A DNA stretch of 64,000 nt, taken from the NCBI GenBank assembly GCA_937959275.1, contig CALGLU010000026.1, positions 1-64,000 of the forward strand, written 5' to 3'. Positions 1 to 64,000 of the stretch are shown piece after piece. A model generated the notes under the pieces. That model was not told where the DNA came from and did not search any database. It saw only the letters and a list, made by a program, of their open reading frames with translations. The DNA comes from an uncultured Saprospiraceae bacterium. GTDB lineage: Bacteria; Bacteroidota; Bacteroidia; Chitinophagales; Saprospiraceae. Positions within the stretch are counted from its first letter, which is position 1. Each line of letters begins with the position of its first letter. Position numbers and translations under genes: made by a program.

Positions 1-270
1 ACCCAACGTTGTTTAATGCCTTGATTAAAAGTTTTTACAGCAATAACAAGCTAGCAATTAACTCGTGATTATACTGCCATCTCTCTTTGCCAATCAAAGA
101 GGTCTGGCCATATCGCAAGCTTAATGTTTTCATGAAAACACATCAAACATTAGATTATTAGTGTGCCAAACACATACAATATTCTCCTATTTGGCACACT
201 AATAAATTATTTTTTGTAGCTATTCATGTGCCAAATCATTATATTTTTCATCGATTTGGCACATCAATAA
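1..270. other. Non-coding left edge with two hairpins
   Basis: I see no convincing gene here. The only clear structure is a pair of inverted repeats, described separately. The DNA is AT-rich and leads into a broken ATPase gene, so it is probably part of a decayed accessory segment. Confidence 0.6.
156..264. repeat. Two tandem inverted repeats with a TGTGCCAAA stem
   Basis: The first hairpin has perfect 15-bp arms, TATTAGTGTGCCAAA at 156-170 and its complement at 190-204. The second has perfect 12-bp arms, ATGTGCCAAATC at 226-237 and its complement at 253-264. Both stems share the core TGTGCCAAA, so they are copies of one motif. They could be a paired operator or palindromic repeats left by a mobile element; the sequence does not decide. 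Confidence 0.75.
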
Positions 271-700
271 GCTATAAGAATTATAAAAACGAGGCCTAAA
301 ACAATAGTAAGAAGACTGCATGAACAAGAGGTTTTAACCGACTCTCTTATTAGTCACAGATCAGAACTGGTCGCTATTTATGGGCGAAGAAGAAAAGGAA
401 AAACCTACTTGATTAGAGAGTTTTTTGGCAATAAGAACATTTTTAGCTTTCTGGATTAAGTACTGGAAATAAAGCAGCACAAATAAAGAACTTCATTCTT
501 AAGCTGAAAACATTAAAGCACTTGGAGTCAGCATATTTGGAACAGGTTTTTAAGTACACAGAAGTTTTTATAAAAATGAAGGGAGCTAATTTGCTAAAGA
601 TTAATTATATCTTGATGATGAAAAATTAATAATGATTCCAATAAAATTTGGCGCATCTAAATGACCAGAAACTGGTAAGAAAGAAAGATAATTATTATCA
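271..700 (+). pseudogene. Remnant of an archaeal-type/AAA_14-like ATPase
   Basis: The frame is open from 271 to a stop at 457-459 and contains SELVAIYGRRRKGKTYLIRE. This is the Walker A region of the Bacteroidota ATPase family that usually reads GRRRxGKT. After a stop and frame change the reading resumes with TGNKAAQIKNF, which fits the next part of that family. Further stops follow, and most of a protein of usually 350-450 residues is missing. No start codon is visible. This is a dead gene; the right boundary is approximate. Confidence 0.6.
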
Positions 701-786
701 GTTTATGTTCTGGATAGCAGCCAAGTTAAAAGATATCCGAAAAAATAAAGCAGAATGACAGTTACAGATTTAAAAATTAGATATTA

Positions 787-1131
787 ATGGACCACTCAAA
801 AATTTGCACAATCATTAATCAAGTCTATTCAATTAATAGCAGTATTAAATTAAAGCTTGACAGTGATTCGTTAACAAGAAAATTCCAAAGGATTTATAGA
901 GAACTCGAAAATATGGGTTATACCATGCATGATCCACTTGGAGAAAATTATGATGTTGAAAGAGTCGACTGTGAAGCAACTATCAGTGGCAATTCTTCAA
1001 AGAATTTAAAAATCGTTGAGGTAATTAAACCAATAATCTACTTAACTTTATCGGAACGTAGAGAGATTTTACAAAGAGGAATTGTCATTATACAAGGTCG
1101 TGAAGATTCAGATAAAATTGACGAAGAATAA
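787..1131 (+). CDS. Minimal GrpE-like nucleotide exchange factor (divergent)
   Basis: This 114-aa protein is too divergent for a confident name, but its second half follows the GrpE head domain. The stretch ENMGYTMHDPLGENYDVER matches the GrpE pattern G-x-x-x-x-D-P-x-G-x-x-F-D. The end, IVEVIKPIIY...ILQRGIVIIQ, matches the GrpE ending V-x-E-V-x-x-x-G-Y-...-R-x-A-x-V-x-V. The long dimerising helix of normal GrpE (about 190 aa) is reduced to roughly 40 residues. It lies 12 nt before a divergent Hsp70 gene, the expected partner. Inferred role: driving ADP release from that Hsp70. Key basic residues of the canonical interface are not clearly kept. Confidence 0.55.
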   Translation: MDHSKICTIINQVYSINSSIKLKLDSDSLTRKFQRIYRELENMGYTMHDPLGENYDVERVDCEATISGNSSKNLKIVEVIKPIIYLTLSERREILQRGIVIIQGREDSDKIDEE

Positions 1132-1143
1132 ATTAGAACAATC

Positions 1144-3633
1144 ATGAGTAATACTATCAATTACGGAATAGATTTGGGTACAACTAATTCAGCAATAGCT
1201 GTTTATAACAATGGTGAGGTAGAGATATTTAGAAATCCTATAAATCTAAAGCAAACATTATCATCAGTTGTTGCTTTCAAAGGCGATCGGACGATCGTTG
1301 GAGATAAAGCAAAAGAGTTATTAGAAAAACTACCTGGTAAAGTATTTGGAGGATTTAAGCGAAAAATGGGGACTACTGAAACCTTTGACATTATAGGTAC
1401 AGCACGTGTGACAGATCCAATAGAACTCTCAAGCATGGTCCTTAAAGAGTTAAAAAACTTTATACATACTAAAGAGAACCCGAAACAAGTGGTCATTACC
1501 ATCCCCTCAGCCTTTGATACAATTCAATCGAATGCGACAAAACAAGCTGGACTTATGTCAGGCTTTGAAAATATTGTTTTGTTACAAGAACCAATAGCTG
1601 CTTCACTGGCTTTTGCCAATAATGCAGGTTTTTCTATAGAAGAAGGCAAATGGATCGTTTATGATTTCGGTGGTGGGACCTTTGATGTGGCCTTAACATC
1701 GTTAATAGATGGGGAGTTAAAAATTATTGATCACGAAGGGGATAACTTCTTAGGAGGTAACGATTTTGATTCACTTATTATAGATCAGTTTATTATACCT
1801 GAAATAAATAAAAAAGTAAATATTCCGAACTTAGAAGAGGAAATGAAACGATCTAGTGGGTCATATAATAAACTCTATACTAGATTAAAGTTTATTGCTG
1901 AAGAAGCCAAAATTCATCTCAGTACTGTTGAACTTGTAGAGATCGAATTTGATCTAGATAGTCCAACAGGAGAGACAATCGAAATAATCCTAGAGTTAAG
2001 TCAAAGTAGGTTTGAAGAAATCTGTATTCCCATTGTTGAGAAAACCATTAAACTTACCCAACAGGTTTTGGACAGGCAGAATATTCTTTCTTCTGATCTC
2101 CAATGCATATTACTAATTGGTGGATCGACCTACATGCCTTTAGTTCGCAGAAGTTTAGAGAAAAAATTTGGTGCAATAATAAATTATTCAATGGATCCAA
2201 CGGTAGCGATTGCTGTTGGCGCAGCATATTTTGCTGGCACCAGACCCTTGAAAAAATTTCATCAGCGTTATATTTCACAAGACGATTCGGAAATAGAGGT
2301 CAAATTAGCATATGAAAGAGTATCTACAAAAACCGAATGTCTTGTTATGAGTAAAGTTTCTGGAGATATTGATGGTTGTGAATATAGAGTTATCAGAACA
2401 GATAATGGTTTTGATACCGGCAGAATTAAAGTTCAACATGATAACCAGATAAGACTTACTCTTTTATCAGGTTCTTACAATGCTTTTGAGATCTTAGTTT
2501 TTGATGTTACTGGCACCTGTATCAAGAAACAAGAATTTGGTATAACTCACGGAAAATATAATGTAGACGGACAAACACTTCCAGATAATATCTGTATTGA
2601 GTTAGATGATATAGAACTAAATACAACATTCCTTGAGCCAATATTTACAAAAAACTCCTTGCTTCCTTTGAAAAAAACCATTATTAAACAAATATCAAAA
2701 ACCATTAAAAAGGATAGTGATGACGAATTGGTAATTAAACTTTTAGAAGGAGATATCGACACTATACCTGCTGCGAATAAATCAATCGGATTGATTAAAA
2801 TATCAGGTAAAAATATTGATAGGAGCCTAATTAAAGGAACCGATGTCGAAATTACATTTGAAATTACAGAGTCAAGAGATGTTATTGTGGAAGTCTTCGT
2901 GACACTGACAGATGAAGTCTATAAAGATAAATTTAGTCCGAATACTGCAAATGTCGATATACAGACCTTGATTGGAGAAGTGACCTCATTGAAAGCTCAT
3001 CTTGTACGAAAAATTGGAGAATATGAACGAGTGGAAAAGTATGAATCTGCAAGTATTGCCTATACGACTCGTGAGGAGATAAATAATATTTTATCATCTC
3101 TTGAAAATTTATCTGATGATGATACGACTGATCTTAAATATAAACTAGATATAAGAAAAAGAGCCGTCGCTAAACAAGTCTACCAACTAAATAACTCCTC
3201 TTATCTAGATCAAATAACACAAGATTATTTGGCCGCAAAGAATAAAGCCTTTAAATCCATAAAGAGAGAACTTGCCAATTTTAATGATAAGGAAGTCTAT
3301 GAAGGAATTATAAACAATGAACAATCGTTCTTAAAAGAAGGTGTCCCTTCTATTATAAAAATGAAAATTAACAATTTAGATTCATTATCTGACCGCATCA
3401 GTCAGAGAGATAATACGAAGGTCGATATAAAATCATTATTTTTAGAATTACGTCTATTTAAGTTTAAGGATCAGCAGAAAGCACAAGAACTCTTTGACAA
3501 AGGTAATGTCGCACTAAACGAAAGACGAGACTCAGAGTTGGTATTAATAGTCAATGAACTATTTAATATTTTAAATCAGGACGATGAAGAAATTCAGGAA
3601 TTTGTAAAAAACACCAAAACTGGATTAAAATAA
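1144..3633 (+). CDS. Divergent Hsp70-family ATPase (DnaK-like, long C-terminal region)
   Basis: This is an 829-aa cytosolic protein. Residues 1-375 form a complete Hsp70 nucleotide-binding domain: YGIDLGTTNS (7-16), VVITIPSAF (about 116), EPIAASLAF (about 149), YDFGGGTFD (about 173) and LLIGGSTYMP (about 322). The ATPase residues look intact. The usual interdomain linker VLLLDV is absent, and the substrate-binding region is unlike DnaK. A beta-rich middle is followed by about 200 helical, charged residues, making it roughly 190 aa longer than DnaK. It sits between a GrpE-like gene (12 nt) and a membrane protein gene (33 nt) with no J-domain gene nearby. It is probably a specialised chaperone or signalling ATPase, not the housekeeping DnaK. 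Confidence 0.8.
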   Translation: MSNTINYGIDLGTTNSAIAVYNNGEVEIFRNPINLKQTLSSVVAFKGDRTIVGDKAKELLEKLPGKVFGGFKRKMGTTETFDIIGTARVTDPIELSSMVLKELKNFIHTKENPKQVVITIPSAFDTIQSNATKQAGLMSGFENIVLLQEPIAASLAFANNAGFSIEEGKWIVYDFGGGTFDVALTSLIDGELKIIDHEGDNFLGGNDFDSLIIDQFIIPEINKKVNIPNLEEEMKRSSGSYNKLYTRLKFIAEEAKIHLSTVELVEIEFDLDSPTGETIEIILELSQSRFEEICIPIVEKTIKLTQQVLDRQNILSSDLQCILLIGGSTYMPLVRRSLEKKFGAIINYSMDPTVAIAVGAAYFAGTRPLKKFHQRYISQDDSEIEVKLAYERVSTKTECLVMSKVSGDIDGCEYRVIRTDNGFDTGRIKVQHDNQIRLTLLSGSYNAFEILVFDVTGTCIKKQEFGITHGKYNVDGQTLPDNICIELDDIELNTTFLEPIFTKNSLLPLKKTIIKQISKTIKKDSDDELVIKLLEGDIDTIPAANKSIGLIKISGKNIDRSLIKGTDVEITFEITESRDVIVEVFVTLTDEVYKDKFSPNTANVDIQTLIGEVTSLKAHLVRKIGEYERVEKYESASIAYTTREEINNILSSLENLSDDDTTDLKYKLDIRKRAVAKQVYQLNNSSYLDQITQDYLAAKNKAFKSIKRELANFNDKEVYEGIINNEQSFLKEGVPSIIKMKINNLDSLSDRISQRDNTKVDIKSLFLELRLFKFKDQQKAQELFDKGNVALNERRDSELVLIVNELFNILNQDDEEIQEFVKNTKTGLK

Positions 3634-3666
3634 TTAAAGCGTTCTCGTTATACTATTATCGGAAAT

Positions 3667-5460
3667 ATGTCTCATAAGAATCCTCTTAGAATATTTAATG
3701 CTTCTCAAATTGAAAGACTTAAAAGTGGTGAGCATAATTCTCTTAAAAAGGAAATACTTTTACAATTTCAATTCTATGATACAACGACTATATCGCTTAA
3801 TGGCCATGAGGTTGACAGAAATGAAGTCATAAATATTTTTGATGTATTAGAAGGTGGACTTGAAGAACACTTAGGTGTTCTAGACGATCTCGTCCTCAGT
3901 CGATTTTTTGACACAGAAAAACTTGTGGATCTTGTAGAATGGAATCCTGAAAAATTATCGTCATTACAAGATAATACAAGAACACAATTAGCAAACACAA
4001 TACGTAAACGACTGTATGAAGAAATTTTTTCAGATAGCAGTCAAGATAATTTTGAAAAAATAGTTGCTATAATTGATAATTTTAATCCCGAGCTCCAAGA
4101 TTCTATTTATAGCCAATGTCATAACCAGATTAGTTCAGAATTAGAAGAACATAAGCAAGAATTTAAAGAACCATTCATCATAGGTGAATACCATAAACAA
4201 TCAGTAAGGAAAATTCTTATTGTTGAAAAATATATTAACCTAAAGGTGTTCAATAAATTAAATTCTACGCGAGCTTACTTCGATAGTATTAAAGATAAAT
4301 ATAAAATATTTTGTAAGCGTATTGAAGATTATCGACAACATTATATTAATACGGGTATACCAGATCAAGAATATTTAATCATGCACGACGCTGCACTTAT
4401 ACTTTATACAATAGAACCAACAACAGAAAATGAAAAAATTGCTGAGGAAGTAAAAATATATTATAACATTCCTCTCCTTATATTGAAATGGTTGCTAGCC
4501 ATTTTAGGAGTACTCGTTATAATTTTAGGTCCTCCTTTAATTAAAACAACCTTCTTCTCTGAGACGGATAATAATAAGAAAAACGTTGTAATAAAATCCC
4601 AAGAAACTTACCCGGCCTCATCAACATTATACGATCTTTTGGGAGACAAAATACATTACATTAAGCCAGTTATTGATTCAATCATTCATCAGGTCAGTGA
4701 CGATACTTTTTATATTTCAACTGATCTTATTCCAATTGATTTCAATGTCTATAAACAACTGATTCCTGATTCAATTAAATCTCAATATAAGGGCAGTAGT
4801 AAAACATTCATTTTTAAATTCAATATAAGATATATTCCAGGTTCAACTATTTGTTATAAGGTCCTTATTTCGTTTAACAGTAATGCTAATGTTGATGATA
4901 TCAAAAAAATTGTTATTCCAAAAAGTCCAGCATTTACTGTAAGTGAGGCTAATCAAGGTATTAACTGGATTGGGCAACGGCATATATTTATTGATTCCCT
5001 TAACACCTTTGAATTAAGTTCTAGCTTTTCAGTACGCCGAAATAAAAAGGAGACGATATTCAATTATATCAAGGATTATAATGGGCTTACTCTAGATCTC
5101 AATTCTATTACGAATCCATATGTAAAACATCCTGGCTATTGGATCGCTAAAATGCCTAGTATAGCAAATGACTTTATCTATTCTCCGAACAAGACTGGTA
5201 CATATCAGGCAGCGCTATCGTATTATGAAATAATTGGTAATTATGTTTCTTCTGATTACATTAAATCAAAATTTAGCTGCCTAGAAATATCTCCTGTAGA
5301 TAGCATAGGGACATTTATAATCTACAATGAGAACGATATTTTAACAATTTTCATAGACACCAAAAAAGCAAATGTTAGAGGACTTCAGCTCGTCACCACT
5401 CAAGTCTCTAATGGCTTAACGACATATGAACGAGTCGTTCTATTTAGACAAGAAGAATAA
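3667..5460 (+). CDS. Single-span membrane protein of the Hsp70 operon, unknown function
   Basis: I recognise no family for this 597-aa protein. Residues 1-265 are soluble, helical and charged. One strong membrane segment covers about 268-292 (WLLAILGVLVIILGPPLI). Residues 300-597 look beta-rich and, with no signal peptide, are probably outside the inner membrane. There is no HPD motif, so it is not an obvious J-protein. It starts 33 nt after the Hsp70 gene on the same strand and is almost certainly co-transcribed. By position its cytosolic half could recruit the Hsp70 to the membrane (inference). Its stop lies 10 nt from that of the convergent dnaE. Confidence 0.6.
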   Translation: MSHKNPLRIFNASQIERLKSGEHNSLKKEILLQFQFYDTTTISLNGHEVDRNEVINIFDVLEGGLEEHLGVLDDLVLSRFFDTEKLVDLVEWNPEKLSSLQDNTRTQLANTIRKRLYEEIFSDSSQDNFEKIVAIIDNFNPELQDSIYSQCHNQISSELEEHKQEFKEPFIIGEYHKQSVRKILIVEKYINLKVFNKLNSTRAYFDSIKDKYKIFCKRIEDYRQHYINTGIPDQEYLIMHDAALILYTIEPTTENEKIAEEVKIYYNIPLLILKWLLAILGVLVIILGPPLIKTTFFSETDNNKKNVVIKSQETYPASSTLYDLLGDKIHYIKPVIDSIIHQVSDDTFYISTDLIPIDFNVYKQLIPDSIKSQYKGSSKTFIFKFNIRYIPGSTICYKVLISFNSNANVDDIKKIVIPKSPAFTVSEANQGINWIGQRHIFIDSLNTFELSSSFSVRRNKKETIFNYIKDYNGLTLDLNSITNPYVKHPGYWIAKMPSIANDFIYSPNKTGTYQAALSYYEIIGNYVSSDYIKSKFSCLEISPVDSIGTFIIYNENDILTIFIDTKKANVRGLQLVTTQVSNGLTTYERVVLFRQEE

Positions 5461-5470
5461 TTGTTCTACA

Positions 5471-8400
5471 TCAATACCGCTCATCCTTCACAAACGGCAG
5501 CTTCTCCATCCGCTGCACCTCCATACTCGGAAATCCAAAGTCATCCACAATCACTCCCTCTATCGCATAACAGCCACGCCCCCGAAACGGATATGCAGCC
5601 AGCGACGGCGGGAAATGTGTCGTATCAAAAAACTTCCCTTCCGTATCCAGCCAAGTCCCAAAACTCATGTGCTTTCGATTCACTGTCGTCACATGTTTTT
5701 GTGCAACATAATACCCCAACATATTGACCCGCTTGCCAATCGCCGGCTTCAACTCCCGCGCCACAATCTGCCCCCTAAACTTCGATGCCATTAAATCAAA
5801 TGGCGAACACAAGGGAAAACCCAACAACTCAATCTCATCAAACGCCTGCTCATGCTCCCCTTCCTCTAAACTCGGCAAACTAAAACTCTCACTCTCTAAC
5901 TCAAATAAGCCCTTCTCGCCGTGATGCCTCACCTGCGGATTGTGCACCGCATTCTTCTCCCACATCAACTCATATTTATTCAAGCCCGTAAATCGAAACG
6001 CCCCGATGCGAATCAAAATCTCCAACTGATCTTTGCGGATGTCAATGCGGCTAACAAAATCCTGCATACTTCTGTAATCGCCATGCATCTGTCGCTCATG
6101 CACAATCTGCTGCGCCAGCTTACGCTCCAAATCAGCAATATGGACCAAGCCAATATACACATCATCACCATCAATCGTCGTCAGGTGAGTGCTGTTATTG
6201 ATGCAGGGCGCTTCGATATTCGCCCCGCACATCCGCGCTTCGTGCACATACACTTCCGTCCGATAAAAACCACCAAAATTATTAATCACGGCCACCATAA
6301 ATTCTCTTGGGAAATAGGTCTTCAAATACAAACTCTGAAAGGACTCCACCGCAAAGCTCGCCGAGTGCGCCTTACAAAACGAGTAGCCACTAAAGCTTGC
6401 AATCTGCCGCCACACCTCCTGACTCAAGGCATCTGGATAGCCGCGCTCTTTACAATTTTTAAAGTATTTTTCTTGCAGCCGCTTAAACGTGTCCGAACTC
6501 TTTTTCTTACCCGTCATGATCCGCCGCAGCACGTCTGACTCATCCAGCCCAAGCCCCGAAAAATGATGGACGATCTTCATGACATCTTCCTGATACACCA
6601 TCACACCATAGGTCTCTCCCAGGTGCTCCTCAAAGACAGGATGGATATGATTAAAACTGTCTGGGTCATGTGAGCGCTTGATGTATTCGCGCATCATGCC
6701 AGACTTAGCCACGCCGGGACGGATGATCGAACTGGCTGCGACAAGGTGGATATAGTTGTCGCATTTCAACTTGCTCAGCAAGCCGCGCATCGCTGGAGAC
6801 TCGATGTAAAAGCAACCGATACACTGCCCAGATTTCAATTGGGCTTTTACGTTTTTATCTTCTTTGAGTTTAGGTACATCATGGATGTCGACAGCCATGC
6901 CTTTGTTTTGAGCGATCAGCTTGACGGCGTCTTTGATATGGCCGAGGCCTCGCTGACTCAGCACATCATACTTGTGAAAATTTAGATCTTCTGCGCCATA
7001 CATATCAAAGTGCGTGACCGGAAACCCTTTAGGCATCATCTGTAAAGCCGTGTGATAGTTGAGCGGCTGTTCGCTGATTAAAATGCCGCCCGCATGGATA
7101 GATAGGTAATTCGGAAAGCCCTCGATCATGCCGCCATATTTAAAAATATGCTTGGCGAAGGGATGATGCTTTTCATCGTTATGAGGTTCGCTGACAATGA
7201 GATCGATGTCTGCCTTGGGCAGGCCGACGACCTTACCTAATTCGCGAATGATCGACTTGCCTTTGAAGGTGTTGTATGTTGCCAATAAGGCTGTGTGCTC
7301 CGCGCCATAGCGTTTGAAAATATAGTCAGTGACGTCATCACGCTCATCCCAAGAAAAATCGATATCAAAGTCTGGTGGCGAGCTACGGTGCGGATTAATA
7401 AAGCGCTCGAAGTATAGGTCGAGTTCAAGCGGATCGACGTCAGTGATATAGAGATTGAAGGCCACAATAGAATTGGCGCCACTGCCTCGGCCGACGTGGT
7501 GATAACCTGCTGAGTGTGCATAGCGGATGATGTCCCAGGTGATGAGGAAGTAGGGCGCGAAACCGAGTTCGTGGATGACTTTGAGTTCGCTACGTGTGCG
7601 GGTCATGGCTTTTCGGTTCTGCTTGCCGTAGCGGCGGATGCAGCCATTCATGGAGAGCTTGCGGAGGAGTTCGATGTCTCCTGCTGGGCTACCGGTAAAT
7701 GTTTTGCGATTGTTATCGGATTTGTCATTCATCTCGATCGAGCAGCTGTCGAGCAGGCGTTTGGTATTGTCGATGATACGTGGGTATTGCTCAAAGATTT
7801 GTTCGAGTTGTGTCGGTGTATAGATCATCTCATTGGCGCGGGCATGGTGCTGGCGGTCAAGCTTGCCGATGATAAGATTGAGATCGATGCAGCGCAGGAG
7901 TTTATGGATCTTGAAGCCATCGGTATTGAGGAAGGTGATGGGGCTAAAGATGACGAGCTTGTCTTGGTGGTCTTTGAGGTAGGAAGAGTAGAGGCGGTTG
8001 ACTTCATTGGGAGCGACGCCGATGTATTCGTTGTCGCGGAGTTGATGGATGCCTTTGTGAGCGGGGAGCTTGCGGTAGATGATGTAGGCGTGTTCGAGTG
8101 CGGGAGCTTGGGCGGGGAGAGGTTGGTTGTTGAGTGAGCTGAGGGTGAGGAGTTGGTTGAGTTCGCGCCAGCCTTCTTTGTTTTTGGCAATGCCTAGGTA
8201 GAGGAGTGTTGAATGTTGAGTGTTGAGTGTTGAATTATTAGTGTATGTCTTTGGTTCGGTGTTATTGTCGTCGGCTTGTGTGGTTTTGAATGTTTGGCGG
8301 AATTCGATGCCGAGCACGGGTTTGATGTTGTTGGCTTGACAGGCTTTGATGAATTGGTAGGCGCAGGAGGTGTTGTTGATGTCGGTGAGGGCGAGGGTTT

Positions 8401-8491
8401 TGATGCCGTGTTGGGCGGCGTGTTGGGCGAGCTGTTCGGGGGAGAGGGTTCCGTATTTTAGGCTGTAGTATGTGTGGTTGTTCAAATACAT
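5471..8491 (-). CDS. dnaE2: Short DnaE-type DNA polymerase III alpha subunit (DnaE2-like)
   Basis: This 1006-aa C-family DNA polymerase has an N-terminal PHP domain (about 1-250; LNNHTYYSLKYGTLS, where the usual HxH is NxH). The palm core contains GRGSGANSIVAF and the triple-aspartate PDFDIDF at about 373-379. Helix-hairpin-helix and OB-fold regions follow. At 1006 aa it is shorter than replicative DnaE (about 1160) and the right size for error-prone DnaE2. Upstream on the same strand is dinB, the usual damage-tolerance partner in Bacteroidota. Residues about 67-96 are a low-complexity insertion partly encoded by a short repeat. An SOS-type role is likely, but no LexA gene is in view. Confidence 0.85.
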   Translation of the reverse strand: MYLNNHTYYSLKYGTLSPEQLAQHAAQHGIKTLALTDINNTSCAYQFIKACQANNIKPVLGIEFRQTFKTTQADDNNTEPKTYTNNSTLNTQHSTLLYLGIAKNKEGWRELNQLLTLSSLNNQPLPAQAPALEHAYIIYRKLPAHKGIHQLRDNEYIGVAPNEVNRLYSSYLKDHQDKLVIFSPITFLNTDGFKIHKLLRCIDLNLIIGKLDRQHHARANEMIYTPTQLEQIFEQYPRIIDNTKRLLDSCSIEMNDKSDNNRKTFTGSPAGDIELLRKLSMNGCIRRYGKQNRKAMTRTRSELKVIHELGFAPYFLITWDIIRYAHSAGYHHVGRGSGANSIVAFNLYITDVDPLELDLYFERFINPHRSSPPDFDIDFSWDERDDVTDYIFKRYGAEHTALLATYNTFKGKSIIRELGKVVGLPKADIDLIVSEPHNDEKHHPFAKHIFKYGGMIEGFPNYLSIHAGGILISEQPLNYHTALQMMPKGFPVTHFDMYGAEDLNFHKYDVLSQRGLGHIKDAVKLIAQNKGMAVDIHDVPKLKEDKNVKAQLKSGQCIGCFYIESPAMRGLLSKLKCDNYIHLVAASSIIRPGVAKSGMMREYIKRSHDPDSFNHIHPVFEEHLGETYGVMVYQEDVMKIVHHFSGLGLDESDVLRRIMTGKKKSSDTFKRLQEKYFKNCKERGYPDALSQEVWRQIASFSGYSFCKAHSASFAVESFQSLYLKTYFPREFMVAVINNFGGFYRTEVYVHEARMCGANIEAPCINNSTHLTTIDGDDVYIGLVHIADLERKLAQQIVHERQMHGDYRSMQDFVSRIDIRKDQLEILIRIGAFRFTGLNKYELMWEKNAVHNPQVRHHGEKGLFELESESFSLPSLEEGEHEQAFDEIELLGFPLCSPFDLMASKFRGQIVARELKPAIGKRVNMLGYYVAQKHVTTVNRKHMSFGTWLDTEGKFFDTTHFPPSLAAYPFRGRGCYAIEGVIVDDFGFPSMEVQRMEKLPFVKDERY
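8206..8234. repeat. In-frame GTGTTGAGT-type repeat inside dnaE
   Basis: The stretch reads as successive GTGTTGA(A/G)T units and encodes STLNTQHSTL (residues 87-96 of DnaE). The same unit recurs in non-coding DNA at 8506-8536, 8974-9007, 37498-37520 and about 53166-53200. In the protein it falls in a loop between GIEFRQ and LLYLGIAKN of the PHP domain, where an insertion should be tolerated. Confidence 0.75.
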
Positions 8492-8505
8492 TTTATGTAT
8501 TTGAA

Positions 8506-8536
8506 GTGTTAGGTGTTGGGTGTTGAGTGTTGGGTG
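8506..8536. repeat. GTGTTGGGT/GTGTTGAGT tandem repeat, left of four-helix gene
   Basis: Several units of GTGTTG(G/A)GT lie between dnaE (start 8491) and the four-helix-bundle gene. It is the inverted counterpart of the repeat at 8974-9007 on the other side of that gene. Confidence 0.7.
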
Positions 8537-8571
8537 ATCGCCACCCTACCCAGCTCCTCCTTTCCAGATAA

Positions 8572-8931
8572 TTATCGTTCATTTCGAAGATTGCTTTGTG
8601 CGGTTTTGGCGATTGACGTGAGGATATTTATGATGGCATTAATTTCAGTTTTCAATGTCTCGTATTTGTAATCAACTAAATGACTTGCTTCCAGTAAGCG
8701 AAGCCAATACAAGGTTTCTCTCGCTTCTTTTGAAGAAATAGCCATTTTTGCAATGAAATCTCTTTTGCTTTGTGCCGCCTGTGCTTCCTTCACATTCGCG
8801 CCTATGCTTGTTCCGCAACGCAAGATTTGTTTGGATAACACAAATTCATTCTTTTTAATAAGCTCCTTATACAGCTCAATGATGAGCAAAGAAAATTCAA
8901 AGCTCTTATCAACAATTACTTTCTTTTTCAT
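8572..8931 (-). CDS. Four-helix-bundle protein (23S rRNA intervening-sequence / S23 family)
   Basis: This 119-aa all-helical protein has the pattern of the S23/TIGR02436 family: FEFSLLIIELYKEL, then SKQILRCGTSIGANVKEAQAA, SKRDFIAKMAISSKEARETLYWL and a final helix. Family members assemble as pentamers of four-helix bundles. Some are encoded inside 23S rRNA insertions, many are free-standing, and their function is unclear. The accessory protein Avd of diversity-generating retroelements shares the fold, but no reverse transcriptase is present here. The gene sits between dinB and dnaE on the same strand, with inverted copies of the short CAACACTC-type repeat on either side, so it may have been inserted into an older dinB-dnaE operon. 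Confidence 0.88.
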   Translation of the reverse strand: MKKKVIVDKSFEFSLLIIELYKELIKKNEFVLSKQILRCGTSIGANVKEAQAAQSKRDFIAKMAISSKEARETLYWLRLLEASHLVDYKYETLKTEINAIINILTSIAKTAQSNLRNER

Positions 8932-8973
8932 AAAATTTTATTTTCTACCAAGGAAGGAGCAAAGCGACTTCCT

Positions 8974-9007
8974 TTCACTCAAAACTCAACACCCAAAACT
9001 CAACACT
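8974..9007. repeat. ACTCAAAACTCAACACCC repeat, right of four-helix gene
   Basis: Units of CTCAAAA and CTCAACAC are repeated between the four-helix-bundle gene and the end of dinB. This is the inverted orientation of the repeat at 8506-8536. Confidence 0.7.
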
Positions 9008-9032
9008 TTGCAGCAGCTATATAGCTGCTGCA
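9005..9032. repeat. 28-bp perfect palindrome over the dinB stop codon
   Basis: The palindrome has arms TTTGCAGCAGCTAT and ATAGCTGCTGCAAA with no mismatch. It encodes the last DinB residues (FAAAI) and contains the TAG stop near its centre. As RNA it can form a strong GC-rich stem of about 12 bp. No T-tract follows on the minus strand, so it is not a standard terminator. Confidence 0.8.
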
Positions 9033-10159
9033 AACCCAATCGCATCCTCCCCAAATCTCTTCCGAATCTTATCTCGCTGCTCCAGCAATTTGATCGCTTT
9101 TAGGCTATCGTCAAATAAACTAATCTGGTAATGCCCTGGGACCAGCCCGCTAAACTTTACACCGATCAGTCGGATGAGTTGGCGGCGATCATAGAGGCTG
9201 TCAAACAATTCGTGTGTCAGTCGAATCAATCCTGTATCGTTAGCCGTGTAAGCTATGCGTCGTTGCTTCGTGTAGGTGTTGAAGTCTGCGTAGCGGATTT
9301 TGACTGTGACGCAAGATGTCAACTTCAAGGTACTGCGAAGCTCGTAGGCAAGTTTGTCAACCATGCCCATCAATTTATGTCTGATCATCTGCAGGTCGAG
9401 CGTGTCTTCCATGAAGGTGCGCTCTTTGGAGATGGATTTTTTTTCGCTGTAAGGGATGACGGGTGTTCTGTCAATGGCATTGGATTGCTCCCATAATTTT
9501 TTGCCGTGTTTCCCAAATTCTCGTTCGAGTAAGCGGATCGGGATTTGGCTGAGGGTTTGGATCTGCCGTACGCCCATGAAGCTGAGCTTTTTGTGCATCT
9601 CTTTGCCGACGCCAGGGATTTTGCGAACAGGCAAAGGAGAAAGAAATGCCTTTTCCGTGCCGAAGGGCACCTCTTTCTCACCATTGGGTTTGCCTTCGCC
9701 AGTGCCCACTTTTGAGACTAGCTTATTGACGGATAAACCAAATGAGATTGGCAATCCGGATTCTTTAATAATGCGATGGCGTAATTCTTTGGACCATGTA
9801 TAACAACCAAAGTGGCGATCCATACCCGTCAGGTCCAGGTAGAACTCATCGATGGATGCTTTCTCCAACACTGGTGCATCTTCTGCAATGATCTCTGTGA
9901 CTAGCTTGGAGTAATAAGAGTAGCTATCGCCATCACCTTTAAGGACAAGCGCATCGGGGCAGAGCCGCAGAGCCATCTTCATTGGCATGGCAGAGTGGAC
10001 ACCAAAACGGCGCGCCTCATAGCTACAAGACGCCACGACACCTCGCCGACTCGTCCCGCCAATGATCAGAGGTTTGCCCAAAAACGAAGAATTTTTGAGG
10101 CATTCTACCGACACAAAGAAGGAGTCGAGGTCAAGATGTAGGACGGCGCGGTCAAACAT
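9017..10159 (-). CDS. dinB: Y-family DNA polymerase IV
   Basis: The protein is 380 aa from the ATG at 10159, which gives the family N-terminus MFDRAVLHLDLDSFFVSVE. A 21-residue upstream extension in the same frame does not look like protein. Catalytic acidic residues are visible: D10 and D12 in LDLDSF, and D104/E105 in SIDEFYLDL. GRRGVVASCSYEAR is the fingers segment, and IPGVGKEMHKKL is the helix-hairpin-helix. The C-terminal little-finger domain ends with SLFDD followed by a basic helix. It performs translesion synthesis and probably works with the DnaE2-like polymerase downstream. A 24-bp dyad lies 41 bp before the start. Confidence 0.9.
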   Translation of the reverse strand: MFDRAVLHLDLDSFFVSVECLKNSSFLGKPLIIGGTSRRGVVASCSYEARRFGVHSAMPMKMALRLCPDALVLKGDGDSYSYYSKLVTEIIAEDAPVLEKASIDEFYLDLTGMDRHFGCYTWSKELRHRIIKESGLPISFGLSVNKLVSKVGTGEGKPNGEKEVPFGTEKAFLSPLPVRKIPGVGKEMHKKLSFMGVRQIQTLSQIPIRLLEREFGKHGKKLWEQSNAIDRTPVIPYSEKKSISKERTFMEDTLDLQMIRHKLMGMVDKLAYELRSTLKLTSCVTVKIRYADFNTYTKQRRIAYTANDTGLIRLTHELFDSLYDRRQLIRLIGVKFSGLVPGHYQISLFDDSLKAIKLLEQRDKIRKRFGEDAIGFAAAI

Positions 10160-10199
10160 GAGTTTAGTTACTGTTTTATTATGTCGAAATAACCGTCTT

Positions 10200-10223
10200 T
10201 TTGTTGACGGAAAAGCCAACAAA
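10200..10223. promoter_or_regulatory. Dyad TTTGTTG-N10-CAACAAA upstream of dinB
   Basis: Perfect 7-bp arms with a 10-bp spacer lie 41 bp upstream of the chosen dinB start. The size and place suit a dimeric repressor such as LexA or an S24-family regulator, but the sequence is not a known SOS box that I can name. Confidence 0.35.
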
Positions 10224-10328
10224 TCTAATAGAAATATTTGGATGATGAAATAGGTAGTTGTATTTTTAACAATCTGAACGAAATAAATCGTTGTATCGTT
10301 ACTAGACTAACTTAGTTCAAATGAATCT

Positions 10329-10565
10329 ATGAAAATCGTTAATATCCACGAAGCAAAAACTCACCTGTCTGCACTTCTTAAATTAATTCAAGACGGACAA
10401 GAAGTTATCATTGCTAAAAAAGGTAAACCTATCGCTAGGTTGACTGAATATAATCAAAAGAAAACCCCTAGAAAAGGTGGACAACTGAACGGCAAAATCA
10501 AAGTGAGCGATTCATTTGATGAGTGGCCAGAGGATATTGCAAAATCTCTAGGAATCGTTGATTAA
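10329..10565 (+). CDS. Phd/YefM-family antitoxin
   Basis: This 78-aa protein has the classic antitoxin start MKIVNIHEAKTHLSALL followed by VIIAKKGKPIARL, the Phd/YefM DNA-binding fold, and a short acidic C-terminus (DSFDEWPEDIAKSLGI) that would wrap the toxin. The stop is immediately followed by the start of a PIN-domain toxin gene. Expected role: neutralise the toxin and repress its own promoter. The antitoxin-first order is typical. Confidence 0.9.
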   Translation: MKIVNIHEAKTHLSALLKLIQDGQEVIIAKKGKPIARLTEYNQKKTPRKGGQLNGKIKVSDSFDEWPEDIAKSLGIVD

Positions 10566-10949
10566 TTGAAGTACCTATTAGATACCCATATCATCATATG
10601 GTGGCTTGATCAAGAAGGAAAAACATTCCTTAAAGAAGAAGCAAAACGAATTATCGAATCCGTAGAAAACTCTATTTTCATCAGTTATGTGAGCATACTT
10701 GAAATTTCTATTAAAGTATCAATAGGGAAACTTGAAATAGATACGAATTACATAGATTTTTTAAAAGAAGACGCAATAGAGATTCTTCCGATTACAATTG
10801 CTGAAATCCAAATGCTAACAGATTTAGAATTACATCATAGAGATCCTTTTGACAGATTACTTATATGTCAAGCTATTCAAAATGGAATGACATTAATCTC
10901 AAGAGATCAGGAATTTAAAAAGTATGATGTGAAGATTATTGAGGGATAA
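10566..10949 (+). CDS. PIN-domain toxin (VapC-like ribonuclease)
   Basis: This 127-aa PIN domain starts at TTG, directly abutting the antitoxin stop. Catalytic acidic residues are in place: LLDTHIIIWWL (D6), the E of SILEISIKV, DPFDRLLICQA (two aspartates) and the terminal LISRDQEFKKYDV. Family members are Mg-dependent RNases that cut tRNA or rRNA. The WWL after DTHI is the subgroup usually paired with Phd/YefM antitoxins, as here. Zero-gap spacing and the rare TTG start suggest translation depends on the antitoxin reading frame. It appears intact. Confidence 0.9.
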   Translation: MKYLLDTHIIIWWLDQEGKTFLKEEAKRIIESVENSIFISYVSILEISIKVSIGKLEIDTNYIDFLKEDAIEILPITIAEIQMLTDLELHHRDPFDRLLICQAIQNGMTLISRDQEFKKYDVKIIEG

Positions 10950-11041
10950 TCCGTTTATCGGACTTTGAAAAATTGCCTAATGATCTTAAACCACCTATCT
11001 TTAGCTGCTAAGCTTAATTATAAATACATTAAATCTTAGCA

Positions 11042-11239
11042 GTGGAAAATAAAGATTTACTTTCAAGAATTACTATTAACCCGTTGATCTGTCATGGAAA
11101 ACCATGTATTAGAGGTTTAAGGTATCCCGTTCAAACACTTTTAGAATTATTGGCATCTGGAATGACACACCAGGAAATTCTTGAAGACTATGAAGATTTA
11201 GAAGAAAATGATTTACTCGCGGCATTGCATTTTATTTAG
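11042..11239 (+). CDS. DUF433 (antitoxin-like) protein, short
   Basis: This 65-aa protein begins at GTG and contains the DUF433 signature: ITINPLICHGKPCIRGLRYPVQTLLELLASGMTHQEILEDYEDLEENDLLAAL. Family members are usually about 75-80 aa and end in a longer helix; this one stops at ALHFI, so the end may be clipped. DUF433 proteins are normally antitoxins encoded just before a DUF5615 PIN-like toxin. No such toxin follows, so this looks like an orphan or decaying antitoxin beside the Phd-PIN pair. Confidence 0.75.
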   Translation: MENKDLLSRITINPLICHGKPCIRGLRYPVQTLLELLASGMTHQEILEDYEDLEENDLLAALHFI

Positions 11240-11375
11240 ATCATTTCATTGTTCACATTATAGCATCTTAAAAAAGGAACTTACCTGCCCTTTTTCTTAT
11301 ACTTCGATTAATTTCACTTTTTATTTCGCTTTTGCTTTGTTTTCCGTTTCTTTGCACAAAATTTAAAGACCTAAT

Positions 11376-11504
11376 ATGGCACATCACGAAGAAGACATGA
11401 ACTATGGCAAGAAAGGTGCTTGCTTCCTTAGGTTTTTACTATTCTTTGCTCTATTCATCATACTTATCATTTGGATATACCAAAAGAACCAGCAAGGCTT
11501 ATAA
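11376..11504 (+). CDS. Small single-span membrane protein, 42 aa
   Basis: This short ORF starts at ATG and reads MAHHEEDMNYGKKGACFLRF, then an uninterrupted hydrophobic segment (LLFFALFIILIIWIY, residues 21-35), and ends with QKNQQGL. The His/Glu-rich start, the basic pair before the membrane segment and the polar tail are what a real small membrane protein would show. It lies in a gap otherwise without genes, convergent with the dipeptidase. I do not recognise a family; conservation in relatives would decide. Confidence 0.5.
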   Translation: MAHHEEDMNYGKKGACFLRFLLFFALFIILIIWIYQKNQQGL

Positions 11505-11534
11505 TAATCGTTCGTCAAAAAAAGTCCCTTTCTC

Positions 11535-12701
11535 CTATTCTGGAAGATTCTCTAGCAAGAAGCGCTTCACATTTCCACCCATAATCGCACGGATTTCCTC
11601 TTCGGCAAACCCGACCTTCTGCATTTCCTCGACCAGTAGCGCGAAGCCGGTAATATCAAAGGGCGTCATCACACTTCCATCAAAGTCTGAGCCTAGAGCC
11701 ACATGCTCCACACCAACCAAGGCCTTCGTATACTGCATCGCCTTGATGATCCCTGGTATCCCTGTCTCCCCTATCGCTCCTTTAAAAAAAGCAATGCCAA
11801 TCAATCCTCCCTTCGCGGCGATTGCCTTCAAGTGCTTGTCAGATAGATTGCGTGGCGAATCATAGGTTCCCTTCACACCTGTATGAGATGTGAGAATGGG
11901 ACCATCATAATTAGCCAAGATGTCATCAATGATCGCCTCCGACGAGTGCGCCACATCCATGATCATCTGTTTGTCTTGCATCCGCTCCATCACCTCAAAT
12001 CCAAAACTCGTCAACCCGCCACCTGACAGACCATGCGCCGAGCCACCCATCTCATTATCAAAAAAATGAGTCGGCCCCAACATCCGTACACCCGCCTCAT
12101 AAAACCGATCTAAATTCCCAATCTCACCTTCCAGACAATGTCCACCTTCTACACCAAGCAATCCACCAATCACAGTTTTATCTACTTGTCTTCGCTTCAG
12201 CAGTTCTTCAAAATCTGACTTTCTTTTGACGACGATAAACCTATTATTAAATCGCGCAGCAAACCGATGGAGTTTTTTACACTGATATAAAGCCCGATTC
12301 ATCAAACTAAACCAGGTCCCGACAGCCTGACCCTGACCGATCGACAAGGCTGTGATCATGTCAAAGGTATTCCCATCATTCTTATGAAAATTTTGGCCTT
12401 TAGGTGATTTTGTGACAATCGTAAATGCCTGTAGCCCAATGTTCCCTTTCTGCATGCGTTCAAAATCAACATGCCCATAATTGGCTTCTTTTGTCAAATC
12501 ACGCCTCCAGAGCAACGCATCACAATGCATGTCCGCCACAAAATCCAAACTTGTGAATAAGGCCTGTGCTTTTTCTGAAACGATATATGGTCCTCTTCGA
12601 ATCACCTGATTCGCATCCTTCTCCACAAGCGGAGAGGCAATCAAGACAAATAAAAAATAGACTGCCAAAAGGGCCAATAAGCTTAACAACATTGCTTTCA
12701 T
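11535..12701 (-). CDS. Membrane dipeptidase, peptidase M19 (renal dipeptidase family)
   Basis: This 388-aa protein has an N-terminal hydrophobic segment (residues 4-25) that anchors or exports it. The M19 metal-site motifs are present in order: ADMHCDALLW (HxD), GVEGGHCLEG (the bridging Glu), MLGPTHFFDNEMGG, MDVAHSS, LTSHTGVKG and the late aspartate in LGSDFDGSVMTPFD. The enzyme hydrolyses dipeptides with a two-zinc centre, probably in the periplasm. A promoter -7 match (TACATTTG) lies 43-50 nt upstream. It is transcribed away from the small membrane protein and is not clearly in an operon. Confidence 0.9.
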   Translation of the reverse strand: MKAMLLSLLALLAVYFLFVLIASPLVEKDANQVIRRGPYIVSEKAQALFTSLDFVADMHCDALLWRRDLTKEANYGHVDFERMQKGNIGLQAFTIVTKSPKGQNFHKNDGNTFDMITALSIGQGQAVGTWFSLMNRALYQCKKLHRFAARFNNRFIVVKRKSDFEELLKRRQVDKTVIGGLLGVEGGHCLEGEIGNLDRFYEAGVRMLGPTHFFDNEMGGSAHGLSGGGLTSFGFEVMERMQDKQMIMDVAHSSEAIIDDILANYDGPILTSHTGVKGTYDSPRNLSDKHLKAIAAKGGLIGIAFFKGAIGETGIPGIIKAMQYTKALVGVEHVALGSDFDGSVMTPFDITGFALLVEEMQKVGFAEEEIRAIMGGNVKRFLLENLPE

Positions 12702-12743
12702 GAATCTTAAAATAAAATCTGAGGTTAGACACCCTCAGGAACA

Positions 12744-12751
12744 CAAATGTA
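12744..12751 (-). promoter_or_regulatory. Promoter -7 element TACATTTG for the dipeptidase gene
   Basis: It matches the Bacteroidota consensus TAnnTTTG on the minus strand, about 43 nt before the start codon. No TTTG at the -33 spacing is seen, so the call rests on one element. Confidence 0.4.
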
Positions 12752-12807
12752 CCTTCGCACTATCCATCCCGACGCTCACTTTGTTCGGTGCGAGGATTTC
12801 CGCTGCG

Positions 12808-12852
12808 CTCCAACTATCCACTATCTACTGTCTACTATTTACTATCCACTAA
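12808..12852. repeat. Degenerate CTATCCACTAT-type short repeat
   Basis: Units such as CTATCCACTAT, CTACTGTCTACTA and TTTACTATCCACTA follow each other in the gap between the dipeptidase and permease genes. It is a simple-sequence repeat, similar in style to the CAACACTC repeats elsewhere in the window. Confidence 0.6.
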
Positions 12853-14097
12853 TTACTCGTACCTCAACGACTCAATCGGATCTAAGCGCGATGCTTTTAG
12901 TGCCGGATATAAGCCTGAGATAATACCCACAAAGATACAAACGGACAGACCTAAAACAATCCATGGCCAAGGGATAATAAACGGACTTTTTGTAAAAATA
13001 GACACACCATTCCCAACAATGATTCCTAAAATAACACCAATAATGCCACCGATCTGGCAAATGACAATGGCTTCTGTCAAAAACTGGATGAGTATATTTT
13101 CGCGTGTCGCTCCCATTGCTTTACGTACACCGATCTCACGTGTTCGCTCTGTCACTGAGACTAGCATGATATTCATTAAGCCAATCGCTGCACCTAGTAA
13201 TGTCATGAGTGCGATGGCGATTGTCCCCCATCTTAATTGGCTCGTCATATCTGTTAGAATCTGAAGGATGCCATCGGACTTTCGTATCTCAAAATCATTT
13301 TCTTCTTTCGCTGATAAGCCTCTGATATTTCGTAAGGTGCCAATCGTTTGTGCTATGGATTGATCAATCATTGTTGCATCTGACACCGCAGAGATAATTG
13401 AATAATTTGTTTTCGCATGACCAAATTTTTGTTTGCCTAGCTGCAAAGGGATATAGACTTGCCGATCTGTTCCGCCTCCCATTGAGGAGCCTTTCTCCTC
13501 AAGCACACCAATGACTTTATAGCGATCCGCATTAAGAGAAATGGTTTTGCCAATCGCCATGTCCGTCTTTCCATTGAAGAGCTGTTCTACAATATTGCTT
13601 CCTAGCAACACTTTGTGCGTACCACTTTCTGATTCTGTTTTTGTAAAATTTCTTCCTGCTTCAATATTAAATGAAGAGACTTTGAAGTAATTGTTATCAA
13701 TTGCCATAATACCAATCGTCGGATTCGTTTCTTCGTCGCCGTACTTAACTGTTGATGACCGTGATCCTCTAAAATAGACTGAAACGAATGAGCCTCCCGC
13801 TTCCGTTGTTTTTTCTTTATACTTCATCGCTTGATCAAAGGCGATTGGTTCGGGTATTCCCCGACGTTGGCCTGGACGACGGGATTTTAATTGTTCTCTT
13901 GCGGGTACAATTTGAAATGAATTGGCACCGATTCTGGTAAAGCTATCACTCATCGAAAAAAGGATGGCGTCTATTGCCGTGAGAATTCCCACAAGACACA
14001 TGATACCTACTGCTATAATCAATAGGGTCAAAAACGATCTTAGAAAATTAGATCGTAGTGACAACAAAGCCATTTTTATATTTTCTAATAAGGTCAA
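12853..14097 (-). CDS. ABC transporter permease, MacB/FtsX family
   Basis: This 414-aa protein has the MacB layout. A first membrane helix (about 20-42, [20 protein letters not shown]) is followed by a large periplasmic MacB-type core domain (about 45-285). Three helices of the FtsX domain follow, containing the signature [16 protein letters not shown]. The protein ends with the usual [19 protein letters not shown]. The start is TTG, with an ATG eight codons later; the longer form fits the family better. Such permeases do mechanotransmission or export with a separate ATPase, which is not encoded next to it. Substrate unknown. Confidence 0.9.
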
Positions 14098-14145
14098 TAG
14101 CTATAATTTAGTTGGCAAGATACAAGTTCTTTCGTTTCTTCGTTA

Positions 14146-14164
14146 CTCAGGCTAGAAGCCTGAG
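14146..14164. repeat. Palindrome CTCAGGCTAGAAGCCTGAG
   Basis: This 19-bp hairpin has 8-bp arms and loop AGA. A second copy is at 15643-15661, and a half copy (AGAAGCCTAA) lies at about 14193. The two copies bracket the histidine kinase gene. Probably a small dispersed palindromic repeat or weak hairpin. Confidence 0.65.
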
Positions 14165-14205
14165 TAAATATTTACTTCAAAGTACAATATGTTCATACTA
14201 GAAGC

Positions 14206-15531
14206 CTAAACTACGCTAGCTACAAGCATCGTCTTTGGTAGTGAAACGCTAAAGGTGCTTCCTTTGTTCTCTTCAGAGTTTAATGTGATGTTGCCATCAT
14301 ACAGAGATATAGTTTTCTTACAGATGAATAAACCCATTCCACTTCCATAATATTCTGAGTTAGAATGTAGTCTCTCAAACGCATTAAATATTTTTTCGCT
14401 GTATTCTTTGTCTATCCCAATGCCGTTATCTGAAATATTGATTTTTATTTCTGTGTCTGTGTAGGTGCTTGAAATCTTTACGACCCTCTCTTCTTGATCA
14501 TTATATTTCCACGCATTTTCAATTAAGTTTTGGAATACATTATAAAAGTGAGAATATTTGGCTCTGATGACTGGTAAGTCGCCATAATTGATGACCAAGT
14601 CAGGAAATAATGTTGGGTTAAAATTAGTTATCAACGTTTGACAAAGTTCATTTAAATCTATTTCTTGTTCTTCTTCCCCGTTTTCAAGATCTAGTCTATT
14701 TAAATAGGTAATTGAATTAATCAACTCTTGCATTTGGTCAATTCCTTTTTGGGTATAATCTACATATTCATCAATTTTTTGATCTGACCCATTTAGCTTT
14801 CGTTTTATTAATCCGACAAAACTGGAGATGTTGCGCAGGGGTGTCCGCAAATCATGTGACACCACTGATGTAAATAATTCTAAATTTTGGTTTTGGCTTT
14901 CTATGTGGCTATTTTTTTCCTCCAATTGCTTATTTCTTAATTCGTTAATTCGCAACGAATTTTCAATTTCATATATATACTGTTTTACTTCTCTAATCAA
15001 AATAAAAGATAAAATGGCTGAGCCTATGATGGCAAATAAATAATTTATGTACTCACCTACATAGATTCGACTGTCTGGATTTATAGCACCGTAGGTGTTC
15101 ACGTAATAATAAGATGCTATAAAGAGGATAGAAATGAATACGGTTGATATGACAGCATATTTTGCGTTTTGATACAACAAGAAACTACAGGCGACAAATG
15201 TTGTTAAAATAGAATGCGCTTGAGATTCGAAGCCTGCATAGACCACTGTATAATTTATTAATAGTACTGAGTTAATTGTGATAATAATACTGCTTTGTAA
15301 TTGTCTTTTCTTTGATGTTGAATAAAATGTATATAAAGCTGCACAGATTGATATGCAGAAAAATATAGCTTGACTCTTGTAATCAGTGAATAGAAATAGG
15401 ACCGCATAGAATAGTGAAATACATAGCGTTAGTGTGCAAATGATATTGCATACTTCATAGGACAGTTTTTGAGCACTTGGATAGTCTTCTTCTATACCAA
15501 TTTGAGACACTCGTTTGAGTAACTTCAGCAT
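14206..15531 (-). CDS. Membrane-bound sensor histidine kinase
   Basis: This 441-aa protein has an N-terminal half (about 25-190) with roughly six hydrophobic segments and no recognisable periplasmic sensor domain. A coiled-coil linker (RINELRNKQLEEKNSHIESQ) follows. The HisKA domain contains the phosphorylation site VVSHDLRTPLRNISSF (His near residue 230). The ATPase domain has N-box ENAWKYN, G1 DNGIGID and G2 GSGMGLFICKK. All catalytic parts are present. No response regulator is adjacent, so this is an orphan kinase; the signal is unknown. It stands alone between two copies of a small palindrome. Confidence 0.9.
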   Translation of the reverse strand: MLKLLKRVSQIGIEEDYPSAQKLSYEVCNIICTLTLCISLFYAVLFLFTDYKSQAIFFCISICAALYTFYSTSKKRQLQSSIIITINSVLLINYTVVYAGFESQAHSILTTFVACSFLLYQNAKYAVISTVFISILFIASYYYVNTYGAINPDSRIYVGEYINYLFAIIGSAILSFILIREVKQYIYEIENSLRINELRNKQLEEKNSHIESQNQNLELFTSVVSHDLRTPLRNISSFVGLIKRKLNGSDQKIDEYVDYTQKGIDQMQELINSITYLNRLDLENGEEEQEIDLNELCQTLITNFNPTLFPDLVINYGDLPVIRAKYSHFYNVFQNLIENAWKYNDQEERVVKISSTYTDTEIKINISDNGIGIDKEYSEKIFNAFERLHSNSEYYGSGMGLFICKKTISLYDGNITLNSEENKGSTFSVSLPKTMLVASVV

Positions 15532-15642
15532 TTATATATTGCTTTCTACAATTAAGTGCAGTTAATTGAAGTGAAAATCTATCTCGAAAATAATGATTTT
15601 TGCTATTATGTAATGTCTAATCCGTCGCTATTGTACCTTATT

Positions 15643-15661
15643 CTCAGGCTAGAAGCCTGTG
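15643..15661. repeat. Second copy of palindrome CTCAGGCTAGAAGCCTGTG
   Basis: One mismatch from the copy at 14146-14164. It lies just past the stop of the inositol-phosphatase-like gene. Confidence 0.6.
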
Positions 15662-16453
15662 TCACTGAAAGTTAGTTTTTAATATATCGATCACATATGA
15701 ATGCACTTTGCCATTTGATGCGACGACTTGATTGCCTGTCTTGTGTGTCTGTCCTCCTTGGTAATCTGACACCTCTCCCCCAGCCTCTTTTACAATGAGC
15801 ATCCCCGCGGCTACATCCCAGATATTCAATTTAAACTCATAGTAACAATCAATTCTGCCTGCCGCTACAAAACACAAATCCAACGCTGCCGCTCCAAATC
15901 GGCGAATACCTCGAGCATGAAGCATCCAGTGCTCCAGTGTATTGATCAAAGGTTTAAAATTCATGTTTTTAGCATAAGGAAAACCTGTCGCCAGCACACA
16001 GTCATCAATTGATTCTTTTTGACTGACACCAATCGGACGGTCATTGACATATGCACCCTCACCTTTCAACGCAGAAAAACATTCTTCTCGCATCACATCA
16101 TAGACCACACCGATCACCATCTCATCCTTATACCTCAAAGCAATACTTACCGCAAAATGCGGAATCTTCTGTAGGAAATTATTCGTGCCATCGAGCGGAT
16201 CTATGATCCAGACCAAATCCCCTTCTGCCTGCTCGACCGTGTCTTCCTCTGTTATAAACGTCGCTTCCGGAATTAATTCTTGTAAGCGTTTAACGATCAT
16301 TTTTTCTGCCGTTTGGTCCACGTAGGTCACCAAACTATTATGATCTTTTGTGACGATCTGATCCTCGCTAACAGCATTGAGTTCTTTTCTGATAAATAGT
16401 GCGACCTCTTCGCTTAATGTTTTTACCTCTTGGCAAATCGTCTTAAAATCCAT
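15662..16453 (-). CDS. Inositol monophosphatase family protein (SuhB-like)
   Basis: This 263-aa protein carries all the metal-binding motifs of the family: ITEEDT (Glu pair), WIIDPLDGTNNFLQKIPHFA, and WDVAAGMLIVKEAGG near the end. The length is normal. The family includes inositol-1-phosphatase, fructose-1,6-bisphosphatase-like and PAP/CysQ phosphatases. Sequence alone does not choose among them, though the general pattern is SuhB-like. The enzyme is Mg-dependent and cytosolic. An intrinsic terminator separates it from the upstream nfu gene, so it probably has its own promoter. Confidence 0.88.
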   Translation of the reverse strand: MDFKTICQEVKTLSEEVALFIRKELNAVSEDQIVTKDHNSLVTYVDQTAEKMIVKRLQELIPEATFITEEDTVEQAEGDLVWIIDPLDGTNNFLQKIPHFAVSIALRYKDEMVIGVVYDVMREECFSALKGEGAYVNDRPIGVSQKESIDDCVLATGFPYAKNMNFKPLINTLEHWMLHARGIRRFGAAALDLCFVAAGRIDCYYEFKLNIWDVAAGMLIVKEAGGEVSDYQGGQTHKTGNQVVASNGKVHSYVIDILKTNFQ

Positions 16454-16465
16454 AGTGGGGTTTTT

Positions 16466-16500
16466 ATAAAAAAAAAGGAGTGATTAAACAACCACTCCTT
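16466..16500 (-). terminator. Intrinsic terminator after nfu
   Basis: On the minus strand, AAGGAGTG pairs with CACTCCTT around a 10-nt loop and is followed by a run of nine T. It lies 22 nt past the nfu stop. Confidence 0.85.
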
Positions 16501-16521
16501 ATTATTTCGTTTTAATTATTC

Positions 16522-17133
16522 CTAGCCCATTTCACTGACAACCTCTGTAACCTCTGGCACCATTCTTCTGAGCAAGCCTTCTATGCCTGACTTTAAGGTG
16601 ACGGTTGAGGACGGACAGCCACTACATGATCCTTGAAGCACAACAGTGACAATCCCTTCGTTAAAGGATTTGAATTCTATATTACCACCATCCATCTCAA
16701 CAGCAGGCTTTACGCTGGTCTCAATGATATCTTTTATCTTCAATACGACCTCCGCTGTATCTCCCGTATATTCATAGCCAATCCCATTCTCTTTCTCTAT
16801 CGCTGCCATCGCCTCACTAAAGCCTTCTTTCAAGATGACCTTATCATCTTCGACATAGGCTTTTATAAACTCCTTCAACTTCATCATCAGATCTACCCAT
16901 TTGAAATTGAACTCTTTCGTAATGGTGACAAAGTTATTACAGATATACACGCCCTTCACGTAAGGAAAATCAAATAATGCCGCAGCTAGTGGCGACCATT
17001 CATCAGCTAATTCTCGTTCTCTAAAATCTGCAGTGCCTTTATAGAGCATCTTGTTCGTTACAAATTTTAAAGATTCTGGATTCGGTGTTTGCTCTGTGTA
17101 AAGCATAACCGGATTTGTCGTTGTAGTACTCAT
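16522..17133 (-). CDS. nfu: Nfu-type iron-sulfur cluster scaffold/carrier
   Basis: This 203-aa protein is read from the ATG at 17133 (MSTTTTNPVMLYTEQTPNPE); a 13-residue upstream extension is unlikely. Residues about 10-95 are the Nfu N-terminal domain (TEQTPNPESLKFV, FPYVKGVYICNNFVTITK). The C-terminal NifU-like domain holds VEMDGGNIEFKSF and the cluster-binding CxxC in GSCSGCPSSTVTLKSGIE. It carries 4Fe-4S clusters to target enzymes in the cytosol. A -7 promoter match (TATCTTTG) lies 28 nt before the start and a clear terminator follows, so it is a single-gene unit. Confidence 0.92.
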   Translation of the reverse strand: MSTTTTNPVMLYTEQTPNPESLKFVTNKMLYKGTADFRERELADEWSPLAAALFDFPYVKGVYICNNFVTITKEFNFKWVDLMMKLKEFIKAYVEDDKVILKEGFSEAMAAIEKENGIGYEYTGDTAEVVLKIKDIIETSVKPAVEMDGGNIEFKSFNEGIVTVVLQGSCSGCPSSTVTLKSGIEGLLRRMVPEVTEVVSEMG

Positions 17134-17160
17134 GAGTTTCCTATTTAGAATGATTCTGCA

Positions 17161-17168
17161 CAAAGATA
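17161..17168 (-). promoter_or_regulatory. Promoter -7 element TATCTTTG for nfu
   Basis: Perfect match to TAnnTTTG on the minus strand, 28 nt upstream of the nfu ATG. No clear -33 TTTG. Confidence 0.45.
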
Positions 17169-17275
17169 ACACCTTTTAGATAAGATGTGTTTTAGGTTTC
17201 GGGGTTTTTTTGCTGAGTGGCCTATCAGAAAAAGCCTAAAGCTTATAATCATCATATCCATATCACACATTCTCC

Positions 17276-17283
17276 TATATTTG
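17276..17283 (+). promoter_or_regulatory. Possible promoter -7 element TATATTTG for metX operon
   Basis: Matches TAnnTTTG and would give a leader of about 80 nt before metX. The -33 element is not evident. Confidence 0.35.
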
Positions 17284-17322
17284 CGGCTCTATTTTTGTAT
17301 TTATTCTTATTTAGCATTGAAG

Positions 17323-17349
17323 TGATTTAAAAACATATTTTTAAGATCA
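17323..17349 (+). promoter_or_regulatory. Hairpin in the metX leader
   Basis: TTAAAAA at the left pairs with TTTTTAA at the right, with outer TGA/TCA pairs. It lies 24 nt before the metX start. It could be a regulatory stem-loop; it does not carry enough of the SAM-II consensus to be called a riboswitch. Confidence 0.25.
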
Positions 17350-17372
17350 TATTATTAAAACGAATCTGAGCA

Positions 17373-18401
17373 TTGGCGCATACGGATAACATACAGTACT
17401 TAACAGTGTCTGAGCTATTTCCTTTGGAATTGGGTGGCTCTATTGAAGATCTTAGGATCGCCTACCATACCTATGGCACTTTAAATGAGAATAAGGACAA
17501 TGTCATTTGGGTTTTTCATGCGCTTACAGCCAGCTCAAAAATTGAGGATTGGTGGGATGGGTCGTTTGGCACCAATCGGATTTTAGATACCAGCAAGCAC
17601 TTCGTCATCTGTGCGAATCTGATCGGTTCTTGTTACAGCACAACTGGACCATTAGAGGTGAATCCTTTGACTGGCACTAAATACTATCATACATTTCCCA
17701 CAGTGACCATACGAGATCAAGTTGCTGCCTTTCAGCTGCTACGTGATTTTCTTGATATCAAATCGATTCATATGGGAGTCGGCGGATCCATGGGAGCCTG
17801 TCATGCTTTGGAGTGGGCCATTATCGAGCCCAATTTGTTTGACAATCTATACTTATCTGTCTGCTCTGCTAAAGAATCTTCTTGGGGTAAAGCGATACAC
17901 ACCGCCCACAGAATGGCGATTGAAGGCGATGCGACTTGGAAAGAAGACAGAGATGATGCCGGTATACAAGGGATGAAGGCTGCGCGGGCAGTGGGGATGG
18001 TGATCTATCGTAATTATCTGTGTTATGAAGAATTTCAGCCTGATGATGAAGATACCTTGACAGAATTTCGCTCTGCATCCTACCAGCGCTATCAAGGCGA
18101 AAAACTGGCTAAGCGCTTTAATGCGTTCTCCTACTACACTCTGCTAGACAGTCTCGATACTCATAATGTAGGTAGAGACAGAGGTGGTATTCCTAAAGCG
18201 CTCTCTGGTATTAAAGCGAAAACGGTTATTGTCAATATCAATACAGATTTACTCTATCCAGCGATCGAACAACAACATATTGTGGATGGAATTCCCAATG
18301 CCATCTACGAAAGCATTGAGTCCCTTTATGGACACGATGGCTTTTTAGTCGAAACTGAAAAATTAACTGATCTCTACATTAAACACTTTGTCGAATCATG
18401 A
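17373..18401 (+). CDS. metX: Homoserine O-acetyltransferase
   Basis: This 342-aa alpha/beta-hydrolase-fold acyltransferase starts at TTG, the only possible start because an in-frame TGA lies six bases upstream. Family motifs: LRIAYHTYGTLNENKDNVIWVFHALTAS, then ANLIGSCYSTTGP, the nucleophile elbow GVGGSMGACHALEW (Ser), the catalytic Asp in NINTDLLYPA, and the His in YGHDGFLVE. It transfers acetyl from acetyl-CoA to homoserine, the first committed step of methionine synthesis. Its stop overlaps the thrA start by 4 bp (ATGA), so it shares an mRNA with the enzyme that makes homoserine. Confidence 0.92.
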   Translation: MAHTDNIQYLTVSELFPLELGGSIEDLRIAYHTYGTLNENKDNVIWVFHALTASSKIEDWWDGSFGTNRILDTSKHFVICANLIGSCYSTTGPLEVNPLTGTKYYHTFPTVTIRDQVAAFQLLRDFLDIKSIHMGVGGSMGACHALEWAIIEPNLFDNLYLSVCSAKESSWGKAIHTAHRMAIEGDATWKEDRDDAGIQGMKAARAVGMVIYRNYLCYEEFQPDDEDTLTEFRSASYQRYQGEKLAKRFNAFSYYTLLDSLDTHNVGRDRGGIPKALSGIKAKTVIVNINTDLLYPAIEQQHIVDGIPNAIYESIESLYGHDGFLVETEKLTDLYIKHFVES

Positions 18402-20869
18402 TTGTACTAAAATTTGGTGGCTCATCTGTAGCTGAACCATCAAGAATCAAACATATAGGAGAGCTTATTAAAGCTAGATTAGATCAACAGGAAGAACTAT
18501 CTGTTGTATTCTCTGCCTTTGGTGGTGTCACTGACACCTTGATTGATATGGCTCAGACTGCTTCTAAAGGTTCAAGCGATTACAAACAAATTCACCATGA
18601 TTTTGTCAAGCGTCATAATGATGCCTTAGCAGAACTTGTATCTGGTCCTGCATTCAACGCAGCGCAAGAAAAACTACAACTCAATCATGATACCTTAGAA
18701 CAATTGCTTAGTGGCGTTTATCTCGTAAGAGAAGCGTCGCTCAGAACGATGGACTACATCCTCAGTTTTGGTGAGCGAAATTCCTGTTTTATTATTGCAG
18801 AATATTTTAAAAGTATTGGTCTCAATGCTGCATTTCTTGATGCTAGAGAGATCATTAAAACAGATAAAACATTTGGGTCGGCTCAAGTTGATTTTCCGAT
18901 TACAAATGAATCATGTAAAGACTATTTTACCAAAAACCCAGGTAAAACACATATCGTCACTGGATTTATTGCTTCAGACGTCGGTGGATTGACAACGACT
19001 TTAGGTCGAGGCGGTTCTGATTTTACAGCGTCTATTCTTGCTGGCGCTCTAAATGCTGAAAAGCTAGAAATATGGACCGATGTTGATGGCGTGCTTACTT
19101 GCGATCCACGCAAAGTCTCAAAAGCCTATACTGTAGAGTCATTAAGCTACAATGAAGCGATGGAATTATCCCATTTTGGTGCAAAAGTGATTTATCCGCC
19201 TACTATACAGCCTGCTTTAGCCAAACAGATACCTATTTACATCAGAAATACCTTTAATCCTGACTTTCCCGGTACCAAAATCAGCAGAGAGTCTGACGAA
19301 TCTAAAGCTCGTATCAAAGGGATGAGTTCGATGTCAGGCGTTTGTTTGCTAACATTACAAGGACCAGGCATGATGGGTATTCCAGGTATTGCCGCACGCT
19401 TTTTTGGTTCTTTAGCTCGTAAAAAGATTAATGTTGTCATGATTACTCAAGGCTCATCAGAACATTCGATCTGTGTAGCCATCAAGCAAGCCAAAAAAGC
19501 TGAAGCTATTACTACTGTCGAAGATGAATTCAAATCAGAGATTGAACAGTCATTTATCCAGACCGTCGGTGTCCTTGATGATCTTAATATTATAGCGATC
19601 GTCGGACAGAACATGCGCAAAATACCAGGTGTCGCAGGGCGATTATTCGGTGCGCTTGGCAAAGAAGGTGTCAATGTCGTCGCTATCGCGCAGGGCTCTT
19701 CCGAGTTAAATATCTCCTTCGCGATCAGCGCATCTGACGAACGCAAGGCTCTAAACCTTATCCATGATTCGTTCTTTTTGTCAAACTTGAAAACAGTGAA
19801 TGTCTTTATGGTTGGTGTCGGCTTGATTGGCGGGACCTTGTTAAAGCAAATCAGTGAACAAGAGCAATCGTTACAGAAAACGCAAAAACTACAAATCAAT
19901 GTTGTTGGCCTTGCAAACTCTAAGAAAATGCTATTCGTAGAAAATGGTATTGACCTTTCGAATTGGAAAGAGGGTTTAGATAATTCGCAGAATCAAAGTA
20001 GTGTAGCTGGATTTGTTGAGAATATGAAGCAAATGAATCTTCCAAATTCTGTTTTCGTAGATAATACAGCCAACAAAACCTTACCAGACATCTATAGAGA
20101 TGTATTAAATCATAATATCTCGATTTGCACTCCGAATAAGGTAGCGAATTCGTCTTCATATGCGCAATACAGCTCTTTGAGAGCGATCGCACGTCATAAA
20201 AACGTGGACTTTTTATATGAAACCAATGTTGGTGCAGGTTTGCCTGTCATTTCGACCTTGCGCACACTCATAGAAAGTGGCGATGAAATCGTAAAAATAG
20301 AAGCTGTGCTGAGTGGCTCTGTGTCTTACATCTTTAATAACTGGACAGCAGATAGAGCCTTTAAAGAATTGGTATTGGAGGCAAAAGAGCTTGGCTATAC
20401 AGAGCCAGATCCAAGAGATGATCTTTCAGGTTTGGATATCAAACGAAAAATTTTGATTCTGTCCAGAGAGGCGGGTCATGCTGTAGAGCCAGATGATGTC
20501 CAAGTGGAACAAATCTTACCACAGTCATCAATTGATGCCCCGACAGTAGAAGCCTTTATTGAAACCTTATCGACAGAAAATGATCACTTTAAAAAATTGA
20601 TTGACAAGGCTGATGCAGAGCAAAAAGCTATCCGCTACATTGCCAGTTTTGAAGCAGGTCAGGCCGCAGTCAAATTACAGTTTGTGGATCAGGACAATCC
20701 ATTTTATAGTCTGAAGGGATCAGATAATATGATTGTCTTTACCACTCGTCGATATGCAAACAGGCCTTTGGTTGTCCGTGGGCCTGGCGCTGGAGCAGAA
20801 GTAACTGCAGCTGGTGTATTTAGTGAAATAATAAGTATAGGAAATAAAAACCATTACGGGTTTAACTAA
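18398..20869 (+). CDS. thrA: Bifunctional aspartokinase / homoserine dehydrogenase
   Basis: This 823-aa fusion starts with aspartate kinase (about 1-300; MIVLKFGGSSVAEPSRI, then GRGGSDFTASILAGAL). Two ACT domains (about 310-460) follow, each with a GVAGRLFGALGKEGVNVV-type segment that binds the feedback amino acid. The homoserine dehydrogenase domain (about 465-823) has NAD(P)-binding VFMVGVGLIGGTLLKQI and the late LSGLDIKRKILILSREAGH. It supplies homoserine for threonine and methionine from aspartate. It overlaps metX by 4 bp and precedes thrB by 17 nt. Threonine feedback is expected from the family. Confidence 0.95.
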   Translation: MIVLKFGGSSVAEPSRIKHIGELIKARLDQQEELSVVFSAFGGVTDTLIDMAQTASKGSSDYKQIHHDFVKRHNDALAELVSGPAFNAAQEKLQLNHDTLEQLLSGVYLVREASLRTMDYILSFGERNSCFIIAEYFKSIGLNAAFLDAREIIKTDKTFGSAQVDFPITNESCKDYFTKNPGKTHIVTGFIASDVGGLTTTLGRGGSDFTASILAGALNAEKLEIWTDVDGVLTCDPRKVSKAYTVESLSYNEAMELSHFGAKVIYPPTIQPALAKQIPIYIRNTFNPDFPGTKISRESDESKARIKGMSSMSGVCLLTLQGPGMMGIPGIAARFFGSLARKKINVVMITQGSSEHSICVAIKQAKKAEAITTVEDEFKSEIEQSFIQTVGVLDDLNIIAIVGQNMRKIPGVAGRLFGALGKEGVNVVAIAQGSSELNISFAISASDERKALNLIHDSFFLSNLKTVNVFMVGVGLIGGTLLKQISEQEQSLQKTQKLQINVVGLANSKKMLFVENGIDLSNWKEGLDNSQNQSSVAGFVENMKQMNLPNSVFVDNTANKTLPDIYRDVLNHNISICTPNKVANSSSYAQYSSLRAIARHKNVDFLYETNVGAGLPVISTLRTLIESGDEIVKIEAVLSGSVSYIFNNWTADRAFKELVLEAKELGYTEPDPRDDLSGLDIKRKILILSREAGHAVEPDDVQVEQILPQSSIDAPTVEAFIETLSTENDHFKKLIDKADAEQKAIRYIASFEAGQAAVKLQFVDQDNPFYSLKGSDNMIVFTTRRYANRPLVVRGPGAGAEVTAAGVFSEIISIGNKNHYGFN

Positions 20870-20886
20870 TTGATTATCAACGTTTT

Positions 20887-21822
20887 ATGTCTAGATTTGG
20901 ATTAAAAGTGTTTGCTCCTGCCTCTGTGGCGAATATGGCTGTTGGTTACGACATCCTAGGCTTTGCCATTGATGGTCCTGGGGATGAGATCACTGTCATA
21001 GAAGGGACAGCGCCCGGTTTGAAAATAACATCAATTTCGGGGACAAAGAAAAAACTACCTAAGGAGATAGAGAAGAATACAGCAGGTTATGCTGCATCAC
21101 AATTATTGAAGCACCTAGGAGAAGAGGGCAGATCCATTGAGATGGAAATTCATAAAAAGATGCCCTTTGGGAGTGGTCTTGGTTCGAGTGCGGCAAGTGC
21201 GGCGGCTGGTGCATTTGCAATCAATGAATTTCTAGGACAACCTTTGAGTAAGAGAGAGCTGTTGCGCTTTGCGGTAGAAGGAGAGCAAATTGCCGATGGT
21301 GCGTGGCATGCAGATAACGTAGCCCCTTCCCTACTCGGTGGCATCATTTTAATTAGAGATAATACGACACTTGATTTAATTAAGCTACCTGCTCCGGATG
21401 GATTGTATGCTTGTGTCGTCTATCCGCACATCAGTATTTTGACGAAGGAGTCAAGAGCTATTTTATCAGATACCGTAACCCTAGATCAGCATATCGCTCA
21501 ATCTGGAAATCTGGCTTACTTTGTTGCCGCGTTATATCGGTTGGATTTTGATATGATCCGTCGTTGTCTGACGGATTTAATTATTGAGCCACAGCGAGCA
21601 AAACTCATTCCACATTTTCAACAAATAAAGGAGCTTGCCTTGAGTGAAGGGGCTTTGGGTTTTAGTATTAGCGGTGCTGGGCCAAGCGTGTTTGCGCTGT
21701 GTGAGAATAGCTTAATTGCAGAAACAATTGGAGAGAAAATCAAGAGCTTTTTATTAGATCAAAAGATTCAAAACGATGTCTTTGTGTCCAAGATCAATAC
21801 GACGGGAACCTATAAGTATTAG
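20887..21822 (+). CDS. thrB: Homoserine kinase
   Basis: This 311-aa GHMP-family kinase has the substrate segment FAPASVANMAVGYDILGFA at residues 8-26. The ATP loop MPFGSGLGSSAASAAAGAFA is at about 95-114, and the C-terminal motif is LGFSISGAGPSVFALCE. The length is standard. It phosphorylates homoserine to O-phosphohomoserine, the threonine branch. It is placed between thrA (17 nt) and thrC (3 nt), so the three form one translation-coupled block. Confidence 0.95.
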   Translation: MSRFGLKVFAPASVANMAVGYDILGFAIDGPGDEITVIEGTAPGLKITSISGTKKKLPKEIEKNTAGYAASQLLKHLGEEGRSIEMEIHKKMPFGSGLGSSAASAAAGAFAINEFLGQPLSKRELLRFAVEGEQIADGAWHADNVAPSLLGGIILIRDNTTLDLIKLPAPDGLYACVVYPHISILTKESRAILSDTVTLDQHIAQSGNLAYFVAALYRLDFDMIRRCLTDLIIEPQRAKLIPHFQQIKELALSEGALGFSISGAGPSVFALCENSLIAETIGEKIKSFLLDQKIQNDVFVSKINTTGTYKY

Positions 21823-21825
21823 TCT

Positions 21826-23118
21826 ATGAAGTATTATAGTACAAATAATAAACAGAACACTGTTGGTCTTAAGCAAGCGGTTCTTAAAAGTTTGCCAGCT
21901 GATAAGGGCTTGTATATGCCAGAACGCATTGGTGTTTTAGATCCTTCGTTTATAGATGGTATGCGCCGGCTTACGTTTCAAGACATTGCATTTTCTGTTG
22001 CGCAGTGTATCCTTGGTGATGATATTGATGATGAGACATTACGCGGTATCATTAACCGCTCTATAAATTTCGATGCGCCAGTTCACCATTTGACAGATAC
22101 TATATCTACGCTTGAACTTTGGCATGGACCTTCTTTGGCGTTTAAGGATTTTGGAGCACGCTTTATGGCTGAGTTGATGTCCTATTTGGTGAAGGACGAC
22201 AAAGAACAATTAAGCATTTTAGTTGCAACAAGTGGAGATACAGGTGGTGCTGTAGCTGCTGGTTTTTTTAATGTGCCTAACATTGATGTTACGATACTAT
22301 ATCCTAAAGGCAAAGTGAGTCCACTTCAAGAGCTCCAACTAACGACGTGGGGTGGCAATATTCGGGCTATTGAGGTTGATGGCACATTCGACGATTGCCA
22401 AGCTTTAGTGAAAGGGGCTTTTCTAGATGATGACATCAATCAAAAACAAAACTTGAGCTCAGCAAATTCGATTAATATAGCTCGATTAATCCCACAAAGC
22501 TTTTACTATTTCGAAGCTTATAAGCAAAGACAGGACACATCAAAAGAGCTTGTCTTCGCTGTACCTTCTGGTAATTTTGGAAACTTAACTGCTGGGCTCT
22601 TAGCTAAGCGTATGGGATTACCAGTGAATCGATTTCTAGCCGCTACCAACAGTAACAATATCGTCCCACATTATCTGGCGACGACTTCGTATGAGCCTCG
22701 TCCATCTGTTCAAACAATAGCCAATGCCATGGATGTGGGCAGGCCATCTAACTTCTCCAGGATGATGGATTTATATGATAATGACTGGTCAAGAATCAAA
22801 GCAGATATAGAAGGGTATTATTACGATGACGAAGAGACTAGATTTGCTGTGAAGTATATCCATAAAACATATGACTATGTTGCAGATCCGCATGGTGCGA
22901 TTGGCTTTTTGGCAGCACATCAGTATTTGCAAGATCATTCAGCCTTACAGGCTATCTTTTTAGAGACAGCGCATCCAGCAAAATTTCTCCCTGTTATGGA
23001 GCCTTTATTAGGTGATATTGATATCCCAGAGAAGTTATCCGATTTAAGATCCAAAGAGAAAAAAGCCGACTCCCTATCAAAAGAGTTTGTAGAGTTTAAG
23101 TCCTATTTGTTGAGTTAG
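21826..23118 (+). CDS. thrC: Threonine synthase
   Basis: This 430-aa PLP enzyme has the N-terminal domain pattern MKYYSTNNKQNTVGLKQAVLKSLPADKGLYMPE. The PLP lysine is in WHGPSLAFKDFGARFM, LVATSGDTGGAVAAGF binds phosphate, and AVPSGNFGNLTAGLLAKRMG is the glycine-rich loop. It is the long fungal/gram-negative type. It converts O-phosphohomoserine to threonine, and it is the last gene of the metX-thrABC block. No clear terminator follows in the 92-nt gap. Confidence 0.95.
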   Translation: MKYYSTNNKQNTVGLKQAVLKSLPADKGLYMPERIGVLDPSFIDGMRRLTFQDIAFSVAQCILGDDIDDETLRGIINRSINFDAPVHHLTDTISTLELWHGPSLAFKDFGARFMAELMSYLVKDDKEQLSILVATSGDTGGAVAAGFFNVPNIDVTILYPKGKVSPLQELQLTTWGGNIRAIEVDGTFDDCQALVKGAFLDDDINQKQNLSSANSINIARLIPQSFYYFEAYKQRQDTSKELVFAVPSGNFGNLTAGLLAKRMGLPVNRFLAATNSNNIVPHYLATTSYEPRPSVQTIANAMDVGRPSNFSRMMDLYDNDWSRIKADIEGYYYDDEETRFAVKYIHKTYDYVADPHGAIGFLAAHQYLQDHSALQAIFLETAHPAKFLPVMEPLLGDIDIPEKLSDLRSKEKKADSLSKEFVEFKSYLLS

Positions 23119-23210
23119 AAGTCTTGATGTCTAAAGCATATGTTAAGGCTCGTGCACTAAAGAACATTCTCATTCTCTTGATCGTTTACTCCACGTACTG
23201 AAACAGCAAC

Positions 23211-23756
23211 ATGAAACAAATAACATTTATACTATTGGTTCTCTTCTCGTTTAGTTCTTGTCAGAAGGAAGCAGCAGTTGAGGAAAAAGGAATCACGATT
23301 AAGACACTTAAGTCGAATGGTAATAGCGAAGGCTTTGCAATAGATTTTAAGTTTAGCGAGTTTGCAGATCCTTTTAGAAATGCGCTAGACGAGCTTGGGT
23401 TGTCGGAGGATGAGAATTCTGTTTTTTCAGATTTATTCACCAATACACTTTTTGTCCTAACCACAGGAGAAGAGCTTTGTGAAGACAACTTTGAATTTGA
23501 ATCCAGTGTGTTTTCATTAGCATGGTTAAATGACACAGAGGAAGTCTTAGGCACCTTTGAAGCATTTGGGGTAGTCATTAATGTGACAAATCCGGAGGAC
23601 TTAGAAAATGGTTTAGAGTTTGCTGAAACTAGAGATCTCACGATTACTGTTGAAGCTGTTGAAGCCGATCAATTAGTTGGTTCCTTTCAGGGGATTGTTG
23701 GGGATGAGGTGATAGAAGGAAGCTTTGATGTGCCTAGGAAAAGCTGTATTGATTAA
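23211..23756 (+). CDS. Predicted lipoprotein, unknown function
   Basis: This 181-aa protein has a lipoprotein signal peptide: a basic start, ILLVLFSFSSC, with Cys at about residue 17. The mature part is acidic and beta-rich, with no family I recognise (segments such as DNFEFESSVFSLAWLNDTEEVLGTFEAFG). It is probably attached to a membrane facing the periplasm or outside. It stands alone, 92 nt after thrC and followed by a parS site about 100 nt downstream. Confidence 0.7.
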   Translation: MKQITFILLVLFSFSSCQKEAAVEEKGITIKTLKSNGNSEGFAIDFKFSEFADPFRNALDELGLSEDENSVFSDLFTNTLFVLTTGEELCEDNFEFESSVFSLAWLNDTEEVLGTFEAFGVVINVTNPEDLENGLEFAETRDLTITVEAVEADQLVGSFQGIVGDEVIEGSFDVPRKSCID

Positions 23757-23859
23757 TCTATTCTCACCCATAAGACACCTCATAAAAGTTATTACAAGAA
23801 GCGCCTGTTAGAATAATTCTTCATTTGATTGCCTATCTAACTCCTAGACACTCAGCTAT

Positions 23860-23875
23860 TGTTCCACGTGGAACA
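23860..23875. promoter_or_regulatory. parS-type centromere site (left copy)
   Basis: TGTTCCACGTGGAACA is a perfect 16-bp palindrome. It matches the conserved ParB-binding parS consensus TGTTnCACGTGnAACA. It lies 3 bp past the stop of the FG-GAP protein gene. A second identical copy is 1.9 kb away. Confidence 0.8.
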
Positions 23876-23878
23876 CAA

Positions 23879-25738
23879 TTAATTACAACCATTCATATCT
23901 GCCAAAAAGGTCGCATTTTGGCTCACCTCAAATCCACTTTCCATGGATACAAAATTATTCGCTTTCAGCTCTACTAATCCCTGATCAACAAGACCATCTG
24001 ACTTAATATAGTTTCTTGCTTTATAGGTATTAGGGCTGGTGGTATCATGTAAGACATAATATTCTTCACATGGATCAAGACAAGCTACAGGGTCTTCAAT
24101 TATTGTTATTATTCTCGATACGGTTTGGCAAGCATTTGGACCAGTGACTGTGACATTGTAGTCGCCTGCACTGGAGATAGTTATACTATTCCCAATGCTT
24201 CCATTAGACCATGTGGCAGTATTTGAGCTCGGAATATCGATGTCTAAAGTAACTGTCTCTGAAGGACACAAGATCGTATGTTCAGTAAATGAAATCTCGA
24301 CATTTACGGGATCGCAGCCAACTTCAGGTATGGTTAGCGTCTGATTAGGTAATATATCTGTATAAGTTGACTCCATCCCTGAAGGCCATTTGACGACAAG
24401 TTTATCGATATCATAATAAGTGCCAAGACCAAAGTGCTGGACAAAACTATTAGTGATTCCATAACTCTCTCCAGCCCTAACCTCCCGAATCATGACACCC
24501 CATGCTCCATGTAATTCCAATACGGCACCAACTGCAGAAGCGTTGCTCACCGTCCCAATCAAATTAACCGCTAAAAAATGATTCCTGTTCCTCGTATTGA
24601 TCCACAACTTATCCGCAGTATTACTCGGCGAATTAAATCCAAAGCCATAACCCGCTATCATGTCAATAAAGCCATCTTCATTTAAATCTCCAACTGCCAT
24701 CGTGTGGTTACTCCCAAAAGGATTCTGCTTCTCTGTGAATGTCTTATCTCCATTATTTTCAAAATATCGACCTGAAATTAATAAATCAATAAACCCATCA
24801 TTATCCATGTCCCGCATAATACATTGAATTAATGTGCTCCCCGAAGCGACTATGCCAGACGTCGCGGTAATATCAATATAATTCCCGTCGACATTTTCGA
24901 AGAGCTGACTATTGACATCATGATTCCCAATAAATACATCCAAATCACCATCGTTATCTATATCTTGAAATTCTGCCACCCATGATTGTGCACCACTAGC
25001 TAATCCAAATCTTGCTGCTGTTTCGCTGTATACATTAGATCCATTATTTACCCAAAGCTGATTCATTCGTCGAGGGTCTGTGGTATCAGTTACACCAAGC
25101 CTACATTTAGAAATGTATAAATCTGTATCTCCGTCCAAATCAAAATCTGTCCAACAGATTCCATAGTTACCTGAATTTTGCTCTGTCGTAGGAAACTTAT
25201 TAAAATCAATAATCGAGGTACCAGAGTAACTCAAGTTTCCCAAACCATCATTTACCCAGATAGTATTTGGTCCATCATCATGACAATTCATCGCATCCAA
25301 AAAACCATCATTATTTATATCTGCAATCGCCGAGCCTTGAACAAAAATTGCCGGACCAGATAAAATTGATGTTGAATAGGTACCTGCACCACTTGACTTG
25401 ATATGCTTTACATCATCATAAGCACCTCCTGTCACGATATCGCCGTAACCGTCGTTGTTGGTATCACCAATCGATAAAGCCCAATTATTCCCAAAGGTGT
25501 TTCCATAATCTTGTTTAGTAAACGTATTATCAGCATTCGAATAGTAAATAATTAGATTTTGTGCGTCATCAAGAATGATAATATCATCTCGGTTATCGTC
25601 ATTCATATCACTAATCCCGATTGGAGCTCCACTGTTTGTCGTTGGAAAACCCAATAAATTAGATTGGTTCACAAAAGTGGCTTGTCCTAGGCAAACTACT
25701 GAAAAGAGAGAAAGAGAGAATACAAATAATGATTTCAT
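23879..25738 (-). CDS. Secreted FG-GAP/VCBS-repeat protein with UnbV-type domain
   Basis: This 619-aa protein has signal peptide MKSLFVFSLSLFSVVCLGQA. Residues about 25-370 hold at least seven FG-GAP/VCBS calcium-type repeats (DMNDDNRDDIIILDD, DTNNDGYGDIVTGG, DINNDGFLDAMNC, DLDGDTDLYIS, DIDNDGDLDVFIG, DMDNDGFIDLLISG, DLNEDGFIDMIAG), a beta-propeller. Residues about 385-465 match the ASPIC/UnbV region (AVGAVLELHG...VRAGESYGITNSFVQHFGLG). An Ig-like domain and a Cys-ending tail (MESGFEVSQNATFLADMNGC), common in Bacteroidota surface proteins, follow. Probably cell-surface; ligand unknown. It lies between two parS sites. Confidence 0.85.
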   Translation of the reverse strand: MKSLFVFSLSLFSVVCLGQATFVNQSNLLGFPTTNSGAPIGISDMNDDNRDDIIILDDAQNLIIYYSNADNTFTKQDYGNTFGNNWALSIGDTNNDGYGDIVTGGAYDDVKHIKSSGAGTYSTSILSGPAIFVQGSAIADINNDGFLDAMNCHDDGPNTIWVNDGLGNLSYSGTSIIDFNKFPTTEQNSGNYGICWTDFDLDGDTDLYISKCRLGVTDTTDPRRMNQLWVNNGSNVYSETAARFGLASGAQSWVAEFQDIDNDGDLDVFIGNHDVNSQLFENVDGNYIDITATSGIVASGSTLIQCIMRDMDNDGFIDLLISGRYFENNGDKTFTEKQNPFGSNHTMAVGDLNEDGFIDMIAGYGFGFNSPSNTADKLWINTRNRNHFLAVNLIGTVSNASAVGAVLELHGAWGVMIREVRAGESYGITNSFVQHFGLGTYYDIDKLVVKWPSGMESTYTDILPNQTLTIPEVGCDPVNVEISFTEHTILCPSETVTLDIDIPSSNTATWSNGSIGNSITISSAGDYNVTVTGPNACQTVSRIITIIEDPVACLDPCEEYYVLHDTTSPNTYKARNYIKSDGLVDQGLVELKANNFVSMESGFEVSQNATFLADMNGCN

Positions 25739-25794
25739 GGTAAATATTCTATTTCCTTAAATCTAACACTGTTTTATAGATTCTAATAATAATT

Positions 25795-25810
25795 TGTTCC
25801 ACGTGGAACA
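25795..25810. promoter_or_regulatory. parS-type centromere site (right copy)
   Basis: A second perfect TGTTCCACGTGGAACA palindrome lies in the gap between the divergent FG-GAP and M1 peptidase genes. Paired parS sites this close together are usually found near the chromosomal origin. Confidence 0.8.
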
Positions 25811-25890
25811 CTTTGATGATAAAAAGGAGTTCCTTTCTAGCAATAGCATTCCGTTTCATTTGCTATATTCGACCTATAACACAATTGAAC

Positions 25891-28227
25891 ATGAAGATTA
25901 AATTGACTTGTCTCCTCTGCGCACTCGTTATAATTAGTTCTGCGCAAGAGAATACGAACACAAACAAATTTCGTCAGCTAGCTGATGACCTACCTACACC
26001 TAACAGTTACCGATCTGCTTCAGGTGCTCCTGGGCACGAATATTGGCAACAGAAAGCGGACTACGTCATGAAGCTTGTTTTAGATGATGCCAAACAAACG
26101 CTAAGTGGTGAAGAGACAATCACCTACCATAATAATTCACCAGATCCCTTGTCATATCTATGGCTACAATTAGATCAAAACGTAAGGTCAAAAGAGTCAG
26201 CGACACATGCCATAAGCAATAGCAGTGTAAGTGATAAAATGTCCCTTCGTCAATTAAATAGAATGGAACCGTCCTTTGAAGGTGGTTTCAATATAGAGTC
26301 AGTCACTGGAGCTAACGGAGGCGCCATCCCATTTACAATTAACAATACAATGATGCGCGTGGATATCCCCGTCACTCTACAAACAGGAGAAAGTTTCACA
26401 TTCGAAATCAAGTGGTGGTATAATATAAATAATACTAGAGAAGTGGGAGGCCGTTCAGGATACGAACATTTTGCTGAAGATGGAAATAACGTCTATTGCA
26501 TTGCACAGTTCTTTCCAAGACTTTGTGTCTACGATGATAAAGAAGGATGGCAGAATAAACAATTTCTAGGTAGGGGAGAGTTTGCATTAACTTTTGGTGA
26601 TTACGATGTACAGATTACTGTACCAGCAGATCATCTAGTATCGTCAACCGGTGATCTTCAAAATCCAAACAAGGTCTTAACACAAGAACAACGCAATCGA
26701 CTCAAAGAAGCCGAAAAAGCAGATCTGCATCCTGTTATAATTGCAACCGCAGAAGAAGCCGAAAATCGAATGTCTGGAAATTCCAATAAGACAAATACAT
26801 GGCATTTTAAAGCCGAGAATGTACGTGACTTTGCTTTTGCTAGTTCACGTCGGTTTATATGGGACGCCCTGGGTGTGCCAATGTCAGATGGTCGTACAGT
26901 TATGGCCCAATCCATGTGGACAAAAGAAGGTGATTGCCTATGGTCCAAATATTCAACAAAAGCCGTCGCACATACGATCAAATGGTATTCACATTACTTA
27001 TTTGATTATCCATACCCAACTGCATGGTCTGTTGATGGCAATATGGGAATGGAATATCCTATGATGGCTTTTAACTATGGCAGATGTAACCCCGATAGTA
27101 CATATTCTCAAAGAATGAAATATGGTCACATTGGGGTCATTATACATGAGGTAGGACATAATTGGTTTCCGATGATCGTCAACTCAGATGAACGACAATG
27201 GACTTGGATGGATGAAGGACTGAATTCGTTTACTCAATACTTAGCAGAGCAGCAATGGTCAAGGACATGGCCACACAGACGAGGACCTGCCAGAAATATC
27301 ACAAACTATATGGGCGGTGATAAGTCTAATATCGTACCTATTATGACCAACTCTGAATCTATACCACAGTTTGGAAATAACGCATACGGTAAGCCAGCAA
27401 CCGCCTTGAATATATTGAGGGAATCTATTATGGGCCGAGAGTCGTTTGATTTTGCCTTTAAAGAATATGCCAATCGATGGAAGTTTAAACATCCTTCACC
27501 AGCAGATCTATTCAGAACAATGGAAGACGCATCTGGAGTTGACCTAGATTGGTTTTGGAGAGGCTGGTTCTATACCAATGATCACGTCGATCTAAGTATG
27601 GCTTCAGTTAATTATTCAAAAGCCGGAGCGCTAAGTCCTGACGATAAAGAAGCTTCTACTAAAGCAGCGAGAGGATTACCGGATATAGCGCAAGAGAGAA
27701 ATGCGACTGAGATTAAACAGACACAAGAAGAAATTGATCCGCAAATTATTGACTTTTACAGCACCTATGATCCTGCCAATGTAGATGATATTGACAGAGA
27801 AGAATACGAAGCCTATCTCTCCTCCTTGTCACCCGAAGAAAGGGCTATTCTTGAATCAGATCAAAACTACTATGAAATTACATTTGAAAACCATGGTGGG
27901 CTGGTCATGCCCATTATTCTTCAATTTGAATATGTAGATGGAACAACAGAAATCGTACGGGTTCCTACAGAAGTGTGGAAAATGAATGATAAGAAAATAA
28001 CAAAAGTGTTTCCAACTGATAAGGAAGTCAAGCAAATCACGCTAGACCCATATCAAGAAACTGCTGATACAGATATATCAAATAATTTCTATCCACCAAA
28101 ACAAGCTACACCCTCACGCTTTGAAATTTTTAAGCGTACACAAAGAGCTCGTGGCCAAACTGGCGGAGAAAACCCAATGCAACGAGCTAAGCGTGTTGAA
28201 AAGAAAAAGAAAGAAATAAAACCGTAG
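25891..28227 (+). CDS. Secreted M1-family metallopeptidase (aminopeptidase N-like)
   Basis: I take the ATG at 25891 as the start. It gives a clean signal peptide (MKIKLTCLLCALVIISSAQ) and a 778-aa protein; the frame extends 26 codons upstream without looking like protein. The M1 zinc site is present: IIHEVGHNWFP (HExxH) and the downstream Glu in WMDEGLNSFTQYLAEQQW. The exopeptidase motif GxMEN is MGMEYP here, a known variation in this bacterial subgroup. A catalytic N-terminal beta region and a long C-terminal tail rich in Lys/Arg complete it. It probably degrades peptides in the periplasm or outside. Confidence 0.88.
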   Translation: MKIKLTCLLCALVIISSAQENTNTNKFRQLADDLPTPNSYRSASGAPGHEYWQQKADYVMKLVLDDAKQTLSGEETITYHNNSPDPLSYLWLQLDQNVRSKESATHAISNSSVSDKMSLRQLNRMEPSFEGGFNIESVTGANGGAIPFTINNTMMRVDIPVTLQTGESFTFEIKWWYNINNTREVGGRSGYEHFAEDGNNVYCIAQFFPRLCVYDDKEGWQNKQFLGRGEFALTFGDYDVQITVPADHLVSSTGDLQNPNKVLTQEQRNRLKEAEKADLHPVIIATAEEAENRMSGNSNKTNTWHFKAENVRDFAFASSRRFIWDALGVPMSDGRTVMAQSMWTKEGDCLWSKYSTKAVAHTIKWYSHYLFDYPYPTAWSVDGNMGMEYPMMAFNYGRCNPDSTYSQRMKYGHIGVIIHEVGHNWFPMIVNSDERQWTWMDEGLNSFTQYLAEQQWSRTWPHRRGPARNITNYMGGDKSNIVPIMTNSESIPQFGNNAYGKPATALNILRESIMGRESFDFAFKEYANRWKFKHPSPADLFRTMEDASGVDLDWFWRGWFYTNDHVDLSMASVNYSKAGALSPDDKEASTKAARGLPDIAQERNATEIKQTQEEIDPQIIDFYSTYDPANVDDIDREEYEAYLSSLSPEERAILESDQNYYEITFENHGGLVMPIILQFEYVDGTTEIVRVPTEVWKMNDKKITKVFPTDKEVKQITLDPYQETADTDISNNFYPPKQATPSRFEIFKRTQRARGQTGGENPMQRAKRVEKKKKEIKP

Positions 28228-28249
28228 ACGATTACAAACGGTTGGTGTT

Positions 28250-28717
28250 TTACAAGGTCATGTCGTTAGTATTGACACGTGCAAGGATTTCGCGAATCAA
28301 GCTAACTTCGCGTTCATAGATTCCTTTAAACTGCTTAGCTAAGCTGTCTTTGTAAATCACTGCAATTTTTTCGCAAATGTCATAACCTTGATGTGTCAAA
28401 TAGATTTTATTAGCTCGTTTGTTCTTCTCGTTATGTACCTTAATGATTAGTTCATTTTTCTCTAAATATGAAATAATCCTAGAGACAGAAGCTGGTTCTT
28501 TCACGATCAGCTGAGCAATATCACTTTGGTTAATGCCCTGTTTGTCCATGACCTGTTCTAGTACCAACCACTGGTCATAGGATATCCTATATCCCTTATG
28601 CGAACATACTTGATTGAAGTAAGACTTTTGTTTTCTTACCGTCTCCTCGAATTGGAGTAATAATTCTTCGTAGTTAGATTTTGGCACTTTAGTAAGGTAA
28701 TTGAGGGATGCAATCAA
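28250..28717 (-). CDS. MarR-family transcriptional regulator
   Basis: This 155-aa protein is read from a TTG start. The winged-helix core is clear: YDQWLVLEQVMDKQGINQSDIAQLIVKEPASVSRIISYLEKNELIIKVHNEKNKRANKIYLTHQGYD. The recognition helix (EPASVSRIISYLEKN) and wing are complete. MarR proteins bind palindromes as dimers and usually repress themselves and a neighbour. A dyad upstream (28774-28806) is a candidate operator. The stop faces the M1 peptidase stop 22 bp away. Ligand and targets unknown. Confidence 0.9.
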   Translation of the reverse strand: MIASLNYLTKVPKSNYEELLLQFEETVRKQKSYFNQVCSHKGYRISYDQWLVLEQVMDKQGINQSDIAQLIVKEPASVSRIISYLEKNELIIKVHNEKNKRANKIYLTHQGYDICEKIAVIYKDSLAKQFKGIYEREVSLIREILARVNTNDMTL

Positions 28718-28773
28718 ACAAACGATCTGGGTCGTCCCACCTAATATAAGAAGGAACTATTCAAAAAGTGTTA

Positions 28774-28806
28774 ATTTGTTGACAAATCATCAATTGATTA
28801 ACAAAT
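28774..28806. promoter_or_regulatory. Candidate MarR operator
   Basis: ATTTGTT at 28774-28780 is repeated in inverted form (AACAAAT) at 28800-28806. The perfect palindrome ATCAATTGAT lies between them at 28789-28798. It is 57-89 bp upstream of the marR-type start codon, as expected for an autoregulatory site. Confidence 0.4.
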
Positions 28807-28814
28807 GTAGTGTC

Positions 28815-28954
28815 AGTGCTCTGTCAAGATATAACTGAATCGTGCATTTGGTGTATTTTGAACATGCTCGTCGTTACAGAACAGAAACCTGCGCCTAGTT
28901 CATGCACAAACTTCTCCCAAATTCAACTAGTTAATATATACTTTACAGACCACT
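28815..28954. mobile_element. MITE-like repeat, copy 1 (140 bp)
   Basis: It begins AGTGCTCTGTCAAGATATA and ends TATATACTTTACAGACCACT, imperfect terminal inverted repeats. It aligns along its length with the reverse complement of 42856-43020, sharing GTATTTTG-ACATG, CGTTACAGAAC and AACCTGCGCCTAGTTCAT; it lacks a 25-nt internal hairpin found in copy 2. It has no ORF. Its right end overlaps the stop codon of the next gene. Confidence 0.75.
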
Positions 28955-30401
28955 AATCAGAATCACCAAAGCTTATCTTCACTAGTGCTAAATTGTAGTT
29001 TTTTTGAGAGGGGACAATGATTTCTGATGAAGAGATCTGTAAAGCATCTATAAACCTCAACTTTAGATTTTGATACTCTGTACTAAATAAACTTTCGCGT
29101 TTATATTTCCCAACGCCATTAATCACATATTCACTTACCGTATTATTATTTTTAATTTCATCATTGTATAATAAGCGCAATCTGGATGGGGTCAGAAATG
29201 GAAAAAATGAAGAGTATATGCCTCCATCATCTTGGGAGAATTGCTTCTTAAATAATGTCTTTTGCCAGTGTTCTTTACCGTCTTTATGCAACGAGGTTAA
29301 AATAATGTCTTCATTAAAGTAATCTACCCATCCCCGTGCACTAGAATAAAAATCTGTTGTTGCTCTAGAAATGGCATCATAGTTATTACGTCGAGAAAAC
29401 TTTCGTTGCATCTCCATAGCCATTAACAAACCACCATCGTTACGCCAAATGATATCACTAATTTGATAAAAGTTTAAACCTTTCTTCTTTCTCGAATCAG
29501 CACCATAGATATCCTGAATCAAATTCTTATCAAAGTCAACATATTCTAAATCGTAAACCGCTTGAATACGGGTTAAATCAATAAACGCGTAACAATAGCC
29601 TTGCGACCAATTCAATTTCTTTTCATTATAAAGACCAAAGAATCCTATCCTACGATTCTTCTCATCAATTGACATTTTAATGCTCTGCATGTAATTGTCA
29701 CCCAATGGAATCTCTACTGTATAACCTTCTTGTCCCCTGTCAAGAACTATAATTTCTGCCGAACCGTCCTTATTTTTCCCTTTACTATTCTCTTTCTCCA
29801 GTAATAATACTATTGAACCCACATTTGTTAAAACAACTTCCGTAAGATCTTGAAATAAATTGGCGCCTTCAAAATAATACTCTTCGCTCCATGCAAGGGT
29901 ATCCTTGACATGATCGTACACAATCACAGAGAGTTTATCAGAATGATCAACAAAATATAGCAAAGACTTTTTCTTATTTAAAGAATTGAGAAACTGGAAA
30001 TCTTGTCCGATTAAATTCTTCTCTTGTTGTGCAATCACAATACTATCCTGCAATCGACCACTCTGGTCATAGTAAGCTGTTTTCACATATTCAACACCTT
30101 CCTTCTTCATTCCATAAAACACAGAGAATAAACTGTCCCTAACCGTTAAGCCATACACTTTGATCCGCTTCTCTTCAAATCTTAACTTTTGTTCCCACTT
30201 AAACTCTAGATCTTTATCGAATGCTGTTAAATACTTATCGAGCCCTCTATCACGATAAAGCAATATATTATCACCCACATTGCCTAATATCTCGTAAGCA
30301 TAATCAGTTCGAATATTGAATTCCTTTGATACAGAAACCTCTTGAGCCTCTATTGTCAAAATCGATACCACTAAAGACAGCATAAAAATTAATAAGCGCA
30401 T
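28953..30401 (-). CDS. Secreted protein of unknown function
   Basis: This 482-aa protein has a signal peptide (MRLLIFMLSLVVSILTIEAQ). I recognise no family. The body alternates short beta-like segments (DNILLYRDRGLDKYLTAFDK, DSLFSVFYGMKKEGVEYVKT, KSLLYFVDHSDKLSVIVYDH), which suggests a beta-propeller or repeated beta-sandwich. Repeats are too weak to mark. It is likely periplasmic or outer surface. Its TAG stop lies in the terminal repeat of the MITE-like element, so the insertion may have set or trimmed its end. It is divergent from ftcD with a 49-bp gap. Confidence 0.65.
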   Translation of the reverse strand: MRLLIFMLSLVVSILTIEAQEVSVSKEFNIRTDYAYEILGNVGDNILLYRDRGLDKYLTAFDKDLEFKWEQKLRFEEKRIKVYGLTVRDSLFSVFYGMKKEGVEYVKTAYYDQSGRLQDSIVIAQQEKNLIGQDFQFLNSLNKKKSLLYFVDHSDKLSVIVYDHVKDTLAWSEEYYFEGANLFQDLTEVVLTNVGSIVLLLEKENSKGKNKDGSAEIIVLDRGQEGYTVEIPLGDNYMQSIKMSIDEKNRRIGFFGLYNEKKLNWSQGYCYAFIDLTRIQAVYDLEYVDFDKNLIQDIYGADSRKKKGLNFYQISDIIWRNDGGLLMAMEMQRKFSRRNNYDAISRATTDFYSSARGWVDYFNEDIILTSLHKDGKEHWQKTLFKKQFSQDDGGIYSSFFPFLTPSRLRLLYNDEIKNNNTVSEYVINGVGKYKRESLFSTEYQNLKLRFIDALQISSSEIIVPSQKNYNLALVKISFGDSD

Positions 30402-30450
30402 AACTTTAAATTATAAATAAATTAGCAAAGAAACTATTGAATTCTATCAG

Positions 30451-31431
30451 ATGCAGGAAATTGTCGAGTGCGTTACAAACATTAGTGAAGGTCAAAACTC
30501 AAAAACGATTGCTCAAATAGCGACTGCAATCGAATCTGGACCATCTACCAAATTATTACATATCGATTCTGGATATGATGCCAACAGAACTGTTTTTACT
30601 TTTATCGGAGACTTGAAATCTCTTGAACATAGTGTCAAGAATATGTTTGATGTTGCGCTGGGCTTAATTAATATGACGACTCATCAAGGTAAGCATCCAC
30701 GCATTGGTGCTATAGATGTCTGTCCGTTTATACCCATAGAAGGCATCACAATGAAGAGTCTCAATTCATGGACGCATACATTAGCTAATAGTCTTTCGAA
30801 AGATTATTCTGTGCCTATATATATGTACGAAGAATCATCCACAAATAGCTATCGAAAAACCTTAGAGTCAATTCGTAAAGGCGAATATGAAAAGCTTCCT
30901 TCTAAATTATTAGATCCGTTGTGGCAACCAGATTATGGTCCAACAAAAGGATGGGAAAAATCAGGAGCAACTGTTATGGGTGCACGTCCATTTTTACTGG
31001 CTTACAATATTAATTTGAAAACAACTGATGTAGACATTGCTCGATCTATTGCAAAACGAATTAGAGGTTCGGGTTATACTTTAGATGGTCAGACAATACC
31101 AGGCATCTTCCCATCAGTTAAAGCCATCGGCTGGTATATTGAAGAATTTGGATTTGTACAAGTGTCTACTAATTTGACTGATTACACTACTTGTTCTCTT
31201 CATACTATCTATGAAGCATGTACCTATTTAGCAAAAGACTTTGGTGTTGAAGTGAATGGTTCTGAACTCATTGGCCTTAGTCCTTTAGAACCTTTACTAC
31301 TAGCTGCTAAGTATTATGATACAGAAGTGAAAAATGATAAGCAAGGAATTGAGTTAGCCATCAATAAACTAGGCTTATCGTCTATCAAACCATTTGTACC
31401 TGAAGATAGAATTATTGAATTCATGTTATAA
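30451..31431 (+). CDS. ftcD: Glutamate formimidoyltransferase (FtcD, single domain)
   Basis: This 326-aa protein matches the formiminotransferase N- and C-subdomains: ECVTNISEGQNSKTI at the start, HIDSGYDANRTVFTFIG, and HQGKHPRIGAIDVCPFIPI, where the basic and acidic folate-site residues sit. ARSIAKRIRGSGY is followed by a C-subdomain ending at about 320. There is no cyclodeaminase domain, as usual in Bacteroidota. It moves the formimino group from formiminoglutamate to tetrahydrofolate in histidine breakdown. No other hut genes are in the window, so it is uncoupled from its pathway here. Confidence 0.92.
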   Translation: MQEIVECVTNISEGQNSKTIAQIATAIESGPSTKLLHIDSGYDANRTVFTFIGDLKSLEHSVKNMFDVALGLINMTTHQGKHPRIGAIDVCPFIPIEGITMKSLNSWTHTLANSLSKDYSVPIYMYEESSTNSYRKTLESIRKGEYEKLPSKLLDPLWQPDYGPTKGWEKSGATVMGARPFLLAYNINLKTTDVDIARSIAKRIRGSGYTLDGQTIPGIFPSVKAIGWYIEEFGFVQVSTNLTDYTTCSLHTIYEACTYLAKDFGVEVNGSELIGLSPLEPLLLAAKYYDTEVKNDKQGIELAINKLGLSSIKPFVPEDRIIEFML

Positions 31432-31436
31432 ACCAA

Positions 31437-31775
31437 TTAACCAAGTTTCGGATTCGATGTATGACGATCTTTGTCACGTTTAGTCTTCTTATCAAAGTTC
31501 TTCTCAATGACATCTTCTAGATCTATACCCATCTGATTAGATAAACAAGTCAATACGAATAATATATCTGCCATTTCATCACCTAGTTTTTCTTTAATTT
31601 CCTCTGGTTTATGCTCTTGTTTAAAAGATTGCTCTCCATATACTCTCGCGACTTGGCGGCTCAGCTCACCTATTTCTTCCGTCAATAAAATCATATTGGT
31701 TTTCTCATCAAAATATCGAACACCATATGTCTTAATCCAATGGTCAACTCGTTCTTGATATGCTGCTATATTCAT
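31437..31775 (-). CDS. MazG-like nucleotide pyrophosphohydrolase
   Basis: This 112-aa all-helical NTP-PPase has the acidic metal site: LLTEEIGELSRQVARV (ExxE) and KLGDEMADILFVLTCLSNQMG (ExxD). It hydrolyses (d)NTPs, possibly damaged ones, to monophosphates. Its ATG shares one base with the dtd stop (TAATG), so it is translationally coupled as the last gene of the SRAP-dtd-mazG set. That association with quality-control enzymes suggests a housekeeping clean-up role (inference). Confidence 0.88.
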   Translation of the reverse strand: MNIAAYQERVDHWIKTYGVRYFDEKTNMILLTEEIGELSRQVARVYGEQSFKQEHKPEEIKEKLGDEMADILFVLTCLSNQMGIDLEDVIEKNFDKKTKRDKDRHTSNPKLG

Positions 31776-32224
31776 TATTCTTTAGAGTTTGAATCTATTA
31801 TAATTGTAACTGGCCCATCATTTAGCAATTCGATTTTCATGTCTGCTCCAAATTGTCCAGTCTCTACAGCCAATCCAGATTCTTGACACGCCTTGACAAA
31901 CATCTCGTAGATAGGTACTGCTATATCTGGCTTAGCTGCTCTTATATAAGAAGGTCTATTTCCTTCACGGGTACTTGCGTATAATGTGAACTGACTTACA
32001 ACCATCAACTCTCCAGCAATATCAAGAACACTGTTATTCATCACGCCATTCTCATCATCAAATATTCTAAGGTTTAGTATTTTATTGACAAGCCATTTGA
32101 TATCATCATTTGTATCACCATCGACAATGCCCACCAATACTAAAAGACCATCTTTAATTTCTGTCTTTGAAGAACTGTTAATAAGAACAGCACAATGTCG
32201 AACGCGTTGAATGACAACTCTCAC
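31775..32224 (-). CDS. dtd: D-aminoacyl-tRNA deacylase
   Basis: This 149-aa protein starts at GTG, overlapping the upstream SRAP stop by 4 bp (GTGA). Both signature motifs are present: VVSQFTLYAST (the SQxT loop) and LNDGPVTIIIDS (the NxGPVT loop), which together form the cross-subunit site that rejects L-aminoacyl-tRNA. The length is standard. The enzyme cuts D-amino acids and glycine from mischarged tRNAs. It is the middle gene of a three-gene overlapping operon. Confidence 0.94.
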   Translation of the reverse strand: MRVVIQRVRHCAVLINSSSKTEIKDGLLVLVGIVDGDTNDDIKWLVNKILNLRIFDDENGVMNNSVLDIAGELMVVSQFTLYASTREGNRPSYIRAAKPDIAVPIYEMFVKACQESGLAVETGQFGADMKIELLNDGPVTIIIDSNSKE

Positions 32225-32892
32225 ACTAGATCAAATAATGTTCGCTCAGATTGAATCTCGTCATGCACATCCGGACCATTGTGTCCATCTGTTGCTACTG
32301 CATTACTTATTGGATAATAAATCCATTGGTAATTTTCAGATGGTTTTAAATAAGATAGGACTGTCTTCAGCGACGTTTCAGGGCTTAGCCAAGCATTAAA
32401 CACTTCATCGGTAAGTGTGACAGGCATTTCCTTTTTTAAACTAATCAAATCACGATTAGGTGCGATGGTGACTAAACTAAAAGATATATATTCATTGTCG
32501 TCTAATACTATGGTGTCATAAATACCTGCAAAGAATAATACCGAGCGATCCCGTCTTAAGACTCTATACCACTGATTTTCGCTTTGCACATAATAACTAT
32601 CTGCCGGAATAAGACATCTCCTTTGCCGTATTGGTATTCTATAAGAGGGTTTTGAAGAGATACCTTCACTATATGCATTAAATAAGTTACCGCGGTTTAC
32701 CAACTCTTTTGAGAAATGAGGTAAGAGTCCCCAAACAGCATGTCTGTGCTTAATGCCTCCATCCTCAATAAAAATAGAAGCCTTTTGAAGAGGGTTGATA
32801 TTAAAAGAGCGGATATGCTTAAAGTCAGCATTCTTGGACGATTGTTTGAGAATCTTATCAGCAGATACTGATAGAGAATAGCGATCGATCAT
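32221..32892 (-). CDS. SRAP/YedK-family protein, probably inactive
   Basis: This 223-aa protein has the SRAP fold pattern: start xDRYSLS, NAYSEGISSKPSYR, RRCLIPADSYYV, FFAGIYDT, SLVTIAPN and EMPVTLTDEVFNAWL. SRAP enzymes crosslink to abasic sites through Cys2; here residue 2 is Ile (MIDRYS instead of MCGRYS). The catalytic Glu of PADGFYEW is Val (PADSYYVQ), and the His before RMP is Lys (LKKEMP). Only the Asn (FNAYSE) remains. It could still bind DNA ends or abasic DNA without the crosslink. It heads the SRAP-dtd-mazG operon and directly flanks the DnaA-box gap. Confidence 0.8.
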   Translation of the reverse strand: MIDRYSLSVSADKILKQSSKNADFKHIRSFNINPLQKASIFIEDGGIKHRHAVWGLLPHFSKELVNRGNLFNAYSEGISSKPSYRIPIRQRRCLIPADSYYVQSENQWYRVLRRDRSVLFFAGIYDTIVLDDNEYISFSLVTIAPNRDLISLKKEMPVTLTDEVFNAWLSPETSLKTVLSYLKPSENYQWIYYPISNAVATDGHNGPDVHDEIQSERTLFDLV

Positions 32893-33394
32893 GGGATTTT
32901 ATAGTTATACACATTAAAGATAATACTAATTTATAAATAACTATAAATCTGCGCTTTATAATTTAATTTACTAACAATGAACTGTTGATCTCTTGTGTAC
33001 TCACTATGCATAACTCCATGTTACTAAGATTACCGAAGCTTGACGAGACCTTCTACCCATTTTTGGACATGAAGCCAACAGCCACTCTTCAGCAAAAATT
33101 CAAAATACTTGTTATGTGGATTGATACTAACAGCTTCTACATATTGTTAATAAGTGTATATATATGACCTTAATCCCTTTAACCATCATAGATCAATAGA
33201 CCTAACTTAATATGCGTATGTGGATAACATCTTAATATCAACAAATAAAAAGAAAACCTAGAATACTAACTAACCAACTAACACCACTAATAATAATAAA
33301 GGGGGATTTTTAAATCATTAATTAAGAATTAGTATTCACTAGAAAATTTGAACTTTCGTTTTAATTAATCGGTTTAGTTTTACATTTCATTATC
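32893..33394. other. Candidate replication origin (AT-rich gap with DnaA boxes)
   Basis: This 502-bp gene-free stretch lies between divergent genes. It holds DnaA boxes TTATACACA at 32905-32913 and TGTGGATAA (TTATCCACA on the minus strand) at 33219-33227, and a one-mismatch box TATGCATAA at 33005-33013. AT-rich runs at about 33140-33170 and 33230-33360 could unwind. Two parS sites lie 7-9 kb to the left. Isolated boxes also occur by chance (one lies inside ctaA at 34179-34187), so this is a candidate, not an identification. Confidence 0.35.
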
Positions 33395-34399
33395 ATGGTA
33401 CACAAAAGCTTTTATTGGATTTTCACATTAGCGCTCATAGCAATTTACTTGGTCATTCTTGCGGGTTCTATCGTGCGCATGACTGGCTCAGGGATGGGAT
33501 GCCCTGATTGGCCCAAATGTTTTAATCAATGGATCCCTCCGACTGCTACAGAGCAGCTACCTGGTGACTATACCGAGATCTTTTTGGACAAGCGAAAAAG
33601 AAAATTAGAAAAGTATACTTCATTCCTTAATAGGATCGGTATGTCTGATATAGCAGTGGCCTTGAGTAAGGATCCTGACGTATTAAAGCCCGAGCCCTTT
33701 GTTGCATCTAAGACTTGGATAGAATATATCAATCGATTGATGGGCTTTATGGCGGGTAACTTTCTTTTGATTGGATTCTTTATGTCGTTCTTATTCTGGA
33801 AAACAAAGAAAAGTTATGTTGTTCTTAGTTTTCTTGCTTTACTTTTCACAAGTATACAAGGTTGGTTTGGATCTATCGTTGTCACATCTAATTTGACGCC
33901 TTGGACAATTAGCTTTCACATGCTTTTTGCTCTGTTAATTATTGCGGTCATTGTCTTACTAATAAAACAGATCAGACCGTCAAATATCCTAGAATCAACG
34001 CGAGTCAGATCGGTAGCATGCATTGTATGGCTTTTATCTCTCATCCAAATTTATTTTGGCACGCAAGTAAGGCAGGAAATAGACGTACTCGTAAAATCAG
34101 ATCTGCCAAGAAGTGATTGGATTCATAGTTTGTCTTCAATGTTTGAAATACATCGAAGTTTTGCAATTCTGGTGATTCTTATTCACATTTATTTATTTGT
34201 TCAGATAAAAGATAATCTGAAATGGAGATCCTTTGTGATGTGGATGATTTTCTTGTTGATAATCGAAGTGTTATCGGGTATAATCATGGCTTACTTTAGT
34301 GTACCGCAGCTGGCACAGCCCGCTCATTTATTTTTAGCGACAGTCTTATTTGGTATGCAGTTTTGGCTTCTTCTACATAGTAAATCTACTAGACTATAA
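33395..34399 (+). CDS. ctaA: Heme A synthase (CtaA/COX15)
   Basis: This 334-aa integral membrane protein has about eight transmembrane helices in two similar halves. Signature: LVILAGSIVRMTGSGMGCPDWPKCF at the end of helix 1, then helices from about 118. Heme-ligand histidines are in FHMLFA, FEIHRSFAIL and QPAHLFLATVLFG. It oxidises the heme O methyl group to make heme A for cytochrome oxidase. It has the long Bacteroidota loop between helices 1 and 2 (about 40-110). No ctaB or oxidase genes are adjacent. Confidence 0.9.
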   Translation: MVHKSFYWIFTLALIAIYLVILAGSIVRMTGSGMGCPDWPKCFNQWIPPTATEQLPGDYTEIFLDKRKRKLEKYTSFLNRIGMSDIAVALSKDPDVLKPEPFVASKTWIEYINRLMGFMAGNFLLIGFFMSFLFWKTKKSYVVLSFLALLFTSIQGWFGSIVVTSNLTPWTISFHMLFALLIIAVIVLLIKQIRPSNILESTRVRSVACIVWLLSLIQIYFGTQVRQEIDVLVKSDLPRSDWIHSLSSMFEIHRSFAILVILIHIYLFVQIKDNLKWRSFVMWMIFLLIIEVLSGIIMAYFSVPQLAQPAHLFLATVLFGMQFWLLLHSKSTRL

Positions 34400-34528
34400 A
34401 CAGGTAATTAACAATAATGTTACTTTATCAACAAGTTGTAATCTAGATATACTAATTTATTTACTCTGTAATTCATACTTGCCAACAATTACTTATAGGA
34501 TGTTCATAACAGAGTTGTGGAATAAATT

Positions 34529-34561
34529 AGTGGTCTGTCAAGATAATTATTGAACGACTAA
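34529..34561. mobile_element. One-ended remnant of the MITE-like repeat
   Basis: AGTGGTCTGTCAAGATAATT followed by ATTGA repeats the terminal sequence of the elements at 28815 and 42856 (one mismatch in the first 14 bases). No opposite end is found nearby. Confidence 0.45.
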
Positions 34562-34600
34562 GTCCATTATCAAGGCTTAACGCTTTTACCTAAAATTGAA

Positions 34601-34608
34601 TACCTTTA
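34601..34608 (+). promoter_or_regulatory. Weak promoter -7 match TACCTTTA before the hydrolase
   Basis: One base from TAnnTTTG, 5 nt before the ATG at 34613. If used, the mRNA would be nearly leaderless. Confidence 0.2.
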
Positions 34609-34612
34609 CACG

Positions 34613-35374
34613 ATGAGTAATGAGGTGATCAAGGAGGGTAATTTTGAGTATATCGAGACTGGTGGTGGAGATGTTACCGTTTTGATGCTGCACGGCTTGT
34701 TTGGCTCAATGAGTAATTTTGAAAGCTTACTCAACACATTCGGAAAGACATATAACATTATAGTGCCTTTGCTTCCCATACTCACTGCGCCTAAAGAAGA
34801 GGTTGGCTTAGATGGATTATTAAGTTATATCAATGCTTTTGTGGAGCATAAGAAGTTATCAAATCTTCATGTGCTAGGCAATTCCCTTGGTGGTCATATT
34901 GCACAGATCTTTGCATTAGCTAGCCCAGAAAAAATCAAGTCTCTAATTCTGACAGGAAGTTCTGGACTTTTTGAAAATCCTATGGGGAGTTCATGGCCGC
35001 GCAGAGAAAGTTATGATTATGTCAAAGGAAAAGTAGAGTCGACTTTTTTTGATCCCAATATGGCTAAAAAAGAAATGGTTGATGAAGTTTTTGAAATTGT
35101 CAATGATCGAGCTAAAGTGATCCGTATTGTCTTAACAGCAAAATCCGCATTGCGACATAATCTGGCAGACAAACTTCAAAACATAACAGTTCCAACCTTA
35201 CTGGTTTGGGGTAAACAAGATGATATCACACCTTACTTTGTTGCTGAAAAATTCGATGAATTATTACCGAATTCGAAATTGGTTTTCTTGGATGAATGTG
35301 GTCATGCGGCGATGATGGAGAAACCAGAAGAGTTTAATGCAGCATTTGGAGACTTCATGAATGAAGTCAGTTAG
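34613..35374 (+). CDS. Alpha/beta-fold hydrolase
   Basis: This 253-aa cytosolic protein has an oxyanion segment LMLHGLFGSMSNFESLL (residues 24-40), nucleophile elbow VLGNSLGGHIAQIFAL (Ser near 95), catalytic Asp in VWGKQDDITP and His in DECGHAAMMEKPEEF. The triad is complete. The pattern resembles carbon-carbon hydrolases and esterases of the MhpC/BioH type; the substrate cannot be named. It is a single gene, 97 nt before a secreted S9 peptidase. Confidence 0.85.
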   Translation: MSNEVIKEGNFEYIETGGGDVTVLMLHGLFGSMSNFESLLNTFGKTYNIIVPLLPILTAPKEEVGLDGLLSYINAFVEHKKLSNLHVLGNSLGGHIAQIFALASPEKIKSLILTGSSGLFENPMGSSWPRRESYDYVKGKVESTFFDPNMAKKEMVDEVFEIVNDRAKVIRIVLTAKSALRHNLADKLQNITVPTLLVWGKQDDITPYFVAEKFDELLPNSKLVFLDECGHAAMMEKPEEFNAAFGDFMNEVS

Positions 35375-35474
35375 ACCAACTGTTTTATTTTAAGAGACAA
35401 ACCAGCGTTTAAATATTTTTTTTGTTCATCCTCTTTAATTCTACTACATTAGAATTAACATAAAACTTCTTTTG

Positions 35475-37481
35475 ATGAAAAGCTATATCTGTCTTCTTTA
35501 TTTGTTGTGTTCTTTTAGTCTCATTTCTCAATCAAGCTTTGAGCCATTAGATGTGTTCAATTTAGAATTTGCTGCAGACCCGCAATTTTCACCTGATGGG
35601 AATTCCATTGTGTATGCACGATCGTTTATGGATGTGATGACTGATAAACGATTGTCTAACTTATGGATGACAGATGTATCAGGATCAAAACAACGCCCAC
35701 TCACTTCAGGTAATGTCAATCATTATTCTCATAAGTGGTCACCTAGCGGTTCAAGCTTAGCTTATCTCTCTACAGAATCAGGCAGACCACAAATACATAT
35801 GCTATGGCTTGATAACGGACAGTCTGCCAAACTTACAAATCTACAGCAGTCACCTAGCGGATTGGAATGGTCTCCAGATGGCAAATGGATTGCCTTTACC
35901 ATGCGTGTCAATGCAAAAGAGAAGTCATTTGGCAATATGCCAGCTAAACCAGAAGGAGCAAACTGGGCATCACCTCCAAGATATATTGATCGGCTGGTGT
36001 ACAGATCAGATGGCGCTGGATTCATCAGTGAGAGCTATAGACATATCTTTGTCATACCTGCTAGTGGTGGGACACCAAGACAAATAACAGAAGGAGAATA
36101 TAACCATGGAAGTCCTAGTTGGAGTACTGATAGTCAGACGCTTTACTTTTCTAGTAATCGACATGATGATTGGGAATACCAACAACAGAATACAGAACTT
36201 TTTAACATTGATTTAGCAGGGAAAAACTTGAAACAACTAACTGATCGTTTTGGTCCAGATGTATCGCCAAGGCTTTCTCCTGATGGTAAATCGATTGCCT
36301 ACTTAGGCTACGATGATAAAAAGATGGGCTACCATCATTCGAGACTATATGTTATGAATGCGGATGGTTCAAACAAGAGATGTGTGACTTGTGATCTAGA
36401 TATGTCTGTTGACGAAGCCAAGTGGACCTCAGATGGTTTTTATGTAAAATATAGCAAATATGGCAATACAAAAATTGCTCATATAAATAGTAAAGGGACA
36501 TTGAAGGATATTGTTCATGATCTGGGAGGCAGCTCAATTGGTCGTCCGTATGATGGTGGATCATTTGATGTGCATGCAAATACAATTGCCTATACACAAA
36601 GCACGCCGACCCAGCCAACAGAATTAGCCGTAAAGCGGGAAGGGCAAGAAATCAAACAACTCACGAATCTGAATGAAGATGTTCTTGGCTTTAAGCAGCT
36701 TGGCGAGGTTGAAGAGATCTGGTATGAGTCTTCGCATGATGGGCAGCGAGTACAAGGATGGATTATGACTCCACCAGATTTTGATCCAGCTAAACAGTAT
36801 CCACTTTTGTTGGAGATTCATGGTGGACCATTTGCAAATTATGGAGACCGGTTTTCAGCGGAGCTTCAATTGTTTGCAAGTAAAGGCTATGTTGTTTTAT
36901 ATACAAACCCTAGAGGAAGCACGAGTTATGGGGCAGACTTTGCTAATTTAATTCATCACAATTATCCGAGCAATGATTATGATGATCTGATGTCAGGAGT
37001 AGATGCAGTGATAGCAAAAGGATACATAGATGAGGATAGATTGTTTGTGACGGGCGGTAGTGGCGGTGGTGTATTGACGAGTTGGATTATTGGTAAGACG
37101 GATCGGTTTAAGGCGGCTGTAGTGGCTAAGCCTGTTATCAATTGGTATAGCTGGGCCTTAACAGCTGATATTTCTGGAGTCGTTGATTATTGGTTTCCAG
37201 GTGTGCCTTGGGAGAATCAAGATCATTATATGAAACGCTCTCCCATCTCGTTAGTTGGCAATGTGTCAACTCCCACGATGTTATTGACGGGGGAGAATGA
37301 CTACAGAACACCTATGTCTGAGTCAGAGCAATATTACCAGGCTTTGAAGTTGAGAAAGGTGCCGTCTGCGTTGGTGCGAATCCAGGAAGCCAGTCATGGT
37401 ATTGCTGCTAAACCTAGTAATTTGTTGGCTAAGGTGAGTTATATTACGAGTTGGTTTGAAGAGTGGGATGTAAAGCCCTAG
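35475..37481 (+). CDS. Secreted S9 prolyl-oligopeptidase family peptidase
   Basis: The protein is 668 aa from the ATG at 35475 (a TTG lies one codon earlier), with signal peptide MKSYICLLYLLCSFSLISQ. Residues about 25-400 form a WD40-like propeller with TolB-type repeats (FSPDGNSIVYARS, WSPSGSSLAYLST, WSPDGKWIAFTM, LSPDGKSIAYLG). The C-terminal hydrolase has LLLEIHGGPFANYG, the nucleophile in VTGGSGGGVLTSWIIG, Asp in LTGENDYRTPMSE and His in EASHGIAAKP. Ring-shaped access limits substrates to short peptides. Acts in the periplasm. A second S9 peptidase is at 60842. Confidence 0.92.
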   Translation: MKSYICLLYLLCSFSLISQSSFEPLDVFNLEFAADPQFSPDGNSIVYARSFMDVMTDKRLSNLWMTDVSGSKQRPLTSGNVNHYSHKWSPSGSSLAYLSTESGRPQIHMLWLDNGQSAKLTNLQQSPSGLEWSPDGKWIAFTMRVNAKEKSFGNMPAKPEGANWASPPRYIDRLVYRSDGAGFISESYRHIFVIPASGGTPRQITEGEYNHGSPSWSTDSQTLYFSSNRHDDWEYQQQNTELFNIDLAGKNLKQLTDRFGPDVSPRLSPDGKSIAYLGYDDKKMGYHHSRLYVMNADGSNKRCVTCDLDMSVDEAKWTSDGFYVKYSKYGNTKIAHINSKGTLKDIVHDLGGSSIGRPYDGGSFDVHANTIAYTQSTPTQPTELAVKREGQEIKQLTNLNEDVLGFKQLGEVEEIWYESSHDGQRVQGWIMTPPDFDPAKQYPLLLEIHGGPFANYGDRFSAELQLFASKGYVVLYTNPRGSTSYGADFANLIHHNYPSNDYDDLMSGVDAVIAKGYIDEDRLFVTGGSGGGVLTSWIIGKTDRFKAAVVAKPVINWYSWALTADISGVVDYWFPGVPWENQDHYMKRSPISLVGNVSTPTMLLTGENDYRTPMSESEQYYQALKLRKVPSALVRIQEASHGIAAKPSNLLAKVSYITSWFEEWDVKP

Positions 37482-37843
37482 CTTCCTTTGGTCGCGATGT
37501 TGAATGTTGAGTTTTGAATGGACGTTAATCTTAAACCTTGACTGTCACCCTGTAATTTGGATACTATTTTAACACCCATTATCGTCATGGCCCCTAAACT
37601 TAATAATTCATCTACTCTAATTGGATTGCTTTGCTCAGTTGTTATCTAGGCTAGTGCACAGATAAAAGCTGGTGAGATGTAAGTAGTTAAATATATATCT
37701 TTATTGTAAAAATTACCCAGACTTTGTAAAGAAGTGTAAAAATCATCGTTGAAATCTGCTATCAATGATACAACTGATCCACACCCCAATTTCTTTTTAT
37801 AAGTTTGATCATGATTCGCTTTGTTCATAAATTAAAAACTTAG
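37482..37843. other. Intergenic stretch with a short repeat and a decayed ORF
   Basis: It holds the GTTGAATGTTGAGTTTTGAA repeat at 37498-37520 and a 32-codon decayed signal-peptide-like ORF at 37587-37682. I see nothing else. Confidence 0.5.
37587..37682 (+). pseudogene. Decayed start of a secreted protein gene
   Basis: ATG then APKLNNSSTLIGLLCSVVI, an in-frame TAG, then ASAQIKAGEM and TAA. The hydrophobic run followed by ASAQ looks like a signal peptide with its cleavage site, broken by a stop. Nothing recognisable continues beyond it. Confidence 0.3.
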
Positions 37844-38935
37844 ATGGCAACAAATATTGGATTCTATACTTTGCTGATTTTTGTATGCTTACTGACTTCA
37901 TGTAGAGCGCAAGAAGAGCAAAAGATTAAACAAAAAGATAAGAACCAGATCTCTGAATTTCAGCTATCTAAACTAAAAATTGATACGAATGATGTAGATC
38001 CATATTTTGTAGGTAGTTATGATTTACAGCAAAATCATGCTCCTCAAGTTATAACAAGACAAATATTACAAGATAAGACTGGTAAATTTTGGTTTGCGAC
38101 GTGGGATGGTATCATCAGTTATGATGGAGAAACATTTACGAATCACACGAATCAAGAAGGACTAAGGAGGTACCGAGCTTTTTCCATATTGGAAGACGCT
38201 AAAGGTGTTCTATGGTTTGGGACTATTGGTGCTGGTGTGTATAAATATCATTGTGAAACGTTTCAAAATATCACAAAGGAAGATGGATTTGGATCCAACG
38301 AGGTAGAATGCATGATGCAAGACGACAAAGGGAATATCTGGTTTGGAACTGGAGATGGTGTGACTGTTTATGATGGGGAAGATTTTCGTATTTATACGGT
38401 TGATGACGGACTTTTAGATACAGATATTCATTCTATCGCTCAAGATGCGAAAGGAAAAATATGGATTGCTTCGACGACAGGTATTTGCATATTTGACCCC
38501 TCTGAAAAGAGGGAAGACGGTAAAATTTTTAGTGAATTAAAAAATGAAAAAGATAGGTCTTTTAACAATGTGCGAACTGTAATTAAAGATAGTGAAGATC
38601 GCATGTGGTTTGGTGGAAATGATGGATTGAACGTATACAATGGTGAGACGTTTATTAATCTTTCAGAACATTTCGTTGGATATATTTATGAGAGTCGCTC
38701 AGGTGATATTTGGTTTAACAAACCGACAATGGCTGAAAATGGAGACGTTGGTTTATACAAGTACAACAGAGGTCTGTTGCCATCTTCCTTGAGTAAAGAT
38801 TTTATTGAAGAAGTTGAGAAAACCAATGACATGATTTTTGGGATTATGGAAGATAATGAAGGGGACATCTGGTATGGAAGAGTGAATGGAATAACTAAAT
38901 ATGACGGAAATAACTTTCATTATTTCAAGAAGTGA
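37844..38935 (+). CDS. Lipoprotein with a seven-bladed Reg_prop beta-propeller
   Basis: This 363-aa protein has a lipoprotein signal (LLIFVCLLTSC, Cys near residue 21). Seven Reg_prop repeats follow, each built as D-x-x-G-x-x-W-F-x-x-x-x-G-x-x-x-Y-D-G-x-x-F: DKTGKFWFATWDG, DAKGVLWFGTIGA, DDKGNIWFGTGDG, DAKGKIWIASTTG, DSEDRMWFGGNDG, SRSGDIWFN and DNEGDIWYGRVNG. That is one complete propeller. In hybrid two-component systems this unit (usually doubled) is the periplasmic sensor; here it is free-standing with no kinase. Probably a surface or periplasmic binding protein. Confidence 0.88.
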   Translation: MATNIGFYTLLIFVCLLTSCRAQEEQKIKQKDKNQISEFQLSKLKIDTNDVDPYFVGSYDLQQNHAPQVITRQILQDKTGKFWFATWDGIISYDGETFTNHTNQEGLRRYRAFSILEDAKGVLWFGTIGAGVYKYHCETFQNITKEDGFGSNEVECMMQDDKGNIWFGTGDGVTVYDGEDFRIYTVDDGLLDTDIHSIAQDAKGKIWIASTTGICIFDPSEKREDGKIFSELKNEKDRSFNNVRTVIKDSEDRMWFGGNDGLNVYNGETFINLSEHFVGYIYESRSGDIWFNKPTMAENGDVGLYKYNRGLLPSSLSKDFIEEVEKTNDMIFGIMEDNEGDIWYGRVNGITKYDGNNFHYFKK

Positions 38936-39126
38936 GGCACTCGAAGGAGATCTGAAGACTCTAACGAGTCCTCTAGACTCTACGGAGTGATGCTGAGCAG
39001 CAAAAGTGCTGGGTTTGCTTTATGCAAGAATGAGCAAAAAAAAATGCCGTATGAATTACTGTCTTATAGCTCTATTTTCAACTGACAATACATGCATCAT
39101 AGCATCAGCTACCTTCTGATGTAAGC

Positions 39127-39582
39127 TCAACTCAACCACCCCTTACCCAAAGCTCGCCTCGAATAAAAGTAGAGCACAGCAGCAATCAACATAACGACAA
39201 CCGGCATAATTGCAGCTGAGCCACCAAGTGCTGTTAATAGTTCAGTGCCAAATAAATTAAATAACATTTGCACCAAAACGAATAATAAAGAAACTAACAA
39301 TACCTGAACAGCCCATTTTTTTCTCATGAGTAATCCAATACAACCTATAAGTCCAGCTAATACAGATATGGCAAATACAATATAGAGCCAAGAGGGGGTG
39401 GCATCATATAAAGGACCAAATTCTGGAGGGAGAGCAGATCTCGTTTCTGGCTTTGTCCAATAATTGTATTCGACATAATATTGGTAGGCGCCCATTAGAT
39501 TCCATAGGAACCCGAGGCCTGCAATGATCCAATAACTTGTAGGAATCCTTGGATGACCTAGGTCGTCAATACTATCGTTCAT
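39127..39582 (-). CDS. Small integral membrane protein, four helices
   Basis: This 151-aa protein has four hydrophobic segments, at about 18-38, 73-95, 98-119 and 122-143. The loop after helix 1 is YQYYVEYNYWTKPETRSALPPEFGPLYDATPSW. It resembles a family often labelled as a hypothetical sugar transporter in Bacteroidota, but no transport role is established. Inner membrane. A -7 promoter is not evident. Its neighbours are unrelated. Confidence 0.75.
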   Translation of the reverse strand: MNDSIDDLGHPRIPTSYWIIAGLGFLWNLMGAYQYYVEYNYWTKPETRSALPPEFGPLYDATPSWLYIVFAISVLAGLIGCIGLLMRKKWAVQVLLVSLLFVLVQMLFNLFGTELLTALGGSAAIMPVVVMLIAAVLYFYSRRALGKGWLS

Positions 39583-39783
39583 GATATATATGTTTAGTTA
39601 GTGTTGGGAAGATAAGAACTTTCCGTATTAATTCTGCTTAGATGAGGGTCATATAATAATGACTAGCGCTCATGACGATTGTAACATATGCGTTTGATTG
39701 AGACATCTTTTTAGAACACATAGAATGATAGAGTACATGTGAGACGACAAATAGAGCTTGCTCGCTTAGAGAAGAAGACTAAA

Positions 39784-40701
39784 CTAAGAGTCCATGCTGT
39801 CGAACACTTTGCTAAGGATATATTGACCATATCGGTAGTGATAAATATCCTGTACGATTAAAGAGTGATTACTAAGCGATTGGGTTTGATTTAATAAATC
39901 TTCACCAAGATGATTTATGTTGATATTATCTCCGTCTAAGTCGTAGAGTTTACTAAGTCGTTCAACATGCCAATGCCATTGCAAATCTCCAAGTCCGAAG
40001 GAGTGTCCCACACTCAATAAATATCGAACGACATCAATCTTAGTTGGATTTGAATCTTTAATAAAATTCAAAATAGTTAAATCTATTTGTGATAACGATG
40101 TCGATGAAGGCAGTCGCTCAAAATGCGAGCCAAGGACCAGATCCAATTTTGGAAAAAGAGGAGATTCAATCTTCAGGAAGCGCTTGAGCTTTGCATGCTC
40201 TTCTCCGCAGTAAACAGACCAAACCTCATCTGCGAGTAATATGGATTCTGGATCAAGTGTCTGTCTCTTTTGGTAGACATTCGGATATTCAACGATTGCC
40301 ATTTCACCTAAACCCACAAACTGATTTTCTTTTTGTTGAGCAGATACATCAACTAAGCTAATTGTAGATTGTAGTTGTTTTCCTTTTAAAAAACATAGTG
40401 CTGCGATGCAATTAATGAAACAAAATAAATCATATTCAAACCAAAGGATGATTTCATCGTAGTCTTGCCAATTGACATCATCGAACTGTTGTGTAAAGTT
40501 ACTATGATACTGATCTGTTGGGATCTGATACTCAGAATATAAAAACTCAGCACGTTCAGAAAAGAATGAAGTAGATCCTACATCATAAGAGCAAGGTCCA
40601 CTGCACAACATGTCTCGCCATACAAAGACATCGCCCTCAATACCTGCCTGCTCAAATAAAGTACGCGTAGAATCACCGTTAAGAATATGTAATTGCTTCA
40701 T
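39784..40701 (-). CDS. DUF1835-domain protein
   Basis: This 305-aa protein begins with the DUF1835 pattern MKQLHILNGDSTRTLFEQAGIEGDVFVWRDMLCSGPCSYDV. Conserved Asp/Trp residues recur through DEIILWFEYDLFCFINCIAAL. The C-terminal half is helical. The function of the family is unknown. It is probably cytosolic. It is read in the same direction as the MFS transporter gene upstream (45-bp gap), so the two may be co-transcribed. Confidence 0.8.
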   Translation of the reverse strand: MKQLHILNGDSTRTLFEQAGIEGDVFVWRDMLCSGPCSYDVGSTSFFSERAEFLYSEYQIPTDQYHSNFTQQFDDVNWQDYDEIILWFEYDLFCFINCIAALCFLKGKQLQSTISLVDVSAQQKENQFVGLGEMAIVEYPNVYQKRQTLDPESILLADEVWSVYCGEEHAKLKRFLKIESPLFPKLDLVLGSHFERLPSSTSLSQIDLTILNFIKDSNPTKIDVVRYLLSVGHSFGLGDLQWHWHVERLSKLYDLDGDNININHLGEDLLNQTQSLSNHSLIVQDIYHYRYGQYILSKVFDSMDS

Positions 40702-40746
40702 CTTGGTAGTTTGTCAATGTTGAAATGACTTGTTTGATTGAGAGCA

Positions 40747-41943
40747 CTAATTACCCGAAGCTACAGTTAATCGTTTTAGAAAATAAATGGCCACCAATAA
40801 AATAGCTATAGATAAATAGCCAACATATTGATAATTAACGAAGAGATCATCGTCTCCAATATACATAATTGCCCCACTTACAAAAGAAGCAATCGCAATC
40901 GCCAGTTGCTGCAGCATTGATTTAAAACTCATAAAGCTGCCTCTATTTGCAGTTGGAGCTGATGCTGTGATAATGGTATTCGCTGGCACCATGCGACCCA
41001 CACCACCTATAAAAAATAAAGTCGTCACAAACACAGCATAGCTCACACTCACGTTTGGCAGATTCGTAATCCAAATCGTCGGAATAAACGAAAAGAACAA
41101 CATGATTAAAAATATTTTGAAAAAACCGTATTTGTCAACAAACCGCCCAACAATAGGAGAGGTAAATACGGAGGCGATCCCACCAAAGAAAAATTGATAA
41201 CTAATTTCTAATTGAGTCAAACCAACATTCTTAATCAGGTAGGGAGAAATAAATGGAATAATCATAAAGTGTCCAAGGATAATCACAAAGCCTGCCATTA
41301 AAGCATTCACTTGATTACGGTCAGTCAGGATTGCACCCAAGACATGTTTGAACGAACGATTCTGATTCACCTTTTCTAAATGGCCGATCATTTTCGGAAA
41401 CGTGAAGTGTATCAAGATTGAAACAAAAATGGCTGCAATCCCAATGCAAATAAAGGGCAACTGCCAAGAACCCTTAACTGCTAAATACAAGCCAAACGGA
41501 ATCCCGAGCGCAGAAGCCGCCGCAAAGGCTCCAGTCAAAATCCCCATGGCCGACCCTCTCTCCTTAAATTTATATAAATCACTAACAATTGACAGCACAA
41601 TCGATCCCAGCACACCGCCAAACAAACCAGTCAATACACGCAGCCCTAACAACATCGGATATGACCCAGCAAAAGCACATAAGAACGTACCAAGCCCAAA
41701 TCCAGCATACGCTATCATCAGCGCTTTTTTCCGATCAAAGATGTCCAAATAGAAAATAGCAATCAAACCAGAAACCACCGCACCAAGCGCATAGCCCGAC
41801 ACCAACAAACTATACTCCGATGCATTAATCTGAAATAAATCAATGAATATATCGCCTAAAGGCATAATCAACATCGAGTCAATAATGTGTGTAAAATTGA
41901 TCAGAGCCAGTGTAAACAGAATAAAATTTCTAGACAGCTTCAT
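40747..41943 (-). CDS. MFS transporter
   Basis: This protein is 398 aa from the ATG at 41943 (MKLSRNFILFTLALINF). A TTG five codons upstream lies next to a TACCTTTG promoter element and is unlikely to be the start. About twelve transmembrane helices are visible. The MFS loop 2-3 motif is YLDIFDRKKALMIAYAGFGLG, and the matching loop between helices 8 and 9 is VGRFVDKYGFFKIFLI. The sequence is like the drug/sugar-efflux MFS group (AraJ-type); the substrate is unknown. It is divergent from an AhpD-like gene. Confidence 0.88.
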   Translation of the reverse strand: MKLSRNFILFTLALINFTHIIDSMLIMPLGDIFIDLFQINASEYSLLVSGYALGAVVSGLIAIFYLDIFDRKKALMIAYAGFGLGTFLCAFAGSYPMLLGLRVLTGLFGGVLGSIVLSIVSDLYKFKERGSAMGILTGAFAAASALGIPFGLYLAVKGSWQLPFICIGIAAIFVSILIHFTFPKMIGHLEKVNQNRSFKHVLGAILTDRNQVNALMAGFVIILGHFMIIPFISPYLIKNVGLTQLEISYQFFFGGIASVFTSPIVGRFVDKYGFFKIFLIMLFFSFIPTIWITNLPNVSVSYAVFVTTLFFIGGVGRMVPANTIITASAPTANRGSFMSFKSMLQQLAIAIASFVSGAIMYIGDDDLFVNYQYVGYLSIAILLVAIYFLKRLTVASGN

Positions 41944-41955
41944 AAAATCGAGCCG

Positions 41956-41963
41956 CAAAGGTA
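41956..41963 (-). promoter_or_regulatory. Promoter -7 element TACCTTTG for the MFS gene
   Basis: Perfect TAnnTTTG on the minus strand, 12 nt before the ATG at 41943. A TTTG lies 15 nt further upstream, shorter than the 20 nt seen at the tRNA promoters. It supports starting the protein at 41943. Confidence 0.5.
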
Positions 41964-42129
41964 GCTATATAAAAAACACAAAATCTATAAATCTATAAAA
42001 GCGCTATTTTCCTTCCTTTCTTAATATAAGGTAAATCCGCTCGGTCACGTAAATCGCTAAACTAAACCGTATATTCCTATCAATAAACAATGTCCAAGGA
42101 GCGGTATTAAACACAAAACAAGTATGTAA

Positions 42130-42771
42130 ATGAAGGAATACGAAATCATTCTAAAAGAAGCAACAAAAGGGATGGGCTTTGTGCCAAACAGCCTTCACGC
42201 GATGGCAAAAAAACCAAATATATTAGGCTCATTCTCTATGTTATTTGCCAACATTAAAGGATTTTCTTCGTCTCAAACTTCTGCGTGGACAGGCATTAAA
42301 TTGGTGTTCAAAAATTTAATGTGGACATTGAAAGCGAAAAAGCAGAGCCACTTAGAGGTTCCTGCATATTTAAAAGATCTCATCGCACATGTCACTAGCA
42401 ATGCTTCGGGCTGTAGATATTGCCAAGCACATACTGCACACACCGCTCATAAAAATGGTGTATCTGTAAAGAAACTTCAAAACGTCTGGGCGTTTCAAAG
42501 CTCAGACTTATTTTCAGATGAAGAAAAAGCAGCACTTCATTTTGCCAACGCTGCAGGCATGGTCCCCAACCAAGTTACTCAAGAACATCACGAAGCATTA
42601 AAGGAATATTTTACTGAAGAACAGATTGTTGAAATTGTGGCAACGGTTTCCATTTTTGGTTTTCTAAATCGATGGAACGATTCTATGGCTACTCCATTAG
42701 AAGAGAAACCATTACAGTTTGCTCAGCACTATTTATCCGATAACTGGGAGATTGGTAAGCATCAACCCTAG
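42130..42771 (+). CDS. Carboxymuconolactone decarboxylase/AhpD-like protein
   Basis: This 213-aa helical protein has the redox motif of the AhpD family, SGCRYCQAHTAHTAHKNGVS (CxxCxxxH), preceded by LKDLIAHVTSNA. A typical second half follows (LFSDEEKAALHFANAAG, FTEEQIVEIVATVSIFGFLNRWNDSMATP). AhpD-type proteins use the cysteine pair as a peroxidase or disulfide reductant. The size fits the peroxidase-related subfamily. It is divergent from the MFS transporter with a 186-bp gap, so a functional link is possible but unproven. Confidence 0.88.
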   Translation: MKEYEIILKEATKGMGFVPNSLHAMAKKPNILGSFSMLFANIKGFSSSQTSAWTGIKLVFKNLMWTLKAKKQSHLEVPAYLKDLIAHVTSNASGCRYCQAHTAHTAHKNGVSVKKLQNVWAFQSSDLFSDEEKAALHFANAAGMVPNQVTQEHHEALKEYFTEEQIVEIVATVSIFGFLNRWNDSMATPLEEKPLQFAQHYLSDNWEIGKHQP

Positions 42772-42855
42772 AAATTATGAGTAATTGAATTTGTATTAAT
42801 TGGGCTCGGAGACCAATGGCGGTACGTTGTGTGGTTTATAATTTTAGCAAGGACT

Positions 42856-43020
42856 AGTGCTCTGTCAAGTATATATTGACTTGTTGAATTTGAGTGTAGT
42901 TTGTGAATGAACTAGGCGCAGGTTCGGTCTGATAGCCTAGCTATCAAGTCCGGTTCTGTAACGATGTACATGTGCAAAATACGCCAAAAGCACTAGTCAG
43001 GTATATCTTGACAGAGCACT
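42856..43020. mobile_element. MITE-like repeat, copy 2 (165 bp)
   Basis: The terminal inverted repeats are AGTGCTCTGTCAAGTATATA and its counterpart at the right end (reverse complement AGTGCTCTGTCAAGATATAC). An inner hairpin, GATAGCCTAGCTATC, accounts for the 25 nt absent from copy 1. There is no ORF and no clear target-site duplication. It would be moved by a transposase encoded elsewhere. Confidence 0.8.
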
Positions 43021-43081
43021 AGTGTAAGAGGTATAAGTTAAAATTCTAAGTTTTATATACTGCCAACTTGTGCCTCTTGCA

Positions 43082-43393
43082 CTAGTTCAAACTCATCGCT
43101 GGCAGCAACTTCAAGCTCTGGTGAAACCGCAGCTCTGAATAATTATAATCCATATACTGACTCAAGGGAAGTTTGTCCACAAGTGTAATGAGTTCGCTTT
43201 CTGTAGAAGCTACAAACACTGCCCACAATCTAGTCATATCCATGGACAGGGTATAGGAGATCAGTTTACCGCCCGTAAATAAATCATTGACACTCACTCG
43301 CTGGAAGGGGATAATTTCATACAATTGTTGAGGAAACGGAGAGGGCACCGAGAACTCGACCATATAGTGTTGTATGTGTTTATCTTCGCTCAT
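43082..43393 (-). CDS. Muconolactone isomerase-like protein
   Basis: This 103-aa protein has the dimeric alpha/beta-barrel pattern: HYMVEFSVPSPFPQQLYEIIPFQRVSVNDLFTGGKLISYTLSMDMTRLWAVFVASTESELITLVDKLPLSQYMDYNYSEL. This matches the muconolactone delta-isomerase/YciI-like fold. The neighbourhood has no aromatic degradation pathway, so the enzymatic name should not be taken literally. Its start overlaps the upstream lipoprotein stop by 4 bp, so the two genes are coupled. Confidence 0.7.
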   Translation of the reverse strand: MSEDKHIQHYMVEFSVPSPFPQQLYEIIPFQRVSVNDLFTGGKLISYTLSMDMTRLWAVFVASTESELITLVDKLPLSQYMDYNYSELRFHQSLKLLPAMSLN

Positions 43394-43902
43394 TCAATAA
43401 AAGCCTTAAAGTTTAAAATCACTCGACTTTCAATATCTGTTGGTACAAAGGACTTAAAATTTAATTTAACTTTCAAGTTTATCTCGTCTTGTAGTAAGAT
43501 TTCTTTTACCTCAGGTAAGGAGCTAAACATCTGCAAGTCTCCATCATGATCCAAAGGAATAAAATCCATATAGAAAACTTCAGCTTCTATACTTGGGTCA
43601 ACTGCAGAAACAGCAGTGATCGATATTCTTTCAACAATACGGTAATCGATGTTCGTAAATCGCCCTGTAAGAAAACCACGATTAGCCCTAACACTACTAA
43701 TATTTTCAGGCGTTGCACCCGGACTAATGGCATCTATAAAGGTTGGAATATTATTAATTTCAAAGACCCAACTCTCTAAACTATTCAATCCTGCAGGCAC
43801 GACAAAAAAGGTATCTATGTCAATATCAAACGCAGCGCGCTGATCATCACCGCACGAACAAATGCACAAAGAAGTTATGATGATTAAAAATAAATGCCTC
43901 AT
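43390..43902 (-). CDS. Predicted lipoprotein, unknown function
   Basis: This 170-aa protein has a short lipoprotein signal (LIIITSLCICSC, Cys near residue 17) followed by GDDQ. The mature region is beta-rich (FDIDIDTFFVVPAG, RFTNIDYRIVERISITAVSA) and ends in alternating charged strands (EINLKVKLNFKS...SRVILNFKAF). No family recognised. It is translationally coupled to the muconolactone isomerase-like gene. Divergent from the GCS2-CBS gene by 83 bp. Confidence 0.65.
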   Translation of the reverse strand: MRHLFLIIITSLCICSCGDDQRAAFDIDIDTFFVVPAGLNSLESWVFEINNIPTFIDAISPGATPENISSVRANRGFLTGRFTNIDYRIVERISITAVSAVDPSIEAEVFYMDFIPLDHDGDLQMFSSLPEVKEILLQDEINLKVKLNFKSFVPTDIESRVILNFKAFIE

Positions 43903-43985
43903 AGCTAAAATGAAAACGACATTCGTGTTTATATTGTTGCCAGAAGAGGCTTGTTAGACGAGAGGAAATGACTAAAGACAAGTAA

Positions 43986-45908
43986 ATGGGAGAGCAAAGA
44001 GTATCCTTAGTTGAGAACAAAGAACAAATGCGTTCGTTTGTAAAATCCCTATTAAAAGACGTGCAGGCGTTGCAATACATGCTTGAACATGATGTCTTTG
44101 AATCGGGGATAACGAGAATTGGAGCAGAACAGGAAATGGTGCTTGTCAAGAACAAAACAATGAAGCCCGCTCCTATAGCGATGGAGATCATCGAAAAACT
44201 AAAAGACAAACCATGGCTAGAGACGGAGTTAGCAAAATTCAACTTAGAAATTACATTAGACCCTAAGGTATTTACAAGTAATTGTTTCTCAGCTTTAGAA
44301 AAGGAAATAGAAGATAAACTAGCGCTTATAGCAACAGAATTAAATCATCACGATAGCTCTCTGTTACTCACTGGAATCTTGCCCACCTTTCGTAAAAATG
44401 ATCTTGAATTACACAACTTAACGCCTAAAGAACGATATAAAGCCTTAATGAAGGCAATCAACAGCCAGCTGATCGGTAATGATTTTGAACTACGCATCTT
44501 CGGCATCGATGAATTATTAGTCAGACATAGTTCTCCACTACTGGAAGCTTGCAATACTAGTTTTCAGGTTCATTTACAAACAGACGCCAAGGACTTTGTC
44601 AAGCTGTATAATCTTGCTCAAACCTTAGCTGCCCCAGTTTTGGCGATTGGAGCTAACTCGCCCTTGGTGTTTGGCAAGCGTTTATGGCACGAGTCTAGAA
44701 TTGCACTGTTTCAACAATCGATAGATGTCCGCACATCTCATGAACACTTTAGAGAGAGAAGTCCGCGAGTGAGCTTTGGGAGTGACTGGCTTGATGAATC
44801 CATTATAGAAATCTTTAAAGAAGATATTTCACGGTTTCGTATTTTGATTGGTTCAGATATCGCTGAGGATTCATTGTCGATGATACATGAAGGAAAAATT
44901 CCTAAGCTCAGAGCTTTACAGGTTCATAACTCTACAGTCTATCGATGGAATAGGCCGTGCTATGGTATCTCTGATAATGGGCTTCCTCATCTCCGCATAG
45001 AAAACCGGGTATTACCAGCAGGACCGACGATACAGGACGAAGTAGCGAATGCTTGTTTTTGGCTGGGTTGCATGGTCGGGATGGCTGATGAGATTGATGA
45101 TATCAAGAAGCATATTAATTTTGTTGATACGAGGGATAATTTTGGCAAGGCGGCGAAGTATGGCATAGACAGTAATTTTACCTGGTTTAAAGATCGAAAA
45201 GTGACGGCTTGCGAATTGGTTAAAAATGAGCTGTTAGACTATGCGCGCAAAGGCTTAAAAATGAAAGCTGTCGACCAAAAAGATATCGATAAATATTTGG
45301 GGATTATAGAAGCCAGAGCAGATCAACATATGAATGGTTCACGATGGTTGTTGCGAGGGTATACGAAATTAAAGGAGGAGACCACAACAGATGAGGCGTT
45401 GTCAACAATCACACAAGCCATTCTTAAAAACCAAAAGGATAATAAAAAACCGGGACATGAATGGCCGATGCCAGAGGTGCACGATCTCTCAGATTATGAT
45501 ACCTACGATTTAGTTGTGTCAGAGATTATGATGACAGACTTATTTACAGCTCAGCAAAATGATGTCATTGAATTGGTAGCAGAAATGATGAAGTGGCGCA
45601 AATTTAAATATATGCCGATAGAAGACGCGAAAGGCAACCTTGTAGGTTTAGTTTCCTCTAAAGAGTTGATCGCTTATTTTAGTGATAAGCAAACGAAGCA
45701 ATCAAGTGAAGACAAAATCATACGGGACATTATGATTACAGATCCGGTCACTGTGACAGGAGATACTCGAGTGAGTGATGCCATCCAAATCCTTCAAAAA
45801 CAGAATATAGGCTGCTTGCCTGTGGTTGATGGGCCGGAATTAGTGGGGATTGTGACGGAGTGGGATATTGCACAGTTGTCGGGGCGATTGATATCCAAGA
45901 GAGGGTAG
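43986..45908 (+). CDS. GCS2-type glutamate-cysteine ligase domain fused to a CBS pair
   Basis: This 640-aa protein has the carboxylate-amine ligase fold of the GCS2/YbdK family at about residues 35-480. Features are RIGAEQEMVLV (active-site acidic strand), FNLEITLDP, ACNTSFQVHLQ, APVLAIGANSPLVFGK, HLRIENRVLPAGPT and HMNGSRWLLRGY. Residues about 505-640 hold two CBS domains (SEIMMTDLFTAQQNDVIELVAEMMKWRKFKYMPIED and RDIMITDPVTVTGDTRVSDAIQILQKQNIGCLPVVDG). CBS pairs bind adenosine nucleotides, so the ligase may be controlled by energy state. Its product is unknown; true gamma-glutamylcysteine activity is not implied. Confidence 0.85.
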   Translation: MGEQRVSLVENKEQMRSFVKSLLKDVQALQYMLEHDVFESGITRIGAEQEMVLVKNKTMKPAPIAMEIIEKLKDKPWLETELAKFNLEITLDPKVFTSNCFSALEKEIEDKLALIATELNHHDSSLLLTGILPTFRKNDLELHNLTPKERYKALMKAINSQLIGNDFELRIFGIDELLVRHSSPLLEACNTSFQVHLQTDAKDFVKLYNLAQTLAAPVLAIGANSPLVFGKRLWHESRIALFQQSIDVRTSHEHFRERSPRVSFGSDWLDESIIEIFKEDISRFRILIGSDIAEDSLSMIHEGKIPKLRALQVHNSTVYRWNRPCYGISDNGLPHLRIENRVLPAGPTIQDEVANACFWLGCMVGMADEIDDIKKHINFVDTRDNFGKAAKYGIDSNFTWFKDRKVTACELVKNELLDYARKGLKMKAVDQKDIDKYLGIIEARADQHMNGSRWLLRGYTKLKEETTTDEALSTITQAILKNQKDNKKPGHEWPMPEVHDLSDYDTYDLVVSEIMMTDLFTAQQNDVIELVAEMMKWRKFKYMPIEDAKGNLVGLVSSKELIAYFSDKQTKQSSEDKIIRDIMITDPVTVTGDTRVSDAIQILQKQNIGCLPVVDGPELVGIVTEWDIAQLSGRLISKRG

Positions 45909-46148
45909 GAGAGCGAAGGCCATTTTGGCAGAATTTCTATAGAAACTTCATGTTTTGAAATGATGTCCATCCTAATGAGGATATAAATCATGTCTAGGTA
46001 GATGAGCATTGATTGACAAGAAATCTTAAAATGTTACCATAGATACCTCATTCTAAGGTGTTTATATGCTTCAATAAAATAGATATTTCAGACTTTAAAA
46101 GTGAGATCTAGTCTTTTTAAAAAGATCAAAATATAATTCGGCTATACT

Positions 46149-46180
46149 ATTGGAGATTAAGCTAAGGAGTATTAAATTTG
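46149..46180 (+). promoter_or_regulatory. Promoter of tRNA-Asn (ATTG-N20-TAAATTTG)
   Basis: The -33-type element ATTG (46149-46152) and the -7 element TAAATTTG (46173-46180) are 20 nt apart. This is the same spacing as at the tRNA-Val promoter and ends 13 nt before the tRNA. Confidence 0.7.
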
Positions 46181-46193
46181 CAGCCGCTTACAA

Positions 46194-46267
46194 GCTTCCT
46201 TAGCTCAGCTGGTTAGAGCATCTGACTGTTAATCAGAGGGTCCAAGGTTCAAGTCCTTGAGGAAGCG
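46194..46267 (+). tRNA. tRNA-Asn (GTT)
   Basis: Acceptor arms GCTTCCT and AGGAAGC pair fully. D-stem is GCTC/GAGC, anticodon stem TCTGA/TCAGA with loop CTGTTAA (anticodon GTT), and T-stem CAAGG/CCTTG with loop TTCAAGT. Discriminator G; CCA is not encoded. Confidence 0.97.
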
Positions 46268-46273
46268 CAAGAA

Positions 46274-46302
46274 AGACTGCAGTTTACTGCGGTCTTTTTT
46301 TT
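46274..46302 (+). terminator. Intrinsic terminator after tRNA-Asn
   Basis: AGACTGCAG pairs with CTGCGGTCT around loop TTTA, followed by eight T. Confidence 0.85.
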
Positions 46303-46368
46303 GTCATGGCTCATGTTTTTTAAAGCCTCTTCTCTTTACTCTTCCTAATTTTATTTCATATTCGCAAT

Positions 46369-48405
46369 ATGAAAAACGCTCTTGTTTGCTGTACCATCTC
46401 ACTTCTAGGCTATTTCAGCTGTGTGGCACAAGGAGATATGCAGGATACAATCACCGAAGTCACTATCGAGGCACTCAGAATAGAGTCCAATTTTCTTAGG
46501 GTTCCCATGCATGTCAGTCAGATCGATGTCAAATCTATCCGCGATCTGAGCCAACAGCTCTCTTTACAAGAGTACATCTCACAGGTGCCTGGCGTGTTTA
46601 GCCTCAATGCGACGAATTATGCTCAGGATTTGAGGATTTCGATTCGGGGCTTTGGGGCAAGAGCTGCGTTTGGCATTCGAGGGATTAAGCTTGTCGTCGA
46701 TGGTATCCCAGAGACGACTCCAGATGGACAAGGCCAGCTAGACAATTTGACTTTAAACACCATTGATAAAATAGAGATTATAAAAGGACCAGCATCTAGC
46801 TTGTATGGCAATGCTTCAGGAGGTGTGATTCATATCCAAACCACTGAAGACTTTCAGAAGCCATTTGTGGATGGAGGGATCACGTTTGGCTCATTTGGTA
46901 TGCAACAATATCAATTCTCAAGTGGCTTGAAGACAAAGCAGACTCGACTTCTTTTTAGTGGTAATCATGTGAAGACGAATGGCTACAGAGACCAAAGTGG
47001 CATGAAGAGTAGCTCAGTCGGGGCTAAGCTGATACACGACTTCGCCAATACTTCGGAACTTAAATTTGCAATTAATTACACGAACAGTCCACAAGCAGAT
47101 GATCCAGGCGGCATTAATGCAGAACTGGCCGCTGCTAATCCTCGACAGGCGAGAGACCGCAATGTGTTGTTTCAAACAGGTGAAGCCATTAGCCAACTTA
47201 AATTGAGCACTCATTATGAAACACCAATCAGTGATAATATGCATTTTGAGTCGTATGGCTTTTACTCAACGAGAAACTTTGAAGGCTTACTTCCTTTCGA
47301 ATTTGGAGGATGGGTTGATTTGGATAGGACATATTGGGGAGCTGGGGCTAGCTTGACTCAAAAAATAATCAAGAGCAATGCTGTTTTTACAGGCAAATTG
47401 GGGATTGATTTAGCTTCACAGGCCGATGACAGGCTTCGCTATAGGAATCTAGAAGGCACAAGAGGTGATCCAACACTTGATCAGTTAGAGTCATTTGATA
47501 ATTTCGCTGCTTATTATTTAGGACATACGAGTCTGAGTAAATGGGATTTTACAGTTGGATTACGATGGGACAATAATACCCTCTCGGCTGAAGATCGCTT
47601 TTTAGCGAATGGTGATGATTCTGGAGAGATTAAACTCAATGGCTTGACATCCAGTCTTGGATTGAATTATGCGCTGCGAGAAAACATGTCTTTATTTATC
47701 AATGTAAGAGAGAGCTTTGAAACACCTTCGTTGAGTGAATTGTCCACCAACCCTTCGGGGACTGTGGGTTTTAATGAAGACATAAAAGCTCAAGAAGCAG
47801 TAAATGTTGAGTTAGGCGTAAAGTCAATGTTTGGTAAAAACAAACATCTTGAATTAACAGTATTTCATATATCGACAGAAAATGATTTAGTACCCTTTGA
47901 GTTAGAAGAATTTCCAGACCGAGCCTTTTTCAGAAATGCTGGCTCGACTAGTAGAACAGGAATTGAGCTATTTCTACAATATCCGATTACAAACAATTTA
48001 ACGTTTACAGGTAATTACGCATTTTCCGATTTCACCTATTCTGATTATCTGGTGAATGATAATCAATTAGATGGGAATCGTTTACCTGCCATTCCTCAGG
48101 ATGTTGGCAGCTTGGCCTTGCTGTATTCCAAAAACAATCTTGACATCAAAGTCCACAGTGAGTTTATCGGACAGCTCTTTGCTAATGATGCGAATAGCGT
48201 TGAGTTAGCCTCGTATAATCTGACCAAGCTGAGTGTTAGTTATGCGATTAACAAGAATGGCAAAACGTTCAAGCCATTTTTTGGAATCAACAATTTGTTT
48301 GATACCGCTTACAATGACAATATTCGAATCAATGCTTTTGGGTCTAGATTTTTTGAACCGGGGCCTGGGGTGAATGTGTATGGTGGGCTGCGGGTGAGGT
48401 TGTGA
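46369..48405 (+). CDS. TonB-dependent outer-membrane receptor
   Basis: This 678-aa protein has a signal peptide (about 1-21). The plug domain (about 30-160) contains VPGVFSLNATNYAQDLRISIRGFGARAAFGIRGIKLVVDGIP and IEIIKGPASSLYGNASGGVIHIQT. A 22-strand type barrel follows and ends in the typical aromatic-rich C-terminus (FEPGPGVNVYGGLRVRL). The order resembles siderophore or metal receptors of the FecA type; there is no SusD partner, so it is not a SusCD glycan system. The ligand is unknown. The TonB box is not obvious (DTITEVTIEAL is the candidate). It follows tRNA-Asn by about 100 bp. Confidence 0.92.
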   Translation: MKNALVCCTISLLGYFSCVAQGDMQDTITEVTIEALRIESNFLRVPMHVSQIDVKSIRDLSQQLSLQEYISQVPGVFSLNATNYAQDLRISIRGFGARAAFGIRGIKLVVDGIPETTPDGQGQLDNLTLNTIDKIEIIKGPASSLYGNASGGVIHIQTTEDFQKPFVDGGITFGSFGMQQYQFSSGLKTKQTRLLFSGNHVKTNGYRDQSGMKSSSVGAKLIHDFANTSELKFAINYTNSPQADDPGGINAELAAANPRQARDRNVLFQTGEAISQLKLSTHYETPISDNMHFESYGFYSTRNFEGLLPFEFGGWVDLDRTYWGAGASLTQKIIKSNAVFTGKLGIDLASQADDRLRYRNLEGTRGDPTLDQLESFDNFAAYYLGHTSLSKWDFTVGLRWDNNTLSAEDRFLANGDDSGEIKLNGLTSSLGLNYALRENMSLFINVRESFETPSLSELSTNPSGTVGFNEDIKAQEAVNVELGVKSMFGKNKHLELTVFHISTENDLVPFELEEFPDRAFFRNAGSTSRTGIELFLQYPITNNLTFTGNYAFSDFTYSDYLVNDNQLDGNRLPAIPQDVGSLALLYSKNNLDIKVHSEFIGQLFANDANSVELASYNLTKLSVSYAINKNGKTFKPFFGINNLFDTAYNDNIRINAFGSRFFEPGPGVNVYGGLRVRL

Positions 48406-48440
48406 GCTAAACGACATTGGACTCCTGCCCTCTCACCGTT

Positions 48441-49190
48441 CTATTTGCTTATTCCTTTTTTCCAGGCTTTTAAACTCTTGTAACTCGCATTTAAAAGATC
48501 ACTTCTTTTATTTGATACATCTGATTCATCTAAATCCTTAATCAATTTTAAAATTGACAAATAGTTTTTGAACCCTGTTTGATATTCTTGAGTGCTATGA
48601 ATTTTATCTAACCACAGCAAAAATTTAGGAGTCGTTTTTTTCTTAAAGTCCTCAAAAAAATCTAACGCATAGTTTAAAGATTCTCGATCAGACCATTTAT
48701 ATTTATCGTGATCAACTACATCTTTGTCTAACAATAGGTCGACGACATAGAGATTTAATTTATTTAGATTGATAAGAGATGTTTGTGCCAGTTCGTATTT
48801 TTTCACATCTACGTAGGTCACTGCTGCATTCAATTGAAAATGAGCATAAGTATAATCACCATCAAAAATTTTATTAAACCAGTTTAAATATCTGTTTGTT
48901 TTAGAATAGTCTCCTATTTAAAAGTACATCTCTGCAATAGAATACCGGAGTCCAGAACCATCATGATAACCGCCCCACTGTATTTTTTCTTGCCTTAGAG
49001 CCTTTTTAAACGTATCAATTTTCTTAAGTTTCCGATTTATTTGAGCTTCTGTCATGGTATCAATATTTTTGAATGGCCTGATAAAGTTTATCACCAAGTT
49101 TTGATTTCTTCTATCAATTTTGGATTCATATTTTGGATTTAATTGATTGTGGATTTCACAAAGAGGACAAGAGGTCTTTTTGCTCAACAC
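48441..49190 (-). pseudogene. Hypothetical gene broken by one in-frame TAA
   Basis: Two short ORFs (48918-49190 and 48441-48833) lie in the same frame. The 28 codons between them read as protein (IGDYSKTNRYLNWFNKIFDGDYTYAHFQL) right after a single TAA at 48918-48920. Together they give about 249 residues with a helical, TPR-like character (SIAEMYF-IGDYSKTNRYLNWF, NAAVTYVDVKKYELAQTSLINL) and an N-terminal CPLCEIH pair of cysteines. The start is TTG or GTG, with an in-frame stop just upstream. It is probably a recent pseudogene or a sequencing error. No family recognised. Confidence 0.65.
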
Positions 49191-49240
49191 GAGTGTCTAA
49201 CACAGCTCTCACCCTTCCGTGCTCCTACTTTCTCTAGCGG

Positions 49241-51025
49241 CTAAACAACCACAACCGCCCGACACTTCTCTTCCATCCAAGCCGCTTCTTCATCCGACAA
49301 CAAAGGAGCAACATCTCTATACACACGCTCATGATAGGCATTTAACCAAGAGATCTCATCAGCGGTCATTAGGGCCATATCAATTAAGTTAGTAGCGATG
49401 GGAAACACTGTAATGGTATCAAATTCTAAATAGCCACTATCTGCAGATTCTACAGTAACAACTAGATTTTCGATGCGAATGCCATACTCACCATCTTCAT
49501 AATACCCTGGCTCATTGGACGTAACCATGCCTGCCTTGAGAGTAGTATTGGATCGCGAACTGAGGCCTGGCGCAAAGCCCTGCGGTGGTTCGTGTACATT
49601 CAGAAAAAACCCAACGCCATGTCCTGTGCCGTGTAAATAATTCAAGCCATGTGCCCACAAATGCTGTCTCGCCAAAACATCTAATTGACCTCCAATTGTA
49701 CCTTCAGGAAATTTAGCCCGAGCTAATCCAATATGACCCTTAAGGACACAAGTATAACTTTTACGCTGTGCGGCAGTTGGTTCAGAAAACGAAACAGTTC
49801 TGGTGATATCTGTGGTCCCATCCATATATTGACCTCCAGAATCAAGCAATAGCATGCCTTGATTTTTGATGTGAAGACAGGTCTCATGTTCGGGTCGGTA
49901 ATGGACAACAGCTCCATTTGATTCGTAGCCGACGATGGCAGAAAAACTTTCTCCATGATACAGGGCTTGGGCAGCGCGAAAGGAGGCTAATTGTTCAGCA
50001 ACTTCAGCTTCTGGTACGTCTCTAGACAAGAGTTCTGTTTCGAGCCACATATAGAGTTTACACAGCGCAACGGCATCCTTTTTCATGACTTCTTTAAAAT
50101 GTGCGAGCTCTGTCGTATTCTTAATCGCCTTCATATGCATCACTAGATTGTCTCCATGCTTTATGCAATTGGGCTTAACCGATGAATATAAAAGATCATT
50201 GCAACTGGATTTATGGATCAAAATGGAGTGCTCTGCATTGATGTCAGCTAAGGCTTGATCGATAGATTGGTAAGGGCGCAAGTCTACATGGTCAGCCGCA
50301 AGATCCTCTTTTAAAGAAGCAGAAAGCTTCGTTTCATCAATAAATAGAATAGCATTGTCTAGTGTAATGATGGCATAACTCACAACGACGGGATTGAACG
50401 AGACATCGCTACCACGAATATTAAATAACCAAGCGATATCATCTAATGTCGTTATCAGATGCATTAATACAGCTTTTTCTTTTAGCTCGACGCGAAGTCT
50501 ATTTAGTTTATCGATTCGGCTTTCTCCAGCATATTCGATGGGGTGATCTATCACCTTGGCTATTGGCAGAGAGGGTCTGTCTGTCCAGATGCTTGCAATC
50601 AAATCATGATCTCCATTTACGCTTAGCTGCTTCGCTTTCATGCGTTTACGCAGGCCTTCTACTTGTACTACAGAAAACATAGCTCGATCAATACCGACTA
50701 CCTTGTCTTCGGATAAGTGGTCAACCAACCAATCTTGATATTCGGGGGTACCCTGACGAATGATTTTATGCAATACAAATTCACTATCCGCTAATTCTAA
50801 TTCTGCCTGTAAGAAATAGCGTGAATCTGCCCATAAGCCTGCATGATCTTGTGTCACGACAGCGGTGCCTGCAGAGCCGGTAAATCCTGATACCCATTGC
50901 CTACTTTCCCATAATTCTGCCACATATTCGCTTTGGTGAGGGTCTGTACTTGGGATGATATAGGCGTCGATGCCTGCTGTTTTCATAGATTTCCGAAGAG
51001 CAGCAAGTCGGTCATTTATACTCAT
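49241..51025 (-). CDS. Xaa-Pro aminopeptidase (aminopeptidase P, M24B)
   Basis: This 594-aa protein has the three-domain layout of long aminopeptidase P: two creatinase-like N-terminal domains (about 1-310) and a pita-bread catalytic domain. Metal ligands are visible: LLLDSGGQYMDGTTDITRTVSF (two Asp), the His in LHGTGHGVGFFLNVHEPPQG, the Glu in TSNEPGYYEDGEYGIRIENLVV and a second Glu in the same motif. It removes N-terminal residues ahead of proline, using Mn or Zn, in the cytosol (no signal peptide). Divergent from rpoN. Confidence 0.93.
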   Translation of the reverse strand: MSINDRLAALRKSMKTAGIDAYIIPSTDPHQSEYVAELWESRQWVSGFTGSAGTAVVTQDHAGLWADSRYFLQAELELADSEFVLHKIIRQGTPEYQDWLVDHLSEDKVVGIDRAMFSVVQVEGLRKRMKAKQLSVNGDHDLIASIWTDRPSLPIAKVIDHPIEYAGESRIDKLNRLRVELKEKAVLMHLITTLDDIAWLFNIRGSDVSFNPVVVSYAIITLDNAILFIDETKLSASLKEDLAADHVDLRPYQSIDQALADINAEHSILIHKSSCNDLLYSSVKPNCIKHGDNLVMHMKAIKNTTELAHFKEVMKKDAVALCKLYMWLETELLSRDVPEAEVAEQLASFRAAQALYHGESFSAIVGYESNGAVVHYRPEHETCLHIKNQGMLLLDSGGQYMDGTTDITRTVSFSEPTAAQRKSYTCVLKGHIGLARAKFPEGTIGGQLDVLARQHLWAHGLNYLHGTGHGVGFFLNVHEPPQGFAPGLSSRSNTTLKAGMVTSNEPGYYEDGEYGIRIENLVVTVESADSGYLEFDTITVFPIATNLIDMALMTADEISWLNAYHERVYRDVAPLLSDEEAAWMEEKCRAVVVV

Positions 51026-51220
51026 GTGTTTAAATTAAAATGTATAAATAATTGAATATTAACTTAATTTATATTGCTTTTTTGAATAATATGAATAATT
51101 TGGCATCATATTTGAAAATTATATAGATACGTCTATAATGAGAACTAAGATAGCTACTATCTGTTTATATTATAGCGATTCCAACTTGTTCCTAAATTAT
51201 CGATTTTAAAAAATTACAAG

Positions 51221-52717
51221 ATGTTAAAGCAGAGTTTTAATCAGAAAATGCTTCAGAAGTTATCTCCCCAGCAGATACAATTGATGAAGCTGTTACAAAT
51301 ACCAACTGCAACTCTAGACCAGCGAATCCAAGAGGAATTAGAATCCAATCCTGCACTTGATGAAGGAGAGGAATTTGACGAGGTCTTTGATATTGAAGAA
51401 GGTGTTGGTGAAGAGAAGAAGGAAGATGAAGAACCTGTCGAAACAATTGAACTTGACGATTATTTGCAAGAATACATAGATGACGATCCGATCAGTTACA
51501 AGATGAAAAGTGATGTCTATACTGTTGAAGATGAAAAAACAATCCCTATCGCCGTCCAACAATCATTTCATGACCACTTATTGAATCAGATCGGTATGTT
51601 GGATTTTGCCAATGAAACTGATGAAGCAATTGCTGAGCAGATTGTGGGCAGTATAGATGAAGATGGTTATTTAAGACGAGACATAGCATCCATTGTTGAT
51701 GACCTGATGTTTTCTCAAAATTTGATTGTTGAAAAAGAAGATATCAATCGGATACTCAAAAGGATACAGCAAATTGATCCACCAGGTGTTGGGTCTGTTA
51801 ATTTACAAGAGTGTCTTCTGAATCAATTGATAGCAAAAGATAGAAAAGCTTATGAACCCAATGCGACGATAACGTTGGCAATCGTGATTCTAGAAAAGTA
51901 TTTTAATGAATTCACAAAGAAGCATTACACCAAATTGCAAAAAGCACTTGAGATTTCTGAAACGCAACTTAAGGATGCAATAGATGAAATCTTGAAATTG
52001 AATCCTAAACCAGCAAGTGGGTTTACGTCCGGGTCATATAATAGTGCAAATTCAATCCAGTATATCATGCCTGATTTCATTATCGTCAATCGTGATGGTG
52101 AATTAGAGTTAAGCCTTAATAATCGTAATGCTCCAGACCTTCGAATTAATGATGGTTACATGGACATGCTAAAAAGCTATAAAGACACCACTAGAGGCAG
52201 ACGGTCGACTAAGCAAGAGAAAGAAGCGATCATGTTTATCAAGCAAAAAATTGATTCTGCCAAATGGTTTATTGATGCGATAAAACAACGTCAGCAAACA
52301 TTGTATAATACAATGTATACCATCATGCAATTTCAATATGACTTCTTTCGCACAGGCGATGAGCGTAAGCTAAAACCGATGATCCTAAAAGATATTGCAG
52401 AGATCACAAGTTTAGATATCTCTACGATATCAAGAGTGGCGAATAGCAAATTTGTACAAACAGAATATGGCACGAAGCGCCTCAAAGATTTCTTTTCAGA
52501 ATCATTGCAAACGCAAGACGGACAAGAAGTCTCCACATTTGAAGTCAAGAATATATTGAAGGATTTAATTCTCGATGAAAATAAACGCAAGCCATTATCT
52601 GATGAAAAGTTAAAAGACTTTTTAATGAAGAAGGGTTACAATATCGCTCGCCGGACAGTTGCTAAATATAGAGAGCAGTTGAATATCCCTGTGGCTCGAT
52701 TGAGGAAAGAACTTTAA
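51221..52717 (+). CDS. rpoN: RNA polymerase sigma-54 factor
   Basis: This 498-aa protein has all three regions. The glutamine-rich activator region I (QKLSPQQIQLMKLLQIPTATLDQRIQEELESNPALDE, residues 10-46) is followed by an acidic region II. The core-binding and DNA-binding region III contains the helix-turn-helix LDISTISRVANSKFVQTEYGTKRLKDFFSE. It ends with the RpoN box ARRTVAKYREQLNIP. It directs transcription from -24/-12 promoters with enhancer-binding activators, none of which is encoded nearby. I found no convincing sigma-54 promoter in the window. Confidence 0.95.
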   Translation: MLKQSFNQKMLQKLSPQQIQLMKLLQIPTATLDQRIQEELESNPALDEGEEFDEVFDIEEGVGEEKKEDEEPVETIELDDYLQEYIDDDPISYKMKSDVYTVEDEKTIPIAVQQSFHDHLLNQIGMLDFANETDEAIAEQIVGSIDEDGYLRRDIASIVDDLMFSQNLIVEKEDINRILKRIQQIDPPGVGSVNLQECLLNQLIAKDRKAYEPNATITLAIVILEKYFNEFTKKHYTKLQKALEISETQLKDAIDEILKLNPKPASGFTSGSYNSANSIQYIMPDFIIVNRDGELELSLNNRNAPDLRINDGYMDMLKSYKDTTRGRRSTKQEKEAIMFIKQKIDSAKWFIDAIKQRQQTLYNTMYTIMQFQYDFFRTGDERKLKPMILKDIAEITSLDISTISRVANSKFVQTEYGTKRLKDFFSESLQTQDGQEVSTFEVKNILKDLILDENKRKPLSDEKLKDFLMKKGYNIARRTVAKYREQLNIPVARLRKEL

Positions 52718-53203
52718 ATTTAATGTGGGAGCCGAGCGGACATCCCGCAGTGATCTTAGAGAATAGCGGAGTTCGATTTTGCTAAACCTGCCTGTCCGGC
52801 AGGCTGGCTACTTGGGAGGAGTAATCTTCATAGTTTGCTAAGTCCAAGGTACTTTAGTGCCTTGAATCTTTAGGTAAGAATTATTTAATGAAGGCAGTAT
52901 TTGTAATCGGATGAAAAACATAAGACTCAACTTGAATCTCTTCAGCCGATCGCAGAGTGGATCGGTTCGTTCACTATGAATTGACATTTAGTTAATTCAT
53001 TTCTGCTGCCGGAGAACCATTAAGTTATACTCAGACAGTTTTCAGTTTTTACGGGAATAAGAATCGCTTACCACTAAAAACAATAAGGTCGCAAGGTTTT
53101 AAATTAAGTTTTGAGCCATACGGTTTCAAAATGATCTGATACAGTTGAAGTTTCTGATGTGTAACTCATTCAACATCTGCCTGCCGGCAGGCTCAACATT
53201 CAA
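52718..53203. other. Gene-free stretch with GC-rich palindromes
   Basis: I see no gene in these 486 bp. It holds a degenerate palindrome CCTGCCTGTCCGGCAGG at 52788-52804 and a perfect one, GCCTGCCGGCAGGC, at 53179-53192. The second one is inserted in a CAACATTC-type repeat at 53166-53200. The rest is AT-rich sequence with no clear terminator for rpoN. Confidence 0.5.
53179..53192. repeat. GC-rich palindrome GCCTGCCGGCAGGC
   Basis: Perfect 14-bp palindrome, related to the imperfect copy at 52788-52804. It stands out by base composition from the AT-rich surroundings. Confidence 0.6.
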
Positions 53204-53779
53204 TTAAACATACCGCTCATCTAAACTAAATTTCTCAGGATATTTACCATTGATATTTTTATAAAAGGCATGGATGACTTTCATGTCCGCATCGAGATCT
53301 CCTGTAGGATGGATCATACCTCCAATGCCGGCCTCCTTCTTTTTATAATCAAGATAGCCGAAGCATAATGGGACACCTGCTTTTAAGGCTGTGTGATAAA
53401 ATCCCATCTTCCATTTGGTGCGTAGACTCCGGGTGCCTTCTGCCGCAACTACCATGGCAATCTCATCTCTGCTATTAATCACTTCAGCCATTTGATCAAC
53501 GTAGCTAATACGCTTTAAGCCTTTGGGACCGTTTCTATCTATTCCAACTCCACCCAATGGTTTTGTAATCAATCCAAACGGAAACTTTGTCCAATCATCT
53601 TTGATTGTAAATTTCATAGGAATACCTAATACGCCCATACCAATTAATAAATAGAATGCGTCCCAGTTGGTCGTATGCGGTGCTGCAATTAAGACGCATT
53701 TGGTCGCCTCTTTGGGATACACAGGATTAGCTGTCCAGCCACATAGTTTTAATAACAACTTTGATAATCCTTTACGCAT
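53204..53779 (-). CDS. Lysophospholipid acyltransferase family protein (PlsC-like)
   Basis: This protein is 191 aa from the ATG at 53779 (MRKGLSKLLLKLCGWT), a usual start for the family; a TTG seven codons upstream is less likely. Acyltransferase motifs are APHTTNWDAFYLL (Hx4D catalytic pair), GGVGIDRNG, VAAEGTRSLRTKWKMGFYHTAL (substrate site) and VPLCFGYLDYKKKEAGIG. It transfers acyl chains to lysophospholipids or similar, at the inner membrane. Exact substrate unknown. A single gene. Confidence 0.88.
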   Translation of the reverse strand: MRKGLSKLLLKLCGWTANPVYPKEATKCVLIAAPHTTNWDAFYLLIGMGVLGIPMKFTIKDDWTKFPFGLITKPLGGVGIDRNGPKGLKRISYVDQMAEVINSRDEIAMVVAAEGTRSLRTKWKMGFYHTALKAGVPLCFGYLDYKKKEAGIGGMIHPTGDLDADMKVIHAFYKNINGKYPEKFSLDERYV

Positions 53780-53923
53780 ATCTAAAAATTGAAAGGCCAA
53801 AGATGGTAGATAATTTTCTAACGAGGCCAGAAATCTTAGTATTCATAATTTTAGGATGAAAGCTCACGGGCTGTCTGTTGGCTATTTTAAAATGTGGTTT
53901 TGTAGATTGGAGTACAAATTGGA

Positions 53924-54439
53924 TTATAAATAGCGTTCTTTCAAGATCGCCATATGGTGATCTTCATGTCCAGCAATCATGTAGGCTGTCGCTATCGGTG
54001 TAGCCAATAAATTACTTGCTTTGCCTTCACGAATACAATCTTCATCTCGCATGTTAGTAAACAGATGAAACGATGATTGTCTTACAGAATGATATTCTTC
54101 TAACAATGATTGGCTCGATCGCTCTGCAGCAAAGGCATGATCCACATAAGGATCCTGATCAAATCCTGGTAATGCTGTTGCATCACCTCTGCTAATGCGC
54201 AAGGCTCTATAGGCAAAGATTCTTTCTGTATCGATGATGTGAAGGATGACATCTTTAATCGTCCATTTTTCCGGTGCATATCTAAAATCCCATTGTTCGT
54301 CAGTGAAGCTAGCATAGACTCCACCAAAATCAGTCTCTTGTTCTCTCAGGACTTTACAAATATCTGTGTCTTGAATGCGGCTAATATAGGTCTCGCTATA
54401 GCCTTCAAATTCAGTATTTAAGGGTCTTCTCATTAACAT
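53924..54439 (-). CDS. DinB/YfiT-family four-helix protein
   Basis: This 171-aa protein is of the DinB-like putative metalloenzyme superfamily, which is unrelated to the polymerase DinB. Metal-type histidines are placed as usual: WTIKDVILHIIDTERIFAYRALRISRG and a C-terminal IAGHEDHHMAILKERYL. Many members are thiol-dependent transferases or hydrolases, but most are uncharacterised. Cytosolic. It is read away from tRNA-Val. Confidence 0.85.
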   Translation of the reverse strand: MLMRRPLNTEFEGYSETYISRIQDTDICKVLREQETDFGGVYASFTDEQWDFRYAPEKWTIKDVILHIIDTERIFAYRALRISRGDATALPGFDQDPYVDHAFAAERSSQSLLEEYHSVRQSSFHLFTNMRDEDCIREGKASNLLATPIATAYMIAGHEDHHMAILKERYL

Positions 54440-54528
54440 ATCTCAAATTTGGCTCAATTTTTTCTATTATTACGTTTCATAGCGTATTTATATCAATTTC
54501 TTATTGCAGAATCATTTTCAATAAGAAT

Positions 54529-54560
54529 TTTGCTAAACGCAAGGAAGAAGTATATATTTG
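54529..54560 (+). promoter_or_regulatory. Promoter of tRNA-Val (TTTG-N20-TATATTTG)
   Basis: TTTG at 54529-54532 and TATATTTG at 54553-54560, 20 nt apart, a near-perfect Bacteroidota housekeeping promoter ending 11 nt before the tRNA. Confidence 0.8.
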
Positions 54561-54571
54561 CGCTCCCTAAT

Positions 54572-54649
54572 GGGTGATTAGCTCAGTTGGTTCAGAGCAC
54601 CTCGTTTACACCGAGGGGGTCGGGAGTTCGAGTCTCTCATCGCCCACCA
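54572..54649 (+). tRNA. tRNA-Val (TAC) with encoded CCA
   Basis: Acceptor arms GGGTGAT and ATCGCCC pair (one G-U). Anticodon stem CCTCG/CGAGG has loop TTTACAC (anticodon TAC). T-loop TTCGAGT. Discriminator A is followed by CCA at 54647-54649. Confidence 0.97.
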
Positions 54650-54653
54650 TTAA

Positions 54654-54682
54654 AAAGCTGCGAGTTTTCGCGGCTTTTTTTT
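54654..54682 (+). terminator. Intrinsic terminator after tRNA-Val
   Basis: AAGCTGCG pairs with CGCGGCTT around a short loop, followed by a run of T. Confidence 0.8.
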
Positions 54683-54716
54683 ATGTCTCCTTATTACTTC
54701 CGAATAACATTATCCC

Positions 54717-55197
54717 AATAACGGATCTCTGATCTTTTCAATGTCAGAGGTATACGATTGAAATTCAATCATATTGATTTGGGGTTGAAAACCCCGAATA
54801 TCCGTTTGTTAATTTGTGATTCGAGATTTGCGAATCAACAAACCGGATCTCTGATGTTTTCAACGTCAGAGGCATACGATTGAAATTCAATCATATTGAT
54901 TCGGGGTTGAAAACCCGCGAATATCCGTGTTTTCAACGTCAGAGGTATACGATAGAAATTCAATCCTATTGATTTGGGGTTGAAAACCCCGAATATCCGT
55001 TTGTTAATTCGTGATTCGAGATTTGCGAATCAACAAACCGGATCTCTGATGTTTTTAACGTCAGAGGTATACGATAGAAATTCAATCCTATTGATTCGGG
55101 GTTGAAAACCCGCGAATATCCGTGTTTTCAACGTCAGAGGTATACGATTTGAAATTCAATCATATCGATTCGGAGTTGAAAACCCCGAATATCCCGT
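54717..55197. repeat. Higher-order repeat array, 195-bp period
   Basis: Five copies of a 70-71-bp unit lie at 54735-54804, 54857-54927, 54930-54999, 55052-55122 and 55125-55195. They alternate between a 52-bp spacer and a 2-bp (TG) joint, giving a period of exactly 195 bp. Each unit carries the hairpin GATTGAAATTCAATC and a GGGTTGAAAACCC stem, and starts TTTTCAACGTCAGAGG. The 52-bp spacer is itself a stem (TTTGTT..GATTCG..CGAATC..AACAAA). There is no ORF. It lies between tRNA-Val and crtY and is not a CRISPR array. Confidence 0.88.
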
Positions 55198-55229
55198 TCT
55201 ATCATCATGGACAATGGTCCTTCGTCTTT

Positions 55230-56393
55230 CTAAGATATCATCCGCCGAAATGCAGCCTTCAAAAACGGTAGCTTTTCAAACGACCCGATAATTTTGAAAT
55301 CTTCTGCCAGCGACGTCTCTCCATCCAAAAAGGAAAAAATCTGTTGTATACTATTCTTAGCATACATAGCGTGAAAGATCGTTGGGCCTAAATGATTTTC
55401 CTTATCAAGTACATCTAATAGGATGGAATCCAAGAGCCTGGTTTTTGGATTCAGCAACTTGTGATCTGGAGCACGATCTTCTTTTATGTTTTTCAGAATA
55501 GCCTTCACATATTTTTCTATGTACTTAAAGGCATAGCCAGATGATGGCCTCACCCAAGAACCTGCAGTCCCCATCTTAGTAATGCCCTCCTGCCTTGGCT
55601 GATGAAATGGATAATTCGTCATTGGAATAACACCTTGTTCTACTTCGTGAATGCGATACGCTTTATCCGACACATAGGATTTGATATAGTCTGTTAAATA
55701 GTGATCATACTGAGAAGAATCATCGAATACTTCTTTTGTAAATAAAGTAAATTCGATTAAAGCTTTTCTAGATGATGTTGGCAATACATAGCTGAAGCTC
55801 GTACTATCCTCGTGTTGTAGACGAAAATCCATCATGACGAATTTATCTTCGTCAAACACATCTGTATCAAACTCTATGACCCAACCTTTAAAATGCTGAA
55901 AGAGGACGATGTATTTGTGTGCTGCTGTTGCTAATATGTCTGGTGCTAGACGGCTATCAAAACAGTGTGGACAGGTAAACGTATGTTCATCAAGCACAAC
56001 TTGGATTTGACCAGTATCCATTTTATTAATTGTCTTGACGTCTCCTTGAATCCAGTCAACTTGCGGATGTTTAGAAAGAGTCGATTTGGCATAGTCGTAA
56101 AAATCTTCGCTGCGCAATGACTTATACTTATATGGGCTGAGCTCTAATGCGATACTGTCCGATTGTTTTGTATAAAAATCTGCTTTACTCCATGATTTGT
56201 AAATAATGGAATCCCATTGTCCGTCACCGCTTTCCCAAAATGACCAGGTTTTATCGTTATTTGTTTTGGAGTCTTTATCAAGTAAAAGAATTTTTTTCTG
56301 ACTGAAATAATCATCACCAACAAACGCCAATGCTAATTGCAATCCCGATGCCCCAGCGCCAACAATGATATAATCATACTCATCTTTAATCAT
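55230..56393 (-). CDS. crtY: Lycopene beta-cyclase (CrtY type)
   Basis: This 387-aa flavoprotein has the N-terminal dinucleotide-binding motif YDYIIVGAGASGLQLALAF. KILLLDKDSKTNNDKTWSFWE matches the CrtY DKxxxxxxDRTW-type region. Later motifs are FQHFKGWVIEFDTD and PMTNYPFHQPRQEGITKMGTAGSWVRPSSGYAF. It closes the beta-rings of lycopene, making beta-carotene at the membrane. No other carotenoid genes are adjacent, which is unusual since crt genes often cluster. Its start overlaps the upstream HEAT-like gene by 8 bp, so both are in one mRNA. Confidence 0.9.
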   Translation of the reverse strand: MIKDEYDYIIVGAGASGLQLALAFVGDDYFSQKKILLLDKDSKTNNDKTWSFWESGDGQWDSIIYKSWSKADFYTKQSDSIALELSPYKYKSLRSEDFYDYAKSTLSKHPQVDWIQGDVKTINKMDTGQIQVVLDEHTFTCPHCFDSRLAPDILATAAHKYIVLFQHFKGWVIEFDTDVFDEDKFVMMDFRLQHEDSTSFSYVLPTSSRKALIEFTLFTKEVFDDSSQYDHYLTDYIKSYVSDKAYRIHEVEQGVIPMTNYPFHQPRQEGITKMGTAGSWVRPSSGYAFKYIEKYVKAILKNIKEDRAPDHKLLNPKTRLLDSILLDVLDKENHLGPTIFHAMYAKNSIQQIFSFLDGETSLAEDFKIIGSFEKLPFLKAAFRRMIS

Positions 56394-56931
56394 GTTGGGG
56401 TTTTAGTTTCGATATTGCTTTTAAAGTTCTTTTTGCTCGACTTTTAAAACCTGCACTGGCATCATATGTCAATTCATTTTCTAATATATCTTTAAGTTCA
56501 AAGGCTAACTCAGGATATTTGTCAACAATTTTTCCCAATACCGTCATTGAAAAGCAGCGAATCGCTATTGCCTGTTTCCGATCGATGAGATAGGCAAAAC
56601 ATTTATCCATCAATGGTCCTTCTACTGATTCAGGGATGTGGATGTCCTCAAATATCCGAATCGTATTTCTAACAACAGCATCGTGTTTTGGCTTGTCCAG
56701 ATTAGACACCAGTTTTGCTAAATAGGGCTTGATGAGCTGAGGTTCTTTTAAGCTGATATGCAAGACTGGCCAAGCTGCCCGCTGATTGTATCGCCATTCA
56801 TCATGAAAGAAAAAACTCATCAGCGTCTTCATCTTCGCCGCGGACTTACCGACATAGTTGATGATTTCATCTCGAATCACTCGACTGTGTCCTGCATCTA
56901 AATAATCTTGTATGTCCTGCTTAACGCTCAC
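56386..56931 (-). CDS. HEAT/ARM-like helical-repeat protein
   Basis: This 181-aa all-helical protein starts at GTG. The pattern is of stacked helix pairs of about 35 residues (RYNQRAAWPVLHISLKEPQLIKPYLAKLVSNL, AVVRNTIRIFEDIHIPE, QAIAIRCFSMTVLGKIVDKYPELAFELKDILEN), fitting a HEAT-repeat scaffold. It ends in a basic helix. Function unknown. It overlaps crtY by 8 bp and is the first gene of that pair. It is divergent from the M14 peptidase by 46 bp. Confidence 0.7.
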   Translation of the reverse strand: MSVKQDIQDYLDAGHSRVIRDEIINYVGKSAAKMKTLMSFFFHDEWRYNQRAAWPVLHISLKEPQLIKPYLAKLVSNLDKPKHDAVVRNTIRIFEDIHIPESVEGPLMDKCFAYLIDRKQAIAIRCFSMTVLGKIVDKYPELAFELKDILENELTYDASAGFKSRAKRTLKAISKLKPQHD

Positions 56932-56977
56932 CGCCCAAAGATTAGAAATTATAGAATCACTTTACTAACTTAATGCA

Positions 56978-59539
56978 ATGAAAAACCTTTTTGTCCTTGC
57001 ATTTTTAATTGCGTCTCCTTTACTTCTTGTTAGCCAGGATTATTTTTATAAAGCCTATGAGCCTTTTGATCAAGCGATCCCAAGCCCTGAAGAGTTTCTA
57101 GGCTACCCAATTGGCAGCCATCACACACGTCAAGACCAAATGGTCGCTTATCTCCAAGTTCTTGCTGACGCCAGTGACCGAGCTTCACTCATTCAATACG
57201 GAGAAACCTTTGGCCATCGCAAGTTAGTCATGCTCCAAATCGGCACCCCAGAAAGCATCTCCAATCTTTCTGAATTACAAGAGCAACATATCGCGCAACT
57301 TAGTCCTAGCATTACAAAAGCTGGAGACAATAATCTGCCAGTGTTTATCAACCTAGGATATAACGTCCACGGCAATGAACCTTCCGGAGGTGAAGCCGCG
57401 CTACTTACTGCTTATACGATGGTTGCCTCAAATCACCCTGACATTAAAGCATACCGGGATAATGCAGTGATCTTTTTAGATCCTGTCATCAACCCAGACG
57501 GTCGCGATCGACATACTCACTGGGCAAATATGTTTAAAGGTACGCCCAATGTCGCAGACCCTATTGATGTCGAGCACAATGAGGGCTGGCCAAGAGGTAG
57601 GACGAATCACTATTGGTTTGATCTCAATAGAGATTGGTTACTTGCTATCAACCCTGAAAGCCGTGGTAAGTTGGCCTGGTATCACCAATGGTATCCCAAT
57701 GTTGTCACAGACTTTCATGAGATGGGGACTAATTCGCATTTCTTCTTTGAGCCGATGAAAGCGAATGGCTCTAAAGATCCAATTATGCCGATTGAAAATT
57801 ATACGACGCTTAATGACATGTTTGCTGAGGAATTTAGTGCGGGCTTGGACGATATTGGCTCGCTATATTTTACGAAAGAGGTCTTTGATGGAACGTATCC
57901 TGGCTATGGGTCTTCGTATCCTGACTTGCAGGGTGGGCTTGGTATTTTGTTTGAGCAGGCGAGTTCGCGTGGGCATGTCCAAGATCGGCCGACTGGCCAA
58001 CTAACCTTTGCTTTTACGATTCGAAATCAATTTGTGTCAAGCATCGCAACGGTCAAGGCGTCAGTAAAAAACAAAGGATATTTACAAAGCTACCAGCGCG
58101 ACTTTTTTACATCGGCCACCACTAAGGCCAAGTCGAGCAGAGTGGGTGGTTATGTGTTTGGCGATGCGTATGATCATCAGCGAAATGTTGCTTTTCTAGA
58201 CAAGCTACTCCTTCACAAAATAGAAGTCTATAAAACGAAAGGAGATGACAATTCGTATTACGTCCCGACGAACCAAGTCCAATATAGAATGGTACAAAGT
58301 ATGTTTGAAACCTATGATGAATATCAGGATAGCGTGTTTTACGATGCGTCTGCGTGGTCTGTGGCTAACTTTTATAACATGCCATATAAAGAAGTGAGTA
58401 GCAGATCCGCTACTGGAGAGCAAGTCACAATGGATGATTTAATATTGAGTGCGCCACCAGTTGTCAAAAGTGAGTATGCCTATATGGTCTCTTGGGATGC
58501 TTATAATGCACCTGCCTTTTTATATAACATATTGGATCAAGATATACGAGTCAGTGTAGCTCAAAAGCCGTTTACAATCGATAGTGGAGGTACCAGCTAT
58601 TCTATGTCGTATGGATCGTTAATTATACCGGTTGCCTCTCAAGATATTAGTTCGGCTGATCTACATTCAGTGATAGCGAAGGCTTCTGCAGAGTATGGGA
58701 TTGAAGTCATTACGACATCGACTGGTTTTGCTTCATCAGGGATTGACTTGGGTAGCCGCTATGTTGATCCAATCACAAAACCCAAAGCATTGATGTTGAC
58801 TCACGGGAGTGTGAGTTCTTATGAAGCAGGGGAGGTCTGGCATTTATTGGATCAGCGCGTACACATGCCAATCACAAAAGTGGCTTCAGATCGATTTGGT
58901 CGTATTAATTTAGAAGACTATAACACACTGGTGCTGGTATCAGGTAATTATAGAGAATTAGATTCTACAGACATTCAAACAGTGAAGGCGTGGTTATCCA
59001 AAGGAAATACGTTGATTGCAACTCGAACGGCTACACAATGGGCGATTCGAAATAAAATCGTAAAAGAGGAAATGGTCAAGGAACCCAAAAAAGAAACTGA
59101 TAAGGAAGATGCTGAACAAGTGAATGAAGAAGCTGTTCTTAGGAAAGCATATATACATGCAGAGGAGGATTTGGGTCAAGAGCGGATTGGAGGAATTATT
59201 TTACAAATTGATTTAGATATCACACATCCCGTAGCTTTTGGTTATAGAAACTCTAAAATTCCTGTGTATCGCAACAGTACCGTTTGGCTGAAACCAAGCG
59301 AAAACCCGTATGCGAATGTTGGATTATATACTGAAGATCCTCACATTGATGGGTTCATTTCGAAAAAGAACATGGATACGTTTCTGAAAAAATCTGCTTC
59401 AATTGTGGTGAGCCCTGTCGGTCGAGGACGAGTGGTGCTCTTTGCTGAGAACCCTAATTTCAGAGGATCTTGGTATGGTACAAATAAGTTATTTCTCAAT
59501 TCTTTGTTTTTTGGAGATAAGATCAATGTACCTGACTAA
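56978..59539 (+). CDS. Secreted M14-family zinc carboxypeptidase
   Basis: This 853-aa protein has signal peptide MKNLFVLAFLIASPLLLVSQ. The M14 domain (about 45-375) has the zinc motif NVHGNEPSGGEAAL (HxxE), the substrate-anchoring segment DPVINPDGRDRHTHWAN, HYWFDLNRDWLL, DFHEMGTNSH with a candidate third ligand, and the catalytic Glu in GILFEQASSRGH. A further 480 residues contain a class I glutamine amidotransferase-like region (ALMLTHGSVSSYEAGEVWHLLDQRV). It probably trims peptides or peptidoglycan stems outside the cell. Family architecture is common in Bacteroidota. Confidence 0.88.
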   Translation: MKNLFVLAFLIASPLLLVSQDYFYKAYEPFDQAIPSPEEFLGYPIGSHHTRQDQMVAYLQVLADASDRASLIQYGETFGHRKLVMLQIGTPESISNLSELQEQHIAQLSPSITKAGDNNLPVFINLGYNVHGNEPSGGEAALLTAYTMVASNHPDIKAYRDNAVIFLDPVINPDGRDRHTHWANMFKGTPNVADPIDVEHNEGWPRGRTNHYWFDLNRDWLLAINPESRGKLAWYHQWYPNVVTDFHEMGTNSHFFFEPMKANGSKDPIMPIENYTTLNDMFAEEFSAGLDDIGSLYFTKEVFDGTYPGYGSSYPDLQGGLGILFEQASSRGHVQDRPTGQLTFAFTIRNQFVSSIATVKASVKNKGYLQSYQRDFFTSATTKAKSSRVGGYVFGDAYDHQRNVAFLDKLLLHKIEVYKTKGDDNSYYVPTNQVQYRMVQSMFETYDEYQDSVFYDASAWSVANFYNMPYKEVSSRSATGEQVTMDDLILSAPPVVKSEYAYMVSWDAYNAPAFLYNILDQDIRVSVAQKPFTIDSGGTSYSMSYGSLIIPVASQDISSADLHSVIAKASAEYGIEVITTSTGFASSGIDLGSRYVDPITKPKALMLTHGSVSSYEAGEVWHLLDQRVHMPITKVASDRFGRINLEDYNTLVLVSGNYRELDSTDIQTVKAWLSKGNTLIATRTATQWAIRNKIVKEEMVKEPKKETDKEDAEQVNEEAVLRKAYIHAEEDLGQERIGGIILQIDLDITHPVAFGYRNSKIPVYRNSTVWLKPSENPYANVGLYTEDPHIDGFISKKNMDTFLKKSASIVVSPVGRGRVVLFAENPNFRGSWYGTNKLFLNSLFFGDKINVPD

Positions 59540-59753
59540 ATGGCTTCATCTTGAATAGAATATAATTGCTTAATAATCTGCATATGTTATTAAAGCCTTA
59601 ATCCCCTATTCTATAGATTAGAATATACTATCTTGCAGTCTATCTCAGCAAATATGCTGATCCTCTGCATTAATAGATTCAATCTACAATTTTATCCAAG
59701 TTTGGATTCGTACACTGGTATTCAGTGTTATCTTATAAATTAAATACATTACA

Positions 59754-60290
59754 ATGATTGCATTGCATTTTACATTTAAGCGTGTTGTTGCATGTTGCCT
59801 ATTTATCTGTGCTACTCTTATGATGAGCGCACAATCCGATACTCGGATGGAGTTTTTTCCAGCTACTGATCATCATTATGCTGGACTCAGTGTCTTTTCT
59901 ACAACCACTGGAAATTTTGAACAGTTTTATGTTGAAAACGGCGCTTGGGTAAAAAATAATTTTATACCACAGCCAACTCTTAGCATAAAAGGAGGAGACT
60001 ATAGAATGAGTTTTACGCCTGGGACGAATCTATTATCTGATGGATTATTTGTCTATTCAAGAAATTCAGGAGAATTCGAAATTCTCTATTTAGAAAATGG
60101 TGCTTGGCAAACAAACCCACTTCTCCCTGGTGGGAAAATTGCTTTTGGAAGTAAAGCGATGGTTTTAGAATTTCATTCCGCTAAAGATGGCGAAGTGGCA
60201 TACATGACGGCTTATTCTGTTGATGGTGAAAAATTTGGCATCTATTATGTCAATGGTGAAGAGTGGGTAAAAAGTGATCTTTATCCATAG
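59754..60290 (+). CDS. Secreted protein with three internal repeats, unknown function
   Basis: This 178-aa protein has signal peptide VVACCLFICATLMMSAQ, cleaved near residue 26. The mature part has three repeats of about 50-55 residues, each with a segment like GLSVFSTTTGNFEQFYVENGAWVKN: that one, then GLFVYSRNSGEFEILYLENGAWQTN, then MTAYSVDGEKFGIYYVNGEEWVKS. I recognise no family; the repeats suggest a small beta-propeller or beta-prism. A clear terminator follows, so it is a single-gene unit. Confidence 0.7.
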   Translation: MIALHFTFKRVVACCLFICATLMMSAQSDTRMEFFPATDHHYAGLSVFSTTTGNFEQFYVENGAWVKNNFIPQPTLSIKGGDYRMSFTPGTNLLSDGLFVYSRNSGEFEILYLENGAWQTNPLLPGGKIAFGSKAMVLEFHSAKDGEVAYMTAYSVDGEKFGIYYVNGEEWVKSDLYP

Positions 60291-60314
60291 TAAAACATCA
60301 AAAAAGTAAAGTTG

Positions 60315-60353
60315 GAAATGGGGTTCAAAATAGGACTCCATTTTCATTTTTTT
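60315..60353 (+). terminator. Intrinsic terminator after the three-repeat protein
   Basis: GAAATGGGGT pairs with ACTCCATTTTC (one bulge, one G-T pair) around an 11-nt loop, followed by ATTTTTTT. Confidence 0.65.
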
Positions 60354-60490
60354 AATACTGAGCACGCCAACCAATTACGTCAACCAATAACGCCAGCTAG
60401 TAACAACTTAGTCCCTTTCTCAAAGCACAATGTTTTACGATTTTACTAAAGGATGACATGGCAAAATATATATTCAAATTTTAAAATTGA

Positions 60491-60649
60491 TCAACAGGTT
60501 CAGCTATTTATCCTTTGAAAACTGATTCTATTCAGATTGGTGATAGAATTGAAAATGTAGCAAAACACAATGCCAAATTATTGCATATTAAAGTAATAGA
60601 ACTTAAAAACGGACAAGTAGGAAAAGTCAGACAAAATTATTCGTATTGA
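60491..60649 (+). pseudogene. 53-codon coding-like fragment without a start
   Basis: After an in-frame TGA the frame reads STGSAIYPLKTDSIQIGDRI, continues through a Lys-rich segment (HNAKLLHIKVIELKNGQVGK) and ends at TGA (60647-60649). It has protein-like composition but no start codon or upstream extension. Origin not recognised. Confidence 0.3.
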
Positions 60650-60690
60650 TTATTTTACTTGCTGCAAATAGTCAATTTCTACTTACTAAC

Positions 60691-60790
60691 TCTTCACAAA
60701 ATTCCTTTATAAATTGATCGCAGGTAAATACATATTACCCTGATGAAAGCCATCTAGCTCACGGTGATAAACATGCTCATTTCCTAGATA
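60691..60790 (-). pseudogene. Duplicated C-terminal fragment of the esterase at 62938
   Basis: On the minus strand it reads GNEHVYHRELDGFHQGNMYLPAI. The end of the intact esterase reads GNENVYLRELDGFHHGNMYLPAI. The fragment then meets a stop, while nucleotide similarity goes on (AATTTTGTGAAGA). It is a partial duplication placed on the other side of the S9 peptidase gene. Confidence 0.75.
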
Positions 60791-60841
60791 TCTTATTAAA
60801 ATTAGAACATCTAAACATGTATCTTACAATGGTAACTTACC

Positions 60842-62902
60842 ATGATGAGACTACTACATCTATTTGCTGCCTTACTTCTCGGATTAGCCATATGCGCTCA
60901 ACCAACGTTAAATGAAATTTTAGATGCGCCTTTTGCATCAGATATGACTGTGACCAAGGATGGCAAATCAATAGCCTGGGTAGATAATACAGCTGGCGAA
61001 CGCAATATCTTCATCGCTTCAGGAGAGGATTTTTCCTCTGTCTCTCAGTTGACAGACTATGTTGGTGATGAAGGAATAGCATTAAGTAATCTAGCATTCA
61101 CACCGGACGGAAATAAGCTAGTGTTTGTACGCGGCAACTCAAAGAATAGAGAAGGTCAGCCCGCTAACCCTGCCTTGCTTCAGCAAAATACAGAACAAGT
61201 TATTTTTATACAGCCTTTAGTTAGGGGAGATAGAATGAATATATCTTCTGGCACTCAGCCGAGGCTTTCTCATGATGGCTTAACTCTTGCCTTTATCAAG
61301 GGTGGTCAACTGTGGACAACATCGCTCACAGATAGTATGCCTGATCCGAAGCAATTGTTTAAGACTCGCGGCGGTCAGTCTGACATTAAGTGGAGTCCTG
61401 ATGATAGTAAAATAGCATTTGTAAGTCGGCGAGGAGATCACTCCTATATCGGCGTTTATGACCTCACAAAAGAAAAGTTAGCTTTTATGGACCCATCAGT
61501 TGATCGGGATTTTTCTCCAGAGTGGAGTTCTGATAGTAAGATGATTGCCTTCATTAGAAGCCCTAATGCTAAAGAGGTGCCTCCCTTCACTCCACAAAGG
61601 ATAGCGCATCCTTGGAGTATTAGATTGTTAGAGATAAATAGTGGTAAGGCGCGTGCTATTTGGAAAGCGGATGAGGGTATGGGCTCTTCATTCTTTGGAC
61701 AATTTCCAGGCGCGGCACTCGAGTGGGCAACAGGAGATCAACTTATCTTCCCTTCGGAAAAAGATGGGTGGATGCATTTATATGCTTTACATATTCCAAC
61801 CGGTCAAGCGACTCTGCTAACACCTGGCGATGGTATTGTTGAGGACTATCATCTGACTGAAGACAGGAGCTCTATTTTATTGACCACTAACATTGGAGAT
61901 CTGCATAGACGACATATTGGTCAACTAGACTTGGCATCTAAAGAACTAGTTATGTTGACAAGTGGCGAAGGCGTAGAGTTTAGCCCTCATCAAACACATA
62001 ATGGCCTTGCCTTCCTCAAGACGACAGCACAACATACTTCGAGACCAGCCGTGCTTTTGAATGGGAATGCACAACTGATTGGTAATCGCACAAACGTGTT
62101 TGAAAATCAAAGAGTACCTGAACTAGTAGAAATCACTGCAACCGATGGTAAGCCATTCATGGCGACTATTTTTTACCCTGACAATTATGATAAAAGCAAG
62201 GAATACCCTTCTGCTATATTTTTACATGGCGGTAGTCGCCGACAGATGCTGCAAGCTTATCACTATAGTGGATACTATAGTAATGCCTTTGCCCTTCAAC
62301 AATATTTTGCCAGTCAGGGCTACATCGCAATGATGATCAACTTTCGTAGTGGCATAGGTTATGGTACCGAATTTCGTGAGGCAGACAACTATGGCATTAC
62401 AGGAGCTAGTGAGGTCTATGATCTGATAGGTGCTGGAGAGTATCTAGCAGCTAGAAGCGATGTAGACCCAGACCGTATAGCACTATGGGGCGGCAGCTAT
62501 GGCGGATATCTGACAGCACATGGACTCTCTAGGAGAAGTGATCTTTTTGCAGTAGGTGTAGATATTCACGGGGTTCATAACTGGAACACAGAGTTACCTA
62601 CATTCGCTCCTTGGTATAATCAAAACCACTACCCAGAAATAGCAGCCTTAGCATTCCAATCTTCTCCAGAAGCCTATCTAGATGGTTGGGAAAGTCCGGT
62701 GCTGTTAATTCATGGAGATGACGATCGCAATGTTCCATTTTCAGAATCTGTTGTTCTATCAGAACAGTTAAGAGATCGAGGAGTCTTTTTTGAACAACTG
62801 ATATTTCCTGATGAGGTGCATGGATTTTTACTTCATGATAATTGGGTGAGATGCCAGGAAGCTACCTTTGAGTTTATTAATAGATATATAGGAGTAAAAT
62901 AG
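60842..62902 (+). CDS. Secreted S9 prolyl-oligopeptidase family peptidase
   Basis: This 686-aa protein has signal peptide MMRLLHLFAALLLGLAICAQ. The N-terminal propeller contains WD40-like segments (FTPDGNKLVFVRG, LSHDGLTLAFIKG, WSPDDSKIAFVSR, WSSDSKMIAFIRS). The C-terminal catalytic domain has AIFLHGGSRRQ, the nucleophile in LWGGSYGGYLTAHGLSRR, the Asp in IHGDDDRNVPFSESV and the His in EVHGFLLHDNW. The triad is complete. It is similar in layout to the peptidase at 35475 but clearly a different subgroup. It lies between an esterase gene and a decayed copy of that esterase tail. Confidence 0.92.
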   Translation: MMRLLHLFAALLLGLAICAQPTLNEILDAPFASDMTVTKDGKSIAWVDNTAGERNIFIASGEDFSSVSQLTDYVGDEGIALSNLAFTPDGNKLVFVRGNSKNREGQPANPALLQQNTEQVIFIQPLVRGDRMNISSGTQPRLSHDGLTLAFIKGGQLWTTSLTDSMPDPKQLFKTRGGQSDIKWSPDDSKIAFVSRRGDHSYIGVYDLTKEKLAFMDPSVDRDFSPEWSSDSKMIAFIRSPNAKEVPPFTPQRIAHPWSIRLLEINSGKARAIWKADEGMGSSFFGQFPGAALEWATGDQLIFPSEKDGWMHLYALHIPTGQATLLTPGDGIVEDYHLTEDRSSILLTTNIGDLHRRHIGQLDLASKELVMLTSGEGVEFSPHQTHNGLAFLKTTAQHTSRPAVLLNGNAQLIGNRTNVFENQRVPELVEITATDGKPFMATIFYPDNYDKSKEYPSAIFLHGGSRRQMLQAYHYSGYYSNAFALQQYFASQGYIAMMINFRSGIGYGTEFREADNYGITGASEVYDLIGAGEYLAARSDVDPDRIALWGGSYGGYLTAHGLSRRSDLFAVGVDIHGVHNWNTELPTFAPWYNQNHYPEIAALAFQSSPEAYLDGWESPVLLIHGDDDRNVPFSESVVLSEQLRDRGVFFEQLIFPDEVHGFLLHDNWVRCQEATFEFINRYIGVK

Positions 62903-62937
62903 TCGCCTAAGCTATAACTTAAACTCAATTCTGCAGA

Positions 62938-63735
62938 CTACTTCTTCACAAAATTTCTCAATAAATAGATCGCCGGTAAATACATATTCCCATGATGAAA
63001 TCCATCTAATTCGCGGAGATAAACATTCTCATTTCCTGCTACTTTCATCATCCGCCACATATAGGCATTTTCTTCATAACGACCTAGGAGTTCCATCTCT
63101 CGATCGCCAGTGATAAATAAGATTGGTGGTGTATCAGAGCGAAGGTGAGCCATTGGCGCATAGCGATCAATAGTTGGTGTCTTACCATCTATGCCTTGCT
63201 CATCACGAACGGTAAAATGCGTGATCGTATGTCCACTAAATGGAATCAAACCTGCCAGCTCATTGGGATGAATATCGTATGGCTGCAAATAACTTGTATC
63301 CAAGCCAATCATCGTCGCTAAGTAGCCTCCCGCAGAATGTCCGGAGACAAATATCTTATCTGCACGACCACCATATGCTTCAATATGCTTCATCACCCAC
63401 GCTACGGATGCAGCTGCATCTTCAATGTAAACAGGACATTTCACCTTGGGATAAAATCTATAATTCACAGCGGCAACAGCTAAACCTTGTTCTTTTAATT
63501 CTTCGGGGATGAATTTATTGCCCGCCTTGAGGCCACCACCATGAAACCAAACGACCGTAGAAAAACTGTCTACATCTGTTGGTACATATAGATCTAATCT
63601 GCAGCGTTCGTTTATATAGTCATCAGTAGCTTCTGTGTCTGATCGATATAAAATATTCTCAATTGTCTGATACGCTTCTTGAGCACCGCAGTACAAGGAT
63701 AATATTAAAAACAGTCCCAAAAATAGAGTTCTCAT
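62938..63735 (-). CDS. Secreted alpha/beta-hydrolase esterase (BD-FAE/HSL-like)
   Basis: This 265-aa protein has a signal peptide (MRTLFLGLFLILSLYCGAQ). It carries the oxyanion motif VVWFHGGGLKAGNKF, the nucleophile elbow VSGHSAGGYLATMIGLD (Ser near residue 145), the catalytic Asp in ITGDREMEL and the His in DGFHHGNMYLPAI. The pattern is the BD-FAE/HSL-like group, which cleaves acetyl or other esters of carbohydrates and small molecules. Its last codons are duplicated as a fragment at 60691-60790. Confidence 0.88.
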   Translation of the reverse strand: MRTLFLGLFLILSLYCGAQEAYQTIENILYRSDTEATDDYINERCRLDLYVPTDVDSFSTVVWFHGGGLKAGNKFIPEELKEQGLAVAAVNYRFYPKVKCPVYIEDAAASVAWVMKHIEAYGGRADKIFVSGHSAGGYLATMIGLDTSYLQPYDIHPNELAGLIPFSGHTITHFTVRDEQGIDGKTPTIDRYAPMAHLRSDTPPILFITGDREMELLGRYEENAYMWRMMKVAGNENVYLRELDGFHHGNMYLPAIYLLRNFVKK

Positions 63736-63767
63736 TATGTCTAAATTTTAATCAATATAGTGGAATT

Positions 63768-64000
63768 TCAGCTTATTGCTAAGCTTGTACAGAGAGATAG
63801 AACGTCTTGCATCTCGCGGCTTAAAGGAGCAGTTATTTTAATTTGATGGTGCTCTGGATAAGTGAGGATTAGTTCTGTCGCACATAAGCACATTGTATTC
63901 ATGTCAAACTTATCCTTCCACAATTTATTTTGCTTGTTACAACCATGTGGTCTATCTCCAATAATGGGGTGAAAAACATGAGCCATATGTTTTCGCAATT
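63768..64000 (-). CDS. truC: RluA-family pseudouridine synthase, C-terminal part (TruC-like)
   Basis: This is a partial gene cut by the right edge of the window, with its 5-prime end outside. The visible 77 residues are the RluA C-terminus: RKHMAHVFHPIIGDRPHGCNKQNKLWKDKF, then MCLCATELILTYPEHHQIKITAPLSREMQDVL. HPIIGDRxHGxxxxN is the family motif, and the HGCNKQNK form is seen in TruC, which modifies U65 of tRNAs. The catalytic Asp lies outside the window, so the subfamily call is likely but not certain. Confidence 0.75.
   Translation of the reverse strand, partial: LRKHMAHVFHPIIGDRPHGCNKQNKLWKDKFDMNTMCLCATELILTYPEHHQIKITAPLSREMQDVLSLCTSLAIS

Follow-up and report, generated by a model that had tools for sequence, protein, structure and literature searches.

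Genome context of the operon

How is an Hsp70 controlled when it is encoded between a small GrpE-like protein and a membrane protein, with no J-protein beside it? The HPD motif of J-proteins and the Hsp70 arginine that it addresses are the accepted core of J-protein control over Hsp70. The genes that raise this question are located at the left end of a contig of 64,889 bases, and the whole stretch analysed here (64,000 nt) is referred to as the window. The features at its left end are as follows.

280–456, + strand: remnant of a broken ATPase_2/AAA-type gene (GRRRKGKT), 59 codons, by translation and Pfam
787–1131, + strand: P0001 gene, GrpE-like head-only protein, 114 aa
1144–3633, + strand: P0002 gene, divergent Hsp70, 829 aa (PF00012, 7.5e-67)
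3667–5460, + strand: P0003 gene, membrane protein, 597 aa

The reading frames of the three co-directional genes are open on the + strand and are separated by 12 nt (P0001/P0002) and 33 nt (P0002/P0003), in agreement with the tight operon described in the initial annotation. The remnant at 280–456, near the contig edge and 5′ of the operon, matches Pfam ATPase_2 below the cut-off (E 0.0014), and is what had been called a dead ATPase gene. The G+C content is 32.2% in the operon, 44.7% between 5461 and 12000, and 39.0% beyond 12 kb. Reading of the sequence suggests that the mostly convergent genes on the 3′ side, at 5471–10949, encode a DNA polymerase of the III alpha type, a four-helix-bundle protein, a polymerase of the DinB type and a toxin–antitoxin pair resembling Phd/PIN; their G+C is higher than that of the operon. 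A transposase-like fragment, also named by reading, lies beyond the window at the right end of this contig (L146, 4627–4890). Housekeeping dnaK and grpE-dnaJ genes are present elsewhere in the genome. Neither P0001 nor P0003 reaches the cut-off of any Pfam or NCBIfam family, and a canonical J-domain was not found in the first 12 kb of the window.

P0001 resembles the head of GrpE

The AlphaFold (AF2) model of P0001, based on an alignment of 75 sequences, has a pLDDT of 89.7 and a pTM of 0.80, and is divided into two parts.

793–912, + strand: residues 3–42, two helices matching part of the GrpE bundle (model, alignment)
919–1095, + strand: residues 45–103, part corresponding to the beta-wing (model)

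In a Foldseek search with this model, rows 1–12 were all GrpE or GrpEL1, with a best E of 1.5e-3 and none reaching 0.001. By VIA, the model matched four GrpE entries with Z scores of 10.0, 9.8, 9.8 and 9.3 (the best with rmsd 3.5 and 97 aligned) and GrpEL1 with 8.1 and 8.0; the first unrelated fold appeared at Z 5.9, tied with another GrpE. The model maps onto residues 87–197 of E. coli GrpE only: the 114-aa protein has the head and is missing the long, paired N-terminal helix of GrpE. The model and the fold search thus bear out both the GrpE head pattern and the stripping of the exchange factor to its head that had been read from the sequence. By its predicted structure, P0001 is a GrpE-like head, and it is not classed as a full GrpE.

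Related systems were placed in three groups. Group A comprises Hsp70s close to that of the window, found by a scan with the Hsp70 C-terminus; group B is more distant (L037–L042 and the plasmid locus L208), and group C is a small proteobacterial set (L043, L209–L211 and L213–L215). Profile comparisons of the GrpE-like proteins, made on trimmed alignments, linked group A to true GrpE at 11.6%, to group B at 84% and to group C at 44%, while groups B and C were linked to true GrpE at 58% and 70%; each value was above all 100 column shuffles, the profile–profile check proposed for P0001 included. An untrimmed run, with slightly different group sets, gave 7.4% for A to true GrpE, 96% for A to B and 92.6% for B to GrpE. 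The profile probabilities are modest, and it is the structural match of the model that carries the GrpE assignment. A sequence search of P0001 against solved structures returned nothing, and BLAST found no similarity between P0001 and the GrpE of its own genome.

The Hsp70 keeps its catalytic residues and lacks J-docking features

Residues 8–365 of P0002 match the Hsp70 family, and the protein can be divided into the following parts.

1144–2238, + strand: nucleotide-binding domain (NBD), catalytic residues intact
1576–1578, + strand: codon of V145 (GTT), which aligns with DnaK R167 (30 DnaKs compared)
2239–2583, + strand: about 110 extra residues separating the NBD from the SBD-beta-like part; the right border is approximate
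2584–2979, + strand: SBD-beta-like region, a weak match (second domain, 4.1 bits only)
2980–3630, + strand: C-terminal region, presumably lid-like by its position (translation)

The SBD-beta alignment, over residues 481–612, is weak. For comparison, 100 system Hsp70s (85 from group A, seven from L037–L043 and eight from plasmids) were aligned with 30 DnaKs of the same phylum. Ninety-seven of the 100 rows are distinct, the identical pairs being L032/L099, L033/L123 and L118/L120. The truncated Hsp70s of L104 and L113 were left out, as was L212 from the plasmid rows, where the Hsp70 is annotated in two pieces.

Seven catalytic positions (D8, T11, K70, E171, D194, T199 and D201) are identical in all 130 sequences, confirming that the ATPase site is intact. 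The arginine at the R167 position is present in 30/30 DnaKs and in none of the 100 system Hsp70s, the replacements in group A being V (47), L (14), Y (10), F (6), I (3), T (2), Q (2) and A (1). Two further positions, which we take to be J-domain contacts in DnaK, have changed as well: N170 is N in all 30 DnaKs and Q in 99 of the 100 system proteins, and T173 is T in all 30 DnaKs and I or V in all 100. The VLLLDV-type linker motif, already reported missing from P0002, occurs in 30/30 DnaKs and 0/100 system rows. The segment separating the NBD from the SBD-beta motif has a median length of 149 residues in the 75 group A proteins that match the pattern, compared with 40 residues in DnaKs (the 10 of 30 where the pattern matched). 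D481 was dropped as an informative position, since it is N in the DnaKs used. Another Hsp70 paralog of the same genome retains R at the R167 position, showing that divergence alone does not remove it.

In DnaK, the aspartate of the HPD motif acts on R167 and on the linker aspartate D393, and R167H suppresses the DnaJ mutation D35N, according to the available text of PMC7289447. New here, as seen in the alignment, is that the system Hsp70s keep the catalytic residues and are without both the J-docking R167 and the VLLLDV linker.

In a quick tree of the NBD, the window Hsp70 groups with Saprospiraceae sequences (0.975) and the Hsp70 of a Pseudomonas plasmid falls inside group A. The deep supports of this tree became unreliable after re-rooting and were not used.

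The membrane partner has a conserved N-terminal domain and a variable tail

P0003 is divided by one predicted membrane span starting from about residue 270, as had been proposed.

3667–3951, + strand: residues 1–95, conserved N-terminal domain, helices and a beta-hairpin at 41–50 (HMM family, model)
3952–4470, + strand: residues 96–268, helical middle part (model)
4474–4530, + strand: single predicted membrane span, about residues 270–288 (hydropathy)
4537–5457, + strand: variable tail, probably extracytoplasmic, no Pfam match

The model of residues 1–268 is helical (mean pLDDT 91.4), and fold searches with it retrieved no J-domain, though residues 1–100 were barely covered. The best VIA match, Z 8.4 on residues 143–250, has weak meaning for a helical model and was set aside. 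If the folds are equivalent, the hairpin at 41–50 would be where a J-domain carries its HPD motif, and HPD is absent from this stretch of P0003. Among 106 third proteins (102 distinct), HPD was found in three of the first-100-residue stretches, at residues 70, 70 and 91 and never in the loop; it is absent from the counterparts in group B (0/7) and group C (0/5). Direct comparison of the third domain with a J-domain profile gave 1.1%, and 3/100 shuffles were equally high. In the comparison of groups B and C with J-domains, no shuffle of 100 was as high, the similarity covering about 30 columns at helices I–II, and the same was found for the third domain of group A against groups B and C (0/100). 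Since direct similarity is at chance level and the bridge runs through groups B and C, descent of the P0003 N-terminal domain from a J-domain is possible on the profile evidence.

Searches with P0003 recovered the protein itself and a single weak match among 395 phylum genomes, and nothing in the species genomes, which is explained by the conservation of its N-terminus only. The same division is seen in paralogs: in 42 pairs encoded within one locus, the first 95 aa are 34–93% identical, and the tails are either missing in one partner or 20–41% identical. Tails of third proteins range from 0 to 555 residues. In the 42 scanned of the 47 tails of at least 100 residues, Pfam matched FGE-sulfatase once, TonB_C once and gave two weak matches; a weak secretion-tail match is in a different tail from that with TonB_C. 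The tail of P0003 shows short similarity to L046/L047 only.

One span is predicted in 89 of the 106 third proteins, none in 11 and two in six. Among single-span proteins (n = 67, related sequences), the N side of the span is richer in K/R in 38, poorer in 16 and equal in 13, weakly favouring a topology with the N-terminal domain inside across the family. The flanks of the P0003 span (two K/R before, four after) do not favour this orientation.

Conservation and distribution of the gene set

Hsp70 relatives at E 1e-60 or better were found in 14 of the 395 phylum genomes, and a search with P0001 at E 0.01 gave matches in 12. Seven of these 12, the genome of the window included, have the P0001 match directly 5′ of a close Hsp70. 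The matches in G040, G107, G160, G241 and G350 (E 2.5e-4 to 1.5e-3) are unrelated genes with no adjacent Hsp70 and were rejected. Two of the seven genomes with the Hsp70 pair (G202, G277) have no match to the third domain at E 1e-4; the third domain occurs without the Hsp70 in G002, G021 and G343.

The C-terminus scan of species genomes gave 236 relatives; the best 80, together with the window and six loci from whole genomes, make up 87 loci, at least two of them doubled. A GrpE-like gene lies no more than 300 nt upstream of the Hsp70 gene in 80 of the 87 (median gap 11 nt). In the other seven it is farther off (L059, L077, L084) or was undetected (L044, L085, L104, L113). By HMM, a gene for the P0003 N-terminal domain is present in 75 of the 87 loci, in up to five copies that are sometimes in tandem. 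It is on the same strand and downstream in 19 of these loci, and convergent or upstream in 56. In the remaining 12, some of them at contig ends, it was undetected; L034 and L035 have third-protein-like neighbours by eye that are HMM-negative and were not counted. The synteny expected of the trio is therefore upheld for the GrpE-like gene and for the N-terminal domain of the third protein, and needs qualifying in two respects: this domain is the only part of the third protein that is kept, and its gene is often convergent or upstream.

A canonical J-domain occurs at 1 of 94 loci (L036), so the earlier statement that no standard J-domain is nearby holds for the first 12 kb of the window and for relatives with this one exception. 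The DnaJ gene of L036 (11321–12514) has a CbpM-like gene (named by reading) alongside.

Genes of the third-protein type were also seen apart from the Hsp70. L138 (G002) encodes such an N-terminal domain at 7318–8652, near Vsr-like and helicase-like genes (names by reading), with no Hsp70 or GrpE-like gene in 15 kb. Diverged versions without the Hsp70 lie beside a DprA-like gene at L139 (7122–7970) and L140 (7152–8000), and in L035 the Hsp70 pair is near a similar gene, as if the pair had been lost or gained there.

Distant relatives, plasmids and mobile elements

In distant relatives, the GrpE-like head either terminates a membrane coil protein or is encoded by a small gene of its own, and a protein with an NPFxxLGL-like start and an AAA protein are also found. 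A protein kinase domain fused to an AAA ATPase lies beside the group B Hsp70 in L037 (531–2318) and L038 (9419–11176); L042 (2371–4155) appears by reading to encode a similar kinase–AAA fusion. Genes of the TerB family are present in some loci (L033, by Pfam; L208, by annotation).

A conjugative Pseudomonas plasmid (L207, 8651–11502) carries a group A-like pair, a 117-aa GrpE-like protein and an Hsp70 38.5% identical to P0002, preceded by a gene for a 706-aa protein. In plasmids from Shewanella and Aeromonas (L211, L212), a group C Hsp70 cluster is found behind annotated tnsA, tnsD and tnsE of a Tn7-like element. No relative was detected in phage records or viral contigs.

Proposed function

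With moderate confidence, we favour the reading that the operon encodes a dedicated Hsp70 machine, with P0001 as exchange factor and P0003 as a membrane-bound, HPD-less J substitute, insulated from DnaK-DnaJ-GrpE. P0001 would serve P0002 as a head-only exchange factor of the GrpE type, its fold being that of the model and its activity presumed. The sequence of P0002 keeps the catalytic residues and is without the arginine and linker used by canonical HPD J-domains. The N-terminal domain of P0003 may replace a J-protein in docking the Hsp70, through a rewired contact that does not depend on HPD, and the variable outer part of P0003 may sense or bind a target; engagement of this part would probably bring ATP-driven Hsp70 action to the inner membrane. 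The initial annotation had already suggested that the membrane protein replaces the J-protein. The conserved N-terminal domain, its weak bridge to J-domains by way of related systems only, and the loss of R167 and linker strengthen that proposal, which is still unproven.

The data suggest a separate chaperone circuit carried by many Bacteroidota and some plasmids. More tentatively, it would represent an Hsp70 lineage of its own, marked by joint change on the two sides of the J-protein/Hsp70 contact: an Hsp70 that lost R167, N170, T173 and the linker, and a J-protein turned into an HPD-less membrane receptor with swappable outer domains, together with a head-only GrpE, forming an orthogonal signalling or defence circuit spread partly by plasmids and transposons. 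A lineage that has the ATPase residues and neither side of the J contact would imply a second mode of coupling Hsp70 to a partner, supply an orthogonal chaperone pair from nature, and allow the contacts required between J-protein and Hsp70 to be tested directly. Should the outer domains be sensors, Hsp70 action would be linked to events at the cell surface or to conflict with mobile elements.

What the machine is for is a matter of conjecture, the stress, defence or surface-sensing role first proposed being a guess. Defence against phages or plasmids, with the variable part sensing invasion and the Hsp70 as switch or assembly motor, is the leading guess because of the company kept by plasmid relatives. 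Related plasmid Hsp70 clusters adjoin BREX pglZ/brxL and, in another case, zorA; one is beside a UvrD-helicase/ATP-dependent endonuclease pair of Gabija-like appearance and a TaqI-like protein, another beside a restriction endonuclease and a Fic gene, and two are behind Tn7-type tns genes. Transfer would fit both the patchy distribution and the G+C of the operon, which at 32.2% is low compared with 39.0% beyond 12 kb. One tail has an FGE-sulfatase domain, and FGS domains are named among the effectors in the accessible part of PMC7159879.

However, the plasmid cases, except L207, belong to the more distant groups, relatives are absent from the phage records and viral contigs, and PADLOC gave no strong match for the three proteins. 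P0001 and P0002 have no PADLOC match at the level of a clear match, those of P0003 are weak only (Cas9, 0.0057; HamC, 0.019), and the trio does not qualify as a known anti-phage system. PADLOC matches among neighbours of the Bacteroidota loci (129 of 228 scanned) are scattered and are counted in families: mad2 (4), mad3 (4), AriA (2) and single matches to AbiLi, type IIG, RT_UG29, RtcR-CARF and PDC-S68 among the 25 listed of 118 families. Among the 25 listed of 62 families, control neighbours (129 of 143) matched UvrD-type helicase models for the most part, and mad3 once. A defence role is plausible but unproven, and as an account of the whole unit it is possible, with considerable doubt.

Somewhat less likely is a role in quality control of the envelope or surface, with the Hsp70 acting on membrane or exported proteins that the outer part of P0003 selects. 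The membrane span predicted for the third protein and its variable outer part agree with this, as do the TonB_C domain in one tail, the weak secretion-tail match in another and the neighbours of L031 and L032, which we take from reading to be gliding-type genes; the rarity of the system (7/395 genomes) and its plasmid and Tn7-type contexts are unlike a housekeeping function. Less probable still is that P0003 is a client of the Hsp70, which would then use the housekeeping DnaJ or none: the third domain has no direct J similarity and a canonical DnaJ adjoins the L036 locus, but the N-terminal domain is conserved across partners with unlike tails, and R167 and the linker are gone from all 100 Hsp70 rows.

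Comparison with known systems

The favoured reading, a dedicated Hsp70 machine with a membrane-bound J substitute, has a partial parallel in Pam16-type proteins, which are HPD-less, J-like proteins at a membrane and linked to Hsp70. Pam16 pairs with a true J-protein, whereas the window locus encodes none.

Among the listed matches in the open-licence literature, none describes the present unit, and other papers may contain a description. The closest found is that of the GAP1-N2 GTPase-centred conflict systems, with HSP70, GrpE and FNIII-DnaJ (Kaur et al. 2020, PMC7159879). As far as the available text of that paper goes, these systems share with the unit an accessory Hsp70 that has a dedicated exchange factor and is encoded at a predicted conflict locus; they are described mainly from Actinobacteria and Firmicutes and use a DnaJ domain, whereas the unit is mostly from Bacteroidota, is without DnaJ and has a membrane partner. 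In Myxococcus, MxDnaK2 and MXAN_6672 likewise form a two-gene operon of a second Hsp70 and its own exchange factor; they differ from the unit in the 34.43% similarity of MXAN_6672 to E. coli GrpE and in the almost identical linkers of the two Myxococcus DnaKs, both given in the accessible sections of PMC11019930. The CnuD Hsp70-like proteins of type III CoCoNuTs are also Hsp70 homologues in an accessory locus. In the part of PMC11090510 available, CnuD has degenerate Walker A-like motifs and McrBC partners, in contrast to the intact ATPase residues and GrpE-like partner of the unit.

With DnaK-DnaJ-GrpE itself, the unit shares the Hsp70 ATPase residues and, by its model, the GrpE head fold. 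It differs in being without an HPD J-domain (at the window locus), the VLLLDV linker and the long GrpE helix, and in having R167, N170 and T173 replaced and extra residues inserted before the SBD.
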